A stretch of 45,447 nt of DNA from IMG/VR virus record IMGVR_UViG_3300019132_000016, positions 1-45,447 of that record, one strand, 5' to 3'. Source of the DNA: a virus. The notes below the pieces were generated by a model that did no database searches, had not been told where the DNA came from, and saw only the letters and a program-made list of their open reading frames with translations. Shown here piece by piece: positions 1-45,447 of this stretch. Each line of letters opens with the position of its first letter. Positions within the stretch are counted from its first letter, which is position 1. The position numbers were made by a program, and so were the translations under genes.

Positions 1-49
1 CAAAGGACGACACCGAAGTCGATCTGCTAAGTCACTGATTTAAGGCAAG

Positions 50-99
50 AATGGTGCCCAGGGGCGGAATCGAACCACCGACACTGCGATTTTCAGTCG
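50..99 (-). repeat. Left attachment site (displaced tRNA-Phe 3' end)
   Basis: These 50 bases are identical to 45349-45398. They correspond to the 3' part of tRNA-Phe from the anticodon arm through the encoded CCA, read on the minus strand. Identity stops at base 100 (g here, c at the right copy), inside the anticodon stem. Since the 5' half of the tRNA lies at the right end, this copy is inferred to be the original chromosomal 3' end, and the copy that completes the tRNA at the right came with the phage. Confidence 0.93.
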
Positions 100-249
100 G
101 GCCTATCCTGTTGAAATTATTCAAGCCTGTTACCTTGGGTCTGAGAGCCCGTATGAGAAATCGCGTGGGGCGGGATCGGAGCAGTTCGGGTCCACATGAG
201 CCGAATGTGGACGAAAGAACATCGCGAGCGCCAGAAAGCTTGTGACCAG

Positions 250-729
250 TCAGCACTTACCCATCTTACCACTAGTTGGAGTAGAGACGAACACCATATC
301 AACCGTACGATCAAAAATGCTCGGATCGGATCTGTGTGCAAATTGACGGTCGTTCCGCGTGTAGTAGCAGCCGCCATTCATCAAAGTAGCAGTCTGGTAA
401 TATCCGAGCAGGTAGCCGTTGCCAGAACGGTCGAAGCCAGTTACCGCGAAGGTCCCTCGTATCGGCTGGCCGCCTTCCCCCGACTGCCAGTGATTCTTAC
501 GATTGAAGTCGAGGACGAACAGCGTTTTGGTTTCGGTTTGAACGATGCTACCGGTCGCATTATAGAGGCTGACAGCCGGGACTCCGTCCTGACGCAGGAT
601 ATCGTGATTTGCGATGAGGAATGCTTTGGATCTTGCTCCGGTCCCAATAGTGGGTCCAATCCTCGAGGACATCTGACATCCTGAAAGCGCAAGCAGGCAT
701 CCTGCCGTGATGGCTATCATCTTCCTCAT
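250..729 (-). CDS. Predicted lipoprotein, cargo gene at left end
   Basis: This 159-residue protein starts with a short basic stretch, a hydrophobic segment and a lipobox L-S-G-C with Cys18 as the expected lipidation site, so it should be an exported lipoprotein. The start is supported by GGAG seven bases upstream of the ATG. The mature part has no domain I recognise. It is beyond the lysis cassette and next to the attachment site, the usual place for lysogenic-conversion genes. It could alter the envelope or exclude other phages, but nothing in the sequence proves a role. Confidence 0.7.
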   Translation of the reverse strand: MRKMIAITAGCLLALSGCQMSSRIGPTIGTGARSKAFLIANHDILRQDGVPAVSLYNATGSIVQTETKTLFVLDFNRKNHWQSGEGGQPIRGTFAVTGFDRSGNGYLLGYYQTATLMNGGCYYTRNDRQFAHRSDPSIFDRTVDMVFVSTPTSGKMGKC

Positions 730-987
730 GGCAAAACTCCGAGCCCATCCAATGCCTAAGTAATTTAGTCGATGGAAAGTCGGATCAACTAACGTTTATT
801 GTGGTGATGATGAGTTACTACTATCGTAGCGAGGGACACCTAGCCACCAACACCCCGCTTGGCTTATAACACTGGCGCCTCTACTTCTTGCTCAACGCTC
901 TCCGAAGAAGTCCTTGAATGGACCGGACACGATCCCCCACCTCGTCTAAAAGTTCTTGCCCTCGTACAAACTCCCTAGGCCGCAAGC

Positions 988-1359
988 CTAAGCCCCGCCC
1001 TTCATCAACCCGAGGCTTACGAGGGCCGCCCTCTGGGCATTAACGAGGACGGTCAAAGCGTTCACCTGGGTCTTCAGATCGTTGATGAGTTGCTGCTCCG
1101 TCGCGGAGTAGGTCGCGCCGGCCGTCCCTGAGATCGGTGAGGACGGGACTGCGGCTTGCGCAGCGCCGGAAGGCTGCACCACTGGAGCCGCGCCAAAAAA
1201 GCCGCGGGGAGTGCTGGGCGTGCGACCGAGGATATAGGATATCAGGTCGGAGGCGAACCGCCGCCGGCTGGGGCTAGCTCCGGTGGGCAGGCGCACGTAG
1301 AGCAATTCGCCGTCTACGACCTCGGCTGGCGCGGCAGGAAGTTCGCTAAGCTGGGGCAT
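988..1359 (-). CDS. Hypothetical late protein, Ala/Pro/Ser-rich
   Basis: The 123-residue product is not recognised. Residues 1-45 include the stretch ELLYVRLP, the middle is rich in Ala, Pro, Ser and Gly, and the C-terminal 40 residues (ATEQQLINDLKTQVNALTVL) look helical and may form a coiled coil. It is the last gene of the late operon, following the lysis genes on the same strand. A copy of the repeated TGTGCGGTGC element lies 46 bases upstream of its start. A minor structural or lysis-associated role is possible. Confidence 0.55.
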   Translation of the reverse strand: MPQLSELPAAPAEVVDGELLYVRLPTGASPSRRRFASDLISYILGRTPSTPRGFFGAAPVVQPSGAAQAAVPSSPISGTAGATYSATEQQLINDLKTQVNALTVLVNAQRAALVSLGLMKGGA

Positions 1360-1404
1360 GGATTGATCCTCTCGACGGTACTATCCGCCTGGCGCTCGCA
1401 GCCA

Positions 1405-1414
1405 GCACCGCACA
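1405..1414 (-). promoter_or_regulatory. Late-gene element TGTGCGGTGC, copy 1
   Basis: Exact copy of the 10-base element found seven times on the minus strand. It lies 46 bases upstream of the gene starting at 1359 and just inside the space after the preceding stop. Function unknown: a promoter part, a binding site or an RNA signal are all possible. Confidence 0.5.
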
Positions 1415-1738
1415 TCAGCGGCGCTTCAGTTCGTCCTTAATCTCCTTGAGCATCTCTATGGAGATTTTCACCTGCTCTTCAAGGCGTGTGATGCGGTCCT
1501 GATTTTGCTCAAGGCGGGTAAGACGCTGATCGACCGCAGCACGCCGTTCGTCTCTCTCTCGATAGAATCGGGCGTCGGTGTCTTCGAGCTTTTCCAGACG
1601 GCTGACATAGCCGTTGGCTGCCCAGCCCGTCCCAGCTGCATACAGAACGCCGCCTACCACTATTGCCCAGCCTATGCGGCGAGGCAGCACGAGGTAGCCC
1701 TCGTTCGTCTCTGGCAGTTGGTCCTTGCCCACAATCAT
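1415..1738 (-). CDS. Small membrane protein with C-terminal coiled coil
   Basis: The 107-residue protein has one transmembrane segment at about residues 23-43 (IGWAIVVGGVLYAAGTGWA) followed by a charged helical region with clear heptads (about 48-105). It sits directly after the Rz1 gene. One membrane helix plus a coiled coil is a layout seen in small lysis-related and membrane-remodelling phage proteins. The holin and both spanins are already identified, so this may be an accessory lysis protein or a late membrane protein. No family could be assigned. Confidence 0.6.
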   Translation of the reverse strand: MIVGKDQLPETNEGYLVLPRRIGWAIVVGGVLYAAGTGWAANGYVSRLEKLEDTDARFYRERDERRAAVDQRLTRLEQNQDRITRLEEQVKISIEMLKEIKDELKRR

Positions 1739-1791
1739 TGCCCCCGGTTTACGCTGCCCTGCCTCGGTTGTTCCAGGTCAGGGTCTTGTTG

Positions 1792-2082
1792 CTATTTCGT
1801 GCCGCCATACTGCTTGGCGAGCGCCTCATAGGCGGTCCGTCCCTGTCTGAGCCGGGCGGCATTCTGGTCGCCGTAATCAAGTGCCTTCCTGGCTACGATC
1901 CGGGCGTCGTCACCCTTCCGGATCGTCGGCCGAGCGACCGGATCCGGGACCACCAGATCAGCGGCGGGGAGACGCCGCGTGGTCGGAACCGACCCCGGAC
2001 TCGCGCAGCCAGCGCAGATCATCGTCCCCAATAAGGCAGCGGGCATCAGCGCCGCGCGCCTGTAGCTCGGCTTCGTATTCAT
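1792..2082 (-). CDS. Rz1: Rz1-like outer-membrane spanin lipoprotein (o-spanin)
   Basis: This 96-residue protein begins with a signal peptide ending in the lipobox C-A-G-C, with Cys26 as the lipidation site, and the mature part starts out Pro- and Ser-rich. It begins inside the preceding Rz-like gene in another frame and overlaps it by about 125 bases, the classical nested Rz/Rz1 layout. The start is chosen at the ATG with AGGA about eight bases upstream; a longer reading would place the signal sequence internally. The o-spanin connects with the i-spanin across the periplasm to fuse the inner and outer membranes at the last step of lysis, which implies a Gram-negative host. Confidence 0.82.
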   Translation of the reverse strand: MNTKPSYRRAALMPAALLGTMICAGCASPGSVPTTRRLPAADLVVPDPVARPTIRKGDDARIVARKALDYGDQNAARLRQGRTAYEALAKQYGGTK

Positions 2083-2329
2083 TGATCCGTTCCTGTGCAT
2101 GCGCAGCTGCCCGGCTATTCTCTTCGGCGGCCCGGCGGCTGTGTTCGGCGGCGACGCGCTGGGCATCGAGATCTTGGTACGCGACCTCGAGCGCGGCCTT
2201 CAGTTCAGCAACCTCCGCCGCCCGATCTGCCCAGGCATACCCGACCCTCACAGCGTAGCCGTGGGACACGACCAGCAGGAGAGCCCCCACGCCCAGCACG
2301 TAGGGGTTCAGAAGGAGCCGCTCGAACAT
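1958..2329 (-). CDS. Rz: Rz-like inner-membrane spanin (i-spanin)
   Basis: The product has an N-terminal membrane anchor (about residues 7-26, including VLGVGALLLVV) followed by a long helical, Ala/Glu/Arg-rich periplasmic domain with heptad character. This is the expected form of an i-spanin. The ATG at 2329 overlaps the endolysin stop as ATGA and has GAGGGG upstream, so it is preferred to the Met six codons earlier. The Rz1-like gene is partly nested in its 3' half, giving a complete holin, endolysin, Rz, Rz1 cassette. No cysteine or motif shows the partner interface directly. Confidence 0.82.
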   Translation of the reverse strand: MFERLLLNPYVLGVGALLLVVSHGYAVRVGYAWADRAAEVAELKAALEVAYQDLDAQRVAAEHSRRAAEENSRAAAHAQERINEYEAELQARGADARCLIGDDDLRWLRESGVGSDHAASPRR

Positions 2330-2811
2330 CACAGCCCCTCCAGGCAAAGGGCCCGCTCGCCCTCACGGCGCTTCGTCAGTCCCTTGAGGACGAACCCGCC
2401 GGCGCGGTTCCACATCATGAACGCATCGCAGGCCCCGCGCTGATCCCCGGCGTTCTGACGGCGGGCTACGGTGGATTTGCAGTAAGCGCCGGTCCCAATG
2501 TTGTAGGCTAGGGACAGATGCGCCACGTAGCGCTTGTCTGTGACGGTCTGCCGGTCAGCCAGCGACGGGACGCAGGCCTCGATCTTCTGGGCGAACTGAT
2601 CAAGCCCCTCGACCAGCATGGCGTCACACTGGCCCTTGGTGAACTTCATGCCCATCTTGATGCCGCGCGTCTCGCCGTAGCAGACGGTCGGGATTCCGAC
2701 GACGTCGAGATAGGTGTTCAGCCGGAGGCCTTCGTAGCCCCCAACCACCGCGCATCCGAGGGCTGCTACCGCAGCCGCCGCTTTGATGCGCGTCGCTCGC
2801 TTCTGAGCCAC
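2329..2811 (-). CDS. SAR-type endolysin (GH24 lysozyme)
   Basis: A 160-residue muramidase that cleaves the glycan strands of peptidoglycan. The T4-lysozyme triad is visible as Glu27 (in YEG), Asp36 and Thr42, with the same spacing as E11/D20/T26. The N-terminus is a short basic stretch followed by a weakly hydrophobic Ala/Gly-rich segment (about 11-25), typical of a signal-anchor-release domain. It would be exported by Sec, tethered inactive, and freed when the membrane is depolarised. It follows the holin gene closely and its stop overlaps the i-spanin start. A cytoplasmic, holin-released form is the alternative. Confidence 0.9.
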   Translation of the reverse strand: MAQKRATRIKAAAAVAALGCAVVGGYEGLRLNTYLDVVGIPTVCYGETRGIKMGMKFTKGQCDAMLVEGLDQFAQKIEACVPSLADRQTVTDKRYVAHLSLAYNIGTGAYCKSTVARRQNAGDQRGACDAFMMWNRAGGFVLKGLTKRREGERALCLEGL

Positions 2812-2814
2812 GAG

Positions 2815-3033
2815 TCAGATCCCAATAGGCTCTTCCGGTTCGGTCTTGGCCTTGTCCAGGTCCTGCGACACGAGCCGGGCGCCGAGGATCAGCACCAGCA
2901 GAAGGAGGATCGCCCACCGCGGGAGGCCGTCACCCAGATATTCCAGGAACAGCTCTGCCATGCCGCCGAAGGCGATGAGCCGGACGCTCCAAGCCTTCGT
3001 CAGCACTTCTTTCCAGTTTTCGATGAGCCTCAT
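2815..3033 (-). CDS. Holin-like small membrane protein (DUF7940-like)
   Basis: A 72-residue protein with a hydrophobic segment around WAILLLLVLILGARLV and a weaker one around VRLIAFGGMAELFLEYL, ending in an acidic tail. The start MRLIENWKEVLTKAWSVRL resembles the holin family I know as DUF7940 (assignment from memory). The ATG at 3033 has a GGGGCGGG ribosome site; an ATG 18 codons upstream lacks one. Just upstream of the endolysin gene, it is the natural candidate for timing membrane permeabilisation. Confidence 0.8.
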   Translation of the reverse strand: MRLIENWKEVLTKAWSVRLIAFGGMAELFLEYLGDGLPRWAILLLLVLILGARLVSQDLDKAKTEPEEPIGI

Positions 3034-3083
3034 ACCCGCCCCCTTTGACCTGGGGGCGAGTATCAGGGGGAGGAGCGGCACAG

Positions 3084-3093
3084 GCACCGCACA
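3084..3093 (-). promoter_or_regulatory. Late-gene element TGTGCGGTGC, copy 2
   Basis: Exact copy, 51 bases upstream of the holin start at 3033, at the head of the lysis cassette. The sequence continues CTGTGCCGC, so this copy could fold as a small GCGG/CCGC hairpin. Confidence 0.55.
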
Positions 3094-3172
3094 GGGGGAG
3101 CCGCCCTAAGGCAGCGTTGACAGGTGTTTCCACCGTATCTACTGGAAGACTAGATCTCCGGGAAATGGGAAT

Positions 3173-4225
3173 ATGCTCGACAAAACTACCCATGCGGTCA
3201 CTGAAAGTGATGTGATCACGTTCTATAGAATCATGCTGGGTCGGGAGCCGGAGGGCCCGGAAGCAATTGCCCCGCATCTCCAGCACGGCAGCGCAGCCGA
3301 ATTGCTTGCAGCCATCGCCTCAAGCGAGGAGTACCAGCGCCGCATCAACCCGCCTGGCTCGGGGCAGCCCTACCTCACAGCAGGAACCGGCAATCTTTAT
3401 GTTCCAACGGAAGTCTTTGCCGGGACCTATGCCGGCGAGTACATGCCAGCGTCAATTCCGCTTGCAAGCGACTTCATGCACCCAGAATTCAGCCGATTCC
3501 TGGAGGGGATCAGGCACCCATTCCAGATTCATCGAAAGATTTGGGAATTCGCGTACATAGCGCATCATCTCGAGCGGATGGGGGCGCTTGGCCCCGGCAA
3601 GCGAGGACTGTGCTTTGGGGCCGGCGAGGAGCCGCTACCTGCCTTTTTTGCCAAGCGGGGAAGCCATATCGTTGCCACAGACGCTCCCGCTGAAATTGTA
3701 CTAGGTAAGTGGATTGAGACCGCTCAACACTCAGACAACATTGGAAAGCTGGCCAAGCCGGAGATAATTGACAATAAACTCTTCACCGAGCGGGTGACGT
3801 TCGAACCTTGCGACATGAACGCTATTAGCCCGCACTTGAAGGAATTCGATTTCTGCTGGTCGGCCTGTTGCCTCGAGCACCTAGGGAGCTTACGGCATGG
3901 CCTCGACTTCATCATCAACAGCGTCGAGAAGACCCTGAAAATCGGAGGCGTGGCCTGTCACACTACAGAGCTGAATCTCTCATCTAACGAAGATACCCTG
4001 GAATCGGAGCATATGTCTCTATTTCGGCGTCGTGATCTGGAAGAGTTGATTGAAGATCTGCGGAGGCGCGGGCACGAGGTACTGCCTCTTGTTGTTACTC
4101 CCGGCGCGACCCCGATCGATCACTACATTGACCTACCTCCGTATCTAAACGACCCGCACCTAAAGCTCCGTCTAGGTGGGTTTGTGTCTACTTCGGTTGG
4201 CATTGTAGTAAGGAGAGGCCGCTAG
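3173..4225 (+). CDS. SAM-dependent methyltransferase with DUF4214-like N-terminus (cargo)
   Basis: The 350-residue protein starts with a segment, FYRIMLGREPEGPEAI at about residues 16-32, like the DUF4214 repeats found in glycan-modifying and surface proteins. A class I methyltransferase fold follows: motif I is around GLCFGAGEEPLP (about 145-156), an acidic strand end at ATDAP binds SAM, and the CCLEHLG stretch near 232 is post-motif. It is read against the surrounding lysis and tail genes, so it has its own transcription. A TTGACA lies at 3117-3122, but I see no convincing -10. Methylation of a surface glycan during lysogeny is an inference; the substrate is not shown. Confidence 0.78.
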   Translation: MLDKTTHAVTESDVITFYRIMLGREPEGPEAIAPHLQHGSAAELLAAIASSEEYQRRINPPGSGQPYLTAGTGNLYVPTEVFAGTYAGEYMPASIPLASDFMHPEFSRFLEGIRHPFQIHRKIWEFAYIAHHLERMGALGPGKRGLCFGAGEEPLPAFFAKRGSHIVATDAPAEIVLGKWIETAQHSDNIGKLAKPEIIDNKLFTERVTFEPCDMNAISPHLKEFDFCWSACCLEHLGSLRHGLDFIINSVEKTLKIGGVACHTTELNLSSNEDTLESEHMSLFRRRDLEELIEDLRRRGHEVLPLVVTPGATPIDHYIDLPPYLNDPHLKLRLGGFVSTSVGIVVRRGR

Positions 4226-4266
4226 TCGTCGACCTCTTCTTGGACGATCTCGCCATTCGGACTTCC

Positions 4267-4292
4267 CGCGCCGGCGCAAGTTGGCCGGCGCG
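4267..4292. terminator. GC-rich hairpin between convergent genes
   Basis: A perfect 9-bp inverted repeat (CGCGCCGGC / GCCGGCGCG, 8-base loop) lies in the space between the end of the plus-strand methyltransferase and the end of the minus-strand tail spike. No U-tract follows on either strand, so it may be a weak bidirectional terminator or an RNA-end stabiliser. Confidence 0.5.
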
Positions 4293-4346
4293 TCGGCCCC
4301 GATTCAGACAAGAGCCCTCCCAGCTTTGCACAGATGGGGCGCCTAC

Positions 4347-6113
4347 TTAAGCCCCCTTGATCCGCGCCTGCCAATTGATCGACAAGCCGCTTGATGGAGC
4401 GGGCGCGGTCTGGATGATGAAGGTCGTCGCGGTGATTGAATGTACGTACAGATCCTCCGAGCCTTGATTGCTGCCCGCTCGCGTCAGCACGATATCTTGT
4501 GAACGTGGCGCAGCTGCCAGACCGTGACTGACTTGAACCTGTTGCGCCCCGGCGCCGATAGTCGCCTGCCCAGAGTTCGTGGTCACATAACCTATATTCC
4601 CGCTGATGATCTTGTCAGCGGCATCGGATGACTCGTCCAAGATCCCAAGAACAGTATTGCCGGCGACATCATTGTCCCGCAGCCTAAATTCAGCGCAGCC
4701 AGCGTGGATCTTGATGCCATAGCCCTGTGTCCCAAGGCCGAGCCCGTTCGTCAGAGTGCAGCCGATCACTTGGAAATTCGTGGTGTTCGGCTCGAACTCA
4801 AGTGCAATTCCCCCTGGTGCCGAGACACAGTTTCCATTGAACGAGCAGCCAATGAAGGAGACACGCTTAGCGTCTGCTGTGACTGTGGCACCTGTGGTGC
4901 CGTTGGAGAAAAACCGGCTATTGGTGAACTTGATGCCATCGGCGCGACCGATGCGGCAACCCGGCATGGATCCGCTTCTGCCCCCGCTGAACCAGCACCC
5001 AGTGAACGGTGTCTCAACCAGGCCATCAATCAAGACACCGTTCATCGAACCGTCGAAATAGACGTTCACGAAATTGTTGTAAGCCGGCCGCGCGCCTGGG
5101 CCGTAGCTGTCGACATGGGTTGTCATTGACCATTGCCCGGAGAGGATATCCCCATCCGTTGCGATCAAAGCCTCGACCTGGTTCACGAGGCGCAGACCGC
5201 CGAGTGTGCCGCGCGCCTCGGTGCCCGCATTCATGATGAACTTCGACAGAAACAGGTCGTTCAGGCTTTCGGCAGTCACCCCGGCAGTCTCGTAATCGAA
5301 GACCTCGAACTCCGTCACTTTCACACCAGAGCAATTCGAGAGCGCCATACCGATGCCGGCGCTGCGGATCACGAAGTCCGAGAACATGCAAAAGGAGCCC
5401 GTGGAGTGGATGGCCTCGGCCAAGGCATCTGGCGTCCCGAGGTAGATAAATGCCAGACCTTTCACACCGCAGTAGAGCCCCGTCATGTTTAGAATGCCCG
5501 CCGTGGGAGTTGCCTGTTGCAGCACGGTCGAGTGGCGGCTCTCGCCGATCAGGACCACATTGGCGTCGGCGATGGTGATGGCTCCCGTAATGCGGTAGTA
5601 ACCGTTTGGGAAAAACACGCTGCCGCCGCCTCGAGCACCAACGAAGTCAACTGCGGCCTGGATTGCGGCCAGATCATCGCCGGCCGCGTTGCCCTTCGCG
5701 CCGAACATCTTGACGCTGACGACGGTTTCCGCCAGTTCCCACCAAGCCTCGTCCGCGCTTTGGAAGTGCCACGGCTTTGCGGGGACTGGAACAGCGTCGA
5801 GGCGCTTGTAATAGGCGCCACCTCCGTCCCCGGGCGAAGTATAGCCGACTGAACGGATATTCATCGCAATGGGCGGGATATTGGATGCAATCGCGTCGGC
5901 GCGCGATGCGAATGTCAGGGCGGCTTTCGGATCAGGCGCCTCATCCGTCCGGAGCATCGCCATGCCGCCAGGAGTGACGCCGTCCTGAAGATGAATCCGC
6001 CTCGTCTCCGTGTTGACCACGAGCTCGCCGAGCGGCCCGGTATAGGCGGCAACTTCAGCTGACGTTCCGCGCGCAAAACGCCGGGGCATCCGGCCAGGAG
6101 TGGTCAGGCTCAT
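4347..6113 (-). CDS. Tail spike with pectate-lyase-type beta-helix
   Basis: This 588-residue receptor-binding protein has three parts. Residues 10-50 (GTSAEVAAYTGPLGELVVNT then LQDGVTPGG) match the short domain seen at the N-terminus of phage fibres such as Mtd. A linker follows to about 130. From VKMFGAKGNAAGDD (about 134) the sequence enters a pectate-lyase superfamily beta-helix with many short Gly/Asn-rich turns. Such spikes bind and often cleave capsule or O-antigen. Its start overlaps the end of the fibre/adaptor gene by four bases, so the spike may attach through that adaptor. Enzymatic activity is inferred from the fold type. Confidence 0.85.
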   Translation of the reverse strand: MSLTTPGRMPRRFARGTSAEVAAYTGPLGELVVNTETRRIHLQDGVTPGGMAMLRTDEAPDPKAALTFASRADAIASNIPPIAMNIRSVGYTSPGDGGGAYYKRLDAVPVPAKPWHFQSADEAWWELAETVVSVKMFGAKGNAAGDDLAAIQAAVDFVGARGGGSVFFPNGYYRITGAITIADANVVLIGESRHSTVLQQATPTAGILNMTGLYCGVKGLAFIYLGTPDALAEAIHSTGSFCMFSDFVIRSAGIGMALSNCSGVKVTEFEVFDYETAGVTAESLNDLFLSKFIMNAGTEARGTLGGLRLVNQVEALIATDGDILSGQWSMTTHVDSYGPGARPAYNNFVNVYFDGSMNGVLIDGLVETPFTGCWFSGGRSGSMPGCRIGRADGIKFTNSRFFSNGTTGATVTADAKRVSFIGCSFNGNCVSAPGGIALEFEPNTTNFQVIGCTLTNGLGLGTQGYGIKIHAGCAEFRLRDNDVAGNTVLGILDESSDAADKIISGNIGYVTTNSGQATIGAGAQQVQVSHGLAAAPRSQDIVLTRAGSNQGSEDLYVHSITATTFIIQTAPAPSSGLSINWQARIKGA

Positions 6114-6808
6114 GCGTCGTTCCAGTCGAGTTGATCGCCACCAGGCATGTTGAAGTCGTAGAGGTAGGCCGCGAACAGATCGGCGTAGAACTCAGCGTTC
6201 GAGGACGCCTGCACGGCTACATCACGGGCGCCAAAGGTTTCGCCACGTGCGGTCTGGGTCTGGTTCAGGTAGTTCAGCGTTAGGTCCCGCGCTCCGATCG
6301 TCTGATCACGCGCGGGCAAGACCTGATCACGAGCTGCAAGCGTGGCATTTCGGGCACCGATTGTTTCATCACGAGCGCCGAGGGTCTGACCCCGCGCCTC
6401 ATCAATCTCTCCAACGGCCTCAAGGGCATCCTTGGAGAAGTCCCAGATCTCCCGCAGCCCGGCCGTGAGGATGTTCCACTCGGTGTTTTGGTCACGGGCC
6501 GGGATGCCTCGGCCTTCCTGGTAGTTCGCCACCCGCCGAGGAGCGCGCCAGCCGCGGATCCGGAGCTTGCCCGAAATAGGAGCGGCAAAGGTAATGGTGC
6601 CCCCGGTCCAAGTGTTCGGGGCGCCGTAGAACCCCGGCACCGGACTAACCGCCAGGGAAAAGTTCGTAACTCTCACCCCGTCAAGCGTCACCCAGAGGGC
6701 TTCGGGCGAGCTGTCGTACAACGTGAACGGCACCGGGAATGGCCCGGCGCTGTTTGCAGCGTCGTAGTCGACGAAGCGCGGCGCATCTGGGATGTTCGGT
6801 ATCGTCAT
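6110..6808 (-). CDS. T7-type tail fibre/adaptor with heptad Ala-Arg repeats
   Basis: Residues 1-120 resemble the N-terminal virion-binding domain of T7 gp17-like fibres (RFVDYDA, then PFTLYDSSPEALWVTLDG). Residues 138-195 have Ala-Arg at 138, 145, 152, 159, 166, 173, 187 and 194, an exact seven-residue period with one position skipped, as expected for a trimeric coiled-coil stalk. The protein ends soon after, without a receptor-binding head, so it is probably an adaptor that carries the tail spike encoded next. ATG is at 6808, with a TGTGCGGTGC element 32 bases upstream. Confidence 0.82.
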   Translation of the reverse strand: MTIPNIPDAPRFVDYDAANSAGPFPVPFTLYDSSPEALWVTLDGVRVTNFSLAVSPVPGFYGAPNTWTGGTITFAAPISGKLRIRGWRAPRRVANYQEGRGIPARDQNTEWNILTAGLREIWDFSKDALEAVGEIDEARGQTLGARDETIGARNATLAARDQVLPARDQTIGARDLTLNYLNQTQTARGETFGARDVAVQASSNAEFYADLFAAYLYDFNMPGGDQLDWNDA

Positions 6809-6839
6809 GGCCGCAGAATGCGATCATGACCCCGCCCCT

Positions 6840-6849
6840 GCACCGCACA
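6840..6849 (-). promoter_or_regulatory. Late-gene element TGTGCGGTGC, copy 3
   Basis: Exact copy, 32 bases upstream of the fibre/adaptor start and in the short space after the 1460-residue internal protein. It is preceded by GACC, as in copy 5. Confidence 0.55.
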
Positions 6850-6851
6850 GG

Positions 6852-9800
6852 TCAGCGCCGCTCGAGCGGATCGATCCCGAACAGTTGATTCCCTGCGTCT
6901 TCGACTTCGTTCAGCAGCCGCCTCAGGTAGAACAGGTTCTGGAATGGGATGAGGCGCCGGGCGCTCGCCGTGTCCCGGGCGCCCCAGTCCTCGTCGCCGA
7001 AGGCCGCCCCCGTCGTCTTTGTCATGGTCTCAATCTTGCCGGCGGATGGGCCAAGCAGCTGAGAGAGGACGGTCTGAGACGAAAACCGGGTCAGTGGCCG
7101 GCCAGCCCCGATGAGCCGATACATGTCAATCCCGCCCCGCGTTGCCTTGGCTGAGATCGCGTTTGCCTCATCGAACCAGCCTAGGACGCCAGAGCGGGAC
7201 AGCCCCTCCTTGATCCAGTCCTGAGGGCGCTCCGGCAACGGCTTGCCGGAAACGGCGGAGTAGATGGCCGCTGCAAGCATTCCTCCTGATACCGCGGTGA
7301 TCAGGCCGGACAGGGTTGCCGCATCCCGGCGTTGAAGGTTCGCCAGCATCAGGCGCTCGGTCGCCCCGAAGATAAAGCTTTTGTGCTGCCCGATCAGACC
7401 GATGATGGGCTTGCTCAGCCAGAGCGGCTTCTCCTGTCCCGGCGTGACGACGACGATATCGGCCTCGCGGGAGACGGCCCCCTCGAACGCCAGCCGCGCC
7501 GCTCGGTCGCGCCAGTCCGCCGTGTTCGGCAGGTAGACACCGTCGACGATCTCGCCGCCCTCGACGAACGACTTCCAGATCCGCTTCGCCATGTGCTCGT
7601 CGATGCCGGACGCTGCCAGGTTCTCGATCTGCTTGGCGCTCGCACTGCCCTCTGCAACCGCCTTAGCCGCCCGGAAGATCTCGTTCCCGGAGGTGATCGC
7701 CGCGACCGTCTTGGTGAAGTCCGTCCAGGGCGCTTGCAGGTTGAGCACCTGGGAGGCCTCGGCTCCGGCCTGAAGGGCGCGCTCAAGTCGCGACTCCGGG
7801 CGGTAATTGGCCGAGATATCGTTGATCGCCCGCGCACGGGTCGAGAGTACCATTTCGGTGGCGATGCCCATGGCCCGGTATTGAGACTTGGCCTGCTTGA
7901 ACCCGTCCGACGCTCCGATCAGTCCGTTGAGGAATGGTCGGTAGGCATCCCGCAACACCGTCGTGAAGCCCCAGCGGAACACCGCGCCGGCCACGTCCGG
8001 GATAGAGGAGATGGCCGCGCCGCCGAGATCGGTCATCATGTTGTAGGCACGGACGGCAGCGCCGACCCGGCCAGCATTGCGGGCAGCACTGCCCCCGCTC
8101 CCGAGCGCGAACGTACCCCGGATCCGGTCCCGCATGGCGGCAATGTCCCGGATCGCCGCGTCACGGTTCCTGAAGATCCCCGCCGACTTAGCCTCGTCTA
8201 CCCCCTGCGCGAGCGCCTGTGCTTCGTCGTTGATCCTCCGAATGACCTCGGTGAGGTTGAAATCTCCGAACCGCTCCGAAAGCACGATGTCCGGAACGGT
8301 CGTGTGGAGAAATTTCCGGACGGCATTTCCCACGCTATCATCAAGGAACTCCTCGATCATCGCGTCCGGGATCATGAACTCACGTTGAGCCAGTGCTCCT
8401 CGAGGAGCATCCCGCCCCACGGGCACCCCGCCCCCGCCAGTCGAGGCATCGCCATACGGCAGCCGACCGTCCGGCGAAGAGATGATCCGGTCCGCAATCT
8501 CCCGCGCCCTCGCCTCCAGCTCCATCCGGTTCATCTGCCGGTCTGAGCCGAGGATGCGACGCACCGCGGTTAGGACGTCCGCATCGGCGCTCGTCAGACG
8601 TGGCTGGTTCGGTTCCCGCCCCTCCATCGCTCGGGCCCGCGCCCTGATCGCGGACAGCGCCTCACGCGCCGACTTGCCGCCCCAGCCTTCAAGCTCCGCC
8701 TCGATCCGGGAGAAGACAGCCGCCTCGTTGTCCCGAGCGATGGCAAGTGCATCGTTCAGCAGCTCGCGCTTGCGTTCCGCAATGGCTCTACGTTCCTCAA
8801 GGGTCGCGGCCCGCTTTTCGTTCACCCGAGCCGCCGATCCGGCCTCGCTCAGTCGGGTACGGTTTCGACCGGCCGCATTCTCGACCTGCGCCGTCCGGGT
8901 TCGGGCTGCCGTGATAGCATCGCGGGCCTGGGCAATGACGTCCCTTTCGCGGGCGAGCGCATCGCCTGCCGCTTCAAGGCGGATGGACGCCGGGACCGGA
9001 GGCATGCCCGGATCGACGGCCCGTTCCATCCCCGCCGGCATCGGCTCGGAATGGTCCGCCAGGAAGCGGGCAACATCGATCCGGGATTCAACAGGGTAGC
9101 CGAGCCGGACCATCTCCGCCCGTGTGTCATCCGCGACATTCTGCAGCTCGATCAGCCGAGTATCGTCCGGCGAAAGGCGCGTCTCGACGAACCAATGCGG
9201 CTGCTGCCCACTCACCGAATCCTCAATGAAGCGCAGGACCTCATCAGGCGATGGGCGTTCGGTGAACCAGCCGGGGAAGCGGTTCCAGAGCTTTTCGCCC
9301 CATTCATCGAGGGAAAGGCCATTCCGGTTGAGCAGGCCGGGATGCGTGTTTCCGCCGAGCCCGGCGCGCAGGTCGCCTCCGGTATCGAGAACACCACCCT
9401 CCTTGACGATCCAGCCGACGAGCGACGGCTCTTTCGGAGCCTTCCGCCGGCCGATGACCATGTCGGCTAGGGTCTTATCTTCCTCACTGGCGAGGAAGCG
9501 CGCCTTGAGTTCGGCCTCTTCGGCGCGGTCAAGGGCCGCCGGCGACATGCGCGAACGGCGCTCCTCCTGCTGAAGAGCCCTCACCTCCCGTTCCAGTCCA
9601 TCGATCCGGGCCCGCAGTTCCGGATCCTGAATTTGCCCCCGAAACGCCGAAACGGCTTCCGCCAACTCGGACAGCTCCGCCTCCTGATCGCCGAGACGCT
9701 CCTCAAGATCATCCACCCGGCCCGCCGTCCGGTTGACCTCCATGCTGCGCTCTTTCTCGGCAGCAGTGAGGTTCTGGATGCGCTCCTCAGCGCGGGCGAG

Positions 9801-11234
9801 TCTCGCCTCAAGCTTCTTCGCCTCTGCCTGGATAGACCGGCGCTCTGCATCTAGCGCCTCAATTCGCCCTTGGATCTCGAACTTGCGGCTCTGCTCCTGC
9901 TCAAGCCAGTCTGCCGAGCGTCGCACGAAGTCGCTCATGCGCGCCGTGATCTTGTCCCGGTTGTACGACCTGGTGAAGTACGACTCGGCCGTCTTTACGT
10001 CGACGCCTTCGGGGAGCATCCCGAGCTTGATTGCCCTCTCCTTCCACGGCTCGAAGACGTTGCCACGGACCCAGCGGGCGACCTCGGCAACCTCCGGGAT
10101 CTCGTGCTGATCGCCCCGGCGCATGGCCTTGCCGACTTCCTCGTCGAACTGGCTGAAGGACAGCTTTTCGCCCGCGCGGCCCACGAGCCCGCCGGCGGCG
10201 TCCGTCAGCCGTGCACCCATCGGCGCCGCATCGGCTGATCCGAACCGGTACCGCTTCCAGGCATCGTCCATCAGATCGTCGAGCTGGACGGCCGTCTGCC
10301 GCTGGGCAAGCCGGATCTCCCGTTCGGCGGATGGTCCGCGCGTCGTCGGGATGCCGAGCCTGTTGTCGACGGTGGCGAGTGCAGTCTCCGCCAGGTCCAC
10401 AGCGGCCCGGCGCGCACTTGTCAATTCGCTCTGCATCGTGCGCAGGACGGGGGAAACCCGCTCGACGGCATCCCCGAGCCACGGCACCCGGTCGAGCAAA
10501 TAGGATTGCGGGCGAGCCACGCGCGTATCGGCCGCCGCCGCGCCGACCGCGCCGGCAAGCCCCGGCTCCGGGGAAGCGCCGAGCGATACCCGATCAACGT
10601 CGAGAGCCGTCTCCAGGGCGCGTCGCTCGGCCCCCGATAGAAGCGCAGCCGCCCCAGCCCCGAGCAGGCCGGACAGGATCGTGGACGTCGCCACGGACGC
10701 GAGTAGATCCTCTGTCGTGCGAGTCTCTTGGGTCGCCTGCAGGATGGATTCGGATGCGAGGCCCTGGACGGCCCCGGCACCCGCCGCCGCAAGCGCCGTC
10801 CGTCCGACCGATACACCGCCCCTCACCCCGCGATAGATCGCGCCTCCGGGGAGCACGATGGTCGGGTCAACAAGCCCCATGCCAATGGCCGCCACGATGC
10901 CGAACGCGCCCGAGGCTGCGAGGGTCTGCTCGTCGCGATTCTCCTGATCGATTTTCGACTTCAGCCATTCGGTCTCGGCACGGGAGCGCGAGGCGGCGAA
11001 CCGGTCGCCATAATCGAACTCATAGCGGGTGCCCTTAATGTCCGTGAGGGGGTTGTAGCCCTCCTCCGGGACGAATGGATCGTGCATTGCCGCGATTGCG
11101 GAGCCGACCGTCGAGGACTGTCGGAACGCGGCGCCAAGGGTTTCGCCGATACCCGGATCCCGCGGCGGCGGCGCGTCGACACCGAGCGGCAGACGAGCGC
11201 CGGCGCCAGCCGCTGGCTCAATAATGTCCATCAT
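6852..11234 (-). CDS. Giant internal virion (ejection) protein
   Basis: At 1460 residues this is the largest product. Residues 105-220 are rich in Ala and Gly and contain hydrophobic helices (FGIVAAIGMGLVDP, AAAGAGAVQGLASE, ILSGLLGAGAAALLSG). Residues 450-590 and 750-870 are long charged coiled-coil regions. The C-terminal third has further hydrophobic stretches (GLITAVSGGMLAAAIYSAV). Size, location and layout fit the T7 gp16-type core protein that enters the host envelope to conduct DNA. I do not see a clear transglycosylase motif; the enzymatic lysozyme domain is in the neighbouring protein. ATGA start/stop overlap with the preceding gene supports coupled translation. Confidence 0.8.
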   Translation of the reverse strand: MMDIIEPAAGAGARLPLGVDAPPPRDPGIGETLGAAFRQSSTVGSAIAAMHDPFVPEEGYNPLTDIKGTRYEFDYGDRFAASRSRAETEWLKSKIDQENRDEQTLAASGAFGIVAAIGMGLVDPTIVLPGGAIYRGVRGGVSVGRTALAAAGAGAVQGLASESILQATQETRTTEDLLASVATSTILSGLLGAGAAALLSGAERRALETALDVDRVSLGASPEPGLAGAVGAAAADTRVARPQSYLLDRVPWLGDAVERVSPVLRTMQSELTSARRAAVDLAETALATVDNRLGIPTTRGPSAEREIRLAQRQTAVQLDDLMDDAWKRYRFGSADAAPMGARLTDAAGGLVGRAGEKLSFSQFDEEVGKAMRRGDQHEIPEVAEVARWVRGNVFEPWKERAIKLGMLPEGVDVKTAESYFTRSYNRDKITARMSDFVRRSADWLEQEQSRKFEIQGRIEALDAERRSIQAEAKKLEARLARAEERIQNLTAAEKERSMEVNRTAGRVDDLEERLGDQEAELSELAEAVSAFRGQIQDPELRARIDGLEREVRALQQEERRSRMSPAALDRAEEAELKARFLASEEDKTLADMVIGRRKAPKEPSLVGWIVKEGGVLDTGGDLRAGLGGNTHPGLLNRNGLSLDEWGEKLWNRFPGWFTERPSPDEVLRFIEDSVSGQQPHWFVETRLSPDDTRLIELQNVADDTRAEMVRLGYPVESRIDVARFLADHSEPMPAGMERAVDPGMPPVPASIRLEAAGDALARERDVIAQARDAITAARTRTAQVENAAGRNRTRLSEAGSAARVNEKRAATLEERRAIAERKRELLNDALAIARDNEAAVFSRIEAELEGWGGKSAREALSAIRARARAMEGREPNQPRLTSADADVLTAVRRILGSDRQMNRMELEARAREIADRIISSPDGRLPYGDASTGGGGVPVGRDAPRGALAQREFMIPDAMIEEFLDDSVGNAVRKFLHTTVPDIVLSERFGDFNLTEVIRRINDEAQALAQGVDEAKSAGIFRNRDAAIRDIAAMRDRIRGTFALGSGGSAARNAGRVGAAVRAYNMMTDLGGAAISSIPDVAGAVFRWGFTTVLRDAYRPFLNGLIGASDGFKQAKSQYRAMGIATEMVLSTRARAINDISANYRPESRLERALQAGAEASQVLNLQAPWTDFTKTVAAITSGNEIFRAAKAVAEGSASAKQIENLAASGIDEHMAKRIWKSFVEGGEIVDGVYLPNTADWRDRAARLAFEGAVSREADIVVVTPGQEKPLWLSKPIIGLIGQHKSFIFGATERLMLANLQRRDAATLSGLITAVSGGMLAAAIYSAVSGKPLPERPQDWIKEGLSRSGVLGWFDEANAISAKATRGGIDMYRLIGAGRPLTRFSSQTVLSQLLGPSAGKIETMTKTTGAAFGDEDWGARDTASARRLIPFQNLFYLRRLLNEVEDAGNQLFGIDPLERR

Positions 11235-14200
11235 TGCAGGGCACCTGTGGGGTTGACGGGATCGACCGGCGCAAAGCCCGGCATGGCCTCATTGACGTCT
11301 CGGTTGATCTGCTCGCGCCTGAGATTGCGGCGGTCCTGGTCAAGCGCCCGGGTCTGCCGTTCACGGACGGGCGCCATCGCCCGGTCGATGTTGAACCGCG
11401 CGTCGAACATCTCCAGCCGCCCCGTAGCCGGATTGGTGTAGACGATCTGGTACCGAGGCGGGCGCTTGGCCGCGATATCGGCCTGCGTCTCCGGTGTGCT
11501 GACGAGGGTATAGGCCGGCAGCCGGGGCGGCACTTCGACCGACCCGCCCTTGCCGCCAGCCCGAGTAGGCTTCAGATCCAGGCGTGCGATCAGCGTGTCC
11601 CGGATCTGTCCTGTCATCCAATCATGCGACCCGTCGATGGTCGGGTAATACTGCTCCGGCGCATACTTCATGACCCTGCCGCCATTCGTTGGGGATTCCT
11701 TCCAGATGGTCTTGAGCGTGGTCAGGGCAGCCTTGTGGGCCGCCTCCGGATCGCCGGCCTCGACATTGGCGTCCTCGATCAGCTGCCGGTAATCGGCCAG
11801 GAACGATGCCCGCGCCGACGGGTCCACCCCTAGTTCGCTGATCGCCTCCTCGTCGCCCTTCTTCTTCGCCCACTCCCGAGCCTCGGAGCGCATCTCCTCG
11901 ATGATCTTGCCGGAGCGCCCGTCCGCCAGTTTGCCTAGACGCTTCGCCCCCTCGTCCGGCGTCTCCCAGGCAAGGCGGGCCTGCCAGCCCTGAACCTTTG
12001 CGACGGCATCGGCACCAAAGGCCTGCACGAACGCCTCCGGGTTCCGGCGCAGCAGCTGATCCATCCCGGACATAGCCGCCGTGTACTTGCCGTAGTCCGT
12101 CGTGTTCGTGAGGCCCTCGACCGTCTGCCGTAACTTGGCATCCGCTAGCGTGGCGAACAGGACGTCGTTGTCGAGCCCGCCGATGGCGCTGAAGAACGCC
12201 GAGACGGTGCCCCCGTCCCCGCTCTGCAGGATCTGCCGGACCTGAGGCACGTCGTCGGGGCGCAGCACGGAGCCGAGCGGCTCGCCGTGGAAGTTCGACA
12301 CGGTACGGGCCACGATGGCGCGCTGCTGGAGCTGGGCGCGCAGTGTATCGACATCATCGAACCGCAGCGGCCCGATTGATTCCCGCACGCCGGTTCCGAG
12401 TTCCCCGGCGAGTGGACCCGTCCCGGCGAGAGAAAGCGGGTCTTCCCGCAGCTTCTTCGTCAGGATCTCTTCGCGTTTCGCCAGACCCTCTGCGAGCGCG
12501 CGCCCGGCCGGCGGGAGATCCCCCGCCTCGGCCGCTTTGTTCAGCTCATCGACCGCCGCCCTGACCGCGACGACGGACTGCCCGTCGACCCGTTCCAGGA
12601 GCTGTTCATGTTCGAAGCGCTCTGCGATCTCGGCCCGCTTCTTCGGGTCCGAGAGCAGCGGCGCTAGGGCGACGACGTTCTCGATCTCCTCCTGCGTTGG
12701 CTGCTGACCCTTGTCCCAGGCCGTCTTGACTTTCGTCCAGACCTCCTCGACCTCGGAGTTGAACTTCGCCTGGAGCTGCTTCACCGCCGACGCATAGACA
12801 GGGCCGCTCGAAAGCCCAGACACCGCGCCGCGCACGATGTCCGCCTCGCGCTGGCGACGGCCGGCATTGACCCCGTCGTTGTCGCGCTTCAGCCCTTCTA
12901 TCGCGCGGGCGATCGCTTCCGTGTCCGTCGTCTCTCGGATGACCCGTGCGACCCGATCCGGCAAGGAACCATAGTTGTAGGCGACAGATGTGAGCGCCGT
13001 CTGGGCGTTTGGGGTCAGGCTGTTCCAGGCGTCCTCTCCGATTTCCTGCCGGATGCCCTGCTGGAACTCGCCAATTCGGCGGGTCAGATCCCGTTCCGCG
13101 TCCTCCCGAGAAACCGTCATACTTGGCGTCACCCGGACCACCGTCCCATCCGCCCGGGTGATGGTGTCCGAGCCGTAGCCGACGCGGTGCGCGTTCACGT
13201 CCCAATAGGGCGACGACCGGAATCCTTCGAACTCACGGATGACGGCAGCCGCCTGGACATCGCCGCTGGCTGCCCCTTTCCGCAACCTCGCTATGGCAGC
13301 GGTTTTCTCGACCGCTGTCCCTGACCGCAGGATAGGCGCGATCTCGTTGACAACACGCGCCGTCTCAAGCTGGGTGACCTTGGCATACTGCCGGTACTGC
13401 CGCAGCGTCGCGATCGTATCATCGACCGTGCGCGGATCGACCCTATCCTCACTGTTCAGGGCCGTGATCAGAAGGTCTGCCTGATCGGCCGCCTGCCGGA
13501 TGGTCTCCTGACGGACAGCCGCGGCAGCCTGCGTCCGAGCGGTGATCGCGCCAAGATACTTCGCCCGCTGGTCCGGAGGAAGTTTCAAGTCCGCTGCGTT
13601 GAGCCGCTCCTCCGCTTCTCGCAGCGTCCCAGCCAGATCGCCCGTCTCAAGGTACTGCCGCCGGTACTGTCCGACGATGGCGAGCGCCTTCAGGTGCTCC
13701 CCTGTTCGGCCGTTGTCGACCCCGGCCTGCTCCGGCGAATAGGCGAACTTCGGGTTTGCCGCGCGCTGGGCGCGAAGGTCGACGAGCTCCTGTTGCTTCT
13801 CCAGGAATTCCGGTGTGTTGACACCGCCCTGTTCAGCCAGCCCCTCAAGCTGGTCCATCAGCTGCTCTTCGCGGGCCTTCAGGTCGTTGGTGAAGCGTGC
13901 GAAGTCCGTGCGCTCCTTGTCGACCATCATGCCACGGGCCAACTGCCCGGCGACGCTTCCGGCCTCCTGCTGGATCAATGGGCGGAGGAACGCATCCCCG
14001 CCTTTCCCAACCGTCCGGACATAAGCATCTGCTGCCTTCTGGAACTCGTCGGGTCGGCCGTCGTACTCGAGACGGAGTTGCGTCAGGTCGTTGCTGACTT
14101 TCGTCCGGGCCATGGCAAGGCCGGAGATTTGGGCGGCATGGTTGTAGGCCCGGTCGCCCTGCGTGAACTCGAACCAACGCCGGTTGACCTGAACGTTCCC

Positions 14201-14407
14201 GTCCTTGTCCATCTCCACGGCCGCTGCGCCCGCCGCTTCCTGCAGCGGCATCGTCGCCTGCTCAAGACGATCTCCGAGGAAGCCCAGCGCCCGTGCCGTC
14301 ATTGTGTAGGGGGCGACGACCTCAGCTGTAGAGACCCGGTTCTCAGGCAAGGAGGCAAGGCTCGCCTGGGGGCGACGGGCGCCGGACGCTTGAAGGATAT
14401 CGACCAT
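11231..14407 (-). CDS. Internal virion protein with embedded GH24 lysozyme domain
   Basis: A 1058-residue virion protein, mostly helical and Gln/Glu/Arg/Ala-rich. Residues about 386-525 form a T4-type lysozyme: Glu394 in REFEGF, Asp403 in YWD, then VGYGSDTIT and SLTPNAQTALTSVAYNYGS. This domain should open the peptidoglycan locally during DNA ejection, apart from the lysis endolysin. The flanking helices fit the ejection core (compare T7 gp15/gp16, where the hydrolase is in gp16). It lies between the gp14-like and gp16-like genes and overlaps the latter. Confidence 0.85.
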   Translation of the reverse strand: MVDILQASGARRPQASLASLPENRVSTAEVVAPYTMTARALGFLGDRLEQATMPLQEAAGAAAVEMDKDGNVQVNRRWFEFTQGDRAYNHAAQISGLAMARTKVSNDLTQLRLEYDGRPDEFQKAADAYVRTVGKGGDAFLRPLIQQEAGSVAGQLARGMMVDKERTDFARFTNDLKAREEQLMDQLEGLAEQGGVNTPEFLEKQQELVDLRAQRAANPKFAYSPEQAGVDNGRTGEHLKALAIVGQYRRQYLETGDLAGTLREAEERLNAADLKLPPDQRAKYLGAITARTQAAAAVRQETIRQAADQADLLITALNSEDRVDPRTVDDTIATLRQYRQYAKVTQLETARVVNEIAPILRSGTAVEKTAAIARLRKGAASGDVQAAAVIREFEGFRSSPYWDVNAHRVGYGSDTITRADGTVVRVTPSMTVSREDAERDLTRRIGEFQQGIRQEIGEDAWNSLTPNAQTALTSVAYNYGSLPDRVARVIRETTDTEAIARAIEGLKRDNDGVNAGRRQREADIVRGAVSGLSSGPVYASAVKQLQAKFNSEVEEVWTKVKTAWDKGQQPTQEEIENVVALAPLLSDPKKRAEIAERFEHEQLLERVDGQSVVAVRAAVDELNKAAEAGDLPPAGRALAEGLAKREEILTKKLREDPLSLAGTGPLAGELGTGVRESIGPLRFDDVDTLRAQLQQRAIVARTVSNFHGEPLGSVLRPDDVPQVRQILQSGDGGTVSAFFSAIGGLDNDVLFATLADAKLRQTVEGLTNTTDYGKYTAAMSGMDQLLRRNPEAFVQAFGADAVAKVQGWQARLAWETPDEGAKRLGKLADGRSGKIIEEMRSEAREWAKKKGDEEAISELGVDPSARASFLADYRQLIEDANVEAGDPEAAHKAALTTLKTIWKESPTNGGRVMKYAPEQYYPTIDGSHDWMTGQIRDTLIARLDLKPTRAGGKGGSVEVPPRLPAYTLVSTPETQADIAAKRPPRYQIVYTNPATGRLEMFDARFNIDRAMAPVRERQTRALDQDRRNLRREQINRDVNEAMPGFAPVDPVNPTGALQ

Positions 14408-14413
14408 CAGACC

Positions 14414-14881
14414 TTACCTCGGAAGCCCACGGGCAATTGCCTGCCCAGCGCTCAGGGCATCCGGCAGGATCTTCAGAATGCTGGCATCCATCGCGCGCCG
14501 TCCGGCCTCGTAGGCCATCGCCGCGTCGGAGTCGGCGGTAATTGCCCTAAGCATCTCGTTCGAGACGGCGGTCTGCCGGGCGCGCGAATTGATCTGCTCC
14601 GCCTTGCTGATGAGGGCACGTGACGTGGCACTATCCACCCCTCGGTTCTGTCCCGCGGTGATCGCGTTAATGTTGGCCAACGTCGTCGCCAATTCGTCGC
14701 GATAGGTCGCATCCGTCTGGATCGCCCGCACGCGGCCGGTCTCCGCGGCCATCTTGTAGCGGAGCGACTTGAGCTGCCCATCGAGCTTTGCAGAGCGGCC
14801 TTCGGCCAGTCCACCGGCTATCCGCAGTCCGGAAGATGCGACAGTCGAAGCCGCTGCCGCCATGGAAATTGGCTCGCCCAT
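14414..14881 (-). CDS. Small internal virion protein (T7 gp14-like)
   Basis: The 155-residue product (MGEPISMAAAASTVASSGLR) begins with an Ala/Ser/Gly-rich, mildly hydrophobic helix, then a mostly helical body (TDATYRDELATTLANINAITAGQNRGVDS) and ends in GQAIARGLPR. This is the usual form of the podovirus ejection protein next to the nozzle gene. The ATG at 14881 overlaps the stop of the nozzle gene (ATGA) and is preferred over longer readings. It is inferred to form a pore in the outer membrane with the two larger core proteins. Confidence 0.8.
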   Translation of the reverse strand: MGEPISMAAAASTVASSGLRIAGGLAEGRSAKLDGQLKSLRYKMAAETGRVRAIQTDATYRDELATTLANINAITAGQNRGVDSATSRALISKAEQINSRARQTAVSNEMLRAITADSDAAMAYEAGRRAMDASILKILPDALSAGQAIARGLPR

Positions 14882-17100
14882 CAGACGGTCACCTCGCTTG
14901 TCAATTCCAGGATCGTGAGCGGCCCAGGCAGGGTCTGCTTCACGGACCAGCGCGGGTCCCACTCGCGACCCAGCACGCGCGCCCGATAGGTCTCATCCCG
15001 CAGGGGCGGCGCCTCTTCCTCGTTCTCGCCAGCATTCCAGAACGGCACGAGGCGCCCAGCCACTTCAATGGCCTGCGACCGCTGCACCACCGCAGCAACC
15101 TGCGTCAGCCGCCGGCGGCGGAGCCGCTGCTTCCGGGACTGTCCCTCCTGCGATTGTGGGACAAACGGTTCAACCTCGACTGTGAAGTTGAAGCCGCCCA
15201 TCAATCCGACTGCGTTCGCGACTGGGATAGACCCAGAGAGGGAGCCATCAGACTGGACGACATAATCGCCCCGATACCATCCCTCCCGAACCACGCTCAG
15301 CGTTACACCGGCCGCCCAGTTGAAGGCGTAAGAAGCATCGACGAGCAGCGCCTCACCGGTTTCGGTCGTGAACTGCGTCCAGTTCTCCAGCTCAAGCGGC
15401 GAGTGCCCTGTGGCACTCGCCAAGGAGAGGGACGCATCGAGGAGCAGATCCTCATCGAACGACTCGGTGTAGCGAAGGATGCCCGCACCGGTCTGATAGG
15501 ACGCATTGACGATGACCTCAGACCCAGCCGCACTCGCCCACTGAACAGCGCCGAGCCCGTCCCACGGAACCCAGCCGACCCACTTCTGCCGGCGGTCGTA
15601 CCGCGCTACGGCCATAGTTCCATCGACATTGACAGCGTAGAGATAGCGCTCGGGGGCTGCGACATCGGAAGAAGTCACAGCAAGGCATACCGGGCTCTTG
15701 ATCAGCGGCCCGTGAAACTCCGTCAAGTCATCGACGACATACGGCGCTGCGCTCTGCCCGGTCGCAATCACCGCGAGGATTCGCGTCCGGCCCGCGTTCA
15801 CATACACGAGCCCCTGCGTTGTATCCTGCGGGCGGATCGGAGCTGCGGCGTCCTTGGAGATCTTGCGAAACTCGATCGATCCGGGCCGCAGCGGATTGGC
15901 CGCCGAGATTGGGATGTAGTAGACACCCGTATCCGTGAACACGAACTCATCCGCGCCACCAAGCACGTCGAGCACTTGGCAGTTTTCCGGGACATACTCA
16001 AAAATTGCATCGTCCGCGTCGGCCCCGACCAGGAAGTCATTGAGTGTGCCGACCGCTGACCAGCAGATCCCGGGCCCATACTGCGGGAAGTTCGCCAGGA
16101 TGAGCCGTTGGGCATCCGAGCGGACGATACCCGGCCAGCCGCGGTAGTCCGACATCAGGGCCTCTTCCCATTGGGTCGTCGGGGCCGGGTCGATCTCATC
16201 TTGGGCGGTGATCTTCATTTTGGACCGAGGGCCAGCGATAGCCTCTCCAGTCCCCTCAGGAGTGCCTCCGGTTAGGTCGAAACCATTCCAGTTCTGCGCG
16301 ATCAGGACATTGGCGGTATCCTGGTTGATCCGCGTCACCTGCCCCTTCGTGCCACTGGTGATGCCCTCGATAACGTCGCCTACTTCCAACCCGTTGGTAC
16401 TATCCACCTGGATCCGATAGGTCGGAGGTAGCTTTTCGATGACATCTGCTTTGGCGGATGTCGGCGACATGACCTGCGTAACTCGGACTTGCCGCCCCGC
16501 ATAGCGAAAGCGAACCCCGACGTGCGCACTCGAAAGCACTGGGCCGGAGAACGTCAGCGTGACATTCCCACTCCTAGCGCTCGGCTGCATTGTGATCCCG
16601 CTGCCGGGGAAATACTGGTGATACGGCTCACGACGTCCCCCGGTCTCATCCAGGGCGAACGTGAACGGAGCATGTGACCAGACCCGGGCAACCGCGTCGT
16701 AGGAGAACACCTGCGGCCGCATCTTCTGATGAGCCACGATGACATTCCCGCCGCTGACGTCGTAACGGAGATCTCTCAACCAACTGGCGTTCCACGGCAA
16801 GCCCGTGAACACGGCCGATTCCGCGAGGCCTTCGCTTCGGAAGATCACCTGTCCCGGCTCAAAGGTCATGTACCAGTACTCGTTGACGGCTGGCCGAATG
16901 CGCTCCGTGATACCCGACGTGGCAAAAAGGAGACGTCGGCCAGGCCTGCGCGCGATAGCGCCTGTGTTCAACAGCCGGACGTTGCGGGCGGTCCGAAGCC
17001 CTGCCTGCATGATATCAGTGTCGTCACGGCGAAGAGCCGTCGGGTCGAGCTGCCCGGCCGAGAAGTCGCGCTGCGCCTTGACCTCGCGATCCATGGCCAT
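14881..17100 (-). CDS. Tail tubular protein B / nozzle (T7 gp12-like)
   Basis: This 739-residue protein starts with QRDFSAGQLDPTALRRDD and GLRTARNVRLLNTGAIARRPGRR (split by a few residues), the conserved N-terminus of podovirus nozzle proteins that form the distal tail tube. The rest is beta-rich with repeated short Gly/Asp turns. It follows tail tubular protein A by three bases, the same gene order as T7 11-12. Two in-frame ATGs, at 17100 and 17094, are both possible starts. Confidence 0.87.
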   Translation of the reverse strand: MAMDREVKAQRDFSAGQLDPTALRRDDTDIMQAGLRTARNVRLLNTGAIARRPGRRLLFATSGITERIRPAVNEYWYMTFEPGQVIFRSEGLAESAVFTGLPWNASWLRDLRYDVSGGNVIVAHQKMRPQVFSYDAVARVWSHAPFTFALDETGGRREPYHQYFPGSGITMQPSARSGNVTLTFSGPVLSSAHVGVRFRYAGRQVRVTQVMSPTSAKADVIEKLPPTYRIQVDSTNGLEVGDVIEGITSGTKGQVTRINQDTANVLIAQNWNGFDLTGGTPEGTGEAIAGPRSKMKITAQDEIDPAPTTQWEEALMSDYRGWPGIVRSDAQRLILANFPQYGPGICWSAVGTLNDFLVGADADDAIFEYVPENCQVLDVLGGADEFVFTDTGVYYIPISAANPLRPGSIEFRKISKDAAAPIRPQDTTQGLVYVNAGRTRILAVIATGQSAAPYVVDDLTEFHGPLIKSPVCLAVTSSDVAAPERYLYAVNVDGTMAVARYDRRQKWVGWVPWDGLGAVQWASAAGSEVIVNASYQTGAGILRYTESFDEDLLLDASLSLASATGHSPLELENWTQFTTETGEALLVDASYAFNWAAGVTLSVVREGWYRGDYVVQSDGSLSGSIPVANAVGLMGGFNFTVEVEPFVPQSQEGQSRKQRLRRRRLTQVAAVVQRSQAIEVAGRLVPFWNAGENEEEAPPLRDETYRARVLGREWDPRWSVKQTLPGPLTILELTSEVTV

Positions 17101-17103
17101 GGC

Positions 17104-17718
17104 TTAGCTCCCATACGGGAACCGGGCAGCCGGGCGCCGGAACCCGCGCCGACGGTCCGCTGTCCGCGACCTCAGAATAACCCGGCGCCCCTCCTCCTGA
17201 TCGGACTGAGACCGGAACTCAGCCAGTTCGGCATCAACGCGATTGTCACGGGCCCTGGCCTCGGCCGTGTCCTCGTTGAGCCCCCGCAGAAGGTGCGCTT
17301 CCACCTTCATGGTCAGGATCTCGACAAAGCCATCCGGCCACTGTTCCGGCGATGGAGTACGGACGTACTTGACCGACATCCCCGCGTCGTAGGCGCAGCA
17401 GATCCGGTGATCGACGATCTCGTATTGCGTGAGGGGATAGCCGTTCAGGTACACCCCAGCGACGTGCAGGCAGTCGGCCGGCAGGGCGTACGCCTTAGAG
17501 TAAAGGGCAAGCGCCGATGGCGACTGAGGAAGAAGGCCCGCCAAGTCGGCCGTCGTGGTCGCGAAGTTCCACCGATGCTTGCTTAGCAGGTATTGGACCG
17601 CGCGCCGGTAGGCCGAGTCGGCCGCCTGCCATTCCGGCGAGCCGTCGTACTCGAAATTGAGCGGGCTGTTGCCCGTAGCGAGCAACGCGTCGTTGATGAT
17701 AGTGAGCCGGTCCGTCAT
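17104..17718 (-). CDS. Tail tubular protein A / adaptor (T7 gp11-like)
   Basis: A 204-residue protein beginning MTDRLTIINDALLATGNSPL, then RRAVQYLLSKHRWNFAT and a central ALPADCLHVAGVYLNG, the signature pattern of the podovirus gatekeeper that joins portal to nozzle. ATG at 17718 is preferred because homologous proteins begin there; the reading frame extends 14 codons upstream across the repeated element. The nozzle gene follows at once. Confidence 0.87.
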   Translation of the reverse strand: MTDRLTIINDALLATGNSPLNFEYDGSPEWQAADSAYRRAVQYLLSKHRWNFATTTADLAGLLPQSPSALALYSKAYALPADCLHVAGVYLNGYPLTQYEIVDHRICCAYDAGMSVKYVRTPSPEQWPDGFVEILTMKVEAHLLRGLNEDTAEARARDNRVDAELAEFRSQSDQEEGRRVILRSRTADRRRGFRRPAARFPYGS

Positions 17719-17749
17719 GCCAACACGGTGCGGCAAGTGCCGTCGCCGT

Positions 17750-17759
17750 GCACCGCACA
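17750..17759 (-). promoter_or_regulatory. Late-gene element TGTGCGGTGC, copy 4
   Basis: Exact copy, 32 bases upstream of tail tubular protein A at 17718, the same spacing as copy 3. An inverted-repeat partner (TTGCCGCACC) follows within 30 bases, so this copy could form a stem in the transcript. Confidence 0.55.
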
Positions 17760-17893
17760 CGTAGGCTATGCCTCACTGGCAGCGAAACTGGCTATCATAC
17801 TACTCGCACTGATGGCGGACGAAGTGCTGCAACCTGCATGGCATGCACCGAACAAACTTTCGAAGAAAATGAAGGCAGGGCCGAGCAGCTATC

Positions 17894-18946
17894 TCAGACC
17901 AAAATGAAGTCTGTATGCTTGAGTTTTAAGTTTGCGCTAATTTGTGCGAACTGTTTAGACGCTGCAGGCCCAGTGCCATCAGGATCGTAGTAAAGTCGCC
18001 CGTCGTCCCTATCGTAGATAATGCGATCTGATCTATCGTGGGCCTTACCGCTGGAGCTTGCCCAGTAAGCGTTCTTACTTAAAGTTTCTCCAGCGCCAAC
18101 TTTCGGAAAAGCTGAGCGGAAAAGATAGATGTAATCGTGTTTGACGTTGAAATCTAAGATCTTGTCAATGTTTGTTCTCGAAGGCTTTTCGGCGAAGACA
18201 AATCCATCGTATCCAGAGCCACCTCTCAGTGCATCTTTGCCAGCACCGCCAAAAAGTAAGTCATCGCCGTTGCCCCCAGAGAGCGTATCATTGCCTCCCA
18301 TCCCAAACAAAGAATCGTCTCCTCCTAAGCCATAGATCTTGTCATTGCCATCAAATCCATAAATATTGTCGTCACCGTCTGTCCCGTAAATAATGTCCGA
18401 CCGATTGGTTCCATCAATATCTGCTTCGTTTACGGGTGGCTGTTCTCCACCTGTGTTGGGCTGGGTCGTCTGCCATTCCCAAACATCTAGGCTAAGGGTG
18501 TATCCCAACTGGGACGGAAAGCCGCCGTCGATATTACGAATATCAACCTTGATGATGTAGTCACCAGCACCTACACCCCACTCTGCCTCGACGCCGAACG
18601 TTGTATTCGGACTTGGGAAGCGCACAGCTTCAGATCCGACAGCCTCCTGTCCAACGGTTTGGCCACTCAGAACAGTAGCGTTCAGAATGGTTGCCTCGTA
18701 CTGAACAGCGATGTTGTTTGCGTTGTCGGTCCAATCAATCTTCAATCGTACCTTAGTTACGCCCTCAGGTACAGAAAATTTGAAGTAATCAACCGGATCG
18801 ATATCGGACGAGTTCGAATTTGCGCTATCAATTTCAATAAAATTATTAGAGAAAATCGGATAAACGGACTGATAACCTGGCGGCATAACTGCCCCAAGGT
18901 ATGTTGCAGTCTCGGGCGTATCGTTGCTTCCAAGGCGGTCAGACAT
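17894..18946 (-). CDS. RTX calcium-binding secreted protein (cargo)
   Basis: The 350-residue product has a beta-type N-terminal domain (DPVDYFKFSVPEGV, GDYIIKVDIRN) resembling pre-peptidase C-terminal-like modules, then six or more nonapeptide RTX repeats of the GGxGxDxLxG kind at about 185-250, which bind calcium. The C-terminus ends HTDFILV, like type I secretion signals of RTX proteins. There is no signal peptide, and no transporter gene here, so export would rely on the host. ATG at 18946 has GGAG upstream. It interrupts the head-tail order and is visibly AT-richer than its neighbours, which points to a recent insertion. It could instead be a virion decoration protein. Confidence 0.82.
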   Translation of the reverse strand: MSDRLGSNDTPETATYLGAVMPPGYQSVYPIFSNNFIEIDSANSNSSDIDPVDYFKFSVPEGVTKVRLKIDWTDNANNIAVQYEATILNATVLSGQTVGQEAVGSEAVRFPSPNTTFGVEAEWGVGAGDYIIKVDIRNIDGGFPSQLGYTLSLDVWEWQTTQPNTGGEQPPVNEADIDGTNRSDIIYGTDGDDNIYGFDGNDKIYGLGGDDSLFGMGGNDTLSGGNGDDLLFGGAGKDALRGGSGYDGFVFAEKPSRTNIDKILDFNVKHDYIYLFRSAFPKVGAGETLSKNAYWASSSGKAHDRSDRIIYDRDDGRLYYDPDGTGPAASKQFAQISANLKLKHTDFILV

Positions 18947-19150
18947 CAGTTTTTCTCCGATAGAGCCGCACTCTTCCATTTTCGTAACGCAGGACTGGGC
19001 AGTGGGTCGTTTCAATACGACATCAGATCGAAATGTTTTTATACTACCCTTGTGGCTTAGTAGGCTGGACTAGGGCCTGCATCTCGTGCGCATACAGGCT
19101 AGGTCGATACCACAACCACATCGCGGCGGTTCGCAGCCCCTAAATAGAAA

Positions 19151-19173
19151 AGGCCGGGCACATGGCCCGGCCT
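19151..19173 (-). terminator. Rho-independent terminator after the head genes
   Basis: A perfect 9-bp stem (AGGCCGGGC / GCCCGGCCT, 5-base loop) is followed on the minus strand by TTTTCTATTT. It lies 29 bases after the stop of the gene at 19202 and should end or reduce transcription of the head operon before the RTX gene. Confidence 0.85.
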
Positions 19174-19201
19174 CCCCTCTGCCCCCAACCCTATAACAGG
19201 A

Positions 19202-19480
19202 TTACCCGGCCTTGAGCTCCTCGAGTTTCTTCTCGGCCTCATCCTTCGTCAGTCCTTCGACCAGCTCGGTATCACCGCGCATGACGGAGTAGCTACCCCG
19301 CCCGCGATGGACGACCCTCAGTTCGTTAGCCGGCGGCTCGTCGGGCTTCTTCTCGGCCGCCGCGGGCCAAGGCTTGAACGACCACTCGTCGGGGTGGTTG
19401 TTCACCGCCTCGCGAGCACTGATCGTGTAGGTCTCGGTTTCACCGTGGACCTTGTGATAAATTTTTACTGTGCTTGGCAT
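19202..19480 (-). CDS. Small hypothetical protein at end of head operon
   Basis: A 92-residue, charged protein. The N-terminal half (TVKIYHKVHGETETYTIS) and a second segment (RVVHRGRGSYSVMRGDTELV) look like short beta-hairpins, and the C-terminus (TKDEAEKKLEELKAG) is a helix. No family is recognised. It directly follows the cement gene and precedes a strong terminator, so it is part of the head operon; a minor head or completion protein is a guess. Confidence 0.6.
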   Translation of the reverse strand: MPSTVKIYHKVHGETETYTISAREAVNNHPDEWSFKPWPAAAEKKPDEPPANELRVVHRGRGSYSVMRGDTELVEGLTKDEAEKKLEELKAG

Positions 19481-19515
19481 CGTCGCCTCTCAATTGCCCT
19501 CTGGTGAGCGCGCCC

Positions 19516-19944
19516 TTAGGCGCACTCGCTCAGGTATGCCGTGCAGGTGATCGACGGCGTTGTGCCGGACGCCACGAGGCGCAGCCGCACGAACTCGAAC
19601 TCGTCGATCAGATCGTTCGAGACCGGGATCGCATAGCGACCGACCGGAGAGGTTCGGGCGCCGCCGGCGCGAACCGACGTATGACCCAGCTCGATCAGCG
19701 CCAGGTTCTCGACGGGCTGGCCCGAGAACGTGTTCACCGAGCAGCCCTGAAGCGCGAGGCTGTACTTCTGATCGGCCGCGACATTGAGCGCGCTCACGTC
19801 GACGACGAGAGCCATATCCTGGCGGCCCTTGCCAATCTTGAGAACCACGTCCTGAGCGTTCTTCTGGAAGTTGCCGGTTGCGGTAAGGGTGACGTCCTCG
19901 CCAAACAGCGTATTGACGTCAAGTGGGTAGTAACGCTTTGCCAT
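19516..19944 (-). CDS. Capsid cement/decoration protein (Bbp16-like)
   Basis: A 142-residue, beta-rich protein (VVLKIGKGRQDMALVVDVSAL, then YAIPVSNDLIDEFEFVRLR, in two parts) encoded right after the major capsid protein. Its size, position and sequence pattern resemble the cement protein Bbp16 of Bordetella phage BPP-1, which stabilises the capsid from outside. The link to Bbp16 is by recollection. A stable UUCG-capped hairpin lies between the two genes and may adjust their ratio. Confidence 0.7.
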   Translation of the reverse strand: MAKRYYPLDVNTLFGEDVTLTATGNFQKNAQDVVLKIGKGRQDMALVVDVSALNVAADQKYSLALQGCSVNTFSGQPVENLALIELGHTSVRAGGARTSPVGRYAIPVSNDLIDEFEFVRLRLVASGTTPSITCTAYLSECA

Positions 19945-19976
19945 TGGTTCCTCCTGAAACCTGTCCCCAAGGAGAA

Positions 19977-19994
19977 GCCCGGCCGAAGCCGGGC
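19977..19994 (-). terminator. UUCG-tetraloop hairpin between capsid and cement genes
   Basis: On the minus strand the 18 bases fold as GCCCGGC, loop TTCG, GCCGGGC: a perfect 7-bp stem closed by the very stable C(UUCG)G tetraloop. The following bases (TTCTCCTT) are only weakly U-rich, so it may be an attenuator or an mRNA 3'-end protector rather than a full terminator. Confidence 0.6.
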
Positions 19995-20001
19995 CTGCCC
20001 A

Positions 20002-20958
20002 TTACTTCGTGAAGGCCCCGTAGGCGCAGCTCGTCAGGCGGCCGATGGAATATTCCTTCGAGACCATACCCCAGTCCCATTTGACGTGCGTCGAGAGGAG
20101 CGGGATGCCCGGGAGTTGGCCCTCGTCGCGGACCGAGATCGGCACGCCCTCGATCATGAACACGCCGTCATCCGACATGCTCACGCAGTAGATCGAGGAA
20201 CACTGAGCCGCGCCGCCACCCTGTCCTACCTCGTTGAACGGCAGGATCGACGCGTCCCGGGACTTCGGATAGCCGAAGAGGATCGGGAGCCCGTTGAACG
20301 CCAGAACCTTGCGCCCAAAGGGGTCTTCGGCGTTGTAGTTCAAGACGTTGTTCGTGATCGTCGGGTCCGCCGCCGCCGTCTCCAGCAAGGGCTTCCAGGC
20401 GCGATCCATGATCCAGTGCGTCGGATCCTTCACCTCGTTTTGAAGCTCGCGCAGCTTGCCGAAGGAGGGAGGAGCGCCACCGGCGGCAGTGGAGTTGTGG
20501 ATCGTCGTCTGGTCCGACTTCGCCGCGCGCGCCTTGAGGCCGTTCGGCTCGCGCTGGTTCGAGGTGTTGTCCCCGAGGAGGAAAGAACGCGTGAAGTTGC
20601 GGGCCATGGCCTTGACCTTCATCGCCTCCTGCTCGGAGCGATGACGCGGACCCAGTTCGTCCACAATCGCGCGGTCGACCTTAATATACTCGTCGATCAG
20701 AAAGACGCCCTCTTCCTGGCGGGAAGTGCGGCCCTGGCTCTCGTTGCCGGGCTCGTTGTAGGCACGGAACTTGGAGTCGGGGAGTTCCTCCTCCTGAAAG
20801 TACACGTGCTTGCCCTTGTTCGCACCTCGTACCACGACGGCCGACATCACGTCGGACTCGCGGACGAACGTCTCGACAAACGCCCGCTCCATCGAGCCTT
20901 CCTCGAGGCCCTGAGAGTACTGGACGAGTGTTAGTGCCTTATCGAATTCACCGGCCAT
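20002..20958 (-). CDS. Major capsid protein (BPP-1 Bbp17-like)
   Basis: A 318-residue protein in the position between scaffold and cement genes. Features that suit a HK97-type coat protein include a long helix-forming region (RAIVDELGPRHRSEQEAMKV), the GLKARAAKSDQTT segment, and the C-terminal half with NGLPILFGYP and VPISVRDEGQLPG. The size fits the BPP-1 type coat protein rather than the P22 type. No protease gene or N-terminal prohead propeptide is evident; assembly probably uses the separate scaffold. Confidence 0.83.
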   Translation of the reverse strand: MAGEFDKALTLVQYSQGLEEGSMERAFVETFVRESDVMSAVVVRGANKGKHVYFQEEELPDSKFRAYNEPGNESQGRTSRQEEGVFLIDEYIKVDRAIVDELGPRHRSEQEAMKVKAMARNFTRSFLLGDNTSNQREPNGLKARAAKSDQTTIHNSTAAGGAPPSFGKLRELQNEVKDPTHWIMDRAWKPLLETAAADPTITNNVLNYNAEDPFGRKVLAFNGLPILFGYPKSRDASILPFNEVGQGGGAAQCSSIYCVSMSDDGVFMIEGVPISVRDEGQLPGIPLLSTHVKWDWGMVSKEYSIGRLTSCAYGAFTK

Positions 20959-20969
20959 AGGAGCCCCCT

Positions 20970-21929
20970 TTACCTGTTGCCACCAGCGGCCTTAGCGCGC
21001 GCCGCATCGATCTTTTCGGCTGGGCTCATCTTGTCCCAGCCGTCTATCGCGCCCGAGGCTCCGTTCGCCCGGCCCGATTGTGAAAAGCCTGGCATACCGC
21101 CAGACGAACTGTTGCGGATGATCCGCTCGAAGCCTTCGACCGCCTTCGCGACGGGCAGCATGTGCTTGAAGATGTCGAGGTATTCGGGACCAAGCTTCGC
21201 CGCGATCCAGTTCTCGACGGCGGCACGGCGGTCCGCTGCCTTCGGGCCGAGGGCTTTGTCCTGCGCCTCGATAGCAGCCGCTTCGCGCTCCGCCGTCGCC
21301 TGCATGTTCGCGACCTGGGCCTGAATGAACGGCTTGAGCATCAGGTTCTCGAAGCCGGCCTGATCCAGCCCGAGGGAGTGCGCGATCTGCCGGCCGAGAC
21401 CGACCATCGGATCGTTCTCGTCGAACTCGAACGCCACGCCTTCGGGCAGTTCGAGATCCTTCGGGAGTTGCAGCTGATAGCCGTCCGGCTTCTCCGGGGC
21501 AGCTGCTCGGCGCGAAACCTCGCCTGCCTTGAAGGCGGCAAGCTCATCGACATAGGCCTTGAAGTCGGCTCCCTTCGGCGCCCCGGCTTCCGGATCCCAG
21601 AACTGCTCCGGAAGCCAGTCCGGCCGTTCGGGCTTACTCGCCCCGCCGTCGTTGCCGCCGCCAGAGGCACCTTCGCCGCTGGCGCCCTTACCGGTATCGG
21701 ATCCGGAGCCGACGGCCCCAGCGTCGCCACCTTCTCCCGCTCCGCCTTCGCCCCCCTCAGGTGCCAGGAAGATGCGCGGGCCGACGCCGCTCGAAAGCAG
21801 CCAGCTAATCGACCCGGCGCGCGGCGCCACGTGGGCGGCGCTCACTGGGACGAGAGGCCGCGAGCTTGCGCCCGCGCTCGACAGCGGCGTCGTCAGGTTC
21901 GGTTCGGGGTTCCGTTTGTGGTCCGTCAA
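20970..21929 (-). CDS. Scaffolding protein (TTG start)
   Basis: The 319-residue product is the internal head-assembly scaffold. After about 55 residues come a Gly/Ser/Glu-rich disordered stretch, the conserved DWLPEQFWDPEAG motif, helical regions and a C-terminal basic helix (DKMSPAEKIDAARAKAAGG) that would bind the coat protein. The TTG at 21929 has GGTGAG upstream. It implies a 125-base overlap with the preceding gene in another frame. A later non-ATG start near FLAPEGG would remove the overlap and cannot be excluded. Confidence 0.82.
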   Translation of the reverse strand: MTDHKRNPEPNLTTPLSSAGASSRPLVPVSAAHVAPRAGSISWLLSSGVGPRIFLAPEGGEGGAGEGGDAGAVGSGSDTGKGASGEGASGGGNDGGASKPERPDWLPEQFWDPEAGAPKGADFKAYVDELAAFKAGEVSRRAAAPEKPDGYQLQLPKDLELPEGVAFEFDENDPMVGLGRQIAHSLGLDQAGFENLMLKPFIQAQVANMQATAEREAAAIEAQDKALGPKAADRRAAVENWIAAKLGPEYLDIFKHMLPVAKAVEGFERIIRNSSSGGMPGFSQSGRANGASGAIDGWDKMSPAEKIDAARAKAAGGNR

Positions 21930-22137
21930 GGTCGCTCACCGCGAAGTTGATCAATTCGCGAGCAAGCCTCCTACGGCCGTTGTGATCCTGCACCGCACAG
22001 GTCGGAGCATCCATCGGCAGGACCTCCATTTGAACCTGCCGAAGCCAGAGAATGGCCAACTTGTGGTCATTCGGCTGCTGCCTGCCCGTCAGGATCCGGG
22101 TCCAGGCGTCTTTCAACTCTTGAGGCTCGATGATCAT
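21805..22137 (-). CDS. Bbp19-like small protein
   Basis: A 110-residue protein between portal and scaffold. The segment CAVQDHNGRRRLARELINFA recalls the Bbp19 family from BPP-1-like phages (a short family with a conserved GRR-L motif); function unknown. Its start overlaps the portal stop (ATGATC and TGA), and its 3' third is shared with the scaffold start in another frame. A repeated element lies inside it at 21990. Confidence 0.68.
   Translation of the reverse strand: MIIEPQELKDAWTRILTGRQQPNDHKLAILWLRQVQMEVLPMDAPTCAVQDHNGRRRLARELINFAVSDLDGPQTEPRTEPDDAAVERGRKLAASRPSERRPRGAARRVD
21990..21999 (-). promoter_or_regulatory. Late-gene element TGTGCGGTGC, copy 5
   Basis: Exact copy inside the Bbp19-like coding sequence, 61 bases upstream of the scaffold TTG. 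Preservation inside a gene, still at a fixed distance before the next start, argues for function rather than spacer remnant. Confidence 0.5.
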
Positions 22138-23684
22138 GCTGTCGGCGCTCCGGGCGGTGCCCCACCGCCGGGGCCGATCATGGAGCCGACCGTCTCAACG
22201 GCCTGTTTCATCTCGTCCTGCGAGCGGATCTTCACGACCTTGTCGCGGAGCTTCTTCTTGAGATTGCTGAGCGTCTCCAGCGGATCGATCGCCACTTGGC
22301 TGATCTCCGGGAAATAGTTCCGGGCCATCTCGAGGAGACGGCTTGCGATCATCGCGTCCTGCTGGTCCTGGGCGACCTCGGTCGGGTCATAAGGCACAAG
22401 AGACAGCACCTTGCCGTTGACCTTCACCGGCTCGATCTTGCCTCGCTTCTCCAGCAGGAACTTGAACCGGAGGAAGACCTGGGCCGGGAACTCACGCCAG
22501 AAGATCGCGCCGGGCGTGCCGATGCGCTTCTTGGTCCGCTGCAGCTCGTCGAGCCACTGTTCAGCGGTCGGAGGCGTCTTGCCGAGCTGCTCCGGGAAAT
22601 CCACGAAGTGCAGCCGGCGGATCCGCTCCTCGATTTTCGCCGTCTCGAACTCGGCAAAATCGACGTTGCCCTCGAACGAGAGCTTCACGAAGTCCCGCCC
22701 GCTACCCGGCCGGGACGGATAGCCCATTCCTGGCTCGATGCCGCCGCTGAAATTCGTGATCCCGTCATCCGGATAGGAGAATGGAGGATGGATCTGGAAA
22801 TCGGCGTTTTCGATCTTGAGCGCCTCGGTCTCATCCAGGCGCCTCAGCTCTGGAAGGCTCTTGATGGTTGGGCCAGTGCCGAATGCGTACATGGTATCGG
22901 GATCGAAGCGGCCGACGATCAGCGGGCAAGAGCCCTCCCCCACGAACTCGCCATCCCAGACCTTCTTGTTGCCGACCAGGATCACGCCCTGCCAGACCAC
23001 ATCATCGGTCCGATCCCACTTGCGCCAGAAGCCCCACTGCACCTTGCAGCGCTCGTTGGGCTTGTCCTTGATCTTCTTCTCGATTTCGGCCGGCAGTGGG
23101 ACGTTCGGCAAAAGCGCCTTCACGTGCTTGTGCCGGGTGTGGCGGACCACGAAACGGTCATCGACCTCACCAAAGGGGCCGACGTTGATTTCGAGCTCCC
23201 GAAGAGGAATCGGCTGGCAGACAATGGGCTCGGCCGGTCGTAGATCGTCGATCCACATCGCACACGTCCCGACCGGCAGATCCGGGAAGAACGTCAGGGC
23301 CGCCGCCGCATAGAAGTTCGAGGCCTTGATCGCCTCGTGGATCGTCGTGGACTGGGCTGTGACGTCTTCTTCGACCTCGTCCCACGCATCCTCGTCGAGA
23401 TCAACGCCCGGCTTCTGCTGGGCCCATTCGATCGCCTGCGGGATGAAGGTGTTGACCATCTCGGTCGCGAAGTCCTGCGCGACCTCCATGCCAAGGGAGG
23501 TTTGCAGTTCCGCCGGGTCCTCCGGCTTGGTCTGGGTCGGCGAAGTCTGCGAGGAGACGTCGCGGCACCGTTGGGGCGCCGTGAAAAAATAGGCCTCGCG
23601 GATGTCGCGCTCGAACATGGCCTTTTGGGCGCGGCAGTCTTTCAGCCGATCGAGGGCTTCCTTTTCGAGCGCGTTCTCCGCCAT
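22134..23684 (-). CDS. Portal (head-tail connector) protein
   Basis: A 516-residue portal of the podovirus head-tail connector family: EKEALDRLKDCRAQKAMFER at the start, a DLPVGTCAMWIDD and PIPLRELEINVGPFGEVD core, and a C-terminal helical region ending in a Gly/Pro-rich tail. Twelve copies would form the DNA gate at the capsid vertex and bind the terminase on one side and the tail adaptor on the other. It lies between the packaging genes and the scaffold, as usual. Confidence 0.9.
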   Translation of the reverse strand: MAENALEKEALDRLKDCRAQKAMFERDIREAYFFTAPQRCRDVSSQTSPTQTKPEDPAELQTSLGMEVAQDFATEMVNTFIPQAIEWAQQKPGVDLDEDAWDEVEEDVTAQSTTIHEAIKASNFYAAAALTFFPDLPVGTCAMWIDDLRPAEPIVCQPIPLRELEINVGPFGEVDDRFVVRHTRHKHVKALLPNVPLPAEIEKKIKDKPNERCKVQWGFWRKWDRTDDVVWQGVILVGNKKVWDGEFVGEGSCPLIVGRFDPDTMYAFGTGPTIKSLPELRRLDETEALKIENADFQIHPPFSYPDDGITNFSGGIEPGMGYPSRPGSGRDFVKLSFEGNVDFAEFETAKIEERIRRLHFVDFPEQLGKTPPTAEQWLDELQRTKKRIGTPGAIFWREFPAQVFLRFKFLLEKRGKIEPVKVNGKVLSLVPYDPTEVAQDQQDAMIASRLLEMARNYFPEISQVAIDPLETLSNLKKKLRDKVVKIRSQDEMKQAVETVGSMIGPGGGAPPGAPTA

Positions 23685-23690
23685 CGGGGC

Positions 23691-23912
23691 TTACCTCACC
23701 GCCGCGCGGCTGCCGGTTCCGGCCAGGAGCGCCCGGGTACCGAAGACGCGGGCGAGCCGGTTCGTTTCGCTTTGAAGCGTATCCTGAAGCGAGGCGACCT
23801 GCTGGGACTCCGCAATCCCACGCTGCCTATCCAGCTGCTGCTGCTGCCGGATCGCTTGAGCCGTCGCCTGGTTCCGGGCCGCCGTCCCGCTCGGCGCAAA
23901 TGTGTTGCCCAT
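23691..23912 (-). CDS. Small Gln/Arg-rich protein upstream of portal
   Basis: A 73-residue protein with an N-terminal MGNTFAPSG and a long polar helix (IRQQQQLDRQRGIAES) ending in TRALLAGTGSRAAVR. Short proteins of this style are common just before podovirus portal genes; their function is not known. It overlaps the 3' end of the preceding gene by 86 bases in another frame. A TGTGCGGTGC element is 55 bases upstream. Confidence 0.6.
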   Translation of the reverse strand: MGNTFAPSGTAARNQATAQAIRQQQQLDRQRGIAESQQVASLQDTLQSETNRLARVFGTRALLAGTGSRAAVR

Positions 23913-24330
23913 AATCTACCTCCACCGCTCCATGGCGGAGACATTGCCGGAAAAGACCATCCGGGCGCACCGCACACCCAGGCACCCCGACCAGATGGGC
24001 GATTGCAGGCACGCACCAGAAACCCAGCCGGAACCAGCGAGACACCTTCCCCCGCGGCTTCATCGCGAGCGTGACACCCTGCCCCGACAGCCGCATGATC
24101 TCCTCCTGAGCGGCGACCGTACCCGCCGGGAGGATCGCAATTCGGGTGCTCCCAAGGCTGACGTCGTAGAACACCCACATCCCCTGATCCGGCACCCAGC
24201 CATAGGCCGTCACGTGCTTGAACCGGCCGAGCGCCAGGAGATCGAGCCACCAGGTGCGCGCCCGGTCCTGAAAGACGAGAAACCACATCGTCGGCTCGAT
24301 CGCGACGCGGGAGGTATCGCCGTCAGCCAT
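23827..24330 (-). CDS. Possible permuted NlpC/P60-like cysteine hydrolase
   Basis: A 167-residue protein. FKHVTAYGWVPDQGMWVFYD gives a His at the start of a beta-strand pair, and later WCVPAIAHLVG gives a Cys at the start of a helix, then a short helix (PDGLFRQCL). This His-before-Cys order and spacing resemble circularly permuted papain/NlpC-type hydrolases found in phages; I propose it as an inference, not a certain match. The ATG at 24330 overlaps the terminase stop (ATGA). The last 35 residues are low-complexity and share DNA with the next gene. Confidence 0.65.
   Translation of the reverse strand: MADGDTSRVAIEPTMWFLVFQDRARTWWLDLLALGRFKHVTAYGWVPDQGMWVFYDVSLGSTRIAILPAGTVAAQEEIMRLSGQGVTLAMKPRGKVSRWFRLGFWCVPAIAHLVGVPGCAVRPDGLFRQCLRHGAVEVDYGQHICAERDGGPEPGDGSSDPAAAAAG
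23967..23976 (-). promoter_or_regulatory. Late-gene element TGTGCGGTGC, copy 6
   Basis: Exact copy, 55 bases upstream of the small gene that precedes the portal. It lies inside the 3' part of the peptidase-like gene, so it is within coding sequence, like copy 5. Confidence 0.5.
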
Positions 24331-25931
24331 CAGACCCTCCGCAGGGATCGGCGGCCTTGCCGGGTCTGGACCGGAGCCGCCTGCATGTTGCTGGGGCGCT
24401 CCCGCCCGGTCATAACCCGGCCCTCGCCCGCACCCAGGATCAGGTATTGCAGGGCGTCGCAAGGATGCGAGTACCGGTTCTTCGCGGGCTCCGCCTTCAC
24501 CGTGTCGCCCTTCTTGAAGTGGTACCCGCCGGCCATGCCCATCTTGAGCGTCCGGCAGTTCGGGGAGAGCAGGAACCGGGGCATGCCGTCGCGCATGCCG
24601 TTGAGAACGAACTCGACGGCCTCGATGCGGGTCTGAATGGAGTTCGAGGGAATCGGTGCCGGCGTGACACGCATCCCGTGATCCCGGAACACGTCATAGG
24701 CCGTCTGCTCGTCGGCCTGCGTCTTGTCCTGTCCCTTCGGATCGCCATAGAGCCGGAGCCGTCCGGTGCTCACCGCCTTTTCCAGAGCCGTGATGCTGTC
24801 GCCGTCGACCAGCCCCGGGCAATTCTGGAACAGCCAGCGGCGTAGGATCGGCGCGAACGTGGTCGCGCCCATGTCGTTGCCGATGACCTCGCCTATGATC
24901 ACCCAGCGGTCATTGATGATCTGGCCGATGACCGCCGCCGGCGTGCGCCCGAAGTCCATGCCCACATAGAGCGGGTGCCCCGGATTGTATTTCAGAACCT
25001 GCTTGGCGACGTGCGTCTCCTCGACGAACATCGGCCAGACCGGCGTTCCCTCGATGGGCGCGGTGATCCGGTTCATGATGCGGCTGTCGATCCAGCGCTT
25101 CGACTTGCCCTTGATCGTCTCAAGGTAGAGCGGCCGCCCGTTGATCTTCGGGATCCACTTCAGGTTCTCGGCTTCCGGGTTGAGCTCATAGTCGACGACC
25201 GTCTTCCCGTCCGAGCCGAACTTCTCGATCAGCCCAGTTGGCTGGACGAAGTAATCCCAGCCCTCCGGCCACCGGTACTGCTGCCGCTCCTCCTCGGGCA
25301 TGTCCTCCGGGAGAGGGACCTCCCCGGCCATCATGACCACCCAGTTATCCTCGGACGGAGCGTTCATGTCCCCGATCACACCGGACCAGGTCGCGCCGCC
25401 ATCCTTGATCGCCGGATAGTAGCCAGCACGCGACTCGGCCTCGTCGAACAGTTCCTTCGGGATGTATTCCAGCTCGTTGAACCAGATGCCCGTCCACTCA
25501 GTCGACCGGAGCTTGTTCACGTCCTCGGCCTTGTCGAGGGCGATGAATACGACCTCCGCGACCACATCCCCCTTGCGCAGCGTGTGCACCATCGGCTTCG
25601 ACCAGATGAACCGGCCGAAATCCTTCTCCGGGAACCAGGCCAGCCAGGTCTTCACCGTCGACTGCTGCAGGTCCGGGTAGGTGTTGCGCACGATGGCCCA
25701 GCGCGTCCGCCGCAAGCCATCCGGCCCGGGCGCCTGCTCGCACGCCCGCCGGTAGATCTCCATACAGGACATCGACGACGTGCCCGAACGGATCGGCCCG
25801 CGGATGATGCGCACGCGGGCATTCGACTTCATGAAGCCGCGGAGCACCTTGCCATCCGGCACGTAGATCGGCCGCCCTTCTGGATCGCGATGGATCTGCG
25901 GCGGCGGATCCACTTCGAGCAGGTCGCTCAT
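24330..25931 (-). CDS. terL: Terminase large subunit
   Basis: A 533-residue packaging motor. The ATPase part has a Walker A-type loop (RGPIRSGTSS, about 44-53) and a Walker B strand ending in Glu153 (GIWFNELEY). The nuclease part has the first acidic residue at Asp326 (GMDFGRTP), a second site at YGDPKG and the last around HPCDALQYL. It cuts concatemeric DNA and pumps it through the portal. It starts within the GTG-start gene upstream by a 4-base overlap. Confidence 0.93.
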   Translation of the reverse strand: MSDLLEVDPPPQIHRDPEGRPIYVPDGKVLRGFMKSNARVRIIRGPIRSGTSSMSCMEIYRRACEQAPGPDGLRRTRWAIVRNTYPDLQQSTVKTWLAWFPEKDFGRFIWSKPMVHTLRKGDVVAEVVFIALDKAEDVNKLRSTEWTGIWFNELEYIPKELFDEAESRAGYYPAIKDGGATWSGVIGDMNAPSEDNWVVMMAGEVPLPEDMPEEERQQYRWPEGWDYFVQPTGLIEKFGSDGKTVVDYELNPEAENLKWIPKINGRPLYLETIKGKSKRWIDSRIMNRITAPIEGTPVWPMFVEETHVAKQVLKYNPGHPLYVGMDFGRTPAAVIGQIINDRWVIIGEVIGNDMGATTFAPILRRWLFQNCPGLVDGDSITALEKAVSTGRLRLYGDPKGQDKTQADEQTAYDVFRDHGMRVTPAPIPSNSIQTRIEAVEFVLNGMRDGMPRFLLSPNCRTLKMGMAGGYHFKKGDTVKAEPAKNRYSHPCDALQYLILGAGEGRVMTGRERPSNMQAAPVQTRQGRRSLRRV

Positions 25932-26206
25932 CGCTGCTCCGGAAGCTTGAGAGCGAGAACGCAGGCGGCGTGATCGTCTCCGGCATTCGTTGCCATGCCC
26001 TTGAGGACGCGCGCGGCTTGCTCAAGCGCCTCGTTGAACCCGCGCCGGTACTCGGTAGTCATGGCACAGGCCACTGCATGCACCCAGGACCTCTGGACCA
26101 AGCCCTGGTCGCCCGCATCGAGCATCATCTCTGCGACGGCCAGATGTTCCGGCATTGGCTCCATTACTGGTTCTGGCCTAGGGAACTGGATCACGTTGTC
26201 GCTCAC
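25928..26206 (-). CDS. Small hypothetical protein (GTG start)
   Basis: The 92-residue product begins VSDNVIQFPRPEPV with GTG at 26206, which overlaps the stop of the upstream gene as GTGA; the longer frame upstream is low-complexity and less likely. The body is helical (YRRGFNEALEQAARVLKGM). It is tightly coupled with TerL, but no role is known. Confidence 0.65.
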   Translation of the reverse strand: MSDNVIQFPRPEPVMEPMPEHLAVAEMMLDAGDQGLVQRSWVHAVACAMTTEYRRGFNEALEQAARVLKGMATNAGDDHAACVLALKLPEQR

Positions 26207-26430
26207 TGCACGGTCTCCACCACAGCCGCCACAAAATCCGCATCCGGATCGGCCGCACGCGCCGTCTGCGCCTCGGCAATCAGCGCCGGCCGCTTCCAGG
26301 CCTTCAGCCGGAACTTCGCTCGAGCGTGCATGCACAGGATCGCCGGCTGCTTCCGAGGGTGCAGCACGAGGAACTGCTTCCAGCGCCACTGCTTCGCGGT
26401 CTCGTCGCGTTCGAGGGGGACGGTTCTCAT
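26203..26430 (-). CDS. Small basic hypothetical protein
   Basis: A 75-residue product starting MRTVPLERDETAKQWRWKQF, rich in Lys, Arg and aromatic residues in its first half, then an acidic C-terminus. ATG at 26430 overlaps the preceding stop (ATGA) and the end overlaps the next start, so it is translationally coupled on both sides. No family recognised; nucleic-acid binding is possible from the charge. Confidence 0.6.
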   Translation of the reverse strand: MRTVPLERDETAKQWRWKQFLVLHPRKQPAILCMHARAKFRLKAWKRPALIAEAQTARAADPDADFVAAVVETVQ

Positions 26431-26783
26431 GACGCAGGCTCCAGCGGTACCGTCTGCCCCGCCAGCTCGTGCGTGCAGTCCCCGAGGAATTGAATGTTGC
26501 CGTCCGTCACGAAGGAGTGGCAGACGGAGCACTTGAAGGGGGCCGGGTTGTCCGGGTTGTCGCGGTTGTAGGTGCACCAGCAAGAGCCATCGAAAACCGA
26601 TGCATAATGGCCGCTGCGGATCAGGACGCTCGGGGTGAAGGTCGGCTTCTCATAATTGCCGTTGAAGCCCCACCTCGGCCCTTCGCCCTCGCCGACGCGC
26701 ACCATGTGGTTCTCTTTGCAACCTGGGCAGTGAAACACGAGGCCACCACCTTCAACAGTTCGGAGTACGCCGCGAGCAGTCAT
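26427..26783 (-). CDS. DUF6527 family protein
   Basis: A 118-residue protein: FHCPGCKENHMVRV, then WGFNGNYEKPTFTPSVLIR, and CHSFVTDGNIQFLGDCTHEL near the end. This matches the phage family DUF6527, often labelled ammonia monooxygenase by mistake. The Cys and His pattern suggests a metal-binding beta fold. ATG at 26783 has a GAGGGTTGAG stretch just upstream. Located between the two terminase genes; its role is not known. Confidence 0.78.
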   Translation of the reverse strand: MTARGVLRTVEGGGLVFHCPGCKENHMVRVGEGEGPRWGFNGNYEKPTFTPSVLIRSGHYASVFDGSCWCTYNRDNPDNPAPFKCSVCHSFVTDGNIQFLGDCTHELAGQTVPLEPAS

Positions 26784-27043
26784 CTCAACCCTCGAATGTT
26801 TTGAACCCAGAAAAATCTGACGACCGACCCCCGACGTTTTCGGAGGAAAATTGCGTGTGGGGTTTAGGAGCTGCTGTGTGCGCGCTGGGTTTTCCCCCAC
26901 CCCCTCCCATGCCGGGCTCAGGCGAAACGCAGGCACCATGGCCAGCAGCAACGAATGCACACACCGGGCGCTCGGGCCGGGCGGATGGGATGCCGACCGG
27001 AGGATGTGCACCGCAACAGGATGCCCGATTGAGCGTGTTACCG

Positions 27044-27535
27044 TCAGACATCGGTAACGCCCTCTCGATCTATCAACGACTTAGCGCCCACTGCACTGCG
27101 ATCTGAGATCACTTTCGGCCCTTCAGAGGGGCCTTCGAGGTTGATCACGTAGCCCGCGATCACGGTCGGGCCGTTGAAGTTGTTTGTCGTTCCGCCCTCG
27201 GAACCACCGTCCAGATACCGAGCTGCTTCGAGAGCAACTTTCTTGCTCGCGGCCGTTGCGCCATCGGTCATCCCATCGTCCCTGATGGAGACCGCGAGGA
27301 GAATGTTGCGGGCTCTCTCGCTCTCCCGAAGCTCCTCAATCTCCTGGAAGAACTGCTTACGGACGGCAGGATCTCTCAGGATGAGGCGGGCCCGTTTACG
27401 CCTGAGACCGACAGCGTCGGCAGCGTCATTGAGCTTCTGTCCTTCGACCATGAGATCGAGGAAGCGCCTGACCTTGGGGATGGCGAGGACGGTTCGTCCT
27501 TTTGCGTCGAGCTTAGGGAGTGCTGTCTGTGCCAT
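27044..27535 (-). CDS. terS: Terminase small subunit-like protein
   Basis: A 163-residue protein. After a short leader comes a helix-turn-helix region (FLDLMVEGQKLNDAADAVGL then ARLILRDPAVRKQFF), followed by a helical oligomerisation region (EEIEELRESERARNILLAV-like) and a flexible tail. This is the usual layout of small terminase subunits that recognise the packaging site. It lies 260 bases upstream of the DUF6527-TerL cluster; that gap holds no gene and could carry the packaging site. The assignment depends on position and layout. Confidence 0.72.
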   Translation of the reverse strand: MAQTALPKLDAKGRTVLAIPKVRRFLDLMVEGQKLNDAADAVGLRRKRARLILRDPAVRKQFFQEIEELRESERARNILLAVSIRDDGMTDGATAASKKVALEAARYLDGGSEGGTTNNFNGPTVIAGYVINLEGPSEGPKVISDRSAVGAKSLIDREGVTDV

Positions 27536-27649
27536 TGATCATCTACCCCAATGGATTGGGGTTCGTTCGCTGGTCGCTCACTTCCCGATGAGAAGAACGC
27601 GGGCGTGCGGGGCGACGCGGGGGATAATGGGTCTGATTGCTGGCTCTTG

Positions 27650-27659
27650 GCACCGCACA
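27650..27659 (-). promoter_or_regulatory. Late-gene element TGTGCGGTGC, copy 7
   Basis: Exact copy, 115 bases upstream of the TerS start, the first late gene. It has the longest distance to its gene of all copies, within a 250-base gene-free stretch. Confidence 0.55.
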
Positions 27660-27780
27660 GGATCGATGCTCACGCACACGAGGCTGATTTCCTCGCAATT
27701 TCAATCTCTTAGGAAATCGCCTTCGAAACGATTGCGGCCTTGGTCTTGAAGCTTGGCCCTCTTGACACGCGAATGGCCGG

Positions 27781-27796
27781 GTTGACACTTGTCAAC
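27781..27796. promoter_or_regulatory. Perfect 16-bp inverted repeat at HTH gene start
   Basis: GTTGACACTTGTCAAC is GTTGAC, 4-base spacer, GTCAAC, and ends one base before the ATG of the HTH gene at 27798. A second TTGACA lies 20 bases upstream (27762-27767). The layout suggests an operator for self-repression overlapping the promoter or ribosome site. Confidence 0.6.
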
Positions 27797-27797
27797 C

Positions 27798-28106
27798 ATG
27801 ACGGACGAGCTGACACGGGCTGTTGGGCTAGAGCTGCTGAGGCGGGGCGAGATCACTATGGCCGAGGCGGCGGAGATGGCCGGCGTCTCAAGGCAGGCGA
27901 TCTACAAGATGTGCCAACGGGCCGGTATCGATCCGATCAAGGCCAGGCGGGCACTGGTCGAACGTCGGACGGTGCAGGTGACGCGCGTCACGGCTGGCAG
28001 GCCGTATCAGGCGCCGATGAGCAAAAGGCAGCTAGGAGCTATGGCGACAAGGCTAGCCCGCATTAAGAATGAACCGGCAAACAAGCCGCGACAGAAGCGG
28101 AAATGA
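27798..28106 (+). CDS. Small HTH DNA-binding regulator
   Basis: A 102-residue protein. Residues about 18-45 (ITMAEAAEMAGVSRQAIYKM) form a clear helix-turn-helix, like the DNA-recognition part of phage and resolvase-type regulators. The C-terminal half is very basic (KRQLGAMATRLARIK, ending PRQKRK). A perfect inverted repeat immediately before the ATG suggests autoregulation. It is read against the late genes and is followed by the HEPN-motif gene 31 bases on, so it may control it. Confidence 0.75.
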   Translation: MTDELTRAVGLELLRRGEITMAEAAEMAGVSRQAIYKMCQRAGIDPIKARRALVERRTVQVTRVTAGRPYQAPMSKRQLGAMATRLARIKNEPANKPRQKRK

Positions 28107-28137
28107 TTTCGCTCACTAACGAAGTTGGTATGCGTCA

Positions 28138-29121
28138 ATGGAAATAAGCTGCTGCTTTCTTCAGCCCCCCGTTTGGTTTGGAACTGAGCCCCCGCAGTTC
28201 CCTCATCCGTTCAACAAAGAGTGCTTCAATCAAGAGATTGGCAGATGGACGACCTCAGCCGGTCATCAGATTAGCGCACGGCGAGGCGGACTGCTCATGT
28301 ATGCATTCTCGGGTAATGAACTCAACCCGCCGAAGCATCCTCAGTCGCAAGCCGAGCGTGTCGCCCACTATACTGCGCTCACAAAGCGGCTAGTTTTGAT
28401 CAACACCCATCTGGTTGCATTATATTCTTCGCTCAGAACGATTGATGGGGCAGTTATTCCCAAGATGCTAGCCACACCCCATCTTTTGATATCGTCAAGT
28501 GATTTTGATATGACTAACATGGGATGGGGTGGGATGGCACGAAATGTTGCGCTTGACCGTCTCATGCTAGCTCCACTCCTAGATCCCCCACAGGGTGCCG
28601 AACGTCTGGCCGATCCAATCTATTCCCGGCAATCCACGATTTCGGCAGAGGTTATCGCCGCGAGCATCGACCTCTTTGAAGCGATCACAACCCACGAGCT
28701 CGCGATTTTACCAGAGCTGATCGATCTACTCCTTCGAGCTGCTGTAGCTTTTGAAACCCATGACTTCCCAGCGAGCTTGATTACGAGTTGGGCGGTGACA
28801 GAAAAACTTGGCAACGTGCAATGGGACAGGTTCCTGAAGGACAAGAAATTCAACAAGAGAAGGCGTGAGTTGCTACTCGACTCCAGGACCTATTCGGCCG
28901 CAGTTCGCCTTGAAGTACTCGAACTAAGTGGCTTTATCTCAGAGGACCTTTACACGCGCACGAACGATATCAGGCGAGCTCGGAACAACTGGATACACTC
29001 TCTAGCTCGAATTGAATCAGACGATGCAAACGATGCGTTGTTTGCCGCACTCGACTGGGTGTCCCTTGTGTCAGGAATACGGATCAATTTGCCGGTCCTC
29101 CGATCATTCGGAGCTATCTAG
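28138..29121 (+). CDS. HEPN-motif protein, candidate defence ribonuclease (cargo)
   Basis: A 327-residue, mostly helical protein. Near its C-terminus, RTNDIRRARNNWIHSLA contains Arg282-Asn-x-x-x-His287: the R-x4-H motif of HEPN ribonucleases, in the usual helix-capping context. Many HEPN proteins cut RNA in abortive-infection or toxin systems. The first 55 residues are less certain: ATG at 28138 has a poor ribosome site, and ATG at 28297/28300 with AGGCGG upstream is an alternative. It is AT-richer than its surroundings and has its own terminator (29206). No other catalytic domain recognised. Confidence 0.72.
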   Translation: MEISCCFLQPPVWFGTEPPQFPHPFNKECFNQEIGRWTTSAGHQISARRGGLLMYAFSGNELNPPKHPQSQAERVAHYTALTKRLVLINTHLVALYSSLRTIDGAVIPKMLATPHLLISSSDFDMTNMGWGGMARNVALDRLMLAPLLDPPQGAERLADPIYSRQSTISAEVIAASIDLFEAITTHELAILPELIDLLLRAAVAFETHDFPASLITSWAVTEKLGNVQWDRFLKDKKFNKRRRELLLDSRTYSAAVRLEVLELSGFISEDLYTRTNDIRRARNNWIHSLARIESDDANDALFAALDWVSLVSGIRINLPVLRSFGAI

Positions 29122-29205
29122 AATGGTAGACGCGCTGGCTCACGAAACCACCCTTCTCCTAGCCCGTTACCCACCCCGTAGGAGCCCCCCAACCTTCACC
29201 CTTTC

Positions 29206-29246
29206 AGCCCCTCCCGCGACGACATCCCGCGCGAGGGGCTTTTCTT
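29206..29246 (+). terminator. Rho-independent terminator after HEPN gene
   Basis: An 8-bp perfect stem (AGCCCCTC / GAGGGGCT) with a GC-rich loop is followed by TTTCTT on the plus strand, 85 bases after the HEPN stop. It would stop readthrough into the opposing early genes. Confidence 0.85.
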
Positions 29247-29547
29247 ATGAGCGAGCGCTCAGCCCCATCAGGGGTTTACGCGCCGCCCAATTGGGGATCG
29301 TCTTGACGTTCCGTCCTCCGCACTTGGAGCAACGGAGTTTCAAACCGACATCGGGAACCGGCACGTCATCCGGCCAACCATCCACTCTGACGATAGCCTC
29401 ATGGCCGCAGCCGTGCCTCTCGCATATGGCCTCGACCGAACGGGCCCCGTGCTCCCGCATGCCGGCGAGCGTCATCGGCCGGATCTCATTCCCGTCATTG
29501 TCATACGCTCGACGGGGGTTCTTAGTCTGGTTCAAAGTAATGTCCAC
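29245..29547 (-). CDS. Zinc-ribbon hypothetical protein
   Basis: A 100-residue protein with ICERHGCGHEA and, near the C-terminus, LRCSKCGGRNVKTIPNW. The two pairs of Cys could bind zinc. Proteins of this type occur in alphaproteobacterial prophages without known function. It overlaps the preceding gene by 16 bases and is last of a three-gene group on this strand. Confidence 0.7.
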   Translation of the reverse strand: MDITLNQTKNPRRAYDNDGNEIRPMTLAGMREHGARSVEAICERHGCGHEAIVRVDGWPDDVPVPDVGLKLRCSKCGGRNVKTIPNWAARKPLMGLSARS

Positions 29548-29750
29548 ATCGGCCCTGGTGGCATCGGCAGGGTGCGGTAGGATTCGCCTTTAGCCGCGCG
29601 CTTGACCGACCATCGGTGGGCGCCCAGCTCCTTCGCCAACGCCGTAAAGTCCCTGTTCCCGCGGATGTATTCGAGACGGGCGCTAAGAACCTGCTCGACG
29701 GTCAATGCAGCGTTCTTCTTGAGCCCGATGCGCTTGAACCGTCGCCTCAT
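29532..29750 (-). CDS. Small HTH-like basic protein
   Basis: A 72-residue protein with a basic start (MRRRFKRIGLKKNAALT) and a likely helix-turn-helix (DFTALAKELGAHRWSVKRAA). Genes on both sides overlap or touch, so it is co-translated. It is probably a DNA-binding accessory protein; the target is unknown. Confidence 0.65.
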   Translation of the reverse strand: MRRRFKRIGLKKNAALTVEQVLSARLEYIRGNRDFTALAKELGAHRWSVKRAAKGESYRTLPMPPGPMWTLL

Positions 29751-30010
29751 CAGCAGAACTCCTCGTCTGCCGTCGGGATCGTGCCCTTCTGCGCGATAAT
29801 CACAGCGTCTTCGAACTCGCCTGTGGTCGGGTTCCCAGTCCTGGAGAACGCAAGACCGCCGACTTTGCTATCTGGAAGCCGCTCAATCGCGAGCTTTGCT
29901 GCTGCGGCACTTGGCATTTCACGCGGCTCGTCTGCAATGATCTCGCCGTCGTACCAGCTGAATGTCTGCAATACGTGGTAGGTGATGTTCTGCCCTTCGG
30001 TGTGTCCCAT
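29750..30010 (-). CDS. Small hypothetical protein
   Basis: An 86-residue product beginning MGHTEGQNITYHVLQTFSW. The ATG at 30010 lies five bases after GAGGTG, the best ribosome site; another ATG is directly upstream. The sequence has a beta-rich start and a central helix (PSAAAAKLAIERLPDSK). No family recognised. The upstream DUF4236 gene is divergent. Confidence 0.6.
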   Translation of the reverse strand: MGHTEGQNITYHVLQTFSWYDGEIIADEPREMPSAAAAKLAIERLPDSKVGGLAFSRTGNPTTGEFEDAVIIAQKGTIPTADEEFC

Positions 30011-30213
30011 CATGCACCTCTGAAAATGAGAACATAATGGGAACATCGGCCTACCCCTGGGTCAACCTGACACATCTACCAAAGGGTTGTGGATATCGTG
30101 AACAAACGATGAACGCCAGGACGCCACACCCTTCCAATCAACCACACATGAGATTGCAAACCTCTTGCACGGTAGACATCCAAAGAAGCAGAATAGGAAA
30201 AAAGGGGGGCACA

Positions 30214-31362
30214 ATGCCGTTCTATATTCGCAAATCGATCAGTGCTGGCCCGTTTCGCTTCAACCTTTCAAAAAGTGGCGTCGGACTGTCGGTCGGCATC
30301 AAAGGTCTTCGGGTCGGCGTTGGTCCGCGAGGGCATTACATCCACGCTGGACGCGGAGGCCTTTATTACCGTGCCTCGCTTGGCCCTGCCGGGCAGAGGC
30401 CTCGAAGTACACAACAAGCGCTAGACCTCCAAAACGTCGACCGTACTCAAGTAGAACCGCAGCAGAGTGTTCGCGCACATCCTGATGTCGAGATGATTGA
30501 AGTCGACTCAGGCGATGTCTTAGCCATGCGGGATGAAAATTTCGCAGAACTCCTTGATGAGATTAATCAGAAGAAATCTCAGGTATCCTACACAGGGGTT
30601 TTCACGTTATTGGCTCTTGGCCTAGGGCTAATTGCGCTGTTCGCATTCGGCTCAACAGGCGCCTACGCGTTCGCGCTGTTACTTCCAGCATGGGGTCTTG
30701 GGGGCTGGCTCGACAGCTACAAGCGAACTTCTGTACTTTTCTATGACTTGGATAACGAGGCAACTGCAGCTTATGAGGCGGTTACAGGTGCATTTGATAA
30801 TCTGATGGCATGTGCCGGAAAGTGGCACGTTTCATCTGGCGGAGCCGTTCGGGATCTCACGACATGGAAGCGCAATGCCGGCGCTGGTCACATCGTAAAC
30901 AAGAGCCCGACGACCCTCAGTTATGCCGCACCAAGCTTCATCAAAACCAACATCACCCCGCCATCTGTGCGAGTAGGGCGTCAGACGATTTACTTCTTTC
31001 CCGATGCGTTATTCGTTGTTGACGGTCAGCGCGTCGGAGCGGTCGGATATACCGAACTCAATTTAAGCTGGCAGGACACGCATTTCATCGAAGAGGGCAG
31101 AGTTCCGGCTGACGCGCAGGTTGTCTACCACACATGGAAACATCCGAACAAAGGCGGCGGCCCGGATCGCCGCTTTGCAAACAACTATCAGATCCCTGTT
31201 TGCCTCTATGAAGTGCTCCATCTCACTAGCCCTTCAGGCCTCAACGAGCTGCTCGAATTCTCTCGAACCGGATTCTCCGAGGCGTTTCAGCGGGCGATAA
31301 CGGAGCTTGCTTGGCGTACGGGGCAAACGGGCGTGAAACGTATCGCATCAACAGGGCGGTAA
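30214..31362 (+). CDS. DUF4236 membrane protein (cargo)
   Basis: A 382-residue protein. Residues 1-52 (MPFYIRKSISAGPFRFNLSK, then GVGPRGHYIHAGRGGLYYR) are a typical DUF4236 domain. Two hydrophobic segments at about 130-165 (FTLLALGLGLIALFAF, AYAFALLLPAWGLGGWL) form a probable membrane hairpin, followed by a soluble region of about 200 residues. ATG at 30214 has a strong AAGGGGGG site. It is read against the early operon and AT-richer than that operon, so it is likely cargo. Its position and membrane hairpin permit a role in superinfection exclusion, but no function is established. Confidence 0.8.
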   Translation: MPFYIRKSISAGPFRFNLSKSGVGLSVGIKGLRVGVGPRGHYIHAGRGGLYYRASLGPAGQRPRSTQQALDLQNVDRTQVEPQQSVRAHPDVEMIEVDSGDVLAMRDENFAELLDEINQKKSQVSYTGVFTLLALGLGLIALFAFGSTGAYAFALLLPAWGLGGWLDSYKRTSVLFYDLDNEATAAYEAVTGAFDNLMACAGKWHVSSGGAVRDLTTWKRNAGAGHIVNKSPTTLSYAAPSFIKTNITPPSVRVGRQTIYFFPDALFVVDGQRVGAVGYTELNLSWQDTHFIEEGRVPADAQVVYHTWKHPNKGGGPDRRFANNYQIPVCLYEVLHLTSPSGLNELLEFSRTGFSEAFQRAITELAWRTGQTGVKRIASTGR

Positions 31363-31467
31363 GTGGGTTTCGTCCTTGACGCAACTAAGTTCCAACGCAC
31401 CGTAGCATAGAATGTGATCCGGTCTCCGGATAATTCGGATCCAACTTCCCTTGAACCCGCAGGGATT

Positions 31468-32025
31468 TCACTTCAAATCACGGGAGCCATCTTCGTACGC
31501 TATATTTGATACGATAATCGGCTCCGCCTTGCCTCTCGATTGCCGCTTTTGGCTAGCACGGTGCTTCTCCCAGCGGGCTTTGACTGCATGCCGAGCAGCT
31601 GCACGGCGCTGCTCTTTGGTCTTCATGGCATTAACCTTGCGGGCTCCCTTACGGCCACGCTTTGTCATGAATTTTTTTGCTTCTTCACCTATTAAGAGCT
31701 TACCGCGCCTCGTAATTTTGGATACGCGCAAGGTACGCGCTTCCTTCTCCACAACGGCCAGTTCGAGGTTCAGCGCCCCCAGCAGCAGCGGCAATGACTC
31801 GCGGCCTATGGCCCGGCTGTTGGGCTTCCCCGGCCTTCCCTCGATCTTGCCCACGTAGCCACCGGTGAGCCCTGCCCTGTCCTCGAGCGCGATCTGGGAC
31901 ATTCCCAAGGTGATGCGCCGCGACCGCAGCGCATCGACCAGGCCCTCATAGTCACCGAACGTCGCCAGTACCGGCATCAGTTCTGTCTCCGGCGCGCTCT
32001 GCGCCTGCTCCTTCCGCTTCGTCAT
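31468..32025 (-). CDS. Xre-type HTH protein with basic tail
   Basis: A 185-residue protein. Residues 27-75 (LVDALRSRRITLGMSQIALE, then AGLTGGYVGKIEG) are an Xre helix-turn-helix. The C-terminal half is strongly basic (TKRGRKGARKVNAMKTKEQRR, split, and AVKARWEKHR). The ATG at 32025 has GGGGGCAGAG upstream and overlaps the preceding gene by 74 bases. As the last gene of the early left operon it sits where lambda has its late regulator, so a role in switching on late genes is a possibility. Confidence 0.72.
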   Translation of the reverse strand: MTKRKEQAQSAPETELMPVLATFGDYEGLVDALRSRRITLGMSQIALEDRAGLTGGYVGKIEGRPGKPNSRAIGRESLPLLLGALNLELAVVEKEARTLRVSKITRRGKLLIGEEAKKFMTKRGRKGARKVNAMKTKEQRRAAARHAVKARWEKHRASQKRQSRGKAEPIIVSNIAYEDGSRDLK

Positions 32026-32833
32026 CTCTGCCCCCAATAGCCTCATCCAAGCCGGCGCGCCGTTCTGCAACGGCGCTGACCAGGTCCTTGTACTTCTCGT
32101 CGACTGCGATCTCCTCGAGCTTCGCCCGCATTTGCAGGCTCATCACGATGTTGCCGCCAACACCCGCAAGTGCGAGCTGTCGGCGGATCAGGCGCTGATC
32201 CATTTCCAGGAACGCCTTCTTCCGATCGTCGGGACTGCGCTTGCGCTCGTCGGGGATGCGCTTCAGATCCTCCGCTAGCTTCGCGAGCCCATCGGCCACA
32301 CGCCGCCGCTCCTCTTCGGTCGGCAACGAATAGACCTTCGCCGTCAGCACCGAAGTGATCTTCGACCGCTCCTCCAGGAACGGAGCCACGATCTCGCGGC
32401 AAATTTCGGCCATCTGGGCGGGTGTAGCGGCGAATGCAGTGTTGATCCCTGCCCTACCCTCCAGAACCCGCCTGCAGGCCTCGGAAATGGCCCAGGCGGG
32501 GTAGACAGCGAGCGCGGACATGAACAGCTTCACGGTCAGCGTCGCCGAAGCCGGGTCCGTGGCTCCCTGTGCCGGGAACGCGGCGCGCAGGCTGGACACC
32601 ATCCGGCCGATCTCGGCTTCCGTGGCGCGCACGAGTGCCGCATCGAGGGCCTCGACCCTCGCCAGCATAACCCGGCGCTCATCCTCGCTCGGAACGCAGG
32701 CTGAGCAGATCTCCGGCTGATGTGAGCCCGGCGTGTATTCGAGGGCGTTCGTGAATCGGGCGACGAGGTCTGACAGCTCCCGGCTAGCGACGGTCGGGAG
32801 GGATGATCTCGATGGCGTGGTGATTTCGTTCAT
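31952..32833 (-). CDS. Putative helicase loader-type replication protein
   Basis: A 293-residue, helical protein following the replication initiator with a 50-base overlap. The region PAWAISEACRRVLEGRAG, then TPAQMAEICREIVAPF, recalls phage proteins that occur next to O-type initiators, like lambda P, and that load the host helicase. The charged C-terminal part (GLDEAIGGRDDEAEG) is low-complexity. There is no ATP-binding loop, so it is not DnaC-like. The function is based mainly on gene order. Confidence 0.6.
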   Translation of the reverse strand: MNEITTPSRSSLPTVASRELSDLVARFTNALEYTPGSHQPEICSACVPSEDERRVMLARVEALDAALVRATEAEIGRMVSSLRAAFPAQGATDPASATLTVKLFMSALAVYPAWAISEACRRVLEGRAGINTAFAATPAQMAEICREIVAPFLEERSKITSVLTAKVYSLPTEEERRRVADGLAKLAEDLKRIPDERKRSPDDRKKAFLEMDQRLIRRQLALAGVGGNIVMSLQMRAKLEEIAVDEKYKDLVSAVAERRAGLDEAIGGRDDEAEGAGAERAGDRTDAGTGDVR

Positions 32834-33623
32834 TCTGCTCTTCCCTCACCTGTTGGTCAAACTGGAATGCTAGTTCAGCGTACGCATTGCCTCCGCGGCC
32901 ATTGGCTCGACGAGGCGGCCCCCTGGTCTGGTATTCGTCGTTCCAGCGCTCCTTCTTGAGCCACCGGTGAAGGGCTGGATGGTATTGCGGCTCGACGTGG
33001 GAGATCAGCTTCTCGATCCCGGCGGTGATGACCTCGAAGGGCACCTTGTCGGCTTTGTAGACGGCCTCCAGGGCAGCCATGCTGTCCTTCTTTTCGGCCT
33101 TCTTGGGGTAGAGATCCCAGATGCGTTCCTGGTAGTCATCCGGCCACGCGTGCGTGCGCGTATATATACCCTTATCTTGTTTACTTGTTTCTTTGTTCTT
33201 CTTTGCGTCGCTCGCGCGTCGTTCGCGCGTCGTTCGCGCGTCGCCCCCTGCGTCGGGGTCGACAATCCGGGACTGATATTCCTCGTAATTACAGATAGTT
33301 ATGATGGTCTGGCGTGCGTCGCCCCTTGCGTCGTTTTTCGACCAGACTTCAGTCAGAATGACTTCATGCTTTTTGAGCCGTTCGAGGTATCGGCGGACGC
33401 GCGGCTCCTCCCATTTCCACTTCTTCGCCATGAAGCGCAGGGAATGCGACAGCTGCCCGCGCTGGATCTCAACGACGTCCGAGCCGATGCGCACCTTCCA
33501 AGGCTTGTAGGCGGCCTCGCTCACGAGCCAGAGGAAGGCCTCCCGCTCTGAGAACTTCTCGTCTGCGAACGCCGGGTGCTCCCAGATTGCACGATCGACA
33601 GCGAACCAGCCCTGATCGCTCAT
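32784..33623 (-). CDS. Replication initiator (O-like) with internal origin
   Basis: A 279-residue protein with an N-terminal winged-helix-type region (WLVSEAAYKPWKVRIGSDVV, QRGQLSHSLRFMAKKWKWEE, RRYLERLKKHEVI), common to phage replication initiators, then a linker, and a C-terminal domain (WPDDYQERIWDLYPKKAEKKD, split) of the type found in DnaD/O-like proteins. The linker codes for the iteron array at 33205-33333, just as lambda ori is inside gene O. It is followed by the helicase-loader candidate. Confidence 0.8.
   Translation of the reverse strand: MSDQGWFAVDRAIWEHPAFADEKFSEREAFLWLVSEAAYKPWKVRIGSDVVEIQRGQLSHSLRFMAKKWKWEEPRVRRYLERLKKHEVILTEVWSKNDARGDARQTIITICNYEEYQSRIVDPDAGGDARTTRERRASDAKKNKETSKQDKGIYTRTHAWPDDYQERIWDLYPKKAEKKDSMAALEAVYKADKVPFEVITAGIEKLISHVEPQYHPALHRWLKKERWNDEYQTRGPPRRANGRGGNAYAELAFQFDQQVREEQNERNHHAIEIIPPDRR
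33158..33333. other. Candidate replication origin: iterons and AT-rich stretch
   Basis: GCGTCG occurs at 33205, 33216, 33227 and 33238, exactly 11 bp apart, with the unit GCGTCGTTCGC, then at 33250, 33316 and 33328. Beside the array lies an unusually AT-rich stretch (33165-33203, including tatatata and runs of t), in a GC-rich genome. Helical phasing, an adjacent melting region and location within the initiator gene all match the lambda-type origin. Confidence 0.68.
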
Positions 33624-33937
33624 GGCAGCTTCTCCCGCCGTTCCTGAAACGCCTTGACGAGCTCGGGGAAGGCTGTGCGCGCCTGTTCGGCACCGATGAT
33701 CTTGCTGACCTTCCGGTACTCCTGCCGGATCGCGTCAGGGATCCTCTTGCGCGTGGGCGTGAGGATCGTCGCCTCGATGTTCATGTAGGCGTCGACGTTG
33801 TACCGCGGCTTGTGGCCTCTCGTGGCGCGCTGGACGGCCATGTTCGACGAGCCGAAATAGCGGGCGACTGCCTCGACCGTGATACCGGCCCGCCGCATCC
33901 AGATCGCCATGTCGGGATCCACCTTGCGCTCAGACAT
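33620..33937 (-). CDS. Small HTH hypothetical protein
   Basis: A 105-residue product starting MSERKVDPDMAIWMRRAGIT, followed by VEAVARYFGSSNMAVQRAT, which looks like a helix-turn-helix. The C-terminal part is helical (AFPELVKAFQERREKLP). ATG at 33937 overlaps the previous gene's end by eight bases. Probably a DNA-binding early protein. Confidence 0.62.
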   Translation of the reverse strand: MSERKVDPDMAIWMRRAGITVEAVARYFGSSNMAVQRATRGHKPRYNVDAYMNIEATILTPTRKRIPDAIRQEYRKVSKIIGAEQARTAFPELVKAFQERREKLP

Positions 33938-34496
33938 CGCCCGTCTCCTTGGCCGTGCGCGCTGCCTTCTTGTGGCGCTTCGGGACGTAGACGGTGGCGA
34001 GTATGCCGTCGCGGATGACGAACCGCAGCCCGTCCCTGTCAATCATCTCCTGCCCGGCCGGAACGATCGCGCTGAGGATGCCGGCCAGCTCCTCGCGCAT
34101 GGCCTCGATCTCCATTCCACAGGCCCGCTCCAGGTATCGCAGCATGGCGTGATCAGAGACGGTAATGCGATTGCCCGTCGCGACCGGCTTCGAATCCTGC
34201 CGCCACTGCTCGAAGGCACCCTCGTGCTGTTCGAATGCGTCGATGGTCATTCCGCCCCCTTCTTGGCCCGCGCGCTCTACGGCGTCCTTGAGCCAGTCCC
34301 GGACCTTCTCGGTACCGAAGGCCTTCTCCATCGCCGCAAGCTGCCGCAGGGTGGCGCTCGCGGCTTGCCGGGCCTCCACGTAGTCCTTGTACTTGTCGGC
34401 TTTCTCCTCGCGCACCCGGGCGAAGTAGAAGAAGCCCTCAAGCGCCTGCTCGTCGGTGATCTTCAGGACTTCGACCTGGCGCGCGTAGGTGGTCAT
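33930..34496 (-). CDS. Hypothetical early protein
   Basis: A 188-residue protein. The N-terminal two thirds is helical and charged (YKDYVEARQAASATLRQLAA). The C-terminal segment (VSDHAMLRYLERACGMEIEA, then DGLRFVIRDGILATVYVPKR) is a recurring pattern in alphaproteobacterial phages, with an HAxxRYLER motif reminiscent of small toxin-like DUF4258-type folds. No activity can be assigned. It is just downstream of the counter-oriented membrane gene. Confidence 0.62.
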   Translation of the reverse strand: MTTYARQVEVLKITDEQALEGFFYFARVREEKADKYKDYVEARQAASATLRQLAAMEKAFGTEKVRDWLKDAVERAGQEGGGMTIDAFEQHEGAFEQWRQDSKPVATGNRITVSDHAMLRYLERACGMEIEAMREELAGILSAIVPAGQEMIDRDGLRFVIRDGILATVYVPKRHKKAARTAKETGDV

Positions 34497-34597
34497 GCAG
34501 CCACCTCGTCAACCCTTGGATAGCCACCTTGGCGCACGAAGATTGACGAAGGATCGATTTTGCCCTTCGAAATATATGGATCGAACGGAGCACAACG

Positions 34598-35410
34598 ATG
34601 CCTGACAAGTATTCGGGGCTGAAATTTTGGGGCGTCCTCGGGCTGGCAGCAGCACTTCTGATGGTTGTTGCGGCATCGTTGAGCTGCAGATCTGGATTTG
34701 CGTTTTCTGAACTCCAAAAGCCTGCTGCCGCGGGATGCTTCGAATTCTGGCTGAATCGGTACCAGACAACCGTAGCGGCCGCCGGTGCTCTCCTTGCAGC
34801 CTTCTTGGCTGCAAGACCAGTCTGGCGACAACTGACCGAGATGCGTCACCAACTGACCGAGATGAAACGACAGACTGCTCAGCAATCCTTCCAGGTTTTG
34901 CGTGCGCTCCACGTACAGCTCTCGGAGGAGAAGCTCATTGTGCGAGATATCAGGCTCAACGCCCAGTACTGTCTGATCTTTGAGAATGGCCTCACCGGAA
35001 ATACAGGAGACCCTAGTTATGCCATTCTCCATGAGGAAGACTTCAAGGAGCGCTATGAAGCTCTCAACACCCTTGAACGTGCGCTGCTTGAAATCTCCGC
35101 AAAAAACTGGGGGAACAGCGACATGCAAAAGGCGCGGGATCAACTCCGTTCCTCGTGCCTGTCGCTGCGACAGCGCATCCTCTCGGTGCGACAGAGGCTC
35201 AACACAATCCTCGTGAACTTCCGGGGGAACTACGTAGTAGCAAATTGGCAAAGGACGAGCATGCAGCTCACCACAATAACGCTCAAACCGGAGGTCGCCG
35301 ATCTTCTCACAAAGTGTGACCGGCTCGATGCTGAAATAAGTAGGGAGCAGGCAGTCATAGGTCCGGCACTTGATAATGCAACAACGGCTGCTTTCGACCT
35401 GAAGGCCTGA
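34598..35410 (+). CDS. Membrane protein with long coiled coil (cargo)
   Basis: A 270-residue protein with two N-terminal membrane segments (about 11-28, VLGLAAALLMVVAASL; and about 57-74, VAAAGALLAAFLAARPV) and a long cytoplasmic helical part containing paired coiled-coil heptads (RQLTEMRHQLTEMKRQTA). It is read against the early operon, which it splits between the adenine methyltransferase and the HAxxRYLER protein. The DNA is AT-richer than the surrounding genes. The layout (two membrane helices plus a soluble sensor-like domain) occurs in phage-exclusion and abortive proteins, but I do not recognise a family. Confidence 0.75.
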   Translation: MPDKYSGLKFWGVLGLAAALLMVVAASLSCRSGFAFSELQKPAAAGCFEFWLNRYQTTVAAAGALLAAFLAARPVWRQLTEMRHQLTEMKRQTAQQSFQVLRALHVQLSEEKLIVRDIRLNAQYCLIFENGLTGNTGDPSYAILHEEDFKERYEALNTLERALLEISAKNWGNSDMQKARDQLRSSCLSLRQRILSVRQRLNTILVNFRGNYVVANWQRTSMQLTTITLKPEVADLLTKCDRLDAEISREQAVIGPALDNATTAAFDLKA

Positions 35411-35418
35411 GATTGCAA

Positions 35419-36012
35419 TCATCCGACTACCTCGGCGTTCTTCCGCATCCAGCGGACGGAGGGCTGACCCTCGTAGCCTTGGAGCCAGACCAGCCAGCAG
35501 TAGTCCATCTTGCCCCCACCCGGTTTCCCGCCGGCCGCGATCACGTGGCCCGGAGGCATCGATGGGCGCGGCGTCAGCAGCCACACTCGGTAAAGCGGCG
35601 TTCCCTTTAACCAGTGAGCTGCATTCAGCCGCGCGGTCGGGAACACCATGGCGACCTTCGTGCGGGCCAGCTTCAGCGCATGCAGCGCGAATTGGTCAGC
35701 TATGTTGAAGGGAGGGTTCGAGACGATGTTGTCTGCCTCGATAGCCGGTGTCGCAGTGAGGAAGTCACCGACCACGGTGGGGACACCGAGCGACAGGTAT
35801 CCCCGATCAACGATGTCCGAGAACGTGATGTGGAGGCCGGCCGCCAGAGCAGCTTCAGGGATCCTACCGAAGCCGCAGGCCGGATCCCAGACGCTACCGA
35901 CGAACCGCTCCTCCTCGAACAGACGGCGCGATACCCATTCGGGCTCCACGTAGTGATCGTGCTCCTCTCGCTCCCAGACGCGAGCCTTGATTGCGCGAGC
36001 GGTATCCATCAC
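35419..36012 (-). CDS. DNA adenine methyltransferase-like protein
   Basis: A 197-residue protein with motif I DPACGFGR (43-50) for SAM and the catalytic NPPF (99-102) of N6-adenine methyltransferases, though small. No restriction gene is nearby, so it is an orphan that may protect phage DNA from host nucleases. GTG at 36012 or ATG at 36009 can be the start; both overlap the previous stop. A later cluster (GGKPGGGKMDYCWLVW) is as in phage MT-A70-like or Dam-type families. Confidence 0.83.
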   Translation of the reverse strand: MMDTARAIKARVWEREEHDHYVEPEWVSRRLFEEERFVGSVWDPACGFGRIPEAALAAGLHITFSDIVDRGYLSLGVPTVVGDFLTATPAIEADNIVSNPPFNIADQFALHALKLARTKVAMVFPTARLNAAHWLKGTPLYRVWLLTPRPSMPPGHVIAAGGKPGGGKMDYCWLVWLQGYEGQPSVRWMRKNAEVVG

Positions 36013-36212
36013 AGCCGCCCCTCATCACGCATCCGCGCAAGCAGGTTCGCGACGATGCTTTCATGCACCCGCAGCGACTGCGCGATCGAATAGGTGTCGC
36101 GATGCGGCCAATCCGAGCGGATCCTGGCGATGATCTCCGAGACCGTGACTGTGTTGTTGTCGCAGGTTCGGTATGCCCGGGAGTGGGGCTGAATGGTGCC
36201 TTGAGCCAACAT
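36009..36212 (-). CDS. Small HTH-like hypothetical protein
   Basis: A 67-residue protein. The C-terminal half, HRDTYSIAQSLRVHESIVAN, has the look of a short helix-turn-helix. It is overlapped at both ends by its neighbours. No family recognised. Confidence 0.6.
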   Translation of the reverse strand: MLAQGTIQPHSRAYRTCDNNTVTVSEIIARIRSDWPHRDTYSIAQSLRVHESIVANLLARMRDEGRL

Positions 36213-36592
36213 CAGAACGATTCCTCAGCCCAGCCGCCGCCGTCTTTCTTGGCGCGGGCCTTCAGTGCGATGAAACGGAAGGGGTAGAGATCGGCCGCGA
36301 TCTTGATCTTGGCCCTGGCATCGTCCTGCCAGTGGCCTTTGACCTCGTGCATCTCCATTTCGCCGCTGGTCAGCATCACGGCGAAGTCGGGGCTGTAGAA
36401 CGTGTTGTCGGCCAGTCGGAGCTTGATGCCCTCGAACTTGTACCAGGCGACCTCACCCGCGATCTTGCGGTCTTCGAGGTGGCGCGCATACGCCGCCTCG
36501 GTCTTGTTCATATGGCCGGTCTTGAGGCGGCCGAGCGCGAGAACGGACGCGCCGGACAATCCCTTGCGGCGATGGAACGGCGCGCCGTACAT
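36212..36592 (-). CDS. DUF1064 nuclease-like protein
   Basis: A 126-residue protein. MNKTEAAYARHLEDRKIAGE, then FYSPDFAVMLTSGEMEMHEV and KGHWQDDARAKIK give the PD-(D/E)xK-like pattern (Asp in SPDF, then Glu-Val-Lys in HEVKG). DUF1064 proteins are common in phage early regions, where a role as a small endonuclease or junction resolvase is assumed. ATG at 36592 overlaps the preceding stop. Confidence 0.8.
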   Translation of the reverse strand: MYGAPFHRRKGLSGASVLALGRLKTGHMNKTEAAYARHLEDRKIAGEVAWYKFEGIKLRLADNTFYSPDFAVMLTSGEMEMHEVKGHWQDDARAKIKIAADLYPFRFIALKARAKKDGGGWAEESF

Positions 36593-37029
36593 CAGGCGTC
36601 CTCCAGCTCGTCTTCGTCCATCAGCGGAAGATCGGGCTCGTCCGGATCCGTCTTCGCCTCGTGGCGCTCACCAAAGTAGAGATCCGGATCGGCCAGGACG
36701 AAGAGCGCGCGGCGCTCGGACAGGTGCCGGGCCCGGAGCAGGTTCTCGTCCGAGGCATAGGCGCTGTAGGTGCCCTTCATCTCGGCGCCGTCGCAGGTGA
36801 ACTTGCCGACCGTGATCACCATGAACGGCAGCCCACGGCCGGCGACGGTCTCGAGCGCGTTCTTGACGAGGTTCTCGGCCGCCTTCTCGGCCAGCTCGAC
36901 CTTCGCCTTCTGCTCGGCCTGGGACATCTGCGCCCACGGCTTCTGCATGTCACGTAGATGGCTCAGCAGGAAGTCGCGAATGTCTCCGGTCATCGTCTCG
37001 GAGTTCAAATCAATCCGGTCTTTACTCAT
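36592..37029 (-). CDS. Hypothetical early phage protein
   Basis: A 145-residue, acidic protein. It has a helical first half (MSQAEQKAKVELAEKAAENL) and a beta-rich second half (GLPFMVITVGKFTCDGAEMK, HLSERRALFVLADPDLYFGE), ending in an acidic tail (MDEDELEDA). It is common in alphaproteobacterial prophages, with unknown function. First gene of a tightly coupled early operon. Confidence 0.7.
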   Translation of the reverse strand: MSKDRIDLNSETMTGDIRDFLLSHLRDMQKPWAQMSQAEQKAKVELAEKAAENLVKNALETVAGRGLPFMVITVGKFTCDGAEMKGTYSAYASDENLLRARHLSERRALFVLADPDLYFGERHEAKTDPDEPDLPLMDEDELEDA

Positions 37030-37101
37030 CGTTAGCGTCTCCGTTAGTAGTAATACCGCTGCTCATTCGACACTTCAGCGCACAGCCTCTAGTGTCAGTC
37101 T

Positions 37102-37133
37102 CGTATCTCAGTATGGTACTGTCCCGAGATACG
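37102..37133. promoter_or_regulatory. Nested inverted repeats upstream of early operon
   Basis: CGTATCTC (37102-37109) and GAGATACG (37126-37133) are perfect 8-bp arms. A second palindrome, CAGTA-TGG-TACTG (37109-37121), lies between them. They occupy a 296-base gene-free stretch before the operon starting at 37029. An operator, an antiterminator/terminator switch, or a transcript-processing site are possible. Apart from this repeat I see nothing in 37030-37325. Confidence 0.5.
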
Positions 37134-37325
37134 TCTTCTTCATTTAGGCAAAACACGACCTATTCCGCGCAACGACTTGCGCAGACGAAACGTCTATCCA
37201 GTTGTACTAAGACAGGCGCCTAGTTTCGGTGTCTTCGCCACCCTTCCAGCCCCCAGACCCACCGAGCAGCCTGCCCCGCCTTCTGGCTGGCGGTTAACAG
37301 GCGCTTGGATAACCAGAACAGCGCG

Positions 37326-37718
37326 CTACCGAGCGCGTCTTGCAGTATGCTCACTCCGCAGCTCCTCCAGCGCCCTTGCGGTTTCATCCTGCCGACGTTC
37401 GAGATCGGCAATTGCGAGGTCACGCCGGAAGGCTGGCCACCAGGACGGCCGAGCGTTGCCCATTAAGGCCTCAAGAATGTCCCGGCCGGCATCGGAGCGA
37501 AGCAGCTCCGCCAGGGCGTCGGCCGACATGCCGGTCCCTTGAGCAAGCCAGAACTCCGCGGCCCTGTGTGTCACCCCTGCCCGGCTGGACAGGTTAACCG
37601 CCGTCTTGTTTGGCCAGAGCCGGCGCGCGACGGCGACGACCGCTTCGATCACAGGGAGGCCGCTTCGGTTGAACCCGAAGGAGTTTACTGCCGAGGTTGG
37701 GTAGGTTCTCGACATCAA
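37326..37718 (-). CDS. Hypothetical early protein
   Basis: A 130-residue protein. The region VARRLWPNKTAVNLSSRAGV then THRAAEFWLAQGTGMSADAL looks like a helix-turn-helix with an amphipathic extension. The C-terminal 30 residues are a basic, Glu/Arg-rich helix. It is divergent from the gene at 37808, and the space between holds a probable repressor site. Likely early DNA-binding protein; start at 37718 or 37715. Confidence 0.6.
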   Translation of the reverse strand: MMSRTYPTSAVNSFGFNRSGLPVIEAVVAVARRLWPNKTAVNLSSRAGVTHRAAEFWLAQGTGMSADALAELLRSDAGRDILEALMGNARPSWWPAFRRDLAIADLERRQDETARALEELRSEHTARRAR

Positions 37719-37770
37719 GCCTCTCCGTTCAGACCGGCGCGCTTGGTACGCGAAACATCAACCAGTCGGT

Positions 37771-37785
37771 GATACCGCTGGGGTA
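37771..37785 (-). promoter_or_regulatory. Distal repressor-site candidate
   Basis: On the minus strand this reads TACCCCAGCGGTATC, matching the operator consensus TACCCC-N4-GTR, and also an imperfect palindrome (ATACC/GGTAT). It lies between divergently read genes at 37718 and 37808. Confidence 0.5.
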
Positions 37786-37807
37786 TTCCATCCATAGGGG
37801 TCTCCTT

Positions 37808-38032
37808 ATGTCCGACACTCACATCACCGCCGACGACCTGGCGGCCACTCTCACAGCCTTCGCGATTGGCTTCGTGGCTGCGCTCAACACGCCCGGCTCG
37901 AAGAAGCCGAACGAGATCCTTGAAACCCTGGCGAACGAGCTGGATGACTTCGCCAACAAGGCGCCGGGCACCCCGGCCGCCGAAGCGCTCCAGATGAGCG
38001 CGCGAATGCTGATGGCCTCGGAACCCCGGTGA
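37808..38032 (+). CDS. Small hypothetical protein
   Basis: A 74-residue protein starting MSDTHITADDLAATLTAFAI. Its central part is amphipathic helical. ATG at 37808 has a GGGGTCTCC stretch upstream. It lies between the two regulatory regions and faces the cro-like gene. Role unknown, possibly a regulator of lysogeny. Confidence 0.6.
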   Translation: MSDTHITADDLAATLTAFAIGFVAALNTPGSKKPNEILETLANELDDFANKAPGTPAAEALQMSARMLMASEPR

Positions 38033-38111
38033 ACCGGTCATGCGCCGACCCTCCGAACCCGGATCCAGCCGTCATGCGTCAGATGCTCAAGCCAGCCATC
38101 GCGAACGCGGA

Positions 38112-38408
38112 TCATGCCTCGGCTCCAGCGGCTTCAGTCTCGCGCTGCTTTCCCCCGGCGCGACCGGGGGCGAGACTGGGGCGGGGTGGCGGCTCGAATC
38201 CGGTAGGAAACATATCGGGACGCAGCAGCCAGCAAGGTACCTGCCCACCAGTTGCATGATGAAGAGCGATGGCGCTTTCACCTGAGACACGACGCTCGCC
38301 GTTCAGCAGCTTCGATATGAACTGCTGCGAGAGTCCGGACCGCTTAGCCAGCGCATCTTGAGAGCCGGCGGCTTCGATAGCTCGTTGGATAAGGGGGTTC
38401 TGCTTCAT
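38112..38408 (-). CDS. cro: Cro-like (YdaS-type) HTH regulator
   Basis: A 98-residue protein with the YdaS/Cro pattern IQRAIEAAGSQDALAKRSGL then SQQFISKLLNGERRV, i.e. a helix-turn-helix, and a Pro-rich C-terminus. It is divergent from the CI-like gene with a TTGACG-17-TAGAAG promoter between the two. AAGGGG precedes the ATG. It is the first gene of the minus-strand early transcript and should counter the repressor at shared operators. Confidence 0.82.
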   Translation of the reverse strand: MKQNPLIQRAIEAAGSQDALAKRSGLSQQFISKLLNGERRVSGESAIALHHATGGQVPCWLLRPDMFPTGFEPPPRPSLAPGRAGGKQRETEAAGAEA

Positions 38409-38416
38409 AGCAACCC

Positions 38417-38445
38417 CTTCTACCCCCTGAGTGGTTGGCCGTCAA
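38417..38445 (-). promoter_or_regulatory. Early promoter of the cro-like gene
   Basis: On the minus strand a -35 box TTGACG (38445-38440) is followed by a 17-base spacer and TAGAAG as the -10 (38422-38417). Operator sites 1 and 2 overlap the -10 and -35 boxes, so a bound repressor would block it directly. Confidence 0.75.
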
Positions 38446-38485
38446 TACCCCCAATGTGGTCGCGAGGTTTTACCCCGCGCGTAGT
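38421..38485. promoter_or_regulatory. Three 15-bp operators at 25-bp spacing
   Basis: TACCCCCTGAGTGGT (38421), TACCCCCAATGTGGT (38446) and TACCCCGCGCGTAGT (38471) share TACCCC, one C/G, three free bases, then GTRGT, and start exactly 25 bp apart. The pattern is a weak palindrome (ACCCC/GTGGT). This matches the three-operator layout of a lambda-type right operator. Confidence 0.78.
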
Positions 38486-38496
38486 AAGTTGGTATC

Positions 38497-39234
38497 ATGA
38501 CGATCAGAGCAGATAGAGTCAGGCAGCTCCGCCAAGAAAAAGGCTTGTCACAGCAGGCTTTGGCTAATGCCGCGCGTGTCAGCCAAACGACTATCGATAA
38601 AATTGAGAACGGCCGTTCCCTCACCAGTCGTGCGATACACCGAATTGCGCAGGTGCTGGGAGTTGAAGCATCAGAGTTGGACCCAGAGGTCGGTGCACTG
38701 ACCGCGCCGCACATCCGCCCGTGGCGGGACAACGCACCCGACGCAGACAATGGCATCGTGCTTACTCATGCGGAACATGAGGCGTTTAAAGTCGCAAACG
38801 ACATGCGTGTCCTTGAGAGGGCGGCGGCCATTGGCGGCGAAATTGCCCTACTTGGGGCGGCTGAAGGAGGGGCTGGCGCCCTCAAGATCTCTCAGGATCC
38901 GATTGGAACTGTCGCAAGGCCCCCTGCTCTTAATGGGGTACACAATGCCTATGCGGTGTACGTTGTAGGGACTTCGATGGAGCCTGAGTTCGAGCATGGC
39001 GACGAGGCTTACGTTAATCCGAAGCTCCCGCCGATCCCCGGTTCTACCTGCATCTTCTATACCAACGACCCGCATGATGATCGGGCAATGATTAAGCGCC
39101 TGGTTCGGGTGACGGCCGACGAATGGCACGTGCGACAGTGGAACCCACCTGAGGGTCAGGATCGAGATTTTACCGTCAGTCGCGCTGATTGGCCTGTCTG
39201 CCATCGCGTGGTCGGGAAGAACTACAGGCGTTAG
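38497..39234 (+). CDS. cI: CI-like repressor with S24 peptidase domain
   Basis: A 245-residue repressor. Residues 5-60 are an Xre helix-turn-helix (LRQEKGLSQQALANAARVSQ then TTIDKIENG). Residues 145-245 are LexA-type S24: Ser160 in VVGTSMEPEF and Lys200 in AMIKRLVRV are the catalytic pair, so it should cleave itself after DNA damage. The ATG is 12 bases after the third operator, with only a weak -10 (TAGTAA at 38482), so the message may be leaderless like lambda cI from PRM. It keeps lysogeny by occupying the operators. Confidence 0.92.
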   Translation: MTIRADRVRQLRQEKGLSQQALANAARVSQTTIDKIENGRSLTSRAIHRIAQVLGVEASELDPEVGALTAPHIRPWRDNAPDADNGIVLTHAEHEAFKVANDMRVLERAAAIGGEIALLGAAEGGAGALKISQDPIGTVARPPALNGVHNAYAVYVVGTSMEPEFEHGDEAYVNPKLPPIPGSTCIFYTNDPHDDRAMIKRLVRVTADEWHVRQWNPPEGQDRDFTVSRADWPVCHRVVGKNYRR

Positions 39235-39261
39235 CGAAGGCCCGGTTAACAACTTAGGGGG

Positions 39262-39286
39262 TTGACACACTTACCCCTCAAGTTTT
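39262..39286 (+). promoter_or_regulatory. Repressor-controlled promoter of recombination operon
   Basis: TTGACA (39262-39267) is followed by a fourth operator-like site, TACCCCTCAAGTTTT (39272-39286), inside the spacer; no strong -10 is seen (TTAGCG at 17 bases). An AGGGG stretch just upstream of TTGACA makes the region palindromic. Likely the left-type early promoter for the operon that starts at 39315. Confidence 0.6.
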
Positions 39287-39314
39287 AGCGTCTCTCCATC
39301 CACAGGAGAGGCGC

Positions 39315-39674
39315 ATGTTCACGCACCCCGACACCAGTATTGAAACCTACCTCGACCGGATTGACGCCCGTCTGGCGACGATGACCGACGACGGCGACAA
39401 GGCCGTCTTTCTGAACCTCTGCATCGGCAGCACCGAGCGGAAGCGCGAGAAGTTCGAGGAGACCCTCGATCCGCGCTACGGCGACGCAATCCAGATCAGC
39501 GAGATCCTCGCCGGCCTTCACGCCCGCCATGCCGACGTCCTCGCGAGCATCAAGGCTCGCGTCACACAGGCCGAGGAGCAGATCACCAAGCCCGAGTTCG
39601 CTGGAATGGTCTCGGCGTTCCACGCCCGCCGCCTCGGCTTCGAGTTGGCGCCCCAGGCTGAGGAGCGCGTCTGA
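39315..39674 (+). CDS. Hypothetical early protein
   Basis: A 119-residue, helical and charged protein starting MFTHPDTSIETYLDRIDARL, first of the right-arm recombination operon. GGAGAGG precedes the ATG. No family recognised. Its stop overlaps the next start by one base, so translation is coupled. Confidence 0.65.
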   Translation: MFTHPDTSIETYLDRIDARLATMTDDGDKAVFLNLCIGSTERKREKFEETLDPRYGDAIQISEILAGLHARHADVLASIKARVTQAEEQITKPEFAGMVSAFHARRLGFELAPQAEERV

Positions 39675-39910
39675 TGGCGCACTTCCACGATCCCAGCGCA
39701 CACTGCGTCGAAGCCATCAGAGCGGAATCCGTCGCCCTCAGCGATAGCCACTGCCTAACACTCAACCTGTCAGGCGCGAGCTACTACGGAGAACAGCAGA
39801 AGGCGAAGTTCAACCTCTTCATGCCCACCGAATTGGCTGGGTATGCCCGCGCCATCGCCGCCGCGATCAACGCCGTGCCGGTGCCTGAGAAGGTGGAGGA
39901 GGCGGCGTGA
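39674..39910 (+). CDS. Hypothetical early protein
   Basis: A 78-residue protein (HFHDPSAHCVEAIRAESVAL, SGASYYGEQQKAKFNLFMP). The second segment looks like a beta-strand with a helix after it. No family recognised. It overlaps the genes on either side. Confidence 0.62.
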   Translation: MAHFHDPSAHCVEAIRAESVALSDSHCLTLNLSGASYYGEQQKAKFNLFMPTELAGYARAIAAAINAVPVPEKVEEAA

Positions 39911-40155
39911 TGGAGCAGCAGGGGCCCAACGTCACTGATCCCGAAGCGCGCGCCCTCCTTGCCGCATCAGACGCGGCAATCGGCGCCGGCATGGAACTCC
40001 TCACGTCCGTCCGTGATGGACGTGTCCCCGACACTGAGGAAACGGTCCGCGCCCTCTCCGACGCGATCCGCCTCGTGCTCTCGCAATACCCAGGACCGGA
40101 GGACGCCAACCAGCTCCTCGGAGCCGTGCTCCGGTACCTCGACGAGGAGGCCTGA
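39910..40155 (+). CDS. Hypothetical early protein
   Basis: An 81-residue, acidic and helical protein (MEQQGPNVTDPEARALLAAS). ATG at 39910 or the GTG one codon earlier can be the start; the preceding stop overlaps both. No family recognised. Confidence 0.6.
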   Translation: MEQQGPNVTDPEARALLAASDAAIGAGMELLTSVRDGRVPDTEETVRALSDAIRLVLSQYPGPEDANQLLGAVLRYLDEEA

Positions 40156-40156
40156 C

Positions 40157-40264
40157 ATGCCGCCCGCCTCCCCTTCCGAGCGGCGCGCTGAGGCCATCGC
40201 CGCGGTCACCATCACCCTTTTTGCCGCCGCCCTGATGACGGGCTCTTGGTGGATAATGCAATGA
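40157..40264 (+). CDS. Single-span small membrane protein
   Basis: A 35-residue product: a basic start (MPPASPSERRAEAI), then one transmembrane helix (AVTITLFAAALMTGSWWIMQ). It lies one base after the preceding stop and overlaps the RecE-like start (ATGCAATGATC), so it is embedded in the operon. It has a good GAGGAGG upstream. Function unknown. Confidence 0.6.
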   Translation: MPPASPSERRAEAIAAVTITLFAAALMTGSWWIMQ

Positions 40265-41214
40265 TCGACAAGCCCGGTTTCTACGCGGACATGCCGGCAG
40301 ATCAGTACTATGCTGATCCGTGCGTCCAGCCTTCCCTCTCCTCATCCATCGCAAAGGTGCTGCTCGAGCAGAGCCCGCTCCACGCCTGGTACTGCCACCC
40401 ACGGTTCAATGAGCAGCAGGAGAGCGAGCCGACCCGCCCGAAGGAGATCGGCACGGCCGCGCACAAGCTCGTGCTGGGCAAGGGCCGCGACGTCGTCGTG
40501 ATCGACGCTGACGACTACAAGAGCGGCGCCGCGAAGGCAAAGCGCGCCGAAGCCTATGCGTCCGGGCATGCTCCCATCCTCCGCGCCGACCTCGCTAAAG
40601 CGGAGGGCATCGCCAATGCCGTGGCCGAGCAGATCGGCGGCATTGAGGGCTGCGAAGGGTTCGCCAGCGCGACGCCCGAACTCGTCGCGATCTCGCAGGA
40701 TCCGCTTGGGCCCTGGCTCCGGGTTATGATCGACAAGTTCGAGGACCACGGCGACCATGCCGTGATCTGGGATGTGAAGACCGGCGAGCAGTCAGCCGCG
40801 CCGCATGGTATCGGCCGCCGCATCGCCAACCTGAGCATGGAGATCCAGGCGGGGCTCTATGAGCGCGTCGTCGTGAACCTGCGCCCCGAGCTGGCCGGCC
40901 GCGTCCGCTTCCGCTGGCTGTTCGTAGAAAACGATCCGCCCCACATGCTCCTGCCGGTGGAGCTCGACAACGTCGGCATGGAGATCGGCCGCCGCAAAGC
41001 CGCCGCCGCTATCTCGATCTGGCAGCGCTGCATCGAGACCGGCTTTTGGCCCGGCTACCCGAACCAGATCATCCAAGCCGAATACCCGCCGTACATGGCG
41101 TCCTCGTGGGAGTTCCGCGAGACCGAGGACCCGGCCCTTGCTGGCGTCGTCTATGGGCGGCCCGGCGTCATCGTCCGCAAGCCCGTCGAACAACTGGACA
41201 TCATCGCACCATGA
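40261..41214 (+). CDS. RecE/ExoVIII-like exonuclease
   Basis: A 317-residue protein of the DUF3799 type (MIDKPGFYADMPADQYYADP). The PD-(D/E)xK core is visible: His68 in GTAAHKL, Asp158 in RVMIDKF, and Asp171-x-Lys173 in VIWDVKTG. It digests one strand from DNA ends to give 3' overhangs for annealing. The ATG at 40261 overlaps the small membrane gene stop. The Sak4-like ATPase follows with ATGA overlap, so they form a recombination pair. Confidence 0.85.
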   Translation: MIDKPGFYADMPADQYYADPCVQPSLSSSIAKVLLEQSPLHAWYCHPRFNEQQESEPTRPKEIGTAAHKLVLGKGRDVVVIDADDYKSGAAKAKRAEAYASGHAPILRADLAKAEGIANAVAEQIGGIEGCEGFASATPELVAISQDPLGPWLRVMIDKFEDHGDHAVIWDVKTGEQSAAPHGIGRRIANLSMEIQAGLYERVVVNLRPELAGRVRFRWLFVENDPPHMLLPVELDNVGMEIGRRKAAAAISIWQRCIETGFWPGYPNQIIQAEYPPYMASSWEFRETEDPALAGVVYGRPGVIVRKPVEQLDIIAP

Positions 41215-42197
41215 CCTTCACGTTCGCACCCGCGAAGCGCGAGCGCGTTTCGCTCCTCATCGCCCTGGCTGGAGCTTCCGGCAGCGGCAAGACCTATTCC
41301 GCCTTAGAACTGGCAACCGGCATGTCGCCCGAGGGCAAGATCGCCTTCATCGACACGGAAGCCCGGCGCGGCCTGCACTACGCCGACCGGTTCACCTTCA
41401 TGCATTCGGACATGCGGCCGCCCTTCCGACCGGAGCGGTTCATCGAAGGCATCCGAGCAGCCGAAGCCGCCGGCGCTGAGGTCGTGATCATCGACAGCTT
41501 CAGCCACGAGTACGACGGCGAAGGCGGCATCATGGACTGGGCAGACGAGCTGGCGGAGCGCGGCGTGAAGTCTCCGGGCAACTGGAAAGACCCCAAGCTC
41601 GCGCACAAGAAGATGATGAACGCCCTGCTCCAATGCCGAGCGTCTCTGATCTTCTGTCTCCGAGCCGACGAGAAGATCGAGATCGTGCGCGAAGGCGGCC
41701 GGACGCAGGTCCGCCCCCTCGGCTGGATGCCGATCTGTGAGAAGCGCTTCATGTACGAAATGACGGCGAGCTTCACGCTCACACCTGATCGCCCGGGCCG
41801 TCCGAACTTTAATCTGCCCCACAAGCTGCAGGATCAGCACCGCGGCATGTTCACCGAGGCCGAGCCGATCTCGCGCAAGTCCGGCCAGCTGCTTGCCGAG
41901 TGGGCCCGTGGCGGATCCCCCGTTCCCTCCCGCCGAGAAGACCTGACGCATTCTCGGCCAACTACCGCGCCCGGGTCCGTCCCCCCGGCTGGCTCGGGCG
42001 CGGACTTTCCGGGAGACGAGCCGCCGATGGATCCGCGTGTCGCCGCGATCATCGACGATGCTCGGCTCGTGGCTGAAGAGGGATTGGGCCGGTACCAGGA
42101 GTTCTTCAAAGGTCTTGCCCGCGACGTCCGGCAAGCCCTCGTCGACTCTGGTGTACACGAGAAGCTGAAGGTCAAAGCCGAGAAGTCAGGCCCATGA
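41211..42197 (+). CDS. Sak4-like recombination ATPase (AAA_24)
   Basis: A 328-residue protein with Walker A GASGSGKT (21-28) and Walker B-like strand EVVIIDSFSHEYDG, in the phage AAA_24 (RecA-like core, Sak4-type) pattern. It should assist single-strand annealing with the exonuclease encoded just before. After residue 240 there is a Pro/Ser-rich linker, and the C-terminal region is helical. The ATGA overlap with the exonuclease gene supports coupled expression. Confidence 0.82.
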   Translation: MTFTFAPAKRERVSLLIALAGASGSGKTYSALELATGMSPEGKIAFIDTEARRGLHYADRFTFMHSDMRPPFRPERFIEGIRAAEAAGAEVVIIDSFSHEYDGEGGIMDWADELAERGVKSPGNWKDPKLAHKKMMNALLQCRASLIFCLRADEKIEIVREGGRTQVRPLGWMPICEKRFMYEMTASFTLTPDRPGRPNFNLPHKLQDQHRGMFTEAEPISRKSGQLLAEWARGGSPVPSRREDLTHSRPTTAPGSVPPAGSGADFPGDEPPMDPRVAAIIDDARLVAEEGLGRYQEFFKGLARDVRQALVDSGVHEKLKVKAEKSGP

Positions 42198-42202
42198 CGC
42201 CC

Positions 42203-42234
42203 CAAAGAAAAAGGCCTCTGTTTCCAGCGGCCTT
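42203..42234 (-). terminator. A-tract hairpin 1 (minus-strand terminator form)
   Basis: AAGGCC T CTG / CAG C GGCCTT (42211-42234) folds with a 4-base loop. On the minus strand the stem is followed by TTTTTCTTT, the form of a rho-independent terminator for transcription coming from the right. Confidence 0.6.
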
Positions 42235-42391
42235 AGGTGACAGAGGACCTCACTCTGTACAGGGAACTGGCCCGGACATGGATCCGAGTCAGGCAATGGG
42301 TGTAACGCCTAGAGCCAAGAAAATGAAATTAAACTTCCTGATGGCACCCATGAGCGCAACGCATTCCATAGAGCCGACGCTCGGAAGCACG

Positions 42392-42421
42392 CAAAGAAAA
42401 AGGCCGCCCTTGCGAGCGGCC
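42392..42421 (-). terminator. A-tract hairpin 2 (minus-strand terminator form)
   Basis: GGCCGC / GCGGCC (42402-42421, 8-base loop) with TTTTTCTTTG after it on the minus strand. It has the same orientation as hairpin 1, and both face transcription from the xis/int side. Confidence 0.6.
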
Positions 42422-42568
42422 CAAAGTTTAGGGAGGAAACGCGCCCAAAGCGGGCGCACCGCCACAGAGCGACGGCATGCGCGCCTTCTACCTGCGCCTG
42501 TCGTTGAGCGGCACCCCCTGATTGATCAACCAGGTCATGCATTAAGCGCACATCGGTAGGAGCGCGGA

Positions 42569-42826
42569 ATGGGGAAGGTCAGATCCGATCAGCCAATGCC
42601 GCTCTATCCCACGGAGGACCAGATCGCACAGGCGGTCCTTCCTCCGGGCAACGTGAAGTCCTGGGACGGAATCGCCGCCGTCCTGGAGAAGCGCGGGTTC
42701 CCGAAGGTCGATCCGCTCTTTGGCGGCCGCTACTGGCCGGCCGTGAAGGCCTTCCTCGACAGACGTCACGGACTCGCGGACGCTACCCCAGCGAAGGAGC
42801 CGGATGGGGAGGAGAACTGGGGATGA
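42569..42826 (+). CDS. Excisionase-like small protein
   Basis: An 85-residue protein that precedes the integrase with a 4-base overlap. PTEDQIAQAVLPPGNVKSWD then VLEKRGFPKVDPLFGGRYWP may form a winged helix, similar to AlpA/Xis proteins. Small basic proteins in this place usually direct excision. The assignment is from position and size. Confidence 0.65.
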   Translation: MGKVRSDQPMPLYPTEDQIAQAVLPPGNVKSWDGIAAVLEKRGFPKVDPLFGGRYWPAVKAFLDRRHGLADATPAKEPDGEENWG

Positions 42827-44073
42827 GCAACGATACCGATCTGCACGCGCCAGGCCTGAAACGGATGAAGCGCCACAATGGGCGCATCGATCTTTACTGG
42901 GTCGCGGACGAGGAGCTCGTAAAGAAGGGCTACCAGCCGAAGACGGTCCGGATCCACGGCCTCGACTGGAACCTCGAAGCCGACCGGGTGGAGATCGCCG
43001 CCATGTGCCGGCGCTTCCAGGCCGAGATGCTGGAATGGGCTGGGGGCGCCGAGACGTCCAAGAACCCACACGGACATGGGACGGTCGCCTGGGTGGCAGT
43101 CGCGTTCGAAACCGACGAGGACAGCCCCTATCACGAGAAGCGCCGGGACACTCAGATCTTCTACAGCCGGTACATCAAGACCATCATCAAGACGGTCGGG
43201 AAGCGACGCATCGCGGAGATCACCGGGACTGACCTACGGCGCTGGCACAAGAACTGGACTGCCGCCCATGGCTCCCGGAGCGCCTATGCGTGCATCCAGA
43301 CCTTCCGCCGGGTGATCAGCTACGGCTGCGAGCTGAAGGACGATGACTGCTTGAAGCTGGCCCAGGTGCTCGAGCGGATGGAGTTCGCCTCCCCCAAAGC
43401 CCGGAAGAAGCGCCCGACCTTTGAGCAGATCGTCGCGTTCCGGGAAGCCGCACACGAAGCCGGGCGCCCGTCCCTCGCCTTGGCCGTTACCCTTCAGTTC
43501 GACTTGGGCCTACGCCAGAAGGATGTCATTGGCGAATGGGTAAAGCCGAAGCCAGAGGAGCGAGAGCGAATCAAGGGCGCGATCACGGACGGCGCTTGGG
43601 TCTGGGAATGGGGCCTCACCTGGCGCCACATCGACAGCAGCCTCGTCCTGAAGAAGCCAACCAGCAAATCCAACGGATCGGAGACGGCAGAGCACGACCT
43701 GAAGCTCTTCCCGGACATCATTACCGAAATCGCCCGGATCCCGGCCGAGTGCCGCATCGGGCCGGTGATCCTCGACGAGGGATCAGGACTGCCGTGGCGC
43801 AAGTCTCACTTCAGCCGCACCTTCCGGAAGATCGCCCGTAAGGCTGGGTGGCCGGATGACGTCTGGAACATGGACAGCCGCGCCGGTGCCGTGTCCGAGG
43901 CCTTCGAGGCCGGGGCGCAGGCCGAGGACGTCATGAAGGCCGCGTCTCACACCCAGCTCAGTACGACGATGCGTTACAACCGTGGCAAGATCGTCCAAAC
44001 CAGCCGAGTCGCTAAGCTCAGGCTCAAGCAGCGGCAAAGAAGCTTAAGCAATATCATTTCTCGCGATGAATAA
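42823..44073 (+). CDS. int: Tyrosine recombinase (phage integrase)
   Basis: A 416-residue integrase. The catalytic Arg231 is in LGLRQKD, Lys is near 278, the second Arg is Arg353 in MDSRAG, His376 is in ASHTQLS, and Tyr385 is in TTMRYNRG, all in order. The usual His of the HxxR motif is replaced by Met350 (MDSR), an odd change also possible in some families. An N-terminal arm-binding region lies before residue 200. It recombines the 50-bp att core in tRNA-Phe. Its end overlaps the end of the NTase gene by 20 bases. Confidence 0.9.
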   Translation: MSNDTDLHAPGLKRMKRHNGRIDLYWVADEELVKKGYQPKTVRIHGLDWNLEADRVEIAAMCRRFQAEMLEWAGGAETSKNPHGHGTVAWVAVAFETDEDSPYHEKRRDTQIFYSRYIKTIIKTVGKRRIAEITGTDLRRWHKNWTAAHGSRSAYACIQTFRRVISYGCELKDDDCLKLAQVLERMEFASPKARKKRPTFEQIVAFREAAHEAGRPSLALAVTLQFDLGLRQKDVIGEWVKPKPEERERIKGAITDGAWVWEWGLTWRHIDSSLVLKKPTSKSNGSETAEHDLKLFPDIITEIARIPAECRIGPVILDEGSGLPWRKSHFSRTFRKIARKAGWPDDVWNMDSRAGAVSEAFEAGAQAEDVMKAASHTQLSTTMRYNRGKIVQTSRVAKLRLKQRQRSLSNIISRDE

Positions 44074-44863
44074 GGCGGATTGCTGTATTTGCGAGCTTCG
44101 CCTCAATACGATCAATTGATTTTTGTAGAATGAGCGCTCTCCAGCGCTCATCCAGACCGGGATGATCTATGAATTGACGAAGAATGATCTCAGGCTGAAG
44201 GCCTAATTGCAGGTGGGATGCCTTGCCGCAATGGCCGTCTCTGATCACGAAATACAGTGCGTGCAAGATAGTCTGAGCCTGACGCCACAATCCCTGTGTT
44301 AGCAGATCGGCCACGAATGCTCGCAAAACAACGATACTGGCGCGGGCTTGGTTGAGAGCGATCTCGTCTCTACGCTTCAAGTCATTGAGATTTGAGAGCC
44401 TACTCCGGAGGCAATCAAGCGGATGCATGACGAGGATTCTGATCCTCTCGCCAGTTACACGATCAACACCTTCAATGGTGACGCAATTCTCTGCAATCGA
44501 ACTCTCATCCACCCCAAGAACACGTCCCAGGAAGTCGACCTCGATGCGCTTATTGCCCAGTGTTCCTACAACTGTCGCAGCATTTGGAGATGCGTCGTCC
44601 ATTGACGTCGGGACACGCATCTTCCCGTTCAAGGCGGAGGCAAGATGGGTAGCTGCCTCCTTGTTTCGAAAGAAATCAATATCCTTGCTGGTGTAGGGGC
44701 CCCACTGGGACAGCTCGGGCTCACTCTCGGCGAAGAAGTCAACCCACAAATTGATCGATTGCCCACCAACAACGATCGGGTCAAATTCTTGTATTATCTC
44801 CAGGATCTCGAGCACCTCGTCAGCCGAGAGGTGCGCCTCGGCAAGTACTTCGGCAAGCGACAT
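44054..44863 (-). CDS. Nucleotidyltransferase-fold protein (possible toxin)
   Basis: A 269-residue protein with the polymerase-beta/MNT pattern: VVGGQSINLW (Gly33-Gly34), then SKDIDFF (Asp61, Asp63) and IEVDFLG (Asp110), so all three acidic positions of the NTase site are present. The C-terminal half is helical. It resembles AbiEii-type and related toxins in motif order, not in length or partner. It directly follows the small gene at 44863 with one-base overlap (TAATG). Placement between integrase and att site is typical of defence or cargo genes. Confidence 0.78.
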   Translation of the reverse strand: MSLAEVLAEAHLSADEVLEILEIIQEFDPIVVGGQSINLWVDFFAESEPELSQWGPYTSKDIDFFRNKEAATHLASALNGKMRVPTSMDDASPNAATVVGTLGNKRIEVDFLGRVLGVDESSIAENCVTIEGVDRVTGERIRILVMHPLDCLRSRLSNLNDLKRRDEIALNQARASIVVLRAFVADLLTQGLWRQAQTILHALYFVIRDGHCGKASHLQLGLQPEIILRQFIDHPGLDERWRALILQKSIDRIEAKLANTAIRLIHREK

Positions 44864-45069
44864 TAACGCATTTCGCTCAGAGGCTTGCCCCCAATGGCCA
44901 CGATACGGAGCTCAGACAACCTAAGTGAGGAAAAAAAGCCGTTCTCTGCGCGCAGCTGCGCGCGACTCACCTCGCCACTGTTCAGGCGTGCGAGATCATG
45001 CTCACGACTTGCTTGCTTCTCAGCAGCACGCTCTGCTGCATCTAGACGCTCTACTTTGAAGTCCACCAT
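44863..45069 (-). CDS. Small partner gene of the NTase protein
   Basis: A 68-residue, charged protein: MVDFKVERLDAAERAAEKQA, then NSGEVSRAQLRAENGFFSSL and RLSELRIV. The RAENGFF segment is a pattern I have seen in short bacterial proteins encoded beside other genes. One-base stop/start overlap with the NTase gene means coupled translation and probably a joint function, for example antitoxin or chaperone, but that is inference. Confidence 0.65.
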   Translation of the reverse strand: MVDFKVERLDAAERAAEKQASREHDLARLNSGEVSRAQLRAENGFFSSLRLSELRIVAIGGKPLSEMR

Positions 45070-45348
45070 ATGTCAGACTCCTTCACCGAAACAACGCAAA
45101 GAGACGTGTTCGGTTTCCCTCTCAAAGGCATATCGTGACAGTACGCACACCTCGTCAGGTCCGTCAATTAGACTACGAGATAAGGCGCTGCGAAATGTGA
45201 GATACCACCGGACTGGTAAAAACTTTGATTCAATTGAGCTGGGCTGAGCAGCAGTTGATTCTGATCCGACAAGCAAAGCAACGGTAACAACCGCGGTAAC
45301 ACTTCCAACCTGCCACTTCGAGATATGGCTGCTAAGCCATTGAAAAAT

Positions 45349-45398
45349 AATGGTGCCCAGGGGCGGAATCGAACCACCGACACTGCGATTTTCAGTCG
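45349..45398 (-). repeat. Right attachment site (core within tRNA-Phe)
   Basis: Identical to 50-99. It includes the anticodon arm, variable loop, T arm and CCA end of the tRNA plus two flanking bases. Since the phage copy restores the tRNA, this copy came in with the phage. Confidence 0.93.
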
Positions 45399-45426
45399 CA
45401 TGCTCTACCAACTGAGCTACCTGGGC
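45351..45426 (-). tRNA. tRNA-Phe(GAA)
   Basis: A 76-base tRNA read on the minus strand from GCCCAGGTAGCTCAG to CCA. The anticodon stem GCGA / TCGC encloses CTGAAAA with anticodon GAA (Phe); the T loop has GGTTCGATTCC, and CCA is encoded. It is intact after integration, with its 5' half from the host and its 3' part supplied by the phage att copy. Confidence 0.97.
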
Positions 45427-45447
45427 GCTCGGCGTCGGCGCTTGGCC

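Follow-up and report, generated by a model that had tools for sequence, protein, structure and literature searches.

A predicted lambda-like CI/Cro immunity switch with three OR and two OL operators in a probable prophage at tRNA-Phe

Do three equally spaced repeats between divergent cro-like and cI-like genes make up a switch of the lambda kind, and which other promoters would such a switch reach? The question is raised by IMG/VR record IMGVR_UViG_3300019132_000016, whose entire stretch of 45,447 nucleotides (the window) we analysed. The initial annotation had read there a three-operator switch between cI and cro, with two further sites at 39272 and 37771. Judging from the DNA and its comparison with other phages, we consider it very likely that the region is a lambda-like CI/Cro immunity switch, with predicted operators OR1-3 and OL1-2.

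The window is bounded by a 53-nt direct repeat (98%; 47-99 and 45346-45398) which is part of tRNA-Phe, and its two copies are likely the phage attachment sites. Given these repeats and the integrase gene (Table 1), the window is most likely an integrated temperate phage. By its genes, the phage may be a podovirus, as initially annotated: the portal has its matches in phrog_332 and in phages including EXVC031P and MEP301, and the tail spike has a match too. The nearest annotated phage by portal is Microcystis phage Mwe-JY08 (L013; 67% identical), with a genome of nearly equal length, which we rejected as a relative of the switch, its immunity region being different and its switch unrelated. The stated host of Mwe-JY08 is cyanobacterial, and this may not be the true host. 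Among the other genes of the window, 30037-31362 (+) is a possible accessory gene: its product of 441 aa matches DUF4236 at the N terminus, and the neighbouring lytic genes lie on the other strand.

As in lambda-type switches, a CI-like protein (HTH and S24) and a Cro-like protein are encoded by divergent genes. The Cro-like protein matches Pfam PF15943 (E 3.4e-16; 59.2 bits against a curated cut-off of 30) and phrog_35 (E 3e-15), and its nearest solved structure is the Cro protein 3bd1 (E 5e-5). The repressor matches Pfam HTH_31 and Peptidase_S24, as well as phrog_4 (E 3.8e-28), and the 434 repressor is the natural phage repressor of solved structure nearest to its HTH. The start codon of cI is without an evident ribosome site and the gene is probably leaderless; the TAGTAA found directly before it likewise suggests a leaderless message. 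Just beyond cro, two frames overlap in opposite directions, 37808-38032 (+) and 38041-37715 (-). The former would be convergent with cro, and its 74-aa product is protein-like, though neither the phage collection nor Pfam returned a match. By reading, 37771 may lie in a short - strand frame preceded by AAGGAG.

Three sites fill the 88 bp that separate cro from cI. The pattern TACCCC[C/G]NNNGTRGT occurs there at 38421-38435, 38446-38460 and 38471-38485, always on the + strand and with spacings of 25 and 25 bp, just as initially annotated; a search of the whole window allowing up to one mismatch gave no fourth match. Against an expectation of 0.35 in the window, three matches were reached in 0 of 100 dinucleotide shuffles. 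Triples at equal spacing in which 10 or more of the 15 columns agree were also absent from 60 Markov simulations, and the real window has just two, the one at OR and a second near 18329. This second triple (about 18329-18397, 27-nt period, with the same minimum of identical columns) lies within the frame 17894-19015 and is probably a repeat inside coding sequence. As a unit, the putative operator reads best as an imperfect palindrome of 14 bp, ACCCC-N4-GTNGT.

A whole-window scan with a matrix made from the three sites had been proposed as a check. We built a symmetric 14-bp matrix from the OR sites alone and scanned the 45434 positions of the window. OR3 is as good a site as OR1 and OR2 (rank 3, 15.0 bits). 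The fourth best site, ACAACTTAGGGGGT (39249-39262), had been missed by the first reading; it lies in the gap after cI and ends on the first base of the TTGACA of PL. This is the predicted OL1. OL2, 24 bp away, ranks 14 and, taken alone, would be inconspicuous in the window. The core noted at 39272 does fall in OL2, at PL, but it is weaker than had been stated, with only TACCCC and GTTTT matching. Together, the two sites bracket the -35 and spacer of PL as a putative OL pair at the promoter of the recombination operon; as in lambda, a second operator cluster, here of two predicted sites, would sit at the PL of an early recombination operon. The other distal site, 37771, was dropped, its best frame ranking 98 of 45434 (3.55 bits). 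Hence, the five-site regulon keeps its number but not its membership, OL1 having come in and 37771 having gone out.

Table 1. Regulators, predicted operators and promoters, and genes of the operon read from PL. Positions are those of the window, except for the counterparts in the related record L004.
Feature	Coordinates	Strand	Remarks
cro-like gene	38408-38112	-	98 aa, YdaS/Cro family
cI-like repressor gene	38497-39234	+	245 aa; N-terminal HTH and C-terminal S24
PR (for cro; predicted)	38417-38445	-	TTGACG 38445-38440, 17 bp, TAGAAG 38422-38417
PRM -10 (predicted)	38482-38487		TAGTAA just before cI
PL (recombination/integration operon; predicted)	39262-39290	+	TTGACA 39262-39267, 17 bp, TTAGCG
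OR1 (predicted)	38422-38435	+	ACCCCCTGAGTGGT; fills PR spacer, touches PR -10; L004 counterpart 2927-2940
OR2 (predicted)	38447-38460	+	ACCCCCAATGTGGT; 1 bp upstream of PR -35; L004 counterpart 2952-2965
OR3 (predicted)	38472-38485	+	ACCCCGCGCGTAGT; overlaps predicted PRM -10
OL1 (predicted)	39249-39262	-	ACCCCCTAAGTTGT on - strand; matrix rank 4/45434; L004 counterpart 3723-3736
OL2 (predicted)	39273-39286	+	ACCCCTCAAGTTTT; fills PL spacer, touches -10; matrix rank 14; L004 counterpart 3746-3759
Operon read from PL	39315-44073	+	small genes, then exonuclease VIII-like, AAA_24 ATPase, integrase
Exonuclease VIII-like gene	40246-41214	+	
AAA_24 ATPase gene	41046-42197	+	coordinates as listed
Integrase gene	42823-44073	+	

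Our searches found a single close relative carrying the same recognition helix, SQTTIDKIE: IMG/VR record 2757320442_000001 (L004, or G001; 42.5 kb), which we scanned whole with the matrix of the window. By alignment, its repressor is 49% identical to that of the window, the helix being the same in both, and its divergent Cro-like protein is 54% identical. The OR and OL sites of L004 take matrix ranks 1, 2, 3 and 6 among about 42,500 positions. They show the same motif and lie two between cro and cI, with the counterpart of OR1 25 bp before O2, and two over PL after cI, 23 bp apart as against 24 bp in the window. The distances of O1 and O2 to both start codons are within 1 bp of those of the window. 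The third site is weaker in L004 (2970-2983, rank 17) and shifted by about 6 bp, with 18 bp rather than 25 between it and O2. The spacing looked for in relatives is therefore kept between O1 and O2 but not at the third site. Sites varying freely among relatives with the same HTH would have spoken against the initial annotation; in this one relative, both the motif and the paired OL are kept. Over the nine sites of the two phages the half-site reads A C [C/A] [C/A] C, with A1 and C5 present in 18 of 18 half-sites. The scan of the window and, independently, the related record support both the three-operator CI/Cro reading and a control by the switch over the promoter of the recombination operon.

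More distant searches gave little of this kind. When IMG/VR was scanned for patterns of two or three sites, unrelated repeats or the L004 contig came up and nothing else, and a direct repressor search in species-genome contigs gave weak matches only, mostly to the S24 part. The repressors found in 398 genomes of one phylum and 385 of one class were more distant, and SQTTIDKIE was absent from those read in these genomes (a reading that left out L091, L092, L093 and L095). The operator motif pattern was found in none of the 385 genomes of the class.

How do these sites relate to promoters? The promoter for cro under sites 1 and 2 had been called good. This is true of its -35, TTGACG, but its -10, TAGAAG, is mediocre, and a generic promoter scan did not list PR; both PR and PL have -10 elements that match the consensus poorly. 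In the window and in L004 alike (PR of L004: TTGACG, 17 bp, TTAGCG), O2 stops 1 bp ahead of the PR -35 and O1 occupies the spacer up to the -10. The -35 of PL is TTGACA in the window and TTGACG in L004, and in both phages OL1 overlaps its first one or two bases while OL2 fills the spacer to the -10. With operators identified by sequence and a predicted -10 for PRM, the window would thus have three operators overlapping PR and PRM, as lambda-type switches do.

The likeness to lambda lies in the divergent cI and cro genes, the three operators between them and the second cluster at the PL of the recombination operon. The centres of OR3, OR2 and OR1 are 18.5, 43.5 and 68.5 bp from the cI start, and those annotated in lambda 19, 42 and 66 bp. 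The lambda cI and CP-933P paaR2 messages are leaderless (PMC8630535), as the cI of the window probably is too. In contrast with lambda, whose operators have 17 bp, the sites of the window have 14 bp and ACCCC-type half-sites. Its Cro is of the YdaS family, its OL has two recognised sites where lambda has three, and its cro seems to start near its own transcription start.

Among annotated systems, the closest are Rhizobium phage 16-3, for the repressor and the OR/OL layout, and CP-933P, for YdaS as Cro. The C repressor of 16-3 is homologous to that of the window (26-30% identity over about 90% of the length). Its operators, taken from the GenBank annotation, are similarly placed, OR1-2 between C and the divergent gene and OL1-2 just downstream of C, and its PR is alike (TTGACG, 17 bp, TAGTTG). 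Yet, 16-3 has two operators per side, ACAA-N6-TTGT at OR (26 bp spacing) and ACAA-N4-TTGT at OL (17 bp), whereas the window has AC[CA][CA]C half-sites and three sites at OR; its operators are thus not of the immC type. In CP-933P (E. coli O157:H7), YdaS acts as Cro against the CI-like PaaR2 around a 97-bp intergenic region, and both YdaS and the CI analogue were footprinted (PMC8630535). Divergent CI-like and YdaS-like regulators, a leaderless repressor gene and a PL-like promoter are shared with the window; the four 18-bp inverted repeats reported there, of another motif, and the toxin-antitoxin genes inserted beside the repressor gene are not. By inspection, other YdaS-type loci also have repeated palindromes between both regulators, with other motifs.

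Which protein would use these sites, and how many of them? One might suppose that, although real operators, they serve chiefly or solely the YdaS/Cro-like protein, while CI recognises a different sequence or one that overlaps them. Between the window and L004, the Cro-like proteins resemble each other as the repressors do, and conservation of the motif therefore fails to separate CI from Cro; in CP-933P, moreover, the PaaR2 and YdaS footprints overlap without fixing the exact sequences (PMC8630535). Yet, among related repressors, by inspection, those with the SQPQ recognition helix are accompanied by ACCAAAATGG-like sites (RHph_Y25, Azospirillum and two genomes). Because these repressors have such sites instead, the motif appears, by eye, to follow the repressor. 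The 14-bp frame further matches the operators of 16-3 C, and the nearest natural phage repressor of solved structure is that of 434, whose operators this frame also matches. A main or sole use of the sites by the Cro-like protein is thus very unlikely. A recognition code within this repressor family is possible. The SQPQ-helix repressors of L072, L081, L096 and L097 have ACCAAAATGG-like palindromes in common close to their genes.

With two annotated operators on each side of 16-3 and the third site out of register in L004, the switch might have only O1 and O2, the third repeat being a non-functional or weak copy. This seems quite unlikely to us, for in the window the third copy equals the others in the matrix scan and its distance to cI is that of lambda OR3. 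Short direct repeats at fixed spacing are also known in replication and partition loci, but to see here iterons, a partition site or a chance G+C-rich repeat would disregard the palindromic symmetry, the placement over the divergent cro and cI promoters, the second pair at PL and the same arrangement in L004, and we find it extremely improbable.

Under the preferred reading, a CI/Cro switch with five operators, the region would work in this temperate phage integrated at tRNA-Phe like the switch of lambda. The 14-bp palindromes would be occupied by CI dimers, which at OR1 and OR2 would block PR, so that cro and the lytic genes read leftward would be turned off; from OR2, whose position is compatible with PRM activation, CI would be placed to possibly activate the weak PRM of cI. 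CI or the Cro-like YdaS protein, which may use the same sites, would block PRM at OR3, and the OL1-OL2 pair would block PL of the recombination/integration operon. Cooperative binding, an order in the filling of sites and looping between OR and OL might be part of this control, and, as the S24 domain is present, induction might proceed by its self-cleavage.

Since a geometry like that of lambda is combined here with a repressor from the 16-3 lineage, of which the annotated member has two operators per side, one might speculate that a site was gained at PRM and that the three-site layout is of independent origin. We think this possible, though on balance unlikely; if it were so, the shifted third site of L004 would mark either an intermediate state or a separate gain.

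The understanding of CI/Cro switches is unchanged by this example, which is a well-readable new case of a known kind of switch and not something new. What it offers, for a temperate phage that is not one of the model systems, is a complete and testable map of predicted operators, with five sites, two promoters and two regulators. Nearby repressors that differ in recognition helix and in operators could help to read a recognition code for the family.
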